Positions 1 through 64,000 of a DNA stretch of 64,000 nt are shown piece by piece. Location of the stretch: NCBI RefSeq assembly GCF_949628265.1, contig NC_088786.1, positions 35,485,681 through 35,549,680 of the forward strand. The letters are read 5' to 3'. A program made the translations under genes and the position numbers. The DNA is from Cloeon dipterum (Eukaryota; Arthropoda; Insecta; Ephemeroptera; Baetidae). A model generated the notes under the pieces. It saw only the letters and a program-made list of their open reading frames with translations. It was not told the origin of the DNA and did no database searches. How positions within the stretch are numbered: the stretch's first letter is position 1; the number at the start of each line of letters is the position of its first letter.

Positions 1-1129
1 CGAATTTGATAAATTCAAAGGCACACCGCCCTTTCGTTAACAGAATGTATATATTTCTTTAGTGGTTTTGGCTGATAAAAATTTATTCCCTTCTCTGGCT
101 CTCTGTGGCGAGCCACCAGCGTGGGTGTCAGGGAGGCGAGGCAGTGGAAATGCACTTAACCCTTTTTATACACGTCGGAGGAAGGCGTCGAGTTCAAGAG
201 TGGCACTCGCCGCTCGGCGCTTCCATTCAGCGCGCGGCGCATACAGATTTTCCAATCCGTGCTCGGCAGCTCAAAACAAATGCGAACGGTTTGCTTTGGT
301 CATTAGCAAAGCGAGAGACGAGATAGAAGAGAAGAGAAGAGAGCGAGCTGGATAAATAAAATACGCGCGTTGCGGTGGCGCTTTTGATTTTAATTACTGA
401 GAAGCTCGGCTCTTCCCGCTTTCCGCCTGTCACGCCGCACAAAAACGCGGTGGAATCCGTCCGTTCGTCCGCTCGCACGCACTTTTTAATACGAAAATTA
501 AAACGCGGTGTAATTAAAAATTCCACACCACTCTCTGGATCGCAGCAGCCTTTATTTGGACGATGGAACGACGATTCGGATTCGATTGTCGCGACCACTG
601 GACCAGAATAATGACGCCGCGAACGGCGCATGACAGCTGTCTTTCTCAGCCACTGTGTGCATGAATTTATGCTGATGGAGCAACGCCGCGCGCGCTAATG
701 AAGTTGTTAAATTTGGAGTGCACGCCGCTCTCTCACAACATAGCGCTCATTATTCTAATTATTCGACGCGGGCACACACACATGCATGCGACGATATTTC
801 ATTCGGCTGAGTAATTGCTGAATATTAGGCGCCGACCACGCTGGTTGAACGACCAAACTGTGTGCAGTGTGCAAACCAACACTAGACACGCACACCCCAA
901 AGTTAAATGCGAGTGCGGCTATTACGGTACACAGTGTATTACTTTTCACTGTACTTGCAATTAGGCTGTGTAAGCCTGTAGAGCCGTCTATTTCACTATA
1001 ATAAGGTTTATTCTCTTGCTAATTGAAACGCTAATAATAAGTAAATAATGGATGTTTGTTCCAACTAAATACAAAAGCTAAAATAAGTTTAGAATAAAGA
1101 ATTATTTTAAATAAAATTTAACCGAAAAC
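1..1129. other. Non-coding stretch, left edge
   Basis: I see no supportable gene. The first 700 bases are relatively GC-rich and contain purine-rich GAGA-type runs near 305-350, which could be a promoter or 5' UTR of a gene lying left of the window, but no coding exon with splice signals was found. The apparent open frames here begin at GTG or lack any recognisable protein signature. Confidence 0.4.
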
Positions 1130-1391
1130 CAGCGGGGTCCAGATTTGCGATAAAATTGGTTCGTACTGCGCAGATCCAAGATGGCGTCTGAGTGTGGGAA
1201 ACAAAAAGCTCTCTTTGGATTGCCGTACGAGTGTCAAGAGTTTGTTTTTACGATCCAAAAGACACAATTAGTACAAGTAATGTAAATTATGTCACAATAT
1301 TATCTTCGCGCATTTTCACTTGACCGTTTTTTCGCGCCATACTCCACCGGACGCCATATATCTGCGCGTCGAACGAATCTGGTCCCCGCTG
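1130..1391 (+). mobile_element. Family D MITE (hAT-like), copy 1
   Basis: A 262-bp element with terminal inverted repeats: it begins CAGCGGGGTCCAGATTTG and ends with the near-complement CGAATCTGGTCCCCGCTG. It is flanked by CCGAAAAC (1122-1129) and CCGAAAAG (1392-1399), a 7/8 target-site duplication of 8 bp, which is the size produced by hAT transposases. No transposase is encoded. A second copy lies in inverted orientation at 63562-63800. Confidence 0.85.
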
Positions 1392-2711
1392 CCGAAAAGC
1401 TGATTAAATTTTAGCTTGATCCAACTTTTTGTAATATTTTGAGGTTTCTGAATCATGAAAAATCAACCGAATTTAATTCTGGGCAGTGTGAATTAAATTC
1501 TGCAGCCAGAACCCAAAATTATGTTTTCTTTTAATTATTTTTTGAGAGGAAATTGGCTGGTAATTACGGCTGGCAAGAGAATATATCTTGAGTATTTATT
1601 ACAAAAATAAAAAAGCTTCAAAAGCCCAGCGAAACTGTGAACTGTGACTCACTTTTTATTCCTTCGCTTTTACAAACGAATACTTCAAAAATTGCTGCAA
1701 ATCAATTAAATAAATTTATTCAGCTCTCCAAGAAGGAATGCTACATGCACATCAAGTGATTTTTATGCGAGCTATTTCTCTGTAATTCAATTACTTTGTC
1801 ACAAACCATTATTTTTCTATAGCAGCACAGACTGCTCACTCTACTTTTACGATCAGACTGGGTCAGCTGTAATAATTGAGTCATAAAAATCACTGACGTT
1901 GAAGGAAAAAAAATTAAATCATAAATCAATCAAGCCTGAGTAAGCAAAAATCGGGGGATCCAAGACGGGCTCCTCTAATGTTTGCCCTTCCGATCCGAGT
2001 TCCGGTTCGCACAGTCGGACGGAAAGATGTGACACACCCGACTTTTATTTCCCATCCATCCGAGCGGTTTTATTTTGCAGTCCTTTCTTTTGTGCGTGTA
2101 CTGACCAGCAGACGCTTTTATGGGAGCTCCATAAAGCGGCCAGCAGCGCGGTGATACGGATGGCAGATAATACACATTTCCTTCAATGCACTGCATCTCA
2201 TAGAATTGAAAATAACAAATACGACACAGAGGCACACTGGCAAGATTGCGCGCCTCGCATGCTAAAAGTTTTCTGGGCCTCTCTTTCTCTCTCGACTTTA
2301 ACGGTGCATCTCTCTCTTGAGTGGGTTATTTGCAAAGTTGTTGCGTTATATTTGTCATCGCCGTTTCCTGTTTTTGTTGAGGATTTGCCCTGGACACACT
2401 ATACTTGCTGCTGCAGCTCAAGCCTAGTTGAAATGCGCAGACACTAATGCTATAGCTGCTTTGAATAAACAAGTCCTCCACCGTCGTCGTCGTCGTGCCA
2501 AGCAAACAAAACGTTGAAAAAGCCACTCATGTAAAAAGCACGCTTGCTTTTGCAAAGGAAAGAAGTATAGTAATTACTTGATTTTCGTGTCGCAAACTTT
2601 CTCTCAGTGGTTTTTGCTTCACGTTCCAATCCAAACCCAGCTTTTGAACTTTCCTCTCCTTGAATTTGTAAATATAGCAAAAACAGTAAATTTTTAATAG
2701 CATATTTTTGT

Positions 2712-3976
2712 AGTCGTCTATCGTGGTGAGTTTATAAAAATAAAACTGATTTAATTTAATTATGTGGTAGGTGTGCAAACAGGCAATGATTAAATTTCAA
2801 AACAAAATTAAGTAAAATGGATATTTGATATTTTGTCATTGCTACAACGAAACGCTTCAGCAATGAAATCGCGATTTAATCCTATCCTATATATATATAC
2901 CTTGCCTAGCTGTCATGGAGCATTTTGCTTCAGCTCGCGGATTAAATGGAATGATCCGCGCTACAAAATTTCCTTTATTCTAAGTTTGATTCTTCTGATT
3001 TTAGAAGTAATTTGACGAGCTTTGCTGTAACTATACCTCATCCAATTTTAATTTTCATTCTGGGGATTTATTTTTACAATATTTGACTATAAATTTTGTG
3101 GTATTTTAATATAAACGTAACTACATAAATTATTTTGTTTATGTTTATCTTTTAAAGTGGATTGATACAGGGTGACAATTTAAAATAATTTTAATTAATG
3201 GATGAAATAAGCAGTTGGTAAAAAATTTGCTACAACAAAAATTTAAATTTTTACTATTGTCCCCCAAAAATGTACAGTGCGCTTGACCACATTTTCTTGG
3301 CAGATTTCTATTTTTCTCGTTGAGATCCGTCCAACAGCGTATTAAATTTTTTAAAGGGAAAATCTTTGTTGGGAAATAAAATCAGATTTGAAAAGCACAC
3401 CCCTTTTCTCAAAAGTTTAGTACTACGTAGGTAAATTTTTTCTTCAACTGAATCCTAAGGGATGAGTTCATGCAATAGTAACAAGGATTTCCCAGGATTT
3501 TGCAATAAAACATGAATGTATTTGACAATTTGTGAGAATAAACAACAATAACAATACATATCAATCCTCTTAAAGTTTAGTAATCCTAAATACAGTATAA
3601 TTGTATCCTGAATGGAGAGCAAATAAATAAATATATAAGTATATGAAACTATTTAATTCCTTTTAATATTTTCGCTTTTTTCACCCATATTCTGATTCTA
3701 AAATTTTTGGTCCAAAAATAAAATTAATTCTTGTTAAATTAAATGTAATTCTCGTAGTTCTGACGAGTTTATAAATATAAATGCAATTAAATTTCAAATT
3801 TAATTTTATGATGGTGTGCAAACAGGCAGTGATAGAATTTCAGAGTAAATTAAGTAAAACGGATATTTGATATTTATCACTGCTACAGTGAAATCACGAT
3901 TATTTAATCCTATATCCTACCTTGCCTAGCTGTCACGGAGCATTTTGCCTCAGCTATTGCGGATTAAATGGAATAA
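2712..3976 (+). repeat. Diverged direct duplication (2712-2957 and 3757-3976)
   Basis: Two segments about 1 kb apart share an ordered series of matching blocks, for example GTGTGCAAACAGGCA, GATATTTGATATTT and CCTTGCCTAGCTGTCA, ending at GGATTAAATGGAAT. The copies differ by substitutions and small indels. No terminal inverted repeats or coding potential were seen, so this is either a duplicated intergenic segment or two copies of an unrecognised repeat. The rest of 1392-4269 is AT-rich with nothing recognisable. Confidence 0.7.
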
Positions 3977-4269
3977 TTGACAGTCAATGAAAACTAATAT
4001 GCTGTAAAATTCAAACCGATTGAGTGCATAGGGCCTCGACCGAACGACCGAAGGCAAATCAATGTTGCTGGATGCGGGAGTGCTCTCTCCACCAAAGGGA
4101 TCGAGCAAAATGGATTTCAATTAAAGTTCGCAGCAAACGTCCGTCATCGGTGTGGGCAGGCAGCGGGCTGCACAACACAAACATACGCACTCACCAGAGG
4201 TAAAATAAGCAACAGTTGAACAGTTTTCATTCGCAGGGTCGGTGCCGAGTGCGCGCGGACAGGCTTACA

Positions 4270-4816
4270 ATGGGCTCATCACTGCTGAGGTTCATTGCGT
4301 TGGGCTTTGTGCTGCTCTTCATTGTCTCAGTGGAGCCAAGAGTGGAAGCGGCGGCGGCGGCCACCGCATCCGTGGAACAGGTATTAGTTTCATCATTTAT
4401 TCACGTTTGCGCATTGTTTACTTTGGTTTTTTCTGTTTTGAGAATAATCGCCTTTGGCTGTCGTTGAATGACAAAAAAGTGGAGGACCCTCGTGGCACAA
4501 ATGAATTTTTGACGAATTTTTCAAATGCGAAATCAGCGTGTGAGTGCGCTCTGTAAAAAGTAATAGGATTGGAAGTGTACAAGCCGCTGAAAACAAAAAT
4601 TCAACGACTCTCGAGTCAAGTGCCGGACGGACTGCTGTTGTTCCGCTCTTCAAAAGTTTGTTGTTTGTTTTTCAGCCACTGTGGGAGGAAATGCGCAACA
4701 TTCCCCAGAATCATTGCCTGAGGTATCGCAAGTTTAAATTGATCCGGAGATGCAGACGCGTGTGGAAGTTGAACCAGTTTAACCTCTACTTTCCCAGTGG
4801 CAAGGCGATTGCTTGA
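4270..4816 (+). CDS. Small secreted peptide precursor, unrecognised
   Basis: Two exons, 4270-4380 and 4676-4816, joined across a phase-0 GT-AG intron (CAG|GTATTAG, TTTTTCAG|CCACTG), encode 83 residues. The first ATG of the frame is used. Residues 1-30 are a clear signal peptide: MGSS, then a hydrophobic run (LLRFIALGFVLLFIVSV), with likely cleavage near the alanine-rich stretch AEAAAAA-like at 29-35. The mature part, about 48 residues, is basic with two cysteines separated by eleven residues in exon 2 (HCLRYRKFKLIRRC) and an aromatic tail ending FPSGKAIA. Two cysteines in a short secreted basic peptide suggest a disulfide-looped neuropeptide or hormone, but I do not recognise the family and the cysteine pairing is inference. 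It is followed by AATAAA-like signals near 4856. It converges on phosphoglycerate mutase. Confidence 0.6.
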
Positions 4817-5064
4817 AACCAACTACGGACTAGCTAAATTTTAACACGATAAAATTAATAAAAATCATTCATTTGAGACTGCAGAGGATTTTATTGCCAA
4901 TTACTACAGCACATTGTTTTATTCAACAGCAGCACCTAAGTGACTTTGGGGACAATCAACAGACAAGCTTTAGCTTCAATAAAATTTCGAGTCACGATAG
5001 AGATAAAACTCAATAAATAATTTCAATAGGAAATTTTTGCATAATTTCCAAAACAGAAAAATGC

Positions 5065-6515
5065 TCACTTAGCCTTGCCCTGGGCAGCAACAGCTTCGAT
5101 GGCCTTGCGTACAGTTTCCTCGTCTCCCAGGAACTGCATGGAGACGACGGGCTTAAAGTTTTCGTCCAGCTCATAAACGAATGGAATTCCAGTCGGCAGG
5201 TTGAGAGCCATGATCGCTTCATCAGACATACCTGAAGAATATTAACGAGGAAAATGAATTTCTAAGTTATTTTAACCGTCATTTCAGTCTGAGATTAAGT
5301 TGATTAATCGATTTTTTCTTTAATATGTTTTAAATACTAACAGAGGGTTCGCAAAAACCTTCATTTTACCGTAAAAACCCACTGCATTGCAATAAACTGT
5401 TTTTTGCGGGGTTTTCTGCATTTTTGCGCATTTTTCCAAAACACAACAATGCATTTTTATGGAAAATAAAAAATTCTCATGATGGATTACCAAATAATAG
5501 GGATTTTTTAAAATCACCAAAATCAGTATTAGAGCCACTGGTTCCACAAAGAGACTGAAAATTTTAACTCATAATTGTCCGAAATTTCAGACTCTTTTGG
5601 AGCGAAAATTGGACTATTTTTGGCTTAAATTTGGAAAAATGCGGAAAAGCCCAACACTGGTGGGTTTTTCCTACCGTTTTTTTGCGCAAAAAACCAGTGG
5701 TGAATTTTTGCGCATTGCAAAATTGGCGAACCCTGAATGCTAACCATCAAGATGTTTGACGATGCCTCGCAGGCTGTTTCCATGCGCAGCGATGAGCACT
5801 CTCTTGCCCTCCTTCAGCTGGGGAATGATCACATCATTCCAGTAGGGCAGCGTGCGGGCGATGGTCAGCTTGAGAGACTCGAATTTGGGGAACTCGTCTT
5901 TGGACGGCCCGTTGGCGTAGCGCGGGTCGTTCACGATGGTGTCGTAGTAAGCGTGGTCAGCCTCCATTGGTGGCGGCGGAGTGTCGAAACTGCGACGCCA
6001 GATCTGCACCTGTAAAAGGAAGATTATATTTCGTTTCAGCCTTTTTTAATAATAATTGCAGGTTCGGAAAACAGACCTGCTCCTCGCCGTACTTGGCGGC
6101 CGTCTCGGCTTTGTTCAAACCGGTCAGACCACCGTAGTGCCTCTCGTTCAGCCTCCAGGTCTTCTCGGTGGGCAGGTCCGCTTGTCCGATTTCGCCGAGG
6201 ATGGCAGCCAGGGTTTTGTGGGCTCGAGTCAGCAGGGAGGTGTGCGCCAAATCGAATTGATAGCCGGCGTCTTTCAGAGCCTTGCCAGCAGCGGCAGCTT
6301 CGTTCCTTCCTAATTCACGGTTGAAAATTAGTTTTGTACATACGTGAAGAAATAAATCAGGTTATGTGAAACCTTTCAACACCATGCGTAATTTAAATTG
6401 CAGTGAAATACTCACCCTTTTCACTCAAATCGGCGTCGAACCAGCCGCAGAAGAGATTCTTTTGGTTCCACTCGCTCTCTCCGTGTCTGACCATAACAAT
6501 CTTGTACTTGGCCAT
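5065..6515 (-). CDS. Pglym78: Phosphoglycerate mutase (dPGM type)
   Basis: Glycolytic 2,3-bisphosphoglycerate-dependent mutase interconverting 3- and 2-phosphoglycerate in the cytosol. Four coding exons on the minus strand: 6416-6515, 6077-6309, 5745-6009 and 5065-5231, summing to 254 residues, exactly the usual length. The start [17 protein letters not shown] matches the family; upstream in-frame codons are taken as 5' UTR. Visible are the phosphohistidine motif RHGE (H11), the substrate loop [10 protein letters not shown] (residues 116-125) and the second catalytic histidine in AAHGNSLRG (H187). The last intron (5232-5744) is largely occupied by a 395-bp MITE whose target-site duplication runs into the splice donor. 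The symbol follows Drosophila usage and orthology was not tested; the enzyme call itself is secure. Confidence 0.95.
5341..5735. mobile_element. Family B MITE (hAT-like) in PGAM intron
   Basis: A 395-bp element beginning CAGAGGGTTCGC and ending GGCGAACCCTG, flanked by AATACTAA (5333-5340) and AATGCTAA (5736-5743), a 7/8 eight-base target-site duplication. It carries sub-terminal repeats of TTTTTGCGC/GCGCATT type. A second, longer-diverged copy starts at 41085. No coding capacity. Confidence 0.88.
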
Positions 6516-7473
6516 GGCTTTGCTATGAATTTCAGCCGCTCTGACAAGAGACTGGACCGGACTAGAGAGTCTATTGAACAGGACGAAGAGAGGACGAGCG
6601 GCTCCGTATTCGACCTTGTGACCTTCAAAATAGAGGACGAGATGCGGCACGCCCCCCTGCTTGTCGTAACAACCAATCAGAGCGCCAACATTTGTTGAGA
6701 ACTTTTTAAGTCCATGTCATGAGGACGGGTTTAAGTTTAGTGACGATAAATAAAAAAGCAGAATGACTCAATACACTGAAATGTTTATTATTTGCTTCTA
6801 TTACACAATCGAAATCAATTAATTTTAAAATAACCCTTTTGCGAGTTTCTTTTGAAAAAGTTAAGAGTAGCTGCACATTTTTCACAATGTTTCTGTGGTC
6901 AATATAATTGTAAGTACCCAATTAACCAAAACAATGTGGTATAATGCTTTTTTCGTCCCTGCAAATAGTTACTACATAGATCAGAGGAAGGAATATTATG
7001 ACATAGTAGTAATAAACACTTTTTTCATGTTTCTCGGTGGAAGTTTTCTTCAAAAATGGAACGTAATGTTGCACGTGTCGTCGTAAGTATTTTCTTAAAT
7101 GCTACAAGACATGAGTAATAATTTTTATCAAGTCTAAGAAGAGTTTAGTATTTTTGGCCAGTGCAATCGTAGTCTCACACAAAATTATCTAACGCACAAA
7201 GTATAAAAATTGTGCTGGTGACTGACAGAAAGGAGCAGAGCACATTTACTAACTTTAGTATGTGTATTTTTGTGTTAATTCGCATGTTTTGTGTGAGAGA
7301 TTTTTCGAAGTATACAAGTTTAGTACAAAATAAATCATCTGACGCGAGAAGCAACTCAAACGAACATAATATTGCGGTCCCCACCAGTGAGGGTCTACTG
7401 ATAATTAATTATTCTGATGAATAAAACTTATTACTACTTATCTACATAATTTGGATAGATGCAAATCGCAAGC
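6516..7473. other. Intergenic between PGAM and alpha-catenin
   Basis: This holds the 5' UTR/promoter side of PGAM (a few hundred bases above 6515) and, toward 7473, the 3' flank of alpha-catenin. It is AT-rich. No further gene, repeat or RNA signature was seen. Confidence 0.4.
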
Positions 7474-10400
7474 TTAGACCGATTCTGAAGGACTTTGGAA
7501 TTCGCTGAGCGCCTTGATTGGGTTCTGCACCTTCTTCTGAGATCCCTTGCGCACCTTGGCGCGAACCTCCTCAGGTCTCTCCGGCCTCACCAGCGGTTTC
7601 TTCTCAGGCGCCTTCATCTTCCAAACGACAATAGGGGACTGCAAAGGAACGCACTTTCAAATAGTGAAAGCACACAAGAGATGGTAAGCAACTGTGTCAC
7701 AGAGTATTATTCTAACACAAAAATTTTAAAAAGCTGAATTCCGAAATGTCGCATTATTGTTTCATTTCCGATTCATGTTAAACACCAAAAATTCATTGAC
7801 TCAAATGAACTGAGCGTGGTCGCTTTTACGAACAGAAAATCAGGCGGATTAGTCGAGAACTTGCTATTCTAGAGTATTGCTGGCAATTTCATGCAGCTGA
7901 CAGTTATCCAAAACCGAATGTACATGGTTAAATTGGGTTTTTGAAACAGCTAGCAGTTGAAATACCAGATTGACTCCGTAAAGAATGGAGTGTTCGGTGG
8001 AAACTGGGAAATAAAATCGGGATCCTTCCGACTTGGCAAAGCCTGAATCCGTTACTTCCTAAAAGACGCAACAAAGGAAACGCGGCACTTATAGTTCATA
8101 AGAGAACAAGACTGGTTACAATCCTAGACGCGACTAAACTTGTTTATCTTACCGACACGGTGCCTTGCCGCGGGTACTTGGTCGACGCAACGTACGAGGC
8201 TTTCACAGTCAAGACGACGGCGTTCATCAAGTTCTTGGCTGCCTGGATCAAGGAAGTGGCGCTGTCCAACTGAAATTTTCGATTTTTTAAATAAGGTCTG
8301 AGGAAAAAATTGTCCAATAACTTACCCCTGAGACGATGAGTTCTCCGCTGATGTTTTGCACGTCAGCCTTGACCTTGGACGTGATGTTCAGCTGGTGGCA
8401 ATACAGGGCGATCCTCTGCAGGTAGGCGAGCAAATCCTTCTTGGTCGACGACTCAGGGCACTGGTCGGCGATCATGCGGGTCAACTTGTCCAGCTTGGTG
8501 CCGGCCTCGGAAATCTTCTTGGCGGCAGTGATGACGTCCATTGTCGTTTTCAGAGGACCACGGCCCCTGCGAGGAAAAATTGTTTATGTTAAAGAAGTAG
8601 AATGATAGTGATTTTTTTTATTTTAAAAATGATACTAAATTAAAAGTCAACCCTAACCGACAAATAATTGTTATAAACTTCTAACCAAAATTTCGAATTT
8701 TACCAAAGTGAAAAATCGCATCAGTACCTTGTAAAATCTGTCATCTCCATCATGATCATGCACATGTGCTTGGCGAGCACAATAATGTCATTGCCTGTGT
8801 CGTCCCACTTGGCAACTTCGCGGTCAAACTTGAGCTTCTCTGACCGGAAGTACTCCACCTGCTGGGCAATCTTTTGCTTGTCCTCTTCAGTCATCTTGCG
8901 CATGGCTTCCTGCACGGCAAATGATTTAATTTTAAATATATAAAAATGGATATCGAACGTACCCTCGCAGTAGTGATTCCGCTGATGTCAGGGTACTCGT
9001 CAACGCCATGGCCAGGTCCTTCACCAGTGTGGATGCTCGCTGCAGATTTAATTTATTAACAAAATTAATTCCATCAATTAAAAATGTTTTACATTTGCTG
9101 CGAGTCTCCACTGTGTTGTGCTCATCAAGCTCAACATCCTCAGGGTCGAGCTCTTCGTCGGTGCGGTTCATGAGGACCGCTCTACGGATTTCACGAACGC
9201 CGTCGTAGACCAGGCGGGACGCGTCAATGAATTCGTTCTCATCGACCTCTTTGGGCGGGTTGGTGGAGAGGGCCGTGACCGCGACCTCGACTCTCTCGGC
9301 AAAGTTAGGCATAACTGCGATTTGGAAAAAAATTAATCTCATCCTGAACTGACGCAAAATTCAAGCTTACCTTGGTCTCGCAAAACTTTCACTGCCTCCA
9401 ACACCCGCTCAGTGTAGATGCCTGGCTCGTAGTTGTCCATTTCCGCGTCGACGACGTTGCACACCCTGGCAGACCTGCCCCTGATGGCGCCAGCGGTGCG
9501 GTCGAGCGTATCGGGGTCGCCCTCCTGCAGGGCCAGCACGCACTTGTTCACATCCTCGAGAATGTGATTTTCCGAGACAGCAAGGAAGTCGTCGATCGTC
9601 GTGATGTCGTCCACTGCTTCGGTGAGAATGCGCACCTGGTTCTCCCAGGCCTCGCGGAAAACCTCAATGTTTTCTTGTGCGACCTTGGACCGGGGTCTAG
9701 CTGCCAAAATCTGAGCTGCGTTGATGACCTATTAAAGGTGTCAAGTAAGTTCTGAATGAGGGAGCAAAACACCGAGTCTACCTGAGGGCAGAGGTTTTCG
9801 ATTTGTGCTGCGGCGTAGCGGACCATCTTGACACCGTCCTCGTTGCCGCTCATGCTGCAGGCCAGGTTAGCGACTTCGACCAGTTTGTTCGCGTGCTCTG
9901 TGAAGACCTCAGAGTACTCGGCCACTTCCTTTTCGTTTCCGAGTCGAGCAGCTTCGATCAGTACAAGCAGAGGAACACTCGTTTCCAAGAAGCTGAGAAA
10001 ATTATCGATAAAAATGTCTAGTTGTTGTAATATTAAGTATTACCTGTCTGAAACATGGTCAACGACAGCCTTGCGAAGCTGGCGCCTGAGGTCGCGGGTC
10101 TTGCGGCACATGTGATCGATGGCGCGGTCGAGGCCGTCGCTTCGATCCTTGACGCCCATCTGAAAATTATTGTATTCATTAGAGAAGGTCTAGGCATTTC
10201 TATCCAGCCATCAATCAGCAATGCTCACCGCACAACTGGGAAAATTGTTATCTATGTATAGGTAATAGTCTGATAACGACTCGTCAAAACGATACATTGA
10301 CACAATGAACAACTGGTGCAAGTTTAATGGCAAGGAATGCGTGATCAAACGGTTGCAAGCGTTTAACAGAACGTATGGAAGTAAGTCAGTGACGGTTTCA

Positions 10401-12438
10401 GTTTTTTGGTTTGCTGTAGTAATCCGAGATAAGATAAAGGATTAGAAGTCCAAGGGGGGAGGGGGAGGGCATGCAACAAAATTCAGTCTAAAACAAGGTA
10501 GTGCAGCCAAAAACACTTTGCAGAAAACAGAGACTTGAGTCAATTCTCAGGTTTGCACACGTAATAGAGTTATCTACAAGGAAACTACACGCTGCGGCTA
10601 ATTGGTAACGATCGATCGACTACAGGTGTCTGACTGTGTTAATCACACTAAACAAAACTTGTTGAGTCTCTATTGTCTGCTTGGAAAAGACTTTGAGAAC
10701 AAGAACACTAAATTAATTATGGGGTCACGCTACAAAAAATATTTACCCCGCTTCTTTTTAGGTGTCTTGCGGTCTCAAGCTGAAATCACAGATAACAATC
10801 TGTAATCTCGTATTTAACTTTGTTTCAAAAACGCTTCCATGACCCACGAGAATGATGTACGCGAGGGGAGTGAGTGAAGCGCTACTTACGTTGGACATGT
10901 ACTCTGAGAGCAGGTCTTGCAGGGCCTGGCGGACGGCGTTGCACTCGGCAACGATCCGTTCCCTCCGCTCATCTCTGGTGCACGAAGAGTCCGCCATCAA
11001 AGCCGCACCGCTGATGATGCTCTCGAGCCTCTCCTCCAGCGAAGGTCGCGTGCGCACTTCATTGTAGGCGAGAGGATCGATCACGATGCGTTCCTGTGAA
11101 AAGAAAAAAAAAATGAAAATCTAGTGTTCCGAAAAAGCCGGCTTTTTTAAAACAAAACAAAACGGCTAAATTGGTTGGAATTAGGTTTCTTTGAAATATC
11201 ATGATTATAAAGCCACGTTAAAATTTTTCAACGCGTTAATTTATTAATTTGAGCTCATTTTATGGCTTAAAATTCAATTGAAGCAAAAATTGCTTGGATT
11301 TGTCCGGTTTTAACCGGCAAAAAACGGTTGGACAAAATCGCGAACACAGGACGCTTCCAAGAATTAATCATTCTTACATCAAAATCGTCTAGGGCAGCAG
11401 CCAGTTCTCCAGGTCCATCGTAAGGTTGCTGAGGCATAGCAGGACTCTTGCCTTGAGCAACGTCTGAAATAGTGTTGACAGCTTCGCAAACTTGTTTGAA
11501 GACGTAGTCGCGATTTGCTTTGGCGGCAGCCAATTCAGGGTGGCGAACGTACACCTGGAGGGTTCCCAAGCCAATTAATTAGTGTTCATAGACTTTTTAA
11601 AAAAAATATAATCTCTATACCTTTGAAGCTGTCAGCAGCATGGTGGAATGCTTTTTGAGGACGGCCCTGGCGGCAGCCAGGTCGTCTCGGAGCTGCACGT
11701 CTTTCAGCTCCTGCTGCCTCTTAGCTGCCTGAGCAATCAGTTCCCCAGCGTTGCGACCAAAAGAGCGGATGCTTTCCAACAGTTCTGGCTGGCTGGACGC
11801 GTTCCTAACCTTCTCCAAGTCGTCCTCCACGACCTGAAGGGATTTCAGCAGCAAATGCACGTCGACCATGTCTGCCAGGATCAAGAGCCTGGTGACTGCA
11901 GACAGAAGGTTGCGAGCTGCCCTGACCATGTTGCCTCGTTTCATCGACGAGCACGGATCTTCTGCAAACTCTCGCGCTGCCAGACTCATGGCATCACCTG
12001 AGGTCAACACAGCATCAGAAATTTGTTCCTTCTTGCATTCAATTTTTGCTGGTACCTGTTTTCCTAACTTCATCAACAGCTGAGAGCATTTCCTGCTTGA
12101 TGTCTGGATTTTCGTAGGCGATTTGCTCGCCTTGAAGTATAAAATTTTCCGTCGCCTTCTCAACTGCAGCAACCAACACGTGAGCTCTCTTGGAACGTCC
12201 TTTCTTTTTCTTTGACGGTCCTTTCGTGCTGACTAGTGTGGTAACCTGCAAGCCAAAAAATCAGCTGTAATTCGGACGCAGAGGAAACTGGGCGAAAAAC
12301 CAGCTCACCACAATTTATGTACAGAACCAAACGTACCTGCATCACAAGCGGCTCCAGGGTTTTCTCCACGGACATCGTCCGGATTTCCAGATTTTTTGGA
12401 TCCCATTTTAGGGAAATGGGCCCGAATTGGTCAGCCAT
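7474..12438 (-). CDS. alpha-Cat: Alpha-catenin
   Basis: Links beta-catenin/cadherin complexes to F-actin at adherens junctions. Fourteen coding exons (minus strand): 12337-12438, 12056-12245, 11621-11997, 11378-11554, 10890-11093, 10044-10159, 9782-9992, 9371-9728, 9093-9314, 8963-9039, 8728-8909, 8326-8566, 8153-8269, 7474-7638, giving 912 residues (fly protein is about 917). The N-terminus MADQFGPISLKWDPKNLEIR and the region KGPSKKKKGRSKRAH are diagnostic; the vinculin-homology N domain (about 20-260), M domain (270-630) and C-terminal actin-binding VH3 domain (650-900) follow in order. Other hallmarks are YAAAQIENLCPQ, VDEYPDISGI, KWDDTGNDIIVLAKHMCMIMMEMTDFTR and the C-terminal WKMKAPEKKPLV. 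All phases join. A 93-bp open, phase-0 candidate cassette exon (7966-8058) lies between the last two exons and would give a 943-residue isoform. The start is the only ATG in the first exon frame. Confidence 0.97.
7966..8058 (-). other. alpha-Cat: Candidate alternative cassette exon of alpha-catenin
   Basis: In the intron between the two last constitutive coding exons lies a 93-bp stretch with a strong acceptor (pyrimidine-rich tract, TCTTTTAG|GAAGTA) and donor (AATCTG|GTATTT). It is exactly 31 codons, open in the frame dictated by both neighbouring phase-0 exons, and encodes EVTDSGFAKSEGSRFYFPVS followed by eleven more residues ending YGVNL. Inclusion would insert 31 residues just before the conserved WKMKAPEKKP segment of the actin-binding region. 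Alternative inserts in the C-terminal region are known for vertebrate neuronal alpha-catenin; equivalence is inference. No transcript evidence is available here. Confidence 0.6.
8595..8710 (+). repeat. Family H repeat fragment in alpha-catenin intron
   Basis: About 115 bases resemble the start of the repeat at 57715 (shared blocks GAATGATAGTGATTTTT, AAAAATGATA and a CTAACC...ACTTCTAACCAAAA-like tail). Truncated copy with no visible ends of its own. Confidence 0.55.
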
Positions 12439-13678
12439 CGCGGTATGTACTTCCTAAAAATCGTGCTCAATCGAGTTAACTCGCAATGAAACTCTTGAGG
12501 AAACTGGAGATTTAGAAAGCAAACAAAGGCAGCGGCATTATTTATCGCTCGCTCATCGCGGTGATTCATTCGTTGGGGTGACACGCCTTATTTATGAATC
12601 GTGGCGTTTCACCTTTCGAACGAGCAAATCACGGCACCGAAAAATGCACCGATTCATTAAGTAAAATATGATAGCTATGATTGTTTGACCAAAATACCAA
12701 AAATTTCCCTAATTAACTCACAAACACAGGCAGCCGATGAAATTCTTCAAATCTTGTAAACAGGATAGCGGCCACTGGCTGGCACTGGCTCTGAACATTT
12801 ATGTAGAGAGTGGGAGTTGTAGGGGAATGAAGGAGAAGTAATGTTTGAGAGCGTAGAGCGGCCGTGAGAAAAGCAGAAAGGAAAGCAGGAGTTAGGAATC
12901 GGTTGAGTTTGGAGGGGGTCTGGGAAGTGGAGAGAGAGCAAAGTGCAAAGCAAGGTGCAGCGATGAAAGAGGAAAGAGGCGTCGTGGAGCGAAACAAGTG
13001 TGAATAAAAAGCACTGCTTCTGTGGCTAATTAGAATAAAAAAGCATTAATTATTAACATCAAGAAGAGAACGGAAGAAAGGAGAGGAAAGAGAAACTTGA
13101 TAATGCAGAAATTGAACGAAAAGAAATCCTTAAATTAAAATGAAAACCACAAAAAATTGTTACTTTTAAAATCTTATGAATTTTATATTTTTCACAATTC
13201 TCGTAGGATTTTAGGGATTTTATAAACAATACAAATTTTGATTGCCTTTTCTGCAAATAAATCTCGCTTCCCAATGAGATGAAAATAGCAATTAATTATT
13301 AAATGTTCATGACTGAATAAATTTTTATGAAATAAAGTGGTGCGATCAAAGTTGGCAGTTTCAAATAGAAAAATAATTAACAGCATTCACAAGATTAACG
13401 TCAAAAATCATCAAATATAATATAATTACGTGAATTTTTAATTCTAATAAAAAATACCATTTTTGAAGGAAAAATTTTAATTTTTAATATCCTCGCAATT
13501 TTTGTCAATAGTATAAAATATCACAAGCAAATATTGAAATGAAAGTTCAGTTTTCTTCAATTTTTGTGTTTGACTTTGTCCAACAACAAAATAACGAAAT
13601 GTTTATTCACAAACAGATCATATTATACAAAATCATACTGATGCAGTTTAGACCCAAAAACAAAGATTAACATGAAAA
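12439..13678. other. Intergenic between alpha-catenin and SCFD2
   Basis: Probably contains the alpha-catenin promoter and 5' UTR in the 12439-12960 part. The purine-rich stretch 12800-13100 and AT-rich remainder hold no ORF with family signature, RNA gene or bounded repeat that I can support. Confidence 0.4.
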
Positions 13679-16600
13679 TCACAGCGCAGGGGTGATATGA
13701 GTTGATGGATATACATATTTAAGACAGTCTTTAGGACAAATGAGTTTTGTGGAACCAATAATGACGTGCTTCTTGTTCTGCTTGGCAATATTCTGGATGG
13801 AACGAATTTCACTCCCTGTAATTCCGCCCAGCACCAGAACAATTGTTAAAGCGTTGTCAGCTGGATGGGGCTTCGCAGATCCCAAGAAGAGCCTTTAAAA
13901 GACGCAATTAATTAGAATATAAACACCAGACTTTTTTGTTTTACCCTAGAGCGCCTCGAGAGCTGCCTTGGATTGGGCAAGAAATGTCGTTGCTGAGCTC
14001 CGCCGAGCGGCTCTTGTCCAGGCAATCCGAAACTATTGTGGGGAGAAGCGCAGAGACTGACGCAGGTTGTTGAGAGTGTTGTCTGGTCAAAATATTTCTG
14101 CAAAAAATTGGGTTTGTTTTTCAATTAATCATCAGTAAAACTACCACTGAAGAAACCAATATTTCACCGAGACGTGTGAAAAAATAATTAAGAAATTTAA
14201 TTAAATGTACCTGTATTTTGTGAGCTTTTTCCTGGCGTCAGCAATTCCTACTAGCTTTTTAAAAATTTCGCTAGCAACCCTGGATGCCTGTATTTCATCT
14301 TTTATCGTTCCAGCTGTTGATGAAAGTTAAAAAAATGTTAACATAAAACTTTTCAACTGTTGCTAAGCAACAAAAATCTGTTGTTTACTCCCAACTCACG
14401 AAGGACTGGTTAAATATTTACGGCGATGGGCGACAAAAAACAAAAAGGAGCAAAGAAGGTTTCAGCTAAGGGATCCAGGAAGTCAGAAGGAAAATCAAAA
14501 TGTAACAATATGATGTTGAGGTGTAAAGCAAAAAGTATTCAATTATTTTTCTTTGTCCACAGCTCGCTTTGTGGTAGATGTTTTTAGCGAGACCGCAATG
14601 GAGAACGCTTATTTTATTTGTCACACCGTACAAGACTTGCTGAAGTGCAGAGGATTCCCTTGGCAAAATGCTCAGAAAAAGAAAAAACGAGGCAAAAAAT
14701 AAATCTTAAATTTAAATTGATATGCAACGACAAAATTTTAGTTTTTTAGTTTACTTAATAAATTTTTTAACTGTGAATGCAGAATAAAAGTATGTAAACA
14801 TTTTAGTTAAATAAAAGCACTGTGAACATAACCATTTTTAAATTAAAAAAACCCGTTTAAAACCTAACCAGTCATTAAAATTGGGAGCACAGATTTTAAA
14901 ACTTACGCCAGTTATTTTCCGAAGCCTGGCAGTCCTCTAGCAGTGCTTCTGCAAGAGTTGCTTTCGCCTGCTCCATTTCCTCCGATGCGGAGTTAACAAG
15001 GTTGTGCTCCGAGCCCGCAACAGAAAAGATATGAATGAGGAGCAACATCACCGAATCCAGTTTCAGATCCCTCTCTTTACGAGTTTTCAATAAAGCTGTA
15101 ATCTTTGAACGAGCATGTGACAAAAGGTAAAAAAATACAAAAAAATCCTCACTTGTTTGAGAACTTCGACAAAACCCTTCTCTCCGTCCTCAACACCCAA
15201 ATTCTGGACCAAAACTTTCTGCATGCCCGCAACCAGTTCAACTGACATCGAAGCAGATCCACCTGAACACTGAATGACAGCCAGGCATTGCTGAAAAATG
15301 GAAAAAATTAATATAAATAATCAACAAAATTTTTGAAACAAACTTGGAGCAGGTCCGCGTGTTGCTGGAGGCCTCCGTGGAGAGCAAGGGCTTTGGCTCG
15401 TTTGGCAAGGGAATCCGCCGTCACCCTAATGGTCGGCGTGCCCTTGGACGCTTCCAGGACGCGTCGTTGTACATTCAACAACCCTTCTTTCACCGACGCC
15501 GAGTCGAGAAAAGTGGATATTCCTCCTGGCTGCAGCGCACAGCCCGGCACCAACGGCAGCGGCAAGTCGGGTGGCGCTTTCCTGATGATTCGATCAACTT
15601 GAAAATATATTCTCGGCAGGAAAGCATTTAAGGTACCTGTTGGCTAGGCATAGAGAGGACATGTCGACGCATCTCTCAGCAGTGTGTCCCGGGAATGGCG
15701 ATAGAACTGAAAGAACTCGGTCTAGTAAACAGTTTGAAGCGTCTGAGTTGCATCCGGAGGCCAAATCCAACACTCGATCAAACAACAGGATGCCCACTTT
15801 GTTTTGGGCTGTCTGTGAATTAAATTAGGTCGAGCGTTAACCTTAATTTTCAATAGGTCTGGTTACAAACCTTTCTTCTTGCCCTAGCTGCCGGGAGGGA
15901 GTCTAGTTTTGAAGCCAAAGCACTGCTCAGTTCTCCAATGCTGAAAACGTCCTCCCTGGCGCCAAAGAAGGCCATCAAACTGTGCAAACAAGCAGCCAAG
16001 TGATCCATGTTCTTGTGGCTTGAGCTGAAATTCTGAAGGTTGAACATTTCAGGCGTTGAAGGAAATCTTCAACACAATCCGAGTCTACCTTGTCTTGAGA
16101 CTGGGGACCAACTTCGCCCATGAATTCACTGAATGGAGGCATTATAAATACATTTTCTGCCAATCGAGCTGCAAACAGAGGGCAGTAGAGCACTTCACTG
16201 GTGTACGACTGCTGAGGAAAGTACTAGGAGAAGATAATCGATAAGAGGCTATTTAAGTCTGCAAATTGGAGTATTTTACAGCATTCCCCATCCAACGGAG
16301 CAGTCTGTTCTCCAGTTCGACAAATGCCCGAAGATTGTTAGGGTCATCGGTGGGCAAGCTCTCTGGAGACTTGATGGAGGCGTGAATTGCAGCAGGTGCT
16401 GCAGTGATGACGATGCAATGTTCAAAGCGAGACCCCAGGATGATGTCTCTGATCGCCATCTCTGTGATGCCACTCACATCCTCTGAGGTGATGAATACAG
16501 CTTTTTGCTGCTCTTTAGTGCCCGTCTGAAAATTTAGCAATCAAATAAACGAGACAATTTGGATTAAACTATGTATATTACCTCTAGAGGAGTTAATTCT

Positions 16601-16782
16601 TTGACCCCAAGAGCTCCAGCGACAAAGAACGCTTGTGCCCCATTCATATTCCAATGCAAGCATTCAGCTGCAGGATTGTCAATGAAGACAATTGCATCCT
16701 TCACTTTCTTGACGACTTCGGTCCACCAGAAATTAATGAAATGGTCCAGGCTGGAATCCCACCTGTCTTCTTTTCGACTCAT
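13679..16782 (-). CDS. SCFD2: Sec1 family domain-containing protein 2 (SCFD2)
   Basis: Sec1/Munc18-like protein presumed to act in vesicle trafficking with SNAREs. Eleven coding exons: 16582-16782, 16280-16525, 16089-16211, 15871-16032, 15637-15812, 15344-15581, 15153-15290, 14907-15102, 14211-14313, 13945-14097, 13679-13892, total 649 residues (human about 684). Matching landmarks to SCFD2 are VKDAIVFIDNPAAECLHWN near the start, LLRWMGNA, a VGILLFDRVLDL block with FPGHTAE, and the C-terminal ADNALTIVLVLGGITGSEI. The ATG at 16782 is the first in frame. Exon 3 has tandem acceptors (CAGCAG), so one glutamine may be alternatively included. Exon 6 must use the acceptor at 15582, because the nearer upstream AG would give a stop. 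A complete opposite-strand gene (14426-14702) lies in the intron between exons 8 and 9. It is divergent from CHID1, about 780 bp apart. Confidence 0.9.
14426..14702 (+). CDS. SMKR1: Small lysine-rich protein 1-like (SMKR1), nested gene
   Basis: Two exons, 14426-14501 and 14563-14702, with a 61-bp GT-AG intron (AAAT|GTAACA, TCCACAG|CTCGC), encode 71 residues. The N-terminus is Lys-rich (MGDKKQKGAKKVSAKGSRKS), the middle reads FVVDVFSETAMENAYFICHT VQDLLKCRGFPW and the C-terminus is again basic (KKKKRGKK). The pattern basic tail, VD-x-S-xx-AM-x-N-x-Y-x-I-x-H-xx-D-x-L, RGF-x-W, basic tail matches SMKR1 proteins, whose function is poorly known. It lies wholly inside an SCFD2 intron on the opposite strand and is followed by AATAAA-type signals near 14758 and 14782. 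Family identification is from remembered pattern, not a search. Confidence 0.75.
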
Positions 16783-17563
16783 TTCGTCTTAATTTTGTAA
16801 ATGATCGTGTAAGCACAGATTGTAAAGGCTTCTACGCAGAGCTAAAAAATGAAAATAACCAAAATAACAGCATGTTTTAAAGACGCTGGAACTATGAAGG
16901 ATTTTATGACGCGCTACTTGGATTTATAAGTGTATATTTTCAACCAGGTATTATTTTTAAAGGAAAAGAGGCAAAAATATTCAGTTTTTCGTCCTCTCTT
17001 CGATTGACTGTCTTATATTTTTACTTTACCTCATTTTAAATCAAAGAGAATGCTGTCTATTTTTATCACCAATAAAGAAATAGCACGTATTGCTAATTTA
17101 TAAACCTACATGAATGGTAAAACGGGTAAAACGGGTAAAACTATAAATCATGCTGAGCCACGAAAATTGAAAAATGTTTTTACCAACCACGTTAGCATAA
17201 CAGTTTAATTGTTTGCACCGTCAGCATTGCGCGCGACTCAATTTTGTTTGATGCACTCCAGCAGTCAGCAATTTTCAATTCTGCATCTGTAGAGTAAAAA
17301 ATAATAACAATCCGACAGGCACCTGATCTGGATCTGATTATTCTGATTGCGATTTTTGGGGCGTGGTGACTATCATATGGATCCGAAGGGGGCGTGACAA
17401 TAACAAAAATATTGGACACGGCACAACTGCAGCGCCTGTCACTGCTGGTTACGTGCTTATCTTGCCATACAATTAATTAAATTCTTTGCTTTTTCAAATA
17501 AGCACGAAGACACCGACGACAGCAAGATTGCTGTCGATATTTTAGCTCAACAAAAATTTAGAA
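16783..17563. other. Shared 5' region of SCFD2 and CHID1
   Basis: A 781-bp interval between the divergent start codons of SCFD2 (minus) and CHID1 (plus); a bidirectional regulatory region is implied. No TATA-type core element stands out and no other gene was found. Confidence 0.4.
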
Positions 17564-19293
17564 ATGAAAAATAGCTTTCAAATAATTGCTTTAACGGTGT
17601 TAACCGGGCTAATCGTAGTTTCCATCATCGGCGAAAGCGGTGCTACCCTATCAAAGAGCGATAAAAAGAAGAAAGCCAAAAAACCAGACATCAAAACATT
17701 TGTAAGACGACTTCGCATGCATAATCCTAAATTAAATTAATTAAAATAAAATGTGAATGCGATGCAAAGTGAACTTCGCTTGTATTTTGTATAGGAGTAT
17801 ATATAACAAATTTTTGTAAAATTTATTTATTTCAAGTTATCAAGATTGAATGCAATAAATCTAACAATAAGAGACATCAAATAAATTATTTTTCTTTGCA
17901 GGAAGGTCCAGTTGGAGAAAGCGTCGAAGAAAGAGGACTGCTAGCCCCAGTGATAAAAGTGAAAGATATTATTTCCCAAAATGCCGCTTATCATAAGGAT
18001 GCGCAACATGTCAAAGTACACAATGATACTAAAGTGTTAGCTTACGTGACACCAGTAAGTTATTATTTCTAGGTAACAATCCCATATCGTGTAAATTAAC
18101 TTGCTTGGATTCTTCAGTGGAATAACAAAGGCTATGAAATATCTGAAACATTCACCAACAAGTTTGATTTGATCTCGCCAGTATGGCTGCAAGTGAAAAG
18201 AGGCGCCGAGGGATCCTACCAAATTACTGGAGAGCATGACATAGACAACGGTTGGATGGCAAGACTGAGGAAGAACAACCCAGCAGTACAAAGTATTGAT
18301 TGCGGCCGTCTAAATGAGTTGACGTTAAATAAAATCATTGCTATAGTTGTCCCTCGACTACTCTTTGATGGATGGAGAGGAGAAGATTTTGTGTCCGTTT
18401 TAAAAAGCCAATCGGAGCCAACTCGGCTTGGACAGTTGTTCGCGAAAACTTGCCAGGTAAGGCACAAAACAATATTGATTTAGCCAAAACTTCTTGTCTA
18501 TTGTAGAAGCACAAATTTGACGGACTTGTGTTGGAGTTCTGGTCTCAACTTGGGGGCCAAGCAAAAGAACCACTGGCAGGGATGACGTCCATCATTGCGA
18601 GAATCATGAAAAAAGAGGGATTCGTCACCATCCTCGTGCTTCCACCAATACGACAGTAATAACCACACTAAAAACAACAACAGCGAAAATCAAGAATGAC
18701 TCTTTTTCAGTAGGGAGCTGGAATACTTCGACCGCACTGATTTTGATCGACTTGCAAAGGACGTGGACTTCTTTTCACTGATGACTTATGATTTCTCTTC
18801 AGTCCAAAGACCTGGTAGGCCTTCAACAGTACTATATTATTGATTGTTATTAAATAAAATCTAAGGACCCAGCAGCCCTCTGCCGTGGATGAAAGATTGC
18901 GTTGAAGGCTTGGTTCCTGATTCTGACGATGAGAACAGGCGGAAAATTCTGCTTGGTCTGAATTTTTACGGCATGGATTTCACCATAAATGGAGGTGGAC
19001 CCATTCTCGGACGAGATTTCATTAAAATATTGGACAACGTGAAACCCAACGAGAAGTTAAAATATGATGACAATTCAGAAGAGAATTTCATCGAGCTCAA
19101 GTAATTATAAAGCAATATTTTATAAATAAAAATTTAAAATTTGTGCCGCAGGAAGGGCGATTCCAGCCACATCGTGTTTTACCCAACACCGTTCTCGGTT
19201 TTGAAGAGACTCAGGCTTGCTGAGGAGCTGAATAGCGGAATTTCTATTTGGGAAATTGGCCAGGGACTTGATTTTTTCTATGAACTGTTGTGA
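17564..19293 (+). CDS. CHID1: Chitinase domain-containing protein 1 (CHID1)
   Basis: GH18-fold secreted/lysosomal protein, known in vertebrates as a stabilin-1 interacting, chitinase-like lectin. Seven exons: 17564-17701, 17902-18054, 18118-18456, 18507-18655, 18711-18814, 18866-19100, 19152-19293, total 419 residues (human 393). Residues 4-27 form a hydrophobic signal/anchor (FQIIALTVLTGLIVVSIIGE) followed by a Lys-rich KKKKAKKP stretch. CHID1 landmarks: GLLAPVIKVKDII, VLAYVTPWNNKGY, DLISPVWLQVKR, KFDGLVLEFWSQLGG, VDFFSLMTYDFSS, RRKILLGLNFYGMDF and the terminal WEIGQGLDFFYELL. The chitinase DxxDxDxE motif is degenerate here (DGLVLEFW), as in CHID1 generally, so chitin hydrolysis is not expected. 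It is convergent with CARNMT1, whose stop is 108 bp away. Confidence 0.93.
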
Positions 19294-19401
19294 GCAATTT
19301 TTTTTACTGAGTTTGAATTTTATTTTGCAAGTAAAAAAGTGATAAAGTCGGTATAATAAAAATTAGATTTTGAAATAAACACACCTTGATGGTTTTTCTC
19401 C

Positions 19402-21432
19402 TCACATTGGCTTGCGGCACACGAAGAACACGCTCTCGTAAGTGTACTTCATAATCGACTTGGGGTTTTGGGTGTAAGTGGTTAATACTTTAGTGTCTTC
19501 CTTCTGCAAAAAAAATCCATAAGTGCTTGACTCTCAGCGATATTTTCATTAATTTACCAGGTACTCAAAGCCAAATTTCATAATGACTTCCTTGAGAATG
19601 TCGTAGCTAGGTTCGATGGAGTTCTCGCTCCTCATGTCTGCAAAGTGGTAGAGTAGGGGGCCCAGGTTGATCCAGATTCCACCTGAAAAAATATTTGAAG
19701 TCAGCCAATCAAGAGTATTCGCGTTGGAAGCAGTACCAGGTTTGAGTATTTTGTGAATGGTTTCCACAAACTCAAGCACGTTGTGAGCACAGTCGATAAA
19801 AAAGCAGGTCGCCACACAGTCCCACGAATTGGGCTCATTGTAGATCTGAAATAAAAATAAAATCGCGGCTGTTTAAAGAGGAATGATAGTTAATTTCCCA
19901 ACAAAAATCTGTTTGTTTACCTCTGAAAATCATTAAGTATTAAAATAAAAAATTTAATTAATTTTAGGTATTTTTATTTTTCACTAAGTAATTTAAAAGG
20001 TTTTCTAACGGCCTGTTGAAATTTTCAGACGAATTTTGTGCGATAATAGTAAATTTGAAAAATATTTGCTCAATGGGAAAAAACTGGAAATTTATTCAGC
20101 TTTCTGAAAATAGGCAGTTTTTGACGCTAATACCAACTGGTGAATTTTAATGAGGCTAAACAGACCTCTTTCGAATATCTGCAATTTTAGAAAAAATAAA
20201 AATATAACTTTCAAGACTCAAAAGTACAATTTTTAATCTTTTCACTTTAAAATTTTTCTCTCACCGATAGCAATTTAATTTCCTTGCTCAAAAAAGAGGG
20301 CGTAACCAGTAAAATTTAAAAAAATTGAATTTTGAGGCAATTTTGGTCAGAAGTAAATAATGAAATAATTGGTCGGACAGGGTTAATTTTTCAATTAACA
20401 TCATATTTAAGTTAAAAATATCGCATTTACCTCCAAAAAGTCTCCAGCAGCCATAGAAAACTGTCCGTCTTGGCACATGATGTCGGCAGGGTTGACGTCA
20501 GGAAACCAAGCTTCTTTGACCTGGTCCTCCGCCTTGAGAACGTTTATGCTTTGGTGCAGCCAAGGAAAAATCGAGTGCAGATTGACGCCATTGCACCTGA
20601 TAAAACAAAATAAACAAAGTGAGTCTCATGAAAATATAAAATTTTAGTTCCACCAACTTGTTTAGTACAAAATTCGAAGCCAGCAGCATGAACAGGCTGA
20701 ACTCATTACCCTGGCAAGTATATCCTCGACTCGCGATTTCCCACGCGAGTCGCCCGAGTCCAGCGCCAGGCACCAGAACTTTCACATCATGTTTAGGCCT
20801 GTGAAACATTAATAAATTCTTGAAACAGACAGAGAAGGTTAATCATACCTCTGAGGATCATTAAAGTGGTTCTTAATCTCCTCGATGATGGGCAAGTAGC
20901 AGGCATTTCTCTCCTCCTCTCCATCTTTGCTCCAGTCTCGTACAAATTGCTTGATCGTAGCTATGACTTTGTCGATCTCTGCCAAAGTTGGTGGGCCAAT
21001 GTGTTTATCCTCTTTAATCTGGAGGCGCAAATTAAATTACCAACTGCCTTCCCTAAGCTGCAAGTTGCGGTTTATTACTGATATTTCAAATGGCGAGGCA
21101 CCGTCGAACATGTTGACGTGCTGCAAAATTTCTTGAATAACCAGATCGTTCCTTGCAATGCCGTCAGACACTCTGTAGAGATGGTCTTTGTAACTGGACA
21201 GCATTTCTCGGTGGTGGTCTGGTATTTCACACAAATACTTCTCGGTCCTCGCCAATTTGTTCAGGCTGCAAACTCTGCGAAACAGCAAATTTTAATGATA
21301 TTGCGAAATTTCCCAGAACTAAAATAACAACTTGTACTGTCTGTAGGCATTGATAATACGCAGATAGTGGCGGTATTCCTCGTCGTCAGCGTTGTTGCTG
21401 GACTCCTTGTATTCGCCCTCGATGTTTGCCAT
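19402..21432 (-). CDS. CARNMT1: Carnosine N-methyltransferase 1
   Basis: SAM-dependent methyltransferase of the N2227 family that converts carnosine to anserine and methylates histidine residues. Eight exons: 21332-21432, 21079-21274, 20849-21018, 20658-20798, 20431-20596, 19737-19845, 19558-19682, 19402-19503, total 369 residues. The SAM-binding motif I is [10 protein letters not shown] (163-172); then [31 protein letters not shown], the catalytic-site block [14 protein letters not shown] and [14 protein letters not shown], and the C-terminal [15 protein letters not shown]. The N-terminal INAYRQYK...RTEKYL helix aligns with the human protein. The intron between exons 5 and 6 carries a long family H repeat (about 19880-20420). 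Confidence 0.94.
19880..20420 (-). repeat. Family H interspersed repeat in CARNMT1 intron
   Basis: About 540 bases that match, in inverted orientation, the segment at roughly 57715-58210. Shared features in order include GTTGAAATTTTCAGACGAATTTTGTGC, reported here in two parts (GTTGAAATTTTCAGACGAA, TTTTGTGC), TTTTGACGCTA, GAATTTTAATGAGGC, AGAGGGCGTAACC and TTGGTCAGAAGT. I could not define termini or a target-site duplication, so the class is unknown. Confidence 0.75.
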
Positions 21433-23140
21433 CGCTGAAAATTATTGCATGAGTTAAAAAAGCCAGATTATGTACATACTTTAAACACAATGTAAAAAAA
21501 TAAGAATATAATACTAGGATTCAGGACAGGTCCGTATTAATTTGTTATGTATTTAGCTGGCGAGACAGTGCGTGTGCTACAAAAACAACAACTATGATAC
21601 ATAACGCACTGCAGCGGCGTCTCGTAATAAATCAAGAGGCCGACTGTAGTGTAGACTGACTTGAACGAAGGAATTCAGACAGCCAGACAATACCAATAAG
21701 AGCGTTTAATTTAGAATTATCTCTTTACTTCTTAATAATACTGGTATCAGCGAAACCGAAGAGAGGCCTCAAGTCTAGTTGCAGTCATATGATAATTGTT
21801 GTGATTTTTTTATAGAATAGTTCTGTTTTCGTAACCCGTGGACGTATAATAACAAGAACGAACGAACGCAAAGCCGGCAACAGCGGCGAGAGCGGCAACC
21901 GGCAGCGCAGGCAGTGGCGGGGCTAGCGGGCGGGCGAACATAGAACGAAATAAAAAAAGAAAAGTAGTTGTTCAAGACGTAAGCATGAGGCCACGCCCCC
22001 TCTGCACTGGGCAAAAACAATTCGCACGCAAGAACATTGGACAGGCGAAGAACAGAAAGGCACAGATGTCCCTTGTGTGAACATGCTGATTTTGTCAAGG
22101 TTTTAAAAGAGGGTAAGTGTTGCCCGTGCAACATTAATTTTATAATTTATTATTTTTTATTATGATTAATATGTATGCTCAAATTTAAAGGGCGCAAAAA
22201 ATTTATTTAATGAAATAATTACAGTTGTTCTCGTATATTTTTAATAGAGATGTCTAACAAACGACGAGATTTAAGCTATAAACCATCTTAAAATTGCACT
22301 TGATTTTCGGGAATTAAAATAGATTATTTATTTAAAATTAAGAAAATTAATTAATTGGTAAATGAAACGCATTATTCTTTCTTAGCACTGGAAAAAAGGA
22401 ATCAAAACTATAAAGGAGCACAATTTTTTTAATGTTTTGAGTATTCGTCATGGGTTTCTTTCTGCCCTTTGATATCATATTTTTCATTTAATTGAAGTCT
22501 CAAGCATATTATTTTACTAATACGAAAATATTGAATATATTTCAAGCTACTCCGTCAATATTTTTAACCTTTTATTGCGTAGGCTTTTACTTGTTTTGTT
22601 ATGATAGCATATATTATAAAAGCAAACATTTTTACTTTGAACTTTGGTGACGAGTCGTCGTGTTAGTTTTCAATTTTTGGACTTCGGTTGGACCCTTAAA
22701 AAAAGGCATACTGCATTATTGTCCTATGTTAATTTGATAATTTTGGAAAACTAAAATATCTGCTAAATACTTCTGTAAATTATAGCTGCTTTTTATTACA
22801 TATTTCTAAGAAAAACATTTGATTTTCATATTGAAAGCAGAAGAAACATTTGATTATTTACTCAAGTAAATCTGAGATTCATTTCATTAATAAATAATAG
22901 CAAGTCACCTCTGCAGGGTAAATATTTTGATTGCCATTATTAGATCAAAATTATAATTCTTTGTTTGTTTGTTTTGCTTGATAAGAGCCAAGTCTTGTGC
23001 CAACACACGAGCTTTGATTAAAATTATGCATAAGACCTGCTATAAATTACAAACACTTGATCATCGTCTTATGAAATTTTGGATTTTTCGCAGACAAACA
23101 TAATTGACATGCGCTGCAACTGAATAAAGAGACGTCAAAA
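21433..23140. other. 5' region between CARNMT1 and the sugar transporter
   Basis: A 1.7-kb divergent intergenic interval. The part 21840-22090 is GC-richer and may include promoter or 5' UTR sequence of either gene; 22130-23100 is AT-rich. I see no coding exon with a recognisable product and no bounded repeat. Confidence 0.35.
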
Positions 23141-26100
23141 ATGGTCAGCTCCTCTGAAAACCGCAAGGTTTGTTTAGACTAATTGAAATTATTCGTCAAA
23201 TAATTTATTAATTTGCATTTTAGTCGAGGTTGACGTGGCCCCTCCTTGCCGCAGCCAGTGTCACATTCGTTGGGTCATCTGTGCCAGCCGGGTACAACAT
23301 CGGGGTCATCAACACTCCGCAGCTGGTACTTACATCCTTTTATATTTATCTTGTTTGTTTGTTTAATTTGTTAATTTTCTGGGATTTTGATTGCGGTTCT
23401 TAAGCATGTTTTCAAGCGGTTCCGTTTGAAAACAGATAAATTTGTAATGTGTGATCAGTGTGTGTCACTGCAACGGAACACCACTTCGTCCAGCGCTCGA
23501 ATTGGTTTTGATATCACGTTCGATTGACCGCAACCGCACTTTTCCGTTAGTCGACGTGCAGTGCCTTCGGATCTAAATTGCCTCTTCTGTTTCCAGATAA
23601 TTAAGGAGTTTTGCAACCAAACTGTGTTCGAACGCTACGACGCAGCGCTAAGCGAGTATTCGCTGGACATACTATGGTCGTTTGTGGTGTCCATTTACAT
23701 CGCTGGAGGCACTCTCGGCTCATTCACGGGATGCTGGTTTGCCGACAAGTGGGGCAGGCGAGTAAAATCAAGCCATGACATATCATTTCATTAATTTTAA
23801 CATCTGTATATATCGTGATTTTATTTCAATTATCGGTGGTGTGCTTGGTTTTGGCCAGCAGCACCGGGTTTGGCTTGAATTTGTTGTTGTGCGTGTGGTG
23901 AGGGCACTGTTTGTGCTCCGAGGTCAGCCAGCAGTCGCCGATGTAGGGTTCGATGGCCTCCATCAGGTCCCTGACGGCCTCGGTCGCTCTGCTGCGGTAC
24001 TGCTTGTTCTTGCTGAATTCCCGCACGGCCGCCTCCTCGTCCGAGAGGCCTTTCTTGGCCACGCCGAACTCCGTCGCCACGATCATTGCGCGCATCGCTA
24101 CGCCCAACAGCTTGGTCTCCATCAGCGCCTCGGCCAGGTGGCTGGCGCTCAGAAGGCCGACGGACGTCGGCAGCGCCGAGTGGTGCTTCCTCTGGCACTT
24201 TTCGAGCGTGTTGTTGAACTCCTCGCGGTACACTTCCACCAACAGGTTCACCTGGGTGCACGCAGATAATTTAACGAACATTTGTGGTGATTGATCGTTG
24301 GGAAATAATTTTGAGGTTTGACATAACCACAAAGTTTTTTATGCTGACTTGTTTCTATCTGTTTTTCAATACTTGCACAAGCATTAGAAAGGGAATGCAG
24401 CGTTGCTAAAGAAAACGTAAGTATTTCAATGCGAACAGAACATTAAATAATTCAGCAAATTCCTAAAAATTTATGAAAAACTTAATGGCTCTACTCTCAG
24501 GGTTGCAAAACACCCGCTTTTTGTGTTTTTTTAATTAAATTTTAACCAGTTTCTTGCGGACAACGTTTGAACCTCAGTTTTTAATAATTTTCTTATTATT
24601 TGCACATGACCTCGTCTTAAAAAATTGCCAGAGATAAATTTTTGGAGAAATTGAGGCTGCAAATGCCAATTTAAAAGAAAAACATCTTCCCAATAGAGGA
24701 AAATCTGACCACTCCGACCGCAAATTTTAGATTTTCACGGGAAATATGCAATAAATTCATTTTGTAGCAAGAAATTGGAAAAATTGAGGTGAAAAATCCG
24801 GGTTGTAAGCAAAAAAAGGCAACCCTTTCTACTCTGTGTGGAAAATAAATTCTGGACATATAGCTAATAGTTAAAATTCTATGAGGTTGAATCACAGGCA
24901 AGGAGAGTGGCGGGGTAAACAAGATTTTTTGACTCGTATCCTATTTTAAATTTAATTCAGATATGATTAAAGCTGAACGTTTTCAACAATCGCTGATTCA
25001 GAATTCTCTGCAGCTAATATTGCGGTTATGAATTTTACTGTTGATGTAAATTACTGCTGATGAGGCCTGCGGGGCCGAAACAGCTGCTGTTCATTGCAAA
25101 AACGTGATATTTCATTTTTTTTCTCGTAGAGTTTAAACCATTAGCTAACCGTCACAGAGTAGATCCGACCTATTTTTCTTAAATTTAATTATAAAATTCT
25201 GTGTGTATTTATTTCTGTCTTAAAATATTGCCTCAAAAATTTTGTTGAAAGCAAAAAAAGTTCAATCTTTAGCAAAATATTAATTACACGACTTGATCGA
25301 AACAAATATATTATTATCTGCAAAATCACAGCATATTGATTTTTCATTTTTACTTTAATTAGAACATAAAATATCACTCAGAAATGGTTTGTTCACATTG
25401 AAAAAAACCGTGGGGGGAAATTTAAATTACTATTAGCTTTAAGGAAATTTTCACCAAACAAATAATACGAAATTTTAATTCTTTGCTGTGCTAGTATGAA
25501 TATGAATATAGAAACCTAATTCAAACAAAACAGCATATTTCGGGCTGGTAAAAAACAAAATTCCCTGGTCCGAAATCTATATATCTATCTTACCTTTGAA
25601 GCTCTGACTTCCCGGTCGCCAGCGCAGTAAAGAATGAGGGCAATGTCGACTGCCGGTCTGCAGTAGCGCACCTGGCCAAGACCAATAAGTTTGCACTGGA
25701 CAGGGCGGTGGCGTTGGTCCTGGATAAATTGCAGGTTGCTGGCACTCATGCAGTTGGTGTGACACAGGGTGTTCAGCTGCTCAGGGTGCGGCGTCAGGAT
25801 GTCCTCGATCAGACGATGCAAGTGGCGCTGGAGGAATCGAACCACTTTGCTGACGTCGCGTCCAGGCAGCAGATGCTGCGGCTCCATGTGCGGTCCCAGG
25901 GCGCCGATCACTCGCATTCCCCGCTCGTACAGGCTCTCCTGACTGGCGGTCATGCACCTGAACGAGAATTCCATGACATATTGCAGCCATTTGTTATATT
26001 AAACAAAGGAGTAAAAATATTGGTGAACATCTTCCAGGATAAGCCGCAGTTTTCGAAAAAGTAAATTTCTTGAATTTGTCAACTTAAGTGATTTTTTGGT

Positions 26101-29100
26101 TATTCTGAGCCAGGAGAGGTGATCAACAATTTAAACTTCCATATGGGTTAAAAATTTTGTATTCAATTCGCCAGTTGCATAAACTCATAGTGTTCGAAGC
26201 CGCCAACAGATGGCGCCACCGTAAACTATCGTAATAAAATTAATTTTAAGGCACTTCTGCTGCGATTTCAGACTCAATCCTGCTGCTGTGCATTCTTCAC
26301 TTAATATTCTTTCTTTTGACGTGCTGAAAACCAAAATTGGTATAGCCAATCGCCGTAGAATCGTGAAAAACTATTTTTTTTAAATATAAAATCTTTTCCA
26401 ACGTTTCTACAGCGAATGGCTGGACTGATTTTGGTTTTCAGCACGTCAAAAGAAAGAATATTAAGTGAAGAAAGCGCATTGGCAGGATTGAGTCTGAATT
26501 CGCAGCGGAAGTGCCTTAAAATTAAATTTATTATTAAATTATACTGTGGCGCCATCTGTTGGAGGCTTTGAACACTTAGGGTTTATACAACTGGTGAATT
26601 TTTTTTCAATTATTATAGTCCCACGTAATATTGTTAACAATCTCGAATCATCAAATTAAGAAAACACAAAAAATTGTATTATAAACAATTTTAAAACTTC
26701 AACTTGAATTTTTATATTCACTTTTTTTTCATTCTTAATGGGTCAAGGCAACATTCCATAACCTACCGTGCGAAGACATAAATTAAAAATATAATGTATC
26801 TTTAATTTCATTATCAGGTCACTGTAACATTGAAATCATCCCCTAAATTCTTAAAATATAATCATATACCTGTCTGGCACGAGGAAGGGAAAGGCCGTCT
26901 TCAGGTACGATCCGCGCTTAAGCTTCGGGTCGGAGCGGTCGACGACTGCCGAGCTGCCGTGCAGCACCGCGAGCGCCCTGAGGGCAGCCGAGCAGTGTCT
27001 GTAGTCCATCTCTGGCTGCTGGTGGGCCGGCCGGAAGCCGTCGACCGAGAGGTCCTGCAGGATCAGCACGGATGGCGCGTTGACGTCGCATCCGGGCTCC
27101 GGGGCGCCCTTGTGGAAGGGCATCGAGGGGTTGCGGTGCTTGGGGAGCTCGCAGTGGCCCCTGGTGAGGTAGCTCCTGGGCACGGGCGACTGCATCGTCT
27201 GCACCATGACGTGGCGCAGCTGCGGGTCGACGTGCCTGTAGAAGGCCAGCTCCCTGGCGAAGAGCCGCTGGCCCTCGACCGACCGCGGCTGCTGCTTCAA
27301 CACCATGCTGGCCTTGAACTGCTTCACTTGCTGCTCCACCATCAGCGAGTACACGACCTTCAGCTTCATCATGCCTGGGTATTCGGCCATCAGGGTCCGC
27401 GAGTCCTGTCCCAGCACGCACAGGCTGTCGCAGTTGCGCGGGAAGAGCATGTTCTTCAGGGCTGCGTGCACGTCCTCAGGCTGCAGCAGCTCGCTCGCGC
27501 TGCCCGCAGAATTCTGGCTTATCTTCCCCGAATAAGACGTTGATGCCGACGTCCGTCGCGTGTCTCCGGTCGAGGACGAATTGGAGCGTTGACTGGACGA
27601 TCTGCTACTCGCCGCAGAAGGCGTTTTCCACTCTTGATTCATTACAGAATTTTTGTCTATCGCTTCCCGACGACTTCAAACTTCCTCTGCGAATCTTGAA
27701 ACTGTTTTAAATCAACAATGAGATGGTTGGTAGACACAGGATGCAACAATGGATTTGGATCCTAATTATATAGTTTCTCTTTATTTGCGAACAATAGGAT
27801 CCATCCTAAAATTTTCCTGACAATAGATTGTTTTATGTGATTTAGGAACCGACAATGCTGATGCCCCCTAATGCAAATAATTTTACTTTATTTCCGTAAA
27901 TCTTTAATCTCGTGTGTCGCCCAAACATTTTCAAATATGACAAAATTAAAGAGGAATGATACTGCAAAAGCCTGGAAAATGCTTGTTGCCAATGCATAAA
28001 CTCGTCCCTTAGGATTCAGTTAAAGCCTAAATTGACCTAAGAAGCAGTGTATTTTTTTTAGAAAATTGGCTGGAAAGTTACCGTGCTTTTCAAATGGTAA
28101 TGGCTGTCTCCTTACTTGAAATCCGATTTCATTTCGAAACCAAGAGTTTTCCCAATAAGTGGCAGACACCGTTGGACAGATCTCGACGAGAGGAATCGGA
28201 ATATGCCAAGAAAATATGTTCAAGCGCTGTAAATTTTGCAGAAAATTGGCAAAATTTGAATATTTACTCTAGGAAGGTCCATTTTTTATTATTGCAAATT
28301 GTTGAGAATAAATTGTTTATCGGTCAATTGTGTATGGCATCCAACAATTTAAATAATTTTCAATTGTTGCCTAGTATCATTCCACTTTAACTAATTCATA
28401 TCTTTAACGCATCATTAATGAATAAAAAATTAATGCAATAAATTTTATACTTATAACAGGATTTTTCCCAGACACACGCGTTGCATTTTTTTGTTTCTTG
28501 AACAAAATTGAGGAAAATTATGGATTTTATTATATTTAACAAAGTTTATCACCAACCCTATTCGTGAAAATAATTATGTTTTTTTTTAGATTTTATGTCT
28601 GTGTATTCACTTACATTGCAGGACTCATCATCTTAGAATTTTTATGTGCACCAAAAACTTCATTTTTTTTCGCTACGCTAATTAAACTTTATTTCAACCG
28701 CGCGGTTATCGCAACTACCAACTACCACACTCTAAATAGATTCAACTAGCATGGGTACAATCAAATAGAATTGCGAGAGTAATTCTAAATTTATTGTGAG
28801 ACAATCAAATATTTGCTCATGATCCCAAATGACAACGCGAGCGGCCAAATTTTAAGTACAGTGTCTTAAATGAATCTCTAAGCCCTTCTCAAGGACTTTG
28901 ATTTTTTTCAGCACGTGTACTTGACATTCTCACTTTCATAAATTAATAAACGAAAATTATAATCTTTCATTTCAGGAAAGGAGCAATATTTGCAAACAAC
29001 TTTCTCGGCCTCTTTGCCGCAATCCTGTTTGTCGCCACCCCTGCCGCAAGATCGGTGGAAATGCTTGTGCTGGCTAGATTTCTTGTGGGACTTTCATCAG

Positions 29101-30840
29101 GTAATAATCGGAGATAAATTTTAATTAAAATAATAATCCCCACATTCCAGGCTTAACAACCAGCGTCGTTCCCATGTATATGACCGAGATTGTGACTCTG
29201 GACTGGCGCGGGCCCATGGGCGTTTTGTGCCCCCTCGGAATTTGCTTTGGCGTCCTTCTATCACAAATTCTCGGACTAGAATTCATTCTGGGTACGATCA
29301 AGGATTTAATATTATTTCACCAGTTTAATAATTGCCCGCATTTAGGCTCAACCGACACCTGGCATTACTTGCTCGGCCTATATGGCATTCTAGTCCTCGT
29401 CAGCTTGGTTGTTTTACCCTTCCTGCCTGAGAGCCCGAAGTACTTGTTCGCCATCAAAAAAGATGAAGATGGATGCACAGAAGGTGCTGGCGTTAATTTA
29501 AAAAGAAGTCGAAATCTCTATTGATTTTTATAATATAATTTCCAGCCTTAACAAAACTCCGCGGCCTTCCCAAGAGTGCCTTAACGACGGAAATCGCGGA
29601 AACGAAAGCTGCCAGCGTCAGAGAAATGAGCGAAGGGAAATGGAGCATTTTGCGCCTGCTCAAATCCAAGTCTCTGCGCTGGTCCTTGATTTTGGTTTGC
29701 GCCATGCAAGGTGGACAGCAGCTCAGCGGCATTAATGCTGTAATTTAATCACAATCCGGCAATTTTTGTCCCTAATCAAAGGATTATGCACTTCAGGTCT
29801 TCTACTACTCGGTGCCTATATTCAAAAGTGCCGGTCTTGATACCGAGAGCAGTCAGTACGCCAGCATCGGAGCCGGCGTGGTCAATTTCCTCGTCGCGGC
29901 GCTTGCAACCTTCCTCACCAGCAGGTTCCGTCGACGAGCCCTTATGCTCTTCAGCTGCTCCACTGTGGTTGTCTGCCTTCTCTCGCTTGCAGTTTCTATT
30001 TATTTCATGGTAAATGAATTTAAATCTAATATATATGCAGGGTTGCAAAAAACCCGCATTTAAAAAATGCAGTTCAGTGATAAAAAAACGTTTTTTTTTC
30101 ATGCAGGCATTGTTTGCACCTCAGTTTTAAATAATTTTCTAATTATTAGTTCATGACCTCGACTTTAAAAATTGTCAGAGAGAAATTGAGGAAGCAAATG
30201 GCAATTTAAAAGAAAAAATCTGTACTGTAGTGGAAATTTTGGTCACTCCGACTGCAAATTTTAGATTTTCACATTGGAAAATAGAATAAATTAATTTCTT
30301 GCGCAAGAAATTGGTACAAACCAGTAGTGAAAAAATGCAAATGCAACCCTAACTACATATATGACTTTTCCAATGCAAGAGTGAACAAGTAAAAAATAAT
30401 ATGTGTGGCAATTTTTAGGATGCTGTTCCTTGGATGTCTTACGTTTCAATTGTTGCGATGCTGTCCTATGTCTTTTTCTACGGCTTGGGACTGGGTCCCA
30501 TTCCTTACTTTATCGCCTCAGGTAAATTTTACCAACCTCATCTAGATTTAACTAAATAAAAAAAACCATTTTTCCAGAACTATTCACTGTTGGCCCGCGG
30601 TCAGCAGGAATGGCCCTCGGTAGTATGGCTAATTGGGGCGCCAACTTTTTGGTTGGAATGACGTTCCCTTCGATGCAGTCTGCGATCGGCGCACTTTCCT
30701 TTATACCATTTGCTACTTCAACGGTGTTCCTCACTCTGCTATTGTGGAAGAAACTGCCTGAAACATTTGGCGTGGACCCTGCCGAGGCTGACACTATCAG
30801 CTCTGAGGAAGTGGCGCTTCAGAATAAATCATCTCCATGA
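23141..30840 (+). CDS. Facilitative sugar transporter (SLC2A/GLUT family)
   Basis: Major-facilitator hexose uniporter of the plasma membrane. Ten coding exons: 23141-23167, 23224-23325, 23597-23757, 28976-29100, 29151-29291, 29346-29483, 29546-29739, 29797-30009, 30419-30521, 30578-30840, total 488 residues, the family norm. Family signatures: PAGYNIGVINTPQL in TM1, GCWFADKWGRKGA between TM2 and TM3, VVPMYMTEI, PESPKYL, GGQQLSGINAVFYYS (residues 287-301, QLS motif at 290-292 typical of class I glucose-preferring GLUTs), GLGPIPYF and ELFTVGPR. The cytochalasin-site tryptophan of human GLUT1 (W388) is tyrosine (Y397). Intron 3 (23758-28975) begins with GC rather than GT if the frame is to be kept, and houses the CHK-kinase gene on the other strand. 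A 5' non-coding exon may exist upstream but was not identified. Confidence 0.93.
23826..27642 (-). CDS. EcKinase/CHK-like protein, predicted pseudokinase, nested gene
   Basis: Three exons, 26870-27642, 25594-25957 and 23826-24251, give 520 residues, longer than typical EcKL proteins (about 400-430) because of a Ser/Thr/Arg-rich N-terminal extension (1-50). The EcKinase (DUF1679/CHK) fold is recognisable: ASMVLKQQP with the likely ATP-binding lysine, LFARELAFYRHV, SVLILQDLSVDGFRP, ALRALAVLHGSSAVV, and the helical C-terminal lobe. The catalytic loop, normally HGDxWxxN, reads CHTNCMSASNLQF: catalytic Asp is Asn326 (codon 25753-25755), Gly is Thr325 and Trp is Met. The metal-binding DFQ motif reads GLGQ (350-353). 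The downstream PAVD aspartate remains. Loss of both acidic residues predicts no kinase activity, though the frame is intact and splice sites are good. The whole gene lies within intron 3 of the GLUT gene, on the opposite strand. In insects, active relatives phosphorylate ecdysteroids and xenobiotics. Confidence 0.88.
24498..24828 (+). mobile_element. Family A MITE (hAT-like), copy 1
   Basis: A 331-bp element starting CAGGGTTGCAAAA and ending AAGGCAACCCT(T), flanked by perfect 8-bp duplications TCTACTCT (24490-24497 and 24829-24836). It sits in the intron of the pseudokinase gene (hence also in the GLUT intron). Best-delimited copy of the commonest family in the window. Confidence 0.92.
26171..26594. 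mobile_element. Family G foldback MITE, copy 1
   Basis: A 424-bp near-palindrome: CCAGTTGCATAAACTCATAG at the left is mirrored by a right end reading CTTAGGGTTTATACAACTGG. Arms continue inwards with CAACAGATGGCGCCAC and its complement, and GACGTGCTGAAAACCAAAAT and its complement, leaving a short centre. It matches 46240-46645 over most of its length. No target-site duplication could be fixed. Located in the pseudokinase/GLUT intron. Confidence 0.88.
27945..28265 (+). repeat. Family I repeat, copy 1
   Basis: Roughly 320 bases sharing ordered blocks with 33785-34060: TTAAAGAGGA(A/T)TGAT, CTCATCCCTTAG-like, GTCTCC(T)TACTTGAAAT, CACCGTTG(G/C)ACAGATCTCG and CGACGAGAGGAATCG. Termini undefined. It lies in the GLUT intron upstream of the pseudokinase gene start. 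Confidence 0.7.
30038..30351 (+). mobile_element. Family A MITE, copy 2, in GLUT intron 8
   Basis: Begins CAGGGTTGCAAAAAACCCGC and ends AAATGCAAATGCAACCCT(A). Internal blocks match copy 1 (CAGTTTTAAATAATTTTCTAA, given in parts; AGAGAAATTGAGG; GCAAATTTTAGATTTTCACA). The flanks show no clean 8-bp duplication. Confidence 0.82.
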
Positions 30841-32642
30841 TGGTTTGTCGTGATTGTTTCATGCGCACAAAAATATTGGTTTTTCAGAAATCTCTATGCT
30901 CAAAGGATATTTCTGCCACAAAATTTTAGTTGCCTTTTGTCAGAGTACACTGCGTGTACAATTAATGGCTTTTTATACATCTTTCTGAGAGAAATAATAA
31001 ATAAATTGTTCTTTTGACATAAGTTTTTTCATATCTATAACCCTTTAGCTTTGTTTTATAATTTACGATTTAAAAATTCATGTAAGATGTTGTACAATTC
31101 AAAGGAAACCAACCCTCCTTGCAACCAGCACTGACAATGAGAAGAGACTATAAATAGATTGATATATCTCTGAAATGCATGTTTAATTCTGTCTACTTGA
31201 GTGTAGCCCCTCACAAAAGGCTTCCTGCTTTGACCATGTGTCATTCAGCTTGATATAAACGATAATTTCCGCATTCTAATCAGAGCCCTCAAAAGCAGAG
31301 GTTGTAGCTCATATTCTCAGGTTCGAAGGACAATCAAAGGCGTCGTTCAATATTATTCACAGAGTTGTTTTTTATTTCTGACAGTCTGAACCAGGCACAT
31401 CACATAAGATCTTGAACCAATTTCAGAATGCCTCGCTTGCTCATACTTTTTACTGTACACATTTAAAGAAAATCAATAACTGAAGCCGGGGCCCATTATT
31501 CGGAAGGACGCGCGAAGTAATTTTGCAAGGATTCGATCATTATGTTTGCGTTAAATTAAATGTGACAGGCGATCTAATACTCCATGTTAACAATGAAGTA
31601 ACTTGCATCAAGAAAGAAGCGGTTTAGTATGAAATGACAAATAAACATTTTTAGTGCAGTCTGTTAGCTTGAAACTCTGCAGTGTGACGTGATCATTTTT
31701 GCAAGTCCAGAAGCGTTTTTGTTTACAATTTATAGTCTGTTGTATTTTCAGTTAGGTTTTCTTTGAAGTGAGCCTGCCCCTTTTTACGACAAACTTGCCA
31801 AACTTTGCAACTGTCGGCTCGAGTGCGGCAAGGGAGCTGCTCATTTCAAAGGAAACGCTCCGCGATTATCTAGTTCTATTAAGAAATAGGGAGGAGTGAC
31901 CACACATAACTAATCTCGTCGTCCGGACAAGCCGTTGCCCGGAGTCGGAGGCCATTCACATTATTAATGTAAAAAAATGGGGCCCAGAAAGCAAGATTGT
32001 TTGCAGTTTCCGGATGAAAGATTTACGCGAGTGCTGTTCCGAGCGGACGTTGGCTCCGGGAGAGGCAGACGCGCGTGCCTCGCGCGAACTGATGAGATGA
32101 TAATGCAGCGGACTGAAATGGGAAACTGGGTCGTACTCAGTTTTAGCAACCAACTCTAGTGAAGGAGGCACGGCGCGGCGCACGTCCACCCGGAGCAGCA
32201 CGCAACCAAGAAGCCGGATACAGAGCTGTTTGTATGATACCTATTACACGTCGCCTAAACCTATGCTTACAGGACATTTTGCGTGAATATTTTTAATTAT
32301 TTTCTTAATTCGCCGCGCACTGTCGCTCGGCCAGAGATCCGCGCCGTAAAAGCAGCTTCGACGGGGGGTTCAAATGCAGTGAGCGATTCGGTCGGTCGGT
32401 CGGTCAGTGTTTTGCGACGCGGCATAAACAAGGGCGTAAAAGTGGGCTGGACCTCTCACCCAGCGACAGTGCGCTTGCCGCATAGTTATTTTGCAATAAT
32501 TAATTTATGAATTAATTACTCCTCAGGCTGGGATAAAATGCAGCCAACGTTGTTGAACCTACAGCTGCGTGTGCTTTGGGACTTGTGGCGTGTCGGTCCA
32601 CACGGTTACTGCTAAATCACGCCAGCTGACCTTAGCCTAGGC
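30841..32642. other. Interval between GLUT and PP2A stop codons
   Basis: Convergent 3' flanks. AATAAA signals at about 30996 fit the GLUT 3' end. The portion 31900-32480 is markedly GC-richer than its surroundings, contains four tandem TCGG units ending in an arthropod initiator-like TCAGT (32404-32408), and could be a promoter-like island or part of the PP2A 3' UTR. No coding gene was found. Confidence 0.35.
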
Positions 32643-36253
<3,611 letters not shown>

Positions 36254-36850
36254 TCTAGGAGTGTGCACTGATTCTTAGGATAACGAGAACTAGACCAACG
36301 AACTGCGCTGCTCGACTACTTCCTCAACGATCGCATACGAGAAAATATCCGCTTTTTTTGACACAGGTGAAGTTTGTGTTTCGTACAAAATGGCGTGTAC
36401 TCTACTCGTCGTTTCTTATAGCTGGAGTGGTGCCGACTGTGACGTTTGGTCGACGACAACGCCATCTATGCACGAATAATGAAACTGATGATGAGAATAT
36501 TTTCTTTCAAGTAAATACATACAAAATTATCATGGAATCCCTAAAATGTGTGCTTGATTTATTAATTGAGGATGATTTTAACCTTGTTTGAAGCTCTAAA
36601 GTGCTTTTGTACATGAGCATAAGAAAATTTCTCCACCAAACTAAAAAATATTTTGCAACCTAGCGCTTGCCGCCAGAACTAGTTGCAGAAACCTCCACAA
36701 GCGCCACAATCTCTGCTGTGCGTGTGCGATTCGTCGTGTCGGTCGTATTCTTTCCCAAGGCTGCCTGTTGTCTAACGTGTGCGGCGTTCTTCGTGGCAGC
36801 CGAATAATCTTCTAATATCTTGGCCATCTTTGCAGTTTCATAGCAGCAAA
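36254..36850. promoter_or_regulatory. Bidirectional PP2A/RACK1 5' region with TCT initiator
   Basis: The 597-bp interval separates the divergent start codons. At 36748-36755 the sequence TTCTTTCC fits the polypyrimidine TCT initiator (YYC+1TTTYY) that drives ribosomal-protein and translation-factor genes in arthropods; transcription from C36750 would give a 5' TOP leader of about 100 bases for RACK1. Established knowledge: RACK1 is a ribosomal protein with TOP mRNAs. Use of this exact start is inference. Confidence 0.6.
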
Positions 36851-38321
36851 ATGACTGAAACTCTTCAGCTTCGAGGAACCCTGCGGGGGCACAACGGATG
36901 GGTCACCCAGATCGCGACCAACCCGAAATATCCGGACACAATCTTGTCGTGCTCGCGTGGTACGTGTTTTGCCGACATGCATTCCGGCATGCGTGTGCTA
37001 ATAATTCGATTTCAGACAAGACCCTCATCGTCTGGAAGCTAACCAGGGACGACGCCAACTACGGCTTCCCTCAGAAGCGCCTCTACGGCCACTCGCACTT
37101 CGTTTCCGACGTGGTTCTGTCTTCCGACGGAAATTACGCGCTCTCGGGCTCGTGGGACAAGACGCTCCGCCTGTGGGACTTGGCTGCCGGTAAAACCACC
37201 AGACGGTTCGAAGACCACACCAAGGTGCGATGACCTGATGGGTTCAAATTTAAAACGATTTAAAAAAAATATGCGGAAGATTTTTTTTCATATTTTTTCA
37301 TTGAATCCCAAATGATTAAGAAGATTGATCCCTGGCCACATGGTAAGTGCTGCAAATATCTTTTTTGTTAGCCTTACCCCTTGTTCTGGATGATTTAAAC
37401 AACTTGTAAGCGTGATTAATTGATGAGCGCTACTTACTGCGGATATGGGAATGACAGAACAAAACAATTCGGCCGAGAAACCAAATTTCCACCCCTGCTA
37501 GGCTGAGTGAATTCTGCTGCACGACGCTAACAGATGTCAATTTATTTTAGGACGTGCTCAGCGTGGCCTTCTCGGTCGACAACCGCCAAATCGTGTCTGG
37601 TAGCCGGGACAAGACCATCAAGCTGTGGAACACCCTTGCCGAGTGCAAGTACACCATCCAGGAGGAAGGACACACCGACTGGGTGTCCTGCGTGCGATTC
37701 TCCCCCAACCACCAGAACCCCATCATCGTTTCATGCGGCTGGGACAGGATGGTCAAGGTGAGCAGTAAATCATTTCGCTTACAGGCTAAATATTAACTTA
37801 TTTAATTTATTAGGTTTGGAACTTGACCAACTGCCGCCTTAAAATCAACCACATCGGCCACACTGGATACCTGAACACGGTCACCGTCTCCCCTGACGGC
37901 TCCCTGTGCGCTTCCGGTGGCAAGGACTGCAAGGCCATGCTTTGGGACCTGAATGACGGCAAGCACTTGCACACCCTCGACCATAACGACATCATCACTG
38001 CGTTGTGCTTCTCCCCCAACCGGTACTGGCTCTGCGCCGCTTACGGACCTTCCATCAAGATCTGGGTCAGTACAATTTCTAGTCAATTAGTTACTTTTTT
38101 ATTTACAATTTTTATAATTTTAAATTATTTTTGTGCAGGATCTTGAAAGCAAGGACATGGTTGAGGAACTGCGCCCTGAGGTTGTGTCGCAGTCCAAGGC
38201 GGAACCTCCCCAGTGCTTGTCGTTGGCTTGGTCCACGGACGGACAGACGCTCTTCGCTGGATATTCTGACAACACCATCCGAGTTTGGCAAGTGTCGGTG
38301 ACGTCTGTATCTTCTCATTAA
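36851..38321 (+). CDS. Rack1: Receptor for activated C kinase 1 (RACK1)
   Basis: Seven-bladed WD40 protein of the 40S ribosomal subunit and scaffold for PKC and other kinases. Five exons: 36851-36959, 37016-37224, 37551-37757, 37814-38065, 38139-38321, total 319 residues (Drosophila 318). It starts [24 protein letters not shown] pairs recur through all blades, e.g. [62 protein letters not shown], ending with NTIRVWQV. Codon choice is GC-biased compared with the introns, as usual for highly expressed genes. A TCT-type initiator lies 100 bp upstream. Confidence 0.98.
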
Positions 38322-39036
38322 ACGGACGTGTTTTCCTGAACCGCCAAGACTTTTTATTTTAAGTTCTCACCTAATTGCTAAGTGTTCATAATGTATGACA
38401 TGTCAATATCATTGGAATAAAAAAATAAAAGCTGCAAGTTCTGTCTATAATTAAACCAATCATCATAAATTATTTGACAAGAAATAAATAAAATTTCTGG
38501 TTTTTAAAATGAAGGTATCAATTTGATGAGGCATTTCTTTTTTTTAATTATTCAAAAAGGACAAAGTTGACAATACACAACCGTGTTCAACGGATAACGT
38601 CAATATATATGAAGTTGAAGCAGGTGCACAAAACAACCCAAATCAACTAAATAATCATATCATAAATTAAAAAAATTACCATCTAGTTTATAAATAATAT
38701 TTAACAAATAATAAAATTTTGAGCAAACGCATCTAAGCCACTTCCTACACTCTAGAGCATTGAAATAATATATAATTTTCTGCCTACAAAGACAAAATAT
38801 GTATATTAATCAGATTTTACTTCCTCCGAGCAATATTTTTGATTAGTCAAATTTTGATCCGTGAACAACAATTAAGCCCTATTATATTCCACCTCATTTC
38901 CAACAGCTGTTACCTAGATTTTGCCTCTAATGGCATTAGAGTTTCATATTTGCACTGTACAAGTATAAAAATATCGTGTAGCGCAGTCATGATTGATCAG
39001 GAAGTTGTCCGTAGTCAAGAACCGTGCATCGGCTGC
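38322..39036. other. Convergent 3' flanks of RACK1 and SLC25A16
   Basis: AT-rich, with AATAAA-type signals at about 38417 for RACK1. No gene or bounded repeat was seen. Confidence 0.4.
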
Positions 39037-42000
39037 TTAGCCCAACTTCATGCCGGTGTCGAGGTCGAGCATCTGCTTCATCAGTTCGTAGGTGGAGAAA
39101 GAAACAGCCACCATGGGGATGGCTCTCAGGTAATTGATGCTCATGCCTCGGTACAGTCCTCTCATCACACCGTTCTCCTTGTAGATCAGCGTCAGCGTTT
39201 GGACCATGCCGTAGCTAAAAGATGAGAAATAGGTTACTTTTCCGAACAGTACACAAGACTTTCATGAAAAATGAGATCTGATCACCCAGAGAGTTTCCAT
39301 TTCCAGCATTTCTAGTTTTAAACAGAGGCATGACATTTATTTTGATGCCGACCTGTTCAAATTTTACACCTGATAGCAGGTAATCTTGAATAGGTAGTAT
39401 TTAATTTTATCTAGATATGAATGCATGTATACTAGAGCGTCCATCGGGATTATTTTTTGTCCCAGGAAATGTTGTAATTTTTTTTCAGGGAAACTCGGAA
39501 CGATAAAATAGCTTTCCAGGAAATCCCTGCTTGCTCGACACTCCATGTGAATGTCTCAAAATTTTTTAAAATATAATATTAAAAATAGTATTTTCTTGTT
39601 TCCCTTCCCTGGTGCATGTTATCAAAATTAACCATCAGGGCAGTTTCATGCGAATTTGGAAATTAGGAGGTCGATTGGATGGGATTTTTGGCGTTGAAAT
39701 TTTTACGTGCCATTTATATTTTCTTAAAAAATTACTGCTTGTTAATCAAGATGGAGAAATTCCAGGTTTGAAGCTCGGGAATGGGAGCGTTCCCTATATT
39801 TATTTGCTATCTCAAAATTCCCAAAAACCGAGCTCGAAAAATGAACTGTAACTCATGACTGCGTCCCCCATTCCTGAGCTTCAAACCTGGAATTTCTCCA
39901 TCTGTTAAAATTACTTTATAGCAAACAACAAAAAATTCCAACGCCAAAAAATCCTGTCCAATCGACCTCCAAAATTTGGAACATCCAAATTCGCCTGGAA
40001 CTATCGGGATTCCTGTAAAAAAATAATAAATCATAAATATAAACCCGTTCCCGGCCCAATTCTCACATAGCCGCTTATACTTCTGCCCGGGATCCGAATT
40101 TCCCGGGTAACCAAAAATTTCCCGATCCCGATGGACGCTTTAATGCATACGAAGAGAATAATGTATTAGCTATTAGACTGACAACAAGTTGATTTGCATG
40201 CCTATATTTTATTTATTTGAGCCCAACTGTTTAAATACTTTTGGCTCATGATGTACTAAAATGAGAGCATTCAGTGTCCTCTCCATGTGAACTATTGAAT
40301 ACAAATAACAGCACAAGCGAGAGACGTTCACACAAAGCAAAAGGAGAAATCAGCTGCTTTTCACTTACTGTCTGCTAGATAGATTTGGCGACACAGTCCA
40401 TTTTTGTAAGCATTAAAAGAAAGTTATATATATTGTTTCACGTTGAATTCGTCATCAGTCTGCTCTTTACTATTGAGAGCTTTAATTAATAAATCTCACC
40501 CGAATTTTTTGGTTTCCGGCATCATCATGGCGAGTTGCATGCGACGTCTCGTCACGTCGAGAGGGTAGGAGATACTCTGGGCCACAGCACCGGCCAGACC
40601 GCCGCAGAGCAGCTTCGCAGGGACAGTCAGCACAAGACCACCTGCCCAAATCAACCATTAATTTATTTCTCATTTCATTTGGCTTCCGAGCACGTGCCTG
40701 TGTTTCTGGAGCACTGGTCGCAGCTCAGGTGAGGAATGTACTTCATGAAGAGAAATTTGAGGTGCTCAAAGCAGTAGAAGGAGAGGCCGGCGTACGGCAC
40801 CATGCCGCACAGGGTGGGCAGGAAGCCTCGGTAGAGCGCGCGCGCTCCTCCTTCCTACGCAAATAATGCAACACAATAATTGCAGTGGCAGTTGAAAAAA
40901 AAAACAAGGACAACAATGTAAATTATAAAGTCTTCTCAATTATCACAGACAAGCGAAACAGCCATAAAAGCGGTCAAAGAAAAGCTCGGCTTGCTGGCGA
41001 GAATTGCTCTTTCAACGCACAAGCGGTTTATGGAAGCTGTTCCATTGTGTTGAGGACAATATACAAATTAATATGGCTAAAAGTCAGGGTTCGCAATAAA
41101 ATTTTTTTGCGGATTTTTCTAAAACACGCGCATTTATATGGAAGATCAAAATTTCTCATGATAGGGCTTTTTAAAAATCAATGGTTTCACTTAGAGTCCA
41201 AAATTTTTCAATTTAATCGTAATTTTCCGGAATTTCTGACTTTTATGGCGCGAAATATGACTTTTTTTGGGGTTTTATATTCGATAAAATGCGGAAAACA
41301 AAAAACTGGTGGTTTTCCAGCTGTTTTTTGCGCGAAAATACTGGTGCATTTTGGCGCATTGCAAAATTGCAGGGTTCCGAAAACCGGTTTTTTTAAATTA
41401 TGCCTGAAACATCTGGGAGGGTAATTTGTTTTTTTTTTAGTTTTCAAGATTTACTATTCACTGCATTTTATTTTGCAAAGCGCAAAAACCCAGTATTTAA
41501 TTTTTTTTAGTTAAAAAAAATCCAAAAATTATTTTGTATTTTCCCCATTTTTCCCTGAAAAATAAGGGTTGCAAAAATCCCGCCTTTTTAAAAAAAATGA
41601 AGCGCAGAGGTAAAAAACTTTTTTACCTGATTCTCGCTGGCAATGGTTTCACCTTATTTTTCGATAATTTTCTAATTATTAGCAAATAGCACTGACTTGA
41701 AAAATTGTCAGGGATAAATTTTAGGAGAAATTGAGGCAGTAAAATGGCAATTTCAAAGAAAATATCTGCACAGTGGAGGAAATTTTAACCACTCTGACCG
41801 AAATTTTAGATTTTCACATGAATAAAATGGAATAAATTCATTTCTTGAGCAAGATATTGGTAAAAATTTAGTGGTAAAAACCTTAGAAAAAACCGGGTGG
41901 TAAGCAAATGCAACCCTGCTGAAAATATTGGAGCCTTTGGTTTTCTTGGGTTTTTTAGGCTGGGGAAAAAACGGAAAAAACAGGGTCGTTTAAAACCGGG

Positions 42001-44116
42001 TAGGGAAAATTCGGAACCCAGCAAAATTGGATCAAAATCATAGCAATCAAAGAGAACTCATTTCTGGAATCAGATTGCAAAATTATATGGAGAATGATTC
42101 TACTGTATGGTACTATTAAAAAACCTGGGAATACCTAGAAAGTCCCGAAAGGTAAAAGAATGAGGCGAAAAAGAATTTAGAATAACAAATTATGATGCCC
42201 TGATAGAGTCTATAGCAGTTTAAAAGATTTTCAATTAACTGTTGAGCAATGAATTGTAGGAGGAGGATAACAAAATCAAGATAATTTCGAGTCAGAATGT
42301 CAACGCACCTCTTTGAAGATGCACACGGCCGTGTGCACGATGCCCGTGTAAACGTGTTCGCCAGTGACCTGGAAGGCAAGTCGAGCTCTGATCGTATCCA
42401 GAGGGTACGTGAGGGTCACTGCGGTCACTCCCGCCCCAGATCCAGCGAGAAACTTGCCGGCATGCGAGTTCGCTCCAAGGTATCCAGACAAGGCCTGTTT
42501 ACAAAAATTCTCAACTTTATAAACCGCTCGAAAATTATGTTTTTGTGAGGCCCCTAATTAGACTTTCAAATAAATTAATAGCAGATCTTCATGAAATAAA
42601 AATAATTAAATTTTCCTCCAGATTAGCACGCCTGTGTGAATTTTGCGGTTTAGACGGGAAACAATAATTCATACCTTCTTGTAAATCTCGAAAGCTGTGA
42701 ACTGGGTGGCTGCGTAGGGGAAAATTCGCACCATCTGTGCACCGTTGCCTTTGTACAGAGCGAGGAATTTCTCCGTCTTAACAATGTTCATCAGGCCAGA
42801 AAACACTCCTGCGGCGAATTAATGTGGTTATTACAGTATTATGCGAATCGGCAACCGTGAACAGCGCAGGAAGTGAGCCAGACGAATTGCAGTGTAAAAT
42901 TACGGCAAATTATAGCGATTATCGGGAAGTGAACGAATTGTTTTTTGTACCTAGGTTCTGGTAATGTTTGTTGTGTGCTTGCAGCAGAATCTTGATCCGG
43001 TCCAAGGGTGCCACCGTCGTCTTTGAGCACATGCCAGCAATGCCTTCAACAACAAACAACAACACGTGTGTCATTAAATCGAGTGCATCACCTTGAATCA
43101 TCAGACTCTGCCAAAAACTATAAATGTCAAGCTTCGCAAACGGATCTGTTCAAGATCATCCCCTGCTTTGACCTGCACTTTCAAAAGAAGCCGCAAGTTC
43201 AAGAGCCACAATTAAGAAGATCGAAAGTGTATGATAATTTAAAGACGCAGAAAATTCCATTAAAATGATTTTTTTTAATTTATTGAATTAAAATCAGAAG
43301 CAATTGAGTCAAAAATTTGATTTTGGCAGGGTTGCATTTGCTTACCACCCGGTTTTTTTCTCCACTGGTTTTACCACTCAATTTTTACCAATTTCGTGCG
43401 CAAGAATTGCAAGAAATGAATTTTAAAACATTTTTATTCTCTGAAAATCTGATATTTTTGTCGGAGCGCTCAAAATTTCCTTCACTGAGCACTTCAATTT
43501 CTTTTAAATTGCCATTTTGCTGCCTCAATTTCTTCAAAAATTTATCTCTGACAATTTTTCAAGTCGAGGTTTTAAGCTAATAATTCTAAAAATATTGAAA
43601 AAAGGTTTTCAACCACTGCACTGCATTTATTTTTTTTAAAAAATCGGGTTTTTTGCAATTATGGATTTTGGACTGCAAGAAATATTAATTTCTGAAGTTG
43701 AAAATTAATCCAAAAGCCAAAAGAAGCAGTGCCCAACCATTTAAAACAGAAAACGACATTTTTCCTCCACTGATAGGTTTTGAAATCCTTAAAACATGAT
43801 ATTTCTCAATCAACATTACACACACACGCACGCAATAAGTCATTAAAATTTGTCTGCAACTGTTCTTCTGATGAGATATTTCGAGTTGAATATTTATACA
43901 AGCTTGGCAATATTAATCGAATAATTATTTTGGGACTCTCGAATGTCATTCTCTCTCACATGAAAGTAGCATTCCGGCAAGGCGTGTGCGTCCGCGACAC
44001 GACAAATAGAAAAAGACGGATGTTCAAGTAAAAAAGACGCTCTCACCTCCAGCCAAGAAGGACTTGAGGATGAAATCCATGCTTCTGACGTCGGTCGTTC
44101 CTGCCGACGGAGCCAT
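39037..44116 (-). CDS. SLC25A16: Mitochondrial carrier, SLC25A16 (Graves disease carrier) type
   Basis: Inner-membrane carrier; the family is linked to mitochondrial coenzyme A (or dephospho-CoA) transport. Seven exons: 44047-44116, 42951-43043, 42675-42808, 42309-42494, 40698-40854, 40500-40641, 39037-39214, total 319 residues (human 332). The three tandem Px[DE]xx[RK] signatures are intact: PLDRIK, PLDTIR and PLDVTR. Similarity to SLC25A16 runs throughout: [70 protein letters not shown] and [12 protein letters not shown]. To keep frame, exon 5 must end at ACAG|GCACGT, a GC-AG intron. Introns are loaded with transposon copies (family E at 39433, the nested cluster at 41085-42021, family A at 43327). 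Confidence 0.94.
39433..40142. mobile_element. Family E foldback element (hAT-like)
   Basis: A 710-bp element with 18-bp terminal inverted repeats, TAGAGCGTCCATCGGGAT at the left and the complement of TAAAGCGTCCATCGGGAT at the right (17/18). It is flanked by ATGTATAC (39425-39432) and ATGCATAC (40143-40150), a 7/8 eight-base duplication. Long internal arms also pair (AGATGGAGAAATTCCAGGTT near 39750 against AACCTGGAATTTCTCCATCT near 39885). It sits in an SLC25A16 intron; a decayed fragment occurs at 49170-49290. Confidence 0.9.
41085..41369. mobile_element. Family B MITE, copy 2, interrupted
   Basis: Starts CAGGGTTCGCAATAAAATTT and shares with the PGAM-intron copy the blocks TTTATATGGAA, ATTTCTCATGAT, TTTTTGCGC and GCGCATTGCAAAATTG. 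The right end is interrupted by a family C element inserted at CAAAATTG; after that element the expected GCGAACCCTG terminus is not recognisable. Located in an SLC25A16 intron. Confidence 0.75.
41370..42021. mobile_element. Family C element, itself carrying a family A insertion
   Basis: Begins CAGGGTTCCGAAAACCGGTT and ends TAGGGAAAATTCGGAACCCAG, i.e. inverted termini CAGGGTTCCG/CTGGGTTCCG. It is flanked by perfect 8-bp duplications CAAAATTG (41362-41369 and 42022-42029). Removing the inner family A copy leaves an element of about 290 bp. Confidence 0.85.
41564..41918 (+). mobile_element. Family A MITE, copy 3, nested in family C
   Basis: Begins AAGGGTTGCAAAAATCCCGC and ends GCAAATGCAACCCTG. 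It is flanked by CTGAAAAA/T on the left (from 41555) and CTGAAAAT at 41919-41926, a near-perfect duplication of the host family C sequence. Confidence 0.85.
43327..43663 (-). mobile_element. Family A MITE, copy 4
   Basis: A 337-bp copy in reverse orientation beginning CAGGGTTGCATTTGCTTACC, with a decayed far end (TTTTGCAATTATG). Flanked by perfect duplications GATTTTGG (43319-43326 and 43664-43671). Located in the first SLC25A16 intron. Confidence 0.9.
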
Positions 44117-44503
44117 GGTGGTCGTTGGTCGTTTGTCGTCTGGGGTGCACGGGACAGGGTGCGCGGACGCCGCGGACACGATCAATTCGGCGCAGAAGAC
44201 ACGGTTCCTACGTCGTCAACGGCCGAGAATTTCTCTGCTGTGAAGAGAGAGAAGAAAGTTAGCGGTCACGCACCAAGCCCTCGCGCCCCACTGGACCACT
44301 TTCGGTGCTCGAGTGCATCATCTTCACGGCGGCGGGATTAAGGAAGGCACAACCATACATACACGCATTCCACGGCCCCCACTGCCGAATTACAGCTGCG
44401 TGCGCTCAGGTGGCTGCAGGTGTTCAATTCGGTCCTCCTCCTCCTCTTCTTCTCCTAGGTTCGGCTCAAATAAAGTGAAATCGTGGCTGTCGCTCATGCT
44501 CGG
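44117..44503. other. 5' flank of SLC25A16
   Basis: GC-rich upstream region and probable promoter/5' UTR of SLC25A16, ending at the target site ATGCTCGG (44496-44503) of the hAT-like element. No core promoter motif is distinct. Confidence 0.4.
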
Positions 44504-45842
44504 TAGGGTTGGGTACAAGCTCAAAAATCGATATCAAATATCTGATATTGATATGATATTTAAAATATCAAAAAATTGATATATCAACCGAAAAATATCA
44601 GAATTTGATATATCAACGTTGATATTTCCAGATGATCAAAAAATGGCTGCTGGACGAACCGAAACCGGCTATGGCTATTTAAAAGGCTTAAAAACCGATT
44701 TTTAAGCATTTTTCACCGATTTTTTCATAAATATCGGTTAAATAAGAAAACTTTTGAAAAATGGCGGTTTTCCGCAGTCATGGGATGAGTATTCAAATAA
44801 TTTAAATATTGCGCGCCTTTAAAACAGATGTTTGAGAAGGGGGTGTGTCGGATCCCACCATATGGCGCCAAAATTTGCATCTGGCTGCTTTCTCTTCCCC
44901 CCTTCCCGCCACATGGGTGTCTAATTAATTAATTAATTAATATAGCTATCATTAGGTAATTAATAAAATATTATAATTTAATTGTGCCATTTTAAAATTA
45001 ATTTTAAGTTTGATGTTTACATTATCAGCTGATAATGTGAGAGCGTCAATTTATCTTCAAATTAAAATATTGGAGTGTTTTTCTCCACATCATATGTGCT
45101 CTTCAACCTTCATCTGGTATTAAATAATTGAGTTTAATTGATACACATAAGAGAAATCAGAATGAAATTACCTTAAACCGTAGCTGTTTTGTATTTAATT
45201 AGTATTTCAATTTGTAATTTGGGGCTATGCCATCAGCAGAGCATTATGTTCGCAATAATATTTGCGTTATTTGTACTCATTTTGATTGGATTAGTTACAA
45301 TAAGTTCTTAATTATTCACAATTCAAATCAAAATTAATTGTTTACAAACAATTTATTATCATTTTAATTCAACAAGAAAATGTGGTACTGCCAGCTGACA
45401 GAGGTCATCTGTGACCGATCAGCTGGCGTGTTGTCAGGGCTTAACCTGACCTACCTGACGTTGCTGACCATTGTTTACAAACAATTTAATTTAATTTTCA
45501 TTCAACACAAAAGCTACTATAAAAGCTGACCACAGCTGATAGATCATCTGTGATCGATCAGCTGAGACATTTTTCGCGCCTTAGTGCATTGCGAAAACTT
45601 CAATATCGGTTACGCCCATGTTTGGGGATGGAAAGTACAGTTTAATCCTAAACTTTTATGCGAAAACCGGCATGAAAAATGCCATCTGTCGGTCAAAAAT
45701 GTCAACTGATATCAACCTTGATATCCGACTTAGATATCAATATCAGCCTGATATGATATATCAAATATCAGGCTTGATATTGATATGATATTTGAAATAT
45801 CATATCAACTTTGATATATCAACGTTGATATACCCAACCCTA
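44504..45842. mobile_element. Family F hAT-like element with GATATC arrays
   Basis: A 1339-bp element bounded by TAGGGTTGGGTA and TACCCAACCCTA, flanked by perfect 8-bp duplications ATGCTCGG (44496-44503 and 45843-45850). Both ends carry dense arrays of TGATATCAA/TGATATATCAA palindromes (44525-44630 and 45705-45830). The interior contains a duplicated block of about 100 bp that begins CATTGTTTACAAACAATTTA and ends near GATCAGCTG (about 45335-45450 and 45469-45565), plus CAGCTGATAATG-type palindromes. No transposase frame is present, so it is non-autonomous. It inserted about 390 bp upstream of SLC25A16. Confidence 0.95.
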
Positions 45843-46887
45843 ATGCTCGGCGGCGAGCGCAAGAAGTCCTTCCTTGTCTTTGATCGCGCACGTGACTCCG
45901 ACGGGCATCCTCCTCGGCCGATGCCAATTCGGCGCACCAAACTAATTCCTATATCTGCCAACGGGAAAATCACGCAGCGACTTCTACAAAAATTTATTTA
46001 TTTTCGGTGCTTTCTGGCTCTGCTCGCACGATGCAGCACCAGCTGTTTTCAGTGTTTTTGGCCTCTCCTCCTGTCTTAACAATGCCCCCTCCATTTCCAG
46101 CTCGCAGACGCGGGAAACAGTAGTGCGGGAATTCATGCTTCAAGAGTAATAAACTTTGGCAACAGATATTTTTGCGAGATTTGCATCGAATTATTTTGAA
46201 CCCTAATAATTACAAATATAAATCCGTTAAATTCATTAACCAGTTGTATAAACCCTTAGTGTTTGAAGCCGCAAACAGATGGCGCCACCGTATATTTTCG
46301 TAATAAATTTAGTTTTAAGGCACTTCCGCTGCGATTTCACGACTCAATCTGGCTACCATGCATTCTTCACTTAATTTGCTTTCTTTTGACGTGCTGAAAA
46401 CCAAAATCGGTTAAGCCATTCGCCGTAGAAACGTTGGAAAAGATTTTTTATTTGAACAAAATTTGCGTTTCCCGATTCTAGGATGATTGGCTTAACCGAT
46501 TTTGGTTTTCAGCACGTCAAAAGAAAGCATATTAAGTGAAGAATGCACACTAGCTAGATTGAGTCTTAAATCGCAGCAAAAATGTCTTTGGTTGCGCCAT
46601 CAGTTGACGGCTTCGAACACTAAGGGGTTACAATACAACAACTGGTCAATTTTGAGAGTTTTCCCTTAAGATCTATGCTGCTGGTCCACTTTTTTCTTGG
46701 AATGTGTTTCATTTCACACTCATTAAAGTCCAGCATTTCCGCAATAAATTATAATCAGACAAAATTCATTTTTTTACTTCGGTAAAAATTCCTGCTATAC
46801 TAATACTCGGACAACTTCTGATTTTTTGGGCTACTATAGTTAAATTTAATCATTCTTAATTCAGATACACTAATAGATGTATATATA
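45843..46887. other. Interval between family F element and the ankyrin gene
   Basis: The first 290 bases continue the GC-rich pre-insertion SLC25A16 5' flank. A family G MITE follows (46240-46645), then AT-rich 3' flank of the ankyrin gene. No gene found. Confidence 0.4.
46240..46645. mobile_element. Family G foldback MITE, copy 2
   Basis: About 406 bp, beginning CCAGTTGTATAAACCCTTAG and ending ACTAAGGGGTTACAATACAACAACTGG in two blocks (ACTAAGGGGTTACA, ATACAACAACTGG). It shares with copy 1 AAACAGATGGCGCCACCGTA, TTCTTCACTTAAT and the inverted pair around GACGTGCTGAAAACCAAAAT. Confidence 0.88.
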
Positions 46888-47541
46888 TTAGTATCCTTGC
46901 TGGCGGCAAAACCAAACTGGACGGAAATCAACACGGCTGGCAAGGAATTTGACAATCAGTTCATGAGCGCGCGCCAGGGACAGAGGAGTGTGACCATTAG
47001 TTGCTCGCCTATTGACGTCGGCGTTCTTGGACATGAGGAACTGCACCGTGTCCAGGTGGCCGGCCCTGCAGGCCGTCATCAGGGGAGTCATGCCTCCTTC
47101 CGATTCGTGGTCCAGATCGGCTCCATGCTGAAGGAGCAATTTGACAATGTCCGTGTGGCCGAAACTCGCTGCGTAGGTGAGGGCCGTGTATCCGGACGAT
47201 CTGGTGGCGTTTACGTTGGCGCCCGCTGAGAGCAGGAGGCGCACCACTTCAATGTGACCCTCTTGTGCTGCCTCCATCAGAGGGGTCAACGCGCCTACCT
47301 CCGTGTCGGCGCCGACGCTGAGGAGCAGAGCGACGACGTTGGCGAAACCGTGGAAGCTGGCCACAGTCAGAGCAGTTTCTAGAGTGTCCTCGGATACCTC
47401 GTTGACGTCGTAGCCTGATTATTTTGGATTAAAATTCTGCACGGTCGAGAATAAAAGAAATTAATTATTACCTAGATGCAAGCAAATGAAGACCATTCCT
47501 ACATTTCCTCTACTGGCAGCTTCCATTAGCTTGGTCGACAT
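46888..47541 (-). CDS. Short ankyrin-repeat protein, Mask/ANKHD1-like
   Basis: Two exons, 47472-47541 and 46888-47414, encode 199 residues made almost entirely of five to six ankyrin repeats. The run LETALTVASFHGFANVVALL, GADTEVGALTPLMEAAQEGH, GANVNATRSSGYTALTYA, GHTDIVKLLLQHGADLDHES, EGGMTPLMTACRAGHLDTVQ, FLMSKNADVNRRATNGHTPL closely parallels the junctional ankyrin repeats of Mask/ANKHD1 (there ETALTLACCGGFLEVADFLI, ADIELGCSTPLMEAAQEGHL). Mask proteins exceed 2000 residues with a KH domain; here neither the other repeats nor KH are present, and the sequence stops after a degraded repeat (ARAHELIVKFLAS) with tail CRQQGY. The gene keeps an intron, so it is not a processed copy. It is either a partial segmental duplicate (functional or decaying) or a genuine small gene; expression is unknown. 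Confidence 0.78.
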
Positions 47542-48769
47542 TTTAAGACTTGGTTGATAATTTAAAGTTTAACTGAAAAATAATCAACAATTACAATAAT
47601 ATTATTTAAAAGCATGCTGAGATGCATATGTATTTTGTACATCAGCATTTACATTAAATCGCTTCTCGTGGTCACAATATCCCAATGGTAAAATAGATAT
47701 TAATTCCAAAGTTGTGGTGAATCAATTTTTTAACCTCAGTTCAGAACTTGCTGTATAGGCTATATGAGGTCATCAAATCCCAAGAACCCGAGTGGCTGCA
47801 GAGGAGCTCGGGCAAATATGGCCAACTTTCAGTAACCCCGCATCGAGGTCTTCCCGTACAATCTTGGAAAAATATCTAATTTGCTCTCTTCAGAATTAAT
47901 TTTTACTTTTTAGCACCTAAATTTTAATTAATAATGTTTGATTATCGTGAAGAGTGTGCCTCTTTGTAAACATATTGTGTATCTTGAATGGATAACAAAT
48001 TATACATAATAGCCATGAAAATAAATTTTAATAAATAAATAAAATTTGCAAAAGAGCTAGAACAACCACGTTATGAGTTTAAAATTTGAAAATCTGTGCC
48101 CATTTTCACTTCTGGTTTGTAAAATGAGATTTGAATTTGATCTGTAATGTGCGGTTTCACTTTGGTAAAACATTTATAATATTTCAAATTGACTAGATAG
48201 GCTGTGGCGAATCTAAACGGGCAGGACAACAGAAGTTGCACTTTATGTACCGACGCACGGGGAGGGGGTGACGCTCGTCGCCAGGCCTCTCCGGCCTAAG
48301 GACCACTCCGGACTTGGGGTCCCTCCGTCCCACTAAGATATCTCGCATTGGTTCGCTATTTCAAAAAAGAGATGAACGTACGCTCCCTGATCTTCCATTT
48401 TACTGGTTAGAATTAAATCAGTTATTATTTGGCTGAAGGAGTTAGTACGGAACGAAATATCTCAAGAAAATCATACTTTTACACAGCGTCCTGGCCGCAA
48501 TAATAGAAAATCTTAGAAATCTATTCCATCAAGATATTATCCTCACCTCTACAGTCGCGCGATGTAGCCTGCAGATAAAAAAGGTGGAATCCGCCTTTTA
48601 TTGGAGCAAACTTTTGAGTATTGTATAAACCCCTAAAAAATTGGTCCTGTGTTTGGAGCGCGTCTTGGAAGTTTTGAACTGATGGGAATAACACAAATGA
48701 AGCACGCTGTAAAGACGGAATAACTAGGTCTGGGTTACTTCGACAATATTTTTAAAATTTACAGGCGGG

Positions 48770-48950
48770 AATTTAAGCCCCTCCTCCAACGACGAGTAAG
48801 ACCATAAAAATACATAATATTATTATGAAAAATAAATATTTAGAACAATATTATATATTTCTATAAACAAATTATAATATATAAATGATTATTATTTATA
48901 ATAATATTGGTTTTTCTGTCTGTGACGTCATTGGAGGAGGGGCCTGAAAT
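48770..48950. repeat. Possible small MITE with AT-rich centre
   Basis: The ends AAGCCCCTCCTCCAACGACG and CGTCATTGGAGGAGGGGCCT are inverted complements around an AT-rich palindromic centre rich in TATTAT. About 180 bp. No target-site duplication identified and no second copy in the window. Confidence 0.55.
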
Positions 48951-49169
48951 CTGAAAATATAAATAATGTCGATGGCAGCCAGTCCTATACCGTCTTACCA
49001 TGCGCTGGTAACAACAACTCTATTCCTTTCGATACATATTATTCCTTCCATGGTCTCCTTAGTTTCCTTTTTCTTCACCGCAGCACTGGCACTATCAGAG
49101 GGATGCTTTGAGGGCGCGAATAGGGAAAAACTCTTAGCATTTTTGAGTACCAAAATACAGTCCAAGCTT

Positions 49170-49290
49170 TAGCCCCCATTCCCAAGATTTATAGACCTGG
49201 AATTTAGTAATCTATTAATTTGGGCAAATACAAGAAGTGTCACCAAAAATGTCAACGCCAAAAATCTCGTCAAATTTGCGGAGAATAAAA
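49170..49290 (+). repeat. Decayed family E fragment
   Basis: Resembles part of the 39433-40142 element around 39866-39970 (GCCCCCATTCCCAAG, GACCTGGAATTTAGTAATCT, TCAACGCCAAAAATC). No ends are preserved. Confidence 0.5.
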
Positions 49291-49708
49291 ATATCAACTG
49301 AATCTTAACAGAATGTATACTCTCTGAACTAAAGAAAACTTATGTTGCTTCTGTTCATTCTGGTTTTGTAATTAAAATTAAGAATAATTTGTCTCAAAGC
49401 TTTGTCATTTGCTAGCGAATTTCGTACACTCATTTCAGCAATATGTGAGAAAAATTCGCATGAATTATTTTTATCAATAGGCTTATCTTAAATTTAAGCC
49501 ATCCAGACAGTTCATATGATTTGGGACATGCCTTTGAATTCAAATAATAATTAATTTCTGGCTGATGCAAGATCCTACAGCAGAGGGAGGAGAGCGAGAG
49601 AGGGGCACTAAACTTGCCGGACTTTACACTCCATGAGAACGAGATAACGTGTGTGACAGACCAGACTGTCCGTGCTTCTCTTATTCTTTCTGCAGTCGTC
49701 GCTCAAAG

Positions 49709-51859
49709 ATGAAGCAGCGCGTGGCCGTGATCGGCGCCGGCTCTGCCGGGCTTGCTGCCGCCCACCAACTCGGCGCCAGGTCCGAAGAATTCGAGTGCGT
49801 CGTTTTCGAGCAATCCGACAAAATCGGCGGCACCTGGGTATACACGGATCAAGTTGGTAAAGATGAGTACGGCCTGCCCGTTCACTCAAGCATGTACAAA
49901 AGTCTCAGGTTGGCTCATATTTAAGTGGCTGAAATTATTTTGATGTTAGAAAATTGCTTTTAAAAGAACTAATCTACCAAAGGAGGTTATGGGCTACCCC
50001 GACTACCCAATTCCCGAGCAGGAAAAATCCTATTTGTACGCCAGGGAAATTTTGCAGTTCCTCAACGACTACGCCGACCACTTTGACGTTCGAAAACTGA
50101 TCAAGGTAGTTCACATCGTTAAATTTATCACTATATCTTATGTATGTTTTTCAGTTCCGTCATCACGTAGAAAAGGTCAGGCCCGTACCTGGGGAAAAAA
50201 CTTGGGAGGTGACTTTCAAAGACTTGCCGACGAATAAAACAGAAACGCAGATATTCGACGGTGTGATGGTGTGCAACGGGTGAGGAAAAAATAAATAAAT
50301 GAAGTATTATTAGCACGGCCAGATATATAGCTAATTATCATACGAATTCCATTAAACTAGTTTCTCTGAAAGATTTTGCAATGCGCGACAGTGTTTGTAA
50401 ATTGCTGCTTGTTTTTCTTTTCGCGCGACACGCTGGTGTAATCGCGGCCGAGATAAACCAAGCGCTGATCCTTGAGAGATGCTGCACGACTTATCGTCCT
50501 CAACAGCGGCTATTCAAGCCAATTAGAGATATAGCCTTGGACTCAGAACAGGAAATCCCATTTGAGATCAAATAAAATAATCTCCATGAAGTACACGCCA
50601 TGCGAGAATTATCAAACACTATACTTCTTGGTCATTGAGTACAAGCCGAATTAAAGGTTTTCCGATTTATTTGCAGCCATTACAACACGCCATTCATCCC
50701 CGAAATCGCTGGCCAGGACAAGTTCACCGGAAAAGTTCTGCACAGCCACGACTACCGCGAGCCGCAGCCGTTTGAAAACCAGCGCGTAGTCGTGGTGGGC
50801 GCTGGGCCATCCGGCATGGATTTGGCCCTGGAGATCGCTCACTGTGCCAAGCAGGTGGTGCTCAGCCACCACAACCCCGAGCCAATCAAGACTGTGTTCC
50901 CGTCAAATGTCATCCAAACGCCGGACATTGTCAAGATGGACGGAAAGAAAATCTTTTTCAGAGACGGCAACTCGACCGAGGTCGATGTCATTTTCTACTG
51001 CACAGGTATATTTCAAAACAGTAACACACAGCGAGCCCAAAAAATATTTTATAGCCGCATGTTTGACATGTTGTTAAGGTATTAGGTAATAGAGAGGTTC
51101 AAGATAAGAATTAACCACTAAAACTTGAGAGGGACTTGACAAAAAACCGTTTGCCTGAGTTATCCGGACAACAAATATTTCTTAAATTAATTAATTAAAC
51201 GAACAAAAGCATTTATTCTAGTATGCGTCTTTCATTTCATTTTTTTTTTCTAATTCAAGACCAACCTCAGTTGCGAAAACATAATAATTATGATCATTTA
51301 TATCTCTTGCAAATTTTAGGGTACTGCTACAGCTTCCCATTCTTGGACGATGCAGTAGGCATTTCTGTTAAAGATAATTGCGTGCAACCACTGTACAAAC
51401 ACCTCATTCACATCAACAAGCCGACGATGTGCTTCATTGGGTTGCCCTTCTACGTTTGCGCCTTCTCCATGTTCGATTTACAGGTGAGCGAATGAATTTA
51501 ATAAATTTTAAAGGCGCATTATTCATATATCATATCTGTTGTTTCAGTGTCGCTTCTATCTTAAAGTTTTGGACGGCTCTCTGAAGTTGCCCTCCGCCAA
51601 GGAAATGTTGGCTGACGCCGAGGCTGAGAAGCAGCGGCGCAAAGAACAAGGCCTCGGCCCGAGGCAGAGCCACATGATGGGCCCCATGCAAGGCAATTAC
51701 TACGACGAATTGGCGCGAGTCGCGGGAATTGAGCCTCTGCCACCCGTGCTGACTAAACTGCACAACGACAGCTCGCAGAGATTTTTAGACGACTTGTGCC
51801 ACTACCGCGAGGACATCTACCGAATTGTCGACAGCGAGAATTTCATTCAAATCAAATAA
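49709..51859 (+). CDS. Flavin-containing monooxygenase
   Basis: Class B flavoprotein monooxygenase using NADPH and O2 to oxygenate soft nucleophiles; in insects used in detoxification. Six exons: 49709-49908, 49967-50105, 50155-50279, 50677-51005, 51320-51483, 51548-51859, total 422 residues, the usual length of insect FMOs. The FAD-binding GAGSAG (residues 9-14), FMO fingerprint FTGKVLHSHDY (171-181, matching FxGxxxHxxxY), NADPH-binding GAGPSG (196-201) and the CTGY near 310 are intact. It lacks a C-terminal membrane anchor. The first ATG follows a possible 5'-UTR acceptor (TTCTGCAG at about 49694). Confidence 0.95.
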
Positions 51860-52142
51860 ATTTGGATTTTGTGCGACAACCAACCAAACGGGATTTATTT
51901 AAATTTAAATAGCACGCCTTGGAATACAACACAACAATGATATAAAATACACATTATACAAAGCATTCTTGATATAATGGAATTAACGAGCTTGTCATTT
52001 TTGGCTCGATTCGAAACTGAAATAATAATTCATATGCCAGTGATTCTACCTTAAAATATTATTCTGATTGTGACTGTTCATATTAAAAAAAAACACCCTC
52101 CATTTGATCCGCCGCAATGAAATGGTACCAAAAAATCAATAC
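51860..52142. other. Convergent 3' flanks of FMO and the acidic-protein gene
   Basis: AT-rich, 283 bp, with no gene or repeat noted. Confidence 0.4.
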
Positions 52143-54977
52143 TCACACAAATTCATCATCACTAACATCCAAGTGGATACAGTCTTCATCACTTTCAGCT
52201 TGGGAATTTCCCTCCTCGCTACTTACCTCAATTATTTCAGGAGAGGCCTCTTGAATGCTGGCAGGTACTTCCACTTCACAGGGCACAGGGACCGGCTCAA
52301 CTGCAATGGGGGCTCTTTCAGCATCAGGACTGAAGGGATTGGGCAACTCATTTTGAGTCTCGAGATCTAACTGCAGATTTTCAGCCGGCTTTGCCATGGG
52401 CTCATCTGCTTGAGGTAGCGTTGATTGAACTTGGGATTCAGGAATATCAGAGTCGTTGAGCAGCAGTTGATAATTCTCCGGGGACTGGTCGCAATCCGAA
52501 TTATCAACCTCAAAAGTGTCGTGGTATGTTTGGTAGAGTTGCCAAACAGAGTCATCAGGCTGCAATGATTTTTCGGCCAGGATTTTGTCGATTGCATCGT
52601 GCAAATCATTAGCAACCACTTCATCTACATTCTTGCAAGCCGTTTCGCAGGCAGCAGCTGTTTCTTGTTCCTGTTGAGGCGTTTGGATATCATCACTCGT
52701 CTTTAAGACAATGTCTCCATCCTGTGTTGAAGAAAATGGTGACAGATTGGGAAAGTCCACGTTGCCGTCACTGTTGAAGCTGAGAGAAATGTCATCCTCC
52801 GAGCTTTCGTAATGCAAGCGCAATGAGTTATTGTCGCTCTGTCCATCACTAATCTCTCTGCTCTCCAGACAGAGTAGATCAAGAGCTATGCGGTCAATGT
52901 AAGGATCTCGTTCCAGCCACACAATCGGCTGCATATTGGTCACCATTTTCTTGGCCGCATCTGGTATGAATTTGGCGTACTGCTGTCTCCTCTGTTCGTA
53001 CCAGCTGAAATTAAAATTAAAATGAGTCAGAAATGATGAAAACATCTGCTCAGTAATGGATATTTTGACCAATCCGACCTCAAATTTAAGATATTCACAG
53101 GGAAAATAGGGAATAAATCATTCATTGCATTTCTTGCGCAAGAAATTAGTCAAAATTGAGTGTTAAAACACCGTTAAAAACCAGTGCGGTGAATAAACTT
53201 GGGCGGTAAGCAAATGCAGCCCTGTTTTGATGTATTACAAAGATTTTTCAACAAAAATCCCCCAGTTAATCAAATTAAATTTGAAAGGAAAAATTACTAC
53301 GCTTTACACTGAGGATATTTTTTTCAAGCCCATAATCCAGATTAATTTTATGATTTTTTTATCGGCTTATCTCTTATTCAAAGAGCAGCAAAATTAACAC
53401 CATAATAGTTTTGGCTGGGATTTGTGGCTATTTTAAAGATACTTACACGTCCATATCAAGTTTGTACTTTGTTTCTTTCGGGACCACGGTACCCTGGTCC
53501 AAGGCCCTCGGCACTCTTTTCGACTCGCAGATCATATTTTCCTCATTTGCATCCTCGAAGCTGCTGCAGCTGTCATTCGAGAGCAGTGCGTCATCAAACA
53601 GTGGCAAGTCCTCTTCCTCCATGCTCTCAGAAGAACTGCCGTCGCTGATGGACCACCTGCTTCTATGTTTCTTTTTAGGCTCCGGCGCCACAGCTGCTTC
53701 CTTAATTTTCCTCTTGTTGATTCTGAGTTTCAGGCCGTCCAAGATGATTGCATCCGTCATGGGCGCTTGCGGCGGCCGCTCTGGGCCATTGTCGGCGTCA
53801 TCGTCGTCATCACTCGACACCCGCAGATCCTCTTCCAGCATCCACTTGGTCACGACAGGCACTTCGTCTGGATCTTCTTCAGACGAATCTTCTGCGTCAG
53901 GCGGAAGACCACTCACCGCTTCTGCCCCGCACATCGTAACTTCAGACAAACCGAAAGGAGCGTGGGAGGTTTCCCTGGCTGTGCAAGCCAGTTTTGGCTG
54001 CAGTTTGTCAGCCATGGTGTGATCGACACCTACTCTTAGAGCGGTTGTGGAAGACACCTAGAAAACATACAAACAATCCATTTATTTATTTTTGTTAATT
54101 TCTTTCATTAAAATTTCTTCAACTTTGTCCGAGCAACTGCATGGTTTTTTTTAAATATATAATATATTTAAATATGTAACAGACTGGCAATGGATAGAAA
54201 AAAATGCAGTGCAGTGGTAAAAACCTTTTTTTAAATTTTAACCAATTTCTTGCAGGCAATGTTTGCACCTCAGTTTTAAATAATTTTCTAATTAGTAGCT
54301 CATGACCTCGACTTGAAAAATTGCCAGAGATAATTTTTTGGAGAAATTGAGGCCGAAAATGGCAAAATCATTTTAAAATCTGCACAGAAGAATTTTTTTA
54401 CCACTTTCTGACCGCAAATTTTAGATTTTCAGAGGGGAAATATGGAATAAATTCATTTCTTGCACAAGAAATTGGTAAAAATTGAGTGGTAAAGCCGTTA
54501 AAAACTGTTGTCCCTGCATAAAATATATTTGAAAAACACCTGTCCAAAAGAAGAATCGCCATCTTTGAAATCAAAGGCAGAGGCAGCAGGCGTGCAGTCT
54601 TCTTTGGCAGTTGTTGTCTCACTGTGATGAGACTGGACCCAGCTGTGGCAGAGATCAGAGGTCAAGCGGTTTTCATCATTGACAGGATGGGGCATGCTCA
54701 GGGTAGTGGTGGTGCCGACGTTGAAGGCCGTCATCAATTTGATCACATCGTCGTTTTTGAAGTATCCGTTGATGGAGATGCCATTGACCGTGATGGTGAC
54801 CAGATTCGCCATTTCTGGAGTCTCCTCCGGAGTCCAGGTTTGCAGGTAGTTCTGCAGGGTGGGCACCGTAGTGGATGATGAGAGCGACTGCTCATTCTCG
54901 GCCAACAAGGTCGTATGTGAGCTCTCGGAGTATCCACTTTCAGGGCTCATCGCTTCCTTCTGTCCTGCGCCAGTCAT
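52143..54977 (-). CDS. Acidic Ser-rich protein, unrecognised
   Basis: Three exons, 54540-54977, 53447-54057 and 52143-53004, join in phase to 636 residues. I do not recognise the family. Visible: an N-terminal Ser/Thr-rich segment (AMSPESGYSESSHTTLLAEN); a hydrophobic-alternating block around residues 53-85 (NLVTITVNGISINGYF, then KNDDVIKLMTAFNVG) that is the best candidate for a folded domain; an acidic middle (DSSEEDPDEVPVV, SSDDDDDADN); a basic patch LRINKRKIKEA and PEPKKKHRSR like a nuclear localisation signal; a short WYEQRRQQYAKFIPDAAKK segment; and a long acidic, probably disordered C-terminus ending HLDVSDDEFV. Nuclear location is inference. The ATG at 54977 lies 18 bases inside an exon whose frame is open to its acceptor, so an upstream coding exon cannot be excluded. 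Both introns contain family A MITE copies. Confidence 0.75.
53040..53224 (+). mobile_element. Family A MITE fragment, copy 5
   Basis: Right-hand half of family A (TGACCAATCCGACCTCAAAT, TTTCTTGCGCAAGAAATT, GCAAATGCAGCCCTG) inside the second intron of the acidic-protein gene. The left half is missing. Confidence 0.75.
54196..54516 (+). mobile_element. Family A MITE, copy 6
   Basis: Degraded copy in the first intron of the acidic-protein gene. Matches TGCAGTGCAGTGGTAAAAAC, TTGCACCTCAGTTTTAAATA and ATGGAATAAATTCATTTCTT; the right end reads TGTCCCTG. No clean target-site duplication. Confidence 0.78.
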
Positions 54978-56951
54978 TGGACTGCTCCTTTTGAGCTGAA
55001 AAAATATTAAATTTAGAAAATATTTATACATTTTATAAGATCAATTATTGACAATTATTTTATCCAATGGACATAGATTGAGGACAGCCGCAATTCATGT
55101 TTATTTGAAAGATAAAACGAAGACGATCCTAATGTAAACGGAGGAATTATCCAGAATTGAAAGAGGAAATTAATCTTCTTCTGATGTATGTATTTAGGAA
55201 ATTAGTTAATTACCAGAGTTGCATTTTTGCTTATTCCCCAGTGGTTTTTACCAATTTCTTGCACAAGAATTGGATTTATTCCTTATTTCACCAGTGAAAT
55301 TCTCAAATTTGCGGTTGAAGTGGTCAAAAATTCCTCTAATGTGCAGATTTTTTCTTTTAAATTACATTTTTGCTGGATCAATTTCTCCAAAAAATTTTCA
55401 AGTCAAGCTTAATAGTCAAATTTTTTTGAAAACTGAGGTGTAAACATTGTATGCAAGAAACTGCGGTTAAAATTGAAAAAGAAACGTTTTTTTAAGCTAT
55501 GCACTTCATTTTTTTAAACGCGGGTGTTTTGCAACCCTGTTCATTACATACATAACCTTCGTCTTCTTCATTCAAATTAAGCTTGAGATCTAAGACTTTT
55601 GCATATTCACTGGACTTTTTTACGTGCATTTTATTTATGTACATACATATGATAGAAGAAAAATAAAAACAAATATTGAACCCCTTTTTTTATAGCTCCA
55701 ATTCTCCAATGAGGCCCGTAAGCCCAGCATACATAATTGTGTACATATTTATAGGGACAGAGTTCTCGCGAGTTGAAGAAGAGAACTGATCGAAAATGCA
55801 ACCCTTGCTTGCGTAATGGGTTACATTTTACGTATGTTACATACATACATTACATACCATTACTCAACTACAGAATTTTGTAGTGAAATCAATCTTGCAT
55901 GAGACGACGAGTGTCCAGCTTCCAGCTCATCAGCTCACGTGTTGAAATCTTCATTAAATTGACAAATTTGTTGAACGAAAATTGGTTTTGAAAGAGGTAG
56001 ATCAGAGCTAGTATAATTCTGCTAGGTACTTCAAGCGTTTTAATTATTTTTGAAACTTGAAACAACTAGAAAATCAAACGCCAATCAAAAGCCAAGCGCT
56101 CAAGGCGCAGGCCAGGCAGTTAGGCGGAAGGTGGGAGAAACAAATAATCTTGCGGTGTCTAGCTGTGTCGCGATTGAACTTGTCTGTTGATCAGTTAACA
56201 CGCCGACTTCTTGCTTTCTTACGTTACGGTGGTAACAGAAATGGATCCCCCACACTGTCTGTGGAATGTTGAATCATCGCATTTCTCGCAATGCTGTTTA
56301 TTCGCCTTAATTCTTTTTCAACAACCACTTTTCCACTCGAATGCTTGCCAAATTTATTTAACTACCTGCGTTAAGCGTTTTGTGTGGTGTCTGGGTCTGT
56401 CAAATTGCTAAATGCAGAATAATTTTGACACGAAGAATAAAATTTATAAGAATGTATGTCTTTTTATCCCCTAGCTGATATAAAAATCATAAAAATGATT
56501 ATTTAATCTAAAAATTATCGATGAATAAATATTTTTTAATATAAATTATTTCCTACGTTTTTAAATGCACTGATAATTGCAGCTCCTATGTCTAAATTGT
56601 GTAAATTAATGCTAGGAAATTAATAGAACAAAGAGGTGTAAATAAATAGCACTATGTATTTGCAAATAACCGACAACCAGTTGCAGTTACATAAATACTT
56701 ACATCATATTATTTATAAAACGTTTATACAACAAACTTTTGATATGACTTTTGCACCTATCAACCAAATTGCAAAATCACAGATGCATTGAATAGAGGAG
56801 GAAAAAAAGAGTCAGAGCTACAGGAATAATAATTAGAGCGATTCAAACCAAAACTGAGTGTTAAATGCGTCATTGCAGAAAGAAAGAAAGACGGCAAATG
56901 CTTTCCCTTGACCAACTTCGTCCGGATGTAACTTTTTCATCACTCTGCTAG
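54978..56951. other. Upstream region of the acidic-protein gene and ABHD 3' flank
   Basis: Contains a family A MITE (55214-55539) and part of a duplicated segment (56737-56886). Otherwise I see no coding exon; the E-box CACGTG near 55936 is isolated. Confidence 0.35.
55214..55539 (-). mobile_element. Family A MITE, copy 7
   Basis: A 326-bp reverse copy beginning CAGAGTTGCATTTTTGCTTA and ending GTTTTGCAACCCTG, flanked by TTAATTAC (55206-55213) and TTCATTAC (55540-55547), a 7/8 duplication of 8 bp. Confidence 0.9.
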
Positions 56952-57627
56952 CTACTTCTTGTCTGTTTTTGCTGCTTCCTCCGCGTCCTCCTCTTGATCT
57001 TGAGGGGGCGCCTCGATCCTGAACAGATGCGCCGGCTTCTCCATCGCTTCAAGCACTATCCTGTTGAAGGTTTCGCTTCGGTCTGCGTAAACGTGGTGCC
57101 CAGCACCAGAAATTATCTGCAATTATCATCAATTTAAAATGTTTTCTAGGATTTTGAGCCGCAGAATTAAATTATACTGATTCTTAGAAATGCTGCCAAC
57201 ATACTTGAATATTAACGATGGCGTTTTCTGGGCGTTTCTCCCTGATAAGTTCCCCAGCGGCACTGTCGACCCAAGATCGTGAGCCGTAGAGGACAGACAT
57301 TGGAACATCGCCTCTCAAATTCTGAATTCTGTTCACCATCGGTCTCTTGGCCCAGCCGAAACCAGTCATCAATGCATGGAAAGCGGATTCACCACTGAAA
57401 ATCAATAAAAAAACACCTCATGTATTTTTGATAAAGGAAAAACCTCAAATTCAATAAAAAAATGGTTTGGAAGTAAAACGTTTAGACTACAAATTTTTGA
57501 TATGACTTTTGCACCTGTCAACCAAATTGCAAAATCACAGCTGCATTGAAAAGAGGAGGAAAAAAAGAGTCAAAGCAACAAACCAAAAATTAGTCTTGTT
57601 AAATAATGCGTTATTGCAAAAAGAAAT
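56737..57627 (+). repeat. Direct duplication (56737-56886 and 57491-57627)
   Basis: Two segments of about 140-150 bp, one downstream of the ABHD stop codon and one in its last-but-one intron, share TTTTGATATGACTTTTGCAC, TCAACCAAATTGCAAAATCA and GAGGAGGAAAAAAAGAGTCA. They flank the last coding exons. Probably a repeat, or a local duplication without exons. Confidence 0.7.
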
Positions 57628-60226
57628 TATATGTGTAAGAAGTGAGTTGTTTAAAAAGACTTGCAGTTGACATCGGAAGTGAAAGTGAGGATTTTAAATT
57701 CAATTTCTATCCAAATTAAATAGGAATGATAGTGATTTTTCAATTATAAAAATGATATTGCCTAAAAATTGATCCTAACCAACCAGTTTTTTCATATACT
57801 TCTGACCAAAAGTGCCTCATAATCAAATTTTTCAAATTTTATTGGTTACGCCCTCTTTTAAGAACAAAGGAAATTAATTGCTTCCGGGGTGAAAAATTAT
57901 GAAAATTTAATAGGGAGAAGACTAAAATTGTGAGTCTTTTGAAAGGTATTTTTTATTTGTTCAAAAATTGCAGATTTTCGAAAGGGGTCTGTGTTTTGGC
58001 CTCATTAAAATTCATGAGTTGATAGTATAGCGTCAAAAACTACCAATTTTAGAAAGCTGATTAAATTTCCTACAGAGAAATTATTTTAAAACTGAACATT
58101 TTAGCACAAAATTCGTCAGAAAATTTCAACTGGCAGTTAGAGAACATTTGAATTTTTAGGGAAAAATAAAAATACCCAAAATTTATTCGGGGATATTATA
58201 AGAAAAATTGTGTTTTTTTTTTATTTAAATAATTTATAAGATTCTCAGAGGCCAACTCGGATCCTTATGGATATCAGAGACTCTGCTTAACACAAAGAAA
58301 ATTTTTATTCACTTACAAAGACAGATTTTTCTGATAATGAAATCGTAATTAAAATGATAAAATTAAGTGAAATTAGGCCAACTTGTGTTACAGACAGCGC
58401 GAAACGACAGCAGCGCTGGACGCTGACCAATCAGATGGTTTTTGCCAATTTTCTCCAAAATTTAAAGCGCTTGACCATGTTTTTCTCACATGATTTGAAA
58501 TGCTCTCATCAAAATCTATTTGACAGTGCGAGTCTTTCTTTGGGCAAATGCGGAAATTCAGTTAAAATCACGATTGCAAAATTCCTTTGCAAATTATAAA
58601 TTTAAAACAATGCTAACTTTGAGGCTGATTTTCTCACAAATTTACAGCGCTATGTACTTGGGACCACCTAATCTGTATGTGCGTTAAACTTTAATTTAAT
58701 TCCAATGAAAACTCACCTGGGATTTTGTGCATTGCACTGGTAAATATACTGGCCAACCAAATGTGTTTCATTTCCAAGGACAGGTTCGAATTTCCTCAAG
58801 ATGTCAGGCCTGGCTTTCTGAATGAGCCACGGTCCTAGAGCAACGACAAGACTGTCAAGAATGCAATCAAGAGTTTGATAATATGACACTTACCTAACGG
58901 CCCAGACACTCTGATGGCCCAAAGTGGATTTAGGGGGCTGAGTACAAATGCGACCGCTTTCACCCAAATCGGAATTGTCACTTTGTTGGTCAAAACGTCC
59001 CTTGGGCGCTCAGGAAATCCCCACGGATCGGCAAGAATTAGGTGCTTCACCCTGAAATATTTAGAGGCGTAATTATTAATGCTTGATTACTGTACTGGGT
59101 TAATTATGAATCAAGAGATAAGAATAATTTATATCGGGCCAAACATTTTTTTATCAATAAAATGTTGCACACACGGTGCTGAATTTATTGTAATTAGAAA
59201 ACAAACAATTAAATATATTTTTACTATTTTAAATTCTAGAAATGGTTAATATTTCATGGAGTTTTTGCTTTTCATAGAAAACCTTGACCGTTTTTCTGTA
59301 AATATTTTAAGTGTACCTGTCTGGATAGGAAATGGCGTAAGAGGTGGCTAAAAATGCTCCCAGACTGTGACCGAGAAGAATCATGTCATTCAGCCGCACT
59401 TCCTGTCGCCACGCTTCTATCGACTGCACCATCTGCTTCTCTGCAATCTCCGGATCGGAGGAGAATGTCGGCCTTGTGCTTCTGGCAAAGCCTGAGAACC
59501 GCTGATTCAGTGTGAATGGAAGGAATTGGACTTGTAATTACCAAGTAGGTCGATGCAGTAGACAGGCCGGTCCTTCGATATTGCGTCCAAGTTGAGAACC
59601 CAAAGCGCCGAACCAGAGCCCATTCCGTGTAACATGACCAGAGGCGTTTTCTGGCTGTGTTCGTTCAGACTTAGAGTCCATATTTTATCACCACTTCCAA
59701 CAGCAGGTCCAATGTCCACGTAAAATCCTCGATATTCAGTCTTCAAAACTAAAAGAAATATTTATTTTATTAAAAATGTTTCAAGGACCTAAGTTACTCA
59801 CAAGTTTGAGCAAATATTCACAAAGCGGTAAAACATAATTTTATTTGTAATGACTCCAGAAATGTTAACTCTTAAAAAATTTCTTGTTTACAATTTTAAT
59901 AAACTGGGAATTATGTAACGTGTTGCAATAAGAATTAAGCAAACGAGGATTTGAAGGCCGCTTGCCGATTAATTTGAGGATCAACCCCAAAACAAGATCC
60001 CTGTTTACAGAAGTTACGAACCTGATAAAATTGACTTTTCTGCTTGTCTCAGCTTGTTGGGACACACAGGTGACCACTTAAACCAGCTCCAAAACCAGCT
60101 GAAATCGAAAGTCGAATTAATAATTGTCACCGTTTAACACGTGCTGCACGAAAATAAAATTACGTTTTACCGAACGAACGCATACCTTTCCTGAACCACT
60201 TCATTATTCTCCGGAGTTAGGCCCAT
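56952..60226 (-). CDS. puml: ABHD4/ABHD5-type alpha/beta hydrolase
   Basis: Lipid hydrolase/lysophospholipid acyltransferase-like enzyme associated with phospholipid and triglyceride metabolism. Eight exons: 60186-60226, 60022-60098, 59542-59748, 59317-59491, 58894-59051, 58717-58834, 57205-57394, 56952-57116, total 376 residues. Seen: oxyanion motif HGMGSGS (80-86), DLLGFARSTRPTF, the nucleophile elbow GHSLG with Ser151 (ABHD5 proteins lose this serine, ABHD4 keep it), ILADPWGFPERP, and HHVYAD near residue 330 carrying both the catalytic histidine and the HxxxxD acyltransferase motif. The start MGLTPENNEVVQE is in a small first exon. The symbol is by analogy to Drosophila pummelig, the single fly ABHD4/5 member; orthology was not tested. 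One intron holds a family H repeat. Confidence 0.9.
57715..58210 (+). repeat. Family H interspersed repeat in ABHD intron
   Basis: Inverted match to 19880-20420 (see there): GAATGATAGTGATTTTTCAA, GGTTACGCCCTCTTTTAAGA, GGCCTCATTAAAATTCATGA, TAGCGTCAAAAACTACCAAT, GCACAAAATTCGTCAGAAAA. Termini undefined. Confidence 0.75.
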
Positions 60227-61091
60227 TTTCAGCCACTCGCATGCCAAGATTTGGGTCACAAAGACGTCGGTCGGTCGGTCGGCTGTCTTTATCTCTCGAG
60301 GCCAATGCTGCAGCAGATGAGATGCTCAATTGCGAGACGCCCGAGACCAATTTCTCTTTCGACTCGAGTATTTTGTTTATCAAACTGCGCACTCACACTG
60401 CTGCCAGTGACGAAGCGTGACGACCAGCTGATCCGCCCGCAACACAGGTGGCGCGTCCGTTCGTCTTTTCGCTGCACTTGAGGCAAGCAACCGGCAACCG
60501 GCTTTTCTCGTGTGCTGAGCGGGTTGCAGAGCTGGAATAAAAAAAACTGCGCACTATTTATAGCTATTTAAAACAGGATTTTTATTCCTTCGTTAGAATC
60601 TGCTATTTTTGGTTCATTTAATTAATATTCCACCTTGGAAATGACATTGAAAAAAAATTCTTAAAACGTTTTCTCGCTCTTATTTGGGTTAAAAGTTTTA
60701 TTCAGAGAAACAAACAGCCTTGAACGCTCTTTTTCCACAGGCTGCTGTCTACCACTTTTGGCAAAAACGAGAAGTTGATTTGTTTTATTACACGATGCTT
60801 CAGCGAAAAATGTTGAGTACTAAAATAAATTCATGGTCATGGCCACCTGTCCTGAGCGTTACAGGTGCCAGGTGCGTCCTTGTATAATTCAAAAGAATAT
60901 ATTTTAACACGGCGAGCAAGTAGAGCGGCTCTCTGGTCTCTCTACTGTACAATGGGGGACTCGCATCAGCGGCAATCTCGTCGGGCGAGTATAGTAATCA
61001 GCTCGGCGCGAGAGTGAGGCTCCTCCCTGACCGCTCGCTGTTGATAGCGCGTTGCGTTCGCGCTCAATCAGTTGCAGAGCGGAGCGGCGCG
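60227..61091. other. Shared 5' region of ABHD and FATP genes
   Basis: An 865-bp divergent interval. It includes four tandem GGTC units near 60270-60284 in the ABHD leader and a GC-rich FATP leader from about 60900. No other gene was found. Confidence 0.4.
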
Positions 61092-64000
61092 ATGAAGCTG
61101 CAGCCCAAACTGAAGCTGGTGGCTTACCCTCTGGCCGTGCTCTACCTTCTCTTCTGGGGGCCGACCTACACGCTGCCCATTCTTTTGGCCACGTTCGCCG
61201 CCTACGTCTCGCAGAATGAACGCTACAGGTGGTTCTACATCCTCTACAAGACCCTGCCCAGGGACCTCAGGTGGGAAAATTAATTAAATGCGAATTGAAT
61301 GAATTGTACACTGTAAGCGCTTAGCAGGAGATAAATTCAATTCATTTATATCTTTAAAATAATATTAAATAATCCGAACAGAGACTAAAAAATTTAATTT
61401 TCCAAATTTTAAGACCCTGATTTTAATTCTTCTAGTCGCTAGTGATAACGAAACACTATTTTTAGAGGAATAAAAGATTGCAATTTTTAATAAGTTAAGA
61501 TAAGGATAATTTTTAATCCTCAAATAAGCTCAGCAGCCTTAAAATTAATGCCTCTGTATGACTAAATTGATTTATTTTTTAATCTCCTATATTTCTTCAA
61601 GTTAAATATCTCATTACTCAATATTCAGAGCTGAATAATGAATATAATAAATATAATATATGGTGCGCAAGGTGTTTATTATTTATCTGAAGCAATAACA
61701 GGCCGGTTGCACTAGACGCGACAATTGACACCTGCATAGAAGAGTATATATTCCGTTGGGTCGACAACAATAATATTGCGTTTTAAATAAATAAAAAATT
61801 GATACGTGCAACTTTTAATTGGCTGGCGTGACCCAATTTTTGCAACTTGTGGGCGGACAAAAGCACGCCGGAGTTGGGAGTTGGGAAAAGGGTCAAATTT
61901 CATGTTGGTAAACGTTCGGGTCCCGTGTCATTATGAAACCGGCGTCTTTTATTATGACGTCACATGGCGCTGAGAGTGATCCAAGCCGACCTTGAATCTA
62001 AAAGCCTATGAGAATTTGCGCGTTTCCTTCTTTTATTAGAGGTGAAACTTGTAAACCGATATCGTAAAATATGCTGTATCTTGTTTGTTGCGTTAATTTT
62101 AGAGCGTGCCACGATAAGATTAAAAAACAAGATGTCAAGTGGAGTTCACTTCGGGTGCAAATTAAAAAAAAATCGACTCATTCAAGTACACGCGATAATT
62201 TATGCGGCTTGAACTTGATGGGGCAATCAGAAAGTATGAACTTTGTGTTTACGGAGTACAATAAATTCAAGCATAAACTAATTATTATCGCTCAACCTTT
62301 AACTTTGATTGTGCAAGGAGGAGTTCAAAATACGCGTCCACAGTACAACCTACATCGATAAAGAAATAGTTGATACAGAATTTGATAGCGGCGGCTGTGG
62401 TGCACTTTGTACTCTGAACCAAATTGTCTTGTTTGAATACCGAGCAGCGAGACATGTGTCAAAGTGGACGGGGCGAGATAAAAATCATTAATGTGTGTTA
62501 GAGCTTCACGCTTCACACCTTGTCCGTATCGAAATTTATAGACAGAAATTATTATTTTTTTTATTATTTTCCAAAGGAGGGAATGATAGCTTTGAGCGTG
62601 CTCAGTTTTATTAAATGATAGAGATAGAGCTTATCACGTGGAACGCTAAATAAATATTGCTCTGCGTCGCTTTATCAGTGCTAGGGCCCCAGCACCGACA
62701 GTGAAAGTTTGCATAGCGTCGGATAATTCAAAACCCGTTGAGCTCGCTCTTGATGACAGAAATTTTAAAAAATTAAATTCCAGGGATGGAGTAGTATATT
62801 GTTTCATCTGAAAATTCAGGTCATTGACCTCGCAGCCATTCTCATATTGTGCATTTCTGGTGTGCCCGGCGCACATGTGGGCCGCGGCGAGGGGTCCGGT
62901 CTATCTATCCTTCATGAAATCGCGTCAGTATTTGTAGACCAATGCTGGGCATGGGCATCCTCGTACGTTTCCGTTTTGGTCACGCCACCGGCACTGCACC
63001 GAATTATATATCGCGTGAGAATCTTTCGCAGTAACAGTGGAAAATAAAATAATTGCATTTATTGTCATTATTCGAGTCTAAATTTTTCTACAGCAAAATT
63101 TACTGTGCAGATCACGTGAATGAACGAATGTAAAGAGAACATCCCACGCCCCGTGTGGTTGATGCAGATAAGAACCGACGCTGGGCACTTTGAAACGCAT
63201 TAATTGGTTAGATCAAGGAAAGGATAGCAGGCAGGCGGACTGCATCCATCATGCAAACTATGAATTGTTCTTCCAACGACAAGAGCGCAAAGCTGCTCTC
63301 ACTATATAGCCAAGCGTGGGGTCAACCCAGCATCCTTACAATTATTCCAAGAGTACGTCACATCCTACGGCCGCGTGCTATGCGATCAATCTTGTGCATG
63401 CTTTCGACTCGCCTAGCCCGCTTTTGAAACGAAACAATGAGGCCGAGCCGAACTTAAAAATAGATATGATAACAATCTTATTTTTAACACTCGGAGGTTC
63501 AAGAATTTTTTATTTGCTGAGTGATTTTTTTAATTTTGAAATTGTTATGCAATGTTGTTTTCAGCGGGGGCAAGATTTGTGTGACGCGCAGGTGGAGTAT
63601 GGCGCGAAAAAACGGTCACGTGAAAATGCGCGAAAAGAACCAAGTTGTGACATAATTTGCGTTACTTTGTACTAATTTTGTTTTTTGGATCGTAAAAACA
63701 AACTCTTGACACTCGTACGGAAATCCAAAGAGAGCTTTTTGTTTCCCATCTTGGATCTGCGCAGTGCGAACCAATTTTATCGCACATCTGGCCCCCGCTG
63801 GTTTTTTCCTAGTTGACATTAGAGTGCGAAAGAAAATCAATCATTTTAGAATTTTACGAACCATAGCTATATGTATAATTTAATTTATTTAAAACCTTTC
63901 AGGGCGATTATTGGCTTTGGAACGGTGAACCTGCGGATGGCAAAATGGGAAAGAGAAAATTTGAACGCGGTCAGCATGTTCCACAACACTGCAAAGAATC
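61092..64000 (+). CDS. Fatp: Long-chain fatty acid transport protein (SLC27A), 5' part only
   Basis: Two exons are in the window: 61092-61270 and 63903-64000, after which the gene runs off the edge. The first 59 residues form the N-terminal membrane segment: MKLQPKLKLVAYPLAVLYLL, then FWGPTYTLPILLATFAAYVS, then the family-typical WFYILYKTLPRDLR. Exon 2 continues AIIGFGTVNLRMAKWERENL NAVSMFHNTAKN, matching the region just before the AMP-binding domain of FATP/SLC27A proteins (acyl-CoA synthetase activity and fatty-acid uptake). The intron (61271-63902) joins AG|G in frame. Only about 92 residues are visible, so subfamily assignment is tentative. Confidence 0.82.
63562..63800 (-). mobile_element. 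Family D MITE, copy 2, in FATP intron 1
   Basis: A 239-bp element beginning CAGCGGGGGCAAGATTTG and ending CATCTGGCCCCCGCTG, inverted relative to copy 1 at 1130. Shared interior includes GGAGTATGGCGCGAAAAAAC (complement at copy 1) and GATCGTAAAAACAAACTCTT. Flanks GTTGTTTT/GTTTTTTC match only 6/8. It ends about 100 bp before the FATP exon 2 acceptor. Confidence 0.85.

Follow-up and report, generated by a model that had tools for sequence, protein, structure and literature searches.

The gene on the minus strand at positions 27642 to 23826 of the window (the whole stretch of 64,000 nucleotides of Cloeon dipterum DNA that was analysed) is probably a maintained pseudokinase of the EcKL family. Judged from sequence, we give a probability of about 0.65 to the reading that this gene, together with a sister gene on contig C2, represents an old lineage that lacks the full phosphotransfer machinery and works by binding. 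What is new is that the closest genomic relative of the nested gene is, by its motifs, also a non-canonical kinase, and both genes have more the look of retained pseudokinases without enzymatic function than of decaying copies. Pseudoenzymes as such are common. Work on EcKLs treats them as enzymes whose phosphorylation of steroid hormones and toxins makes these compounds inactive. No description of non-catalytic EcKL members was found in the open-access papers searched, among which the chief phylogenomic analysis of EcKLs is not included.

Table 1. Features of the nested EcKL gene and of its sugar-transporter host, in window coordinates.
Feature	Position	Strand	Basis
AATAAA, immediately 3' of stop codon, possible poly(A) signal	23820..23825	-	sequence
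Exon 3: C-terminal part, stop codon 23828-23826	23826..24251	-	gene model
C-terminal tail CWLTSEHKQCPH, residues 486-497	23898..23933	-	alignment, pattern scan
Exon 2: catalytic-loop and former DFQ region	25594..25957	-	gene model, alignment
Codons 350-352, GGT CTT GGC, GLG instead of DFQ	25675..25683	-	codons, alignment
Asn332, loop Asn retained	25735..25737	-	alignment, column table
Codons 324-326, CAC ACC AAC, HTN instead of HGD	25753..25761	-	codons, alignment
Exon 1: N-terminal Ser-rich extension plus N-lobe (Lys116, Glu131 retained)	26870..27642	-	gene model, Pfam EcKL, column table
Ser-rich stretch, residues 1-50	27493..27642	-	residue counts, alignment
First transporter exons as read: 23141-23167, 23224-23325, 23597-23757	23141..23757	+	frame, splice sites
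Host intron, sugar-transporter gene; GC donor CAG|GCGAGT, AG acceptor	23758..28975	+	splice sites; Sugar_tr matches either side
Transporter exon next after nested gene	28976..29100	+	Sugar_tr

The coding sequence of 1563 nt (520 residues and a stop) is carried by three exons, separated by introns of 912 nt (25958-26869) and 1342 nt (24252-25593) that both run from GT to AG; an open frame with intact splice sites over 520 residues, as the original prediction had it, is what the gene model contains. Pfam EcKL (PF02958) matches residues 94-399 over profile positions 12-293 of 294, with 106.9 bits versus a curated cut-off of 22 bits. GC3 is 0.835, compared with an intron GC of 0.32 to 0.33, and is 0.636 over codons 1-55. 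The Ser-rich N-terminal extension that had been predicted is there, with 18 Ser within the first 50 residues versus 8 in the C2 sister; translation may begin at M1, which includes this stretch, or at M65. A structure model of exon 1 alone reached a pLDDT of 36.1 and was unusable, and for this reason preservation of the fold is argued from sequence.

The gene lies wholly inside, and antisense to, a sugar-transporter intron of 5218 nt, in agreement with the nesting first proposed. The Sugar_tr match upstream of this intron belongs to the frame holding the third transporter exon, the first two exons being placed by frame and splice sites, and more matches occur in frames as far as 30063. Two of the seven transporter-region frames tested (23224-23403 and 22492-22650) were assigned to no family. 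Since a genome-wide Sugar_tr search (145 candidates, 9 scored) did not list the transporter exons of the window, the identification of the host depends on the in-window frames and splice sites. No host gene was obvious by eye around the C2 sister in the flanks L046 and L047, inspected for reading frames of at least 110 aa.

The catalytic motifs were compared with those of the other EcKLs of the genome. The 65 EcKL matches were grouped by hand into 35 genes, 33 of which served for comparison; the multi-exon ones were stitched from hits to a profile of nine single-exon copies, so that their ends are incomplete, some may be pseudogenes, and a column total under 33 means that pieces are missing from some genes. 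Every comparison gene has the Asp of the Brenner-type HGD, the loop Asn and the DFQ Asp (33/33 each), while the DFQ Gln is present in 32/33 and the HGD Gly in 28/33. With both Asp universal in these genes, their loss from the nested protein goes beyond the ordinary variation of the family in this genome. Codons and alignment reproduce the substitutions originally described, HTN for HGD (Asn326) and GLGQ (350-353) for DFQ: the His of HGD is retained while Gly and Asp are lost, and the DFQ columns align to G350-L351-G352, with Q353 falling one column after. The loop is longer by one residue (HTNCMSASN versus HGDxW-xxN), and there is no acidic residue inside HTNCMSASN or LIGLGQVRY. Lys116 and Glu131 of the N-lobe, Asn332 of the loop and the distal Asp362 are retained. 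Thirteen columns show an identity of 95% or more among the 33 other EcKLs; the nested protein keeps 10 of them and is without the HGD Asp, the DFQ Asp and the DFQ Gln. By alignment, it thus fits the definition of a pseudokinase as a kinase-family domain without one or more catalytic residues; PMC10211241 uses the term in a similar sense, for proteins whose kinase domain is missing conserved catalytic motifs.

A hidden exon that would restore the loop was rejected. The profile of nine canonical EcKLs, run over 23301-28300 (frames of at least 25 aa, E of at most 0.05), matched exons 1 and 2 only, and a motif scan of the gene's strand from 23826 to 27642 gave no HGD-like and no DFQ-like match. 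A single base could change each Asp (GAC to AAC, GAT to GGT), and one sequencing error is conceivable for either of them taken singly. As the full cause, sequencing error is improbable, given that several errors would be required to produce the loss of the acids, Gly, Gln and Phe and the insertion of one loop residue.

The C2 gene was found by tblastn with an E value of 4e-39 across residues 253-508 of the nested protein, and the two proteins are identical at 132/445 aligned residues (~30%). In the tree, the two genes are sisters with a support of 100/100 and a stem of 1.27; the support is still 100/99 after dropping the pair's catalytic motifs and three long rows flagged in the first tree (L017, L023 and L024). 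The C2 gene model depends on an inferred intron of 59 nt, without which its two frames stay unjoined, and its exon 1 match contains one TAA where it enters this stretch. The protein has VVD where HGD is expected and KFR where DFQ is expected, and so lacks the DFQ Asp, the DFQ Gln, the HGD His and the HGD Gly, with the HGD Asp retained. It loses 4/13 near-invariant columns, including, by the alignment used, one N-lobe Pro and the N-lobe Lys, which is displaced by one alignment column and was therefore scored as lost. Both proteins end in a C-x5-H-K-x-C-P-H tail, which lies beyond the region from which the tree was built. Among 2614 reading frames and spliced proteins of the EcKL loci, this pattern occurs in these two genes only, apart from a 26-aa frame that fits it more loosely; the scan covered the fetched EcKL stretches, and C-terminal exons beyond them would escape it.

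The original prediction spoke of a coordinated loss of both acids. This describes the nested protein, which is without both, and does not extend to the C2 sister, where the HGD Asp stands; the retained Asp also speaks against one shared double loss. At the position of the DFQ Asp the nested protein has Gly and the C2 protein Lys, and independent losses are possible there.

Catalysis may instead have been lost separately after the split, which would make these genes two divergent EcKLs and no pseudokinase lineage, with C2 perhaps keeping residual activity. Such a history would account for replacements that differ (HTN and GLG versus VVD and KFR) and for the HGD Asp of C2. It leaves aside, however, the joint absence of the three motif residues found in 33/33, 32/33 and 28/33 of the other EcKLs (the DFQ Asp, DFQ Gln and HGD Gly), as well as the long common stem and the private C-terminal tail, and we regard it as unlikely.

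An atypical but active kinase, in which other pocket residues take over catalysis or metal binding, is a still less probable explanation. POMK provides a precedent, being described as a kinase that is active despite missing the HRD and DFG aspartates (PMC10211241), and the retained Lys116, Glu131 and Asn332 of the nested protein and the HGD Asp of its sister are further points in favour. Nevertheless, the nested protein has neither of the two acids that all 33 other EcKLs possess, and its two substituted motif regions offer no acidic residue in their place.

Identity between the nested and C2 genes is 0.41, 0.55 and 0.36 at first, second and third codon positions, the last near the composition expectation of 0.32, an average over the time since the two genes split and not since the loss of catalysis. 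NG86 gave a dN of 0.90 and a dS of 1.77; with dS at saturation and no usable YN00 estimate, dN/dS is indicative only. In a selection-free, substitution-only simulation, copies of the coding sequence without a premature stop numbered 1/400 at 0.1 and 0/400 at 0.2 substitutions per site. An identity of ~30% with near-saturated third positions in the pair is evidence against neutral decay, and the codon-position pattern and the open frame lean towards selection. That the gene is a pseudokinase rather than a decaying gene, as first proposed, is supported by an open frame with codon-position-dependent conservation relative to a deeply diverged sister, by the absence of the DFQ Asp from that sister itself, and by the fact that the columns lost are those of the HGD Asp, DFQ Asp and DFQ Gln. 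A non-functional duplicate, decaying and too young to have accumulated stops, would explain the missing catalytic aspartates, but is very improbable in view of the open frame with two canonical introns and an AATAAA after the stop, a GC3 that exceeds the 0.512-0.786 of nine single-exon EcKLs, the scarcity of stop-free copies in the simulation, and a genome with no close functional parent, the nearest gene being ~30% identical and itself without the DFQ Asp.

For a maintained pseudokinase lineage, the ancestor of the pair would already have been without the metal-binding Asp of DFQ, and the HGD Asp would have been lost afterwards in the nested gene. The nested protein would retain the kinase fold and act through binding, either by holding a small-molecule ligand of the sort EcKLs act on or by pairing with a catalytic EcKL and regulating it, as Fam20A does for Fam20C. 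A metal or a partner may be bound at the Cys/His tail, and the N-terminus with its many Ser may be a disordered regulatory tail. A narrower proposal, in which the loss of the DFQ Asp and a possibly zinc-binding Cys/His tail mark an ancient EcKL pseudokinase subfamily of non-catalytic ligand sensors or regulators of ecdysteroid or xenobiotic kinases, is tentative. If a non-catalytic branch has been kept, some EcKLs would have binding or regulatory roles; these members would have to be excluded from counts of "detoxification enzymes" and would be candidate regulators of ecdysteroid recycling.

The kinase Fam20C is described as being activated by a pseudokinase paralogue, Fam20A (PMC5413348, PMC10211241). 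The likeness lies in the concept of a non-catalytic paralogue kept alongside catalytic family members; in contrast to the present case, Fam20A belongs to another kinase family and to the secretory pathway. A survey in Drosophila reports 40 pseudokinases (PMC12869072).

Outside the genome, 42 stretches of a prokaryote collection and 140 of a viral collection fit a peptide pattern, and none encodes a relative, a weak test made with two patterns per collection. A PERIOD protein, the sole match among solved structures up to an E value of 10, was not accepted as a relative (E 0.32).

Among known EcKLs, PMC12117438 describes BmEc22K and AgEcK2 as ecdysteroid kinases (22-kinases), and the comparison with them is by description only. 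The nested protein shares with the family the Lys, Glu, Asp-Leu, His, loop Asn and distal Asp columns, and differs in being without the HGD Asp and DFQ Asp and in having the Cys/His tail and the Ser-rich extension. One EcKL in PMC12117438 is described with an unusual N-terminal extension of ~205 aa ahead of the EcKL domain (635 versus 430 aa), in which an ATP-binding Brenner's motif is placed. By description only, it resembles the nested protein in having an N-terminal extension.

Within the window, the gene at 27642-23826 on the minus strand (the window gene) is real and intact. Three exons separated by two GT..AG introns give a coding sequence of 1563 nt for 520 residues (the window protein), and internal stops are absent, which agrees with the intact EcKL-like gene of the original prediction. 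GC3 is 0.835, compared with 32-33% GC in the introns and with a range of 0.512-0.786 across nine EcKL genes of this genome that consist of a single exon. The frame starts at 27675 and holds only 11 open codons 5' of the ATG, so that no start earlier than M1 is available in this exon; the Met following it in frame is at position 65.

Coordinates of the window gene, the surrounding transporter gene and the related gene on contig C2 (C2 gene)
Feature	Position	Strand	Basis
Window gene exon 1	27642-26870	minus	gene model
Window gene exon 2	25957-25594	minus	gene model
Window gene exon 3	24251-23826	minus	gene model
AATAAA	23825-23820	minus	directly after window gene stop
Sugar_tr 30-76	23528-23794	plus	profile match
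Sugar_tr 75-117, 117-205, 213-274, 273-344	between 28950 and 30063	plus	profile matches
Transporter exons	23141-23167, 23224-23325, 23597-23757, 28976-29100	plus	frame and splice sites
C2 gene exon 1	C2:27847425-27846730		model
C2 gene exon 2	C2:27846670-27845870		model

Pfam assigns the window protein to EcKL (106.9 bits), with residues 94-399 covering profile positions 12-293 of 294. The PF02958 profile matched 65 exon-level segments in the whole assembly, which were sorted manually into 35 genes, namely the window gene, the C2 gene and 33 others. In the alignment of the 35, the Asp of the catalytic-loop motif HGD, the loop Asn and the Asp of the metal-binding motif DFQ are each present in 33/33 of the others; for the DFQ Gln the count is 32/33. 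HGD itself, read by eye from the alignment rows, occurs verbatim in 26 of them; the remaining seven carry HAD (4), QGD, NGD and HTD, always with the Asp. At these two sites the window protein has HTN and GLG, its catalytic loop being longer by one residue, and no alternative exon supplying HGD or DFQ was found at the locus. This confirms the predicted loss of both catalytic acidic motifs. The window protein retains ten of the 13 columns with identity of 95% or more (including Lys116, Glu131, His228, Asn332, Asp362 and Tyr387); the three missing are the Asp of HGD and the Asp and Gln of DFQ. The C2 protein retains nine, lacking the DFQ Asp and Gln, a Pro and the N-lobe Lys; this Lys is displaced by one column and scored as lost by this alignment. 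Where columns are at least 70% identical (n=39), the residue is conserved at 22 in the window protein and at 21 in the C2 protein. Four other loci (L024, L019, L025 and L023) have partly altered motifs (HTD, QGD, NGD, and DFA for DFQ), with both aspartates kept in all four.

The C2 gene was the best tblastn match among the fetched EcKL loci (C2:27845700-27847600, 134 bits, E 4e-39; runner-up 50.8 bits). A whole-genome search from the window gene gave it 114.9 bits, with the second-ranked gene at 33.3, and in the search run back from the C2 gene the top match other than the query itself was the window gene. A maximum-likelihood tree of all 35 genes pairs the two as sisters (100/100; stem 1.27, tips 1.08 and 1.29), and support is 100/99 when L017, L023 and L024 are left out and the catalytic motifs of the pair removed. 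The C2 model has two exons for 498 residues (GC3 0.703), brought into frame by an inferred 59-nt intron. The protein reads VVD at the loop and KFR at the DFQ site; thus the H and G of HGD are gone and its Asp kept, and the DFQ Asp and Gln are gone. The C2 gene (L029:2371-3926) seems to have only this one very short intron, which lies 20 columns on from the first intron of the window gene in the pairwise alignment, so that the positions are not equal; the second intron of the window gene has no counterpart in the model.

Both proteins end in C-x5-H-K-x-C-P-H. A looser pattern, scanned over a total of 2614 reading frames and spliced proteins from EcKL loci, gave five hits, four from these two genes (exon frame and spliced protein each) and one a 26-aa frame. 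Shuffling the last 60 residues 20000 times produced the C-x5-H-x2-C-x-H spacing in 4 cases with the window protein and in 2 with the C2 protein.

The two proteins share 132/445 aligned residues. By codon position, identity amounts to 0.41, 0.55 and 0.36, where composition would predict 0.26, 0.26 and 0.32; only the third position is near saturation. Because dS is saturated, the dN and dS values are indicative only (NG86 0.90 and 1.77; LWL85 0.90 and 1.72; YN00 without estimate). When substitutions without indels were simulated neutrally and premature stops scored, stop-free copies numbered 129/400 at 0.02 per site, 20/400 at 0.05, 1/400 at 0.1 and 0/400 at 0.2. Codon positions and simulation speak for long maintenance of both proteins; selection data do not by themselves show when the window gene lost catalysis. 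The simplest history of the pair would place loss of the DFQ Asp first, because the C2 sister lacks it too.

The window gene thus very probably encodes an EcKL pseudokinase, a proposal supported by the intact frame, the lost acids and the sister without the DFQ Asp; the binding role proposed with it is one that we infer. By sequence, the window protein belongs to the fold family, lacks both acids, keeps the N-lobe pair and the loop Asn, and has its tail in common with the C2 protein. It would work through binding, and might still bind nucleotide weakly or without metal. Passages of PMC10211241 describe precedents: Fam20A, a non-catalytic kinase relative, acts on its active paralogue Fam20C, and POMK is an active kinase without the HGD/DFQ-equivalent aspartates. 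Judged on sequence, two such genes were found in this genome, the window gene and the C2 gene, a stronger finding than the single odd gene first noticed.

Titles, abstract starts and passages of open-access papers retrieved for pseudokinases or inactive members under EcKL, ecdysteroid kinase or CHK kinase-like contained no relevant description. In its passages, the Legionella kinase paper PMC9758233 uses EcKL just as one Pfam family in clustering, and those of PMC12869072 go no further than stating that large enzyme families, with EcKL given as one example, may contain catalytically inactive paralogues. Scanlan and Robin 2024, as told in PMC12117438, sorted EcKLs from 140 insect genomes into 13 subfamilies, and may possibly have described EcKL pseudokinases already.

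Plus-strand frames on both sides of the window gene match Sugar_tr in profile order (5/7 frames submitted; the 75-117 match, at 18.8 bits, is under the curated cut-off of 22.3). The four transporter exons make one frame if intron 23758-28975 takes a GC donor (CAG|GCGAGT), which it appears to use; with the alternative GT at 23762, the exon that follows would lose the Sugar_tr frame. The window gene lies entirely inside this intron, which is 5218 nt long, with 68 nt between the gene's stop and the donor, and the antisense nesting originally described therefore holds. The host is presumably GLUT-like, going by the motifs of GLUT1. Its exons are absent from the whole-genome Sugar_tr results because scoring there covered only 9 of 145 candidates. 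The match of L006 (G000:C1:35475719-35479567), an EcKL that has one exon and unaltered HGD and DFQ, lies about 8 kb left of the window; in the tree it is not sister to the window gene. Intron 1 of the window gene holds a fold-back element at 26165-26600, with two 213-nt arms, 85% complementary, around a 10-nt gap. It is an abundant MITE-like repeat, with copies 86-90% identical on contigs C1, C2, C3 and C5 among the best 40 of 2426 first-look candidates.
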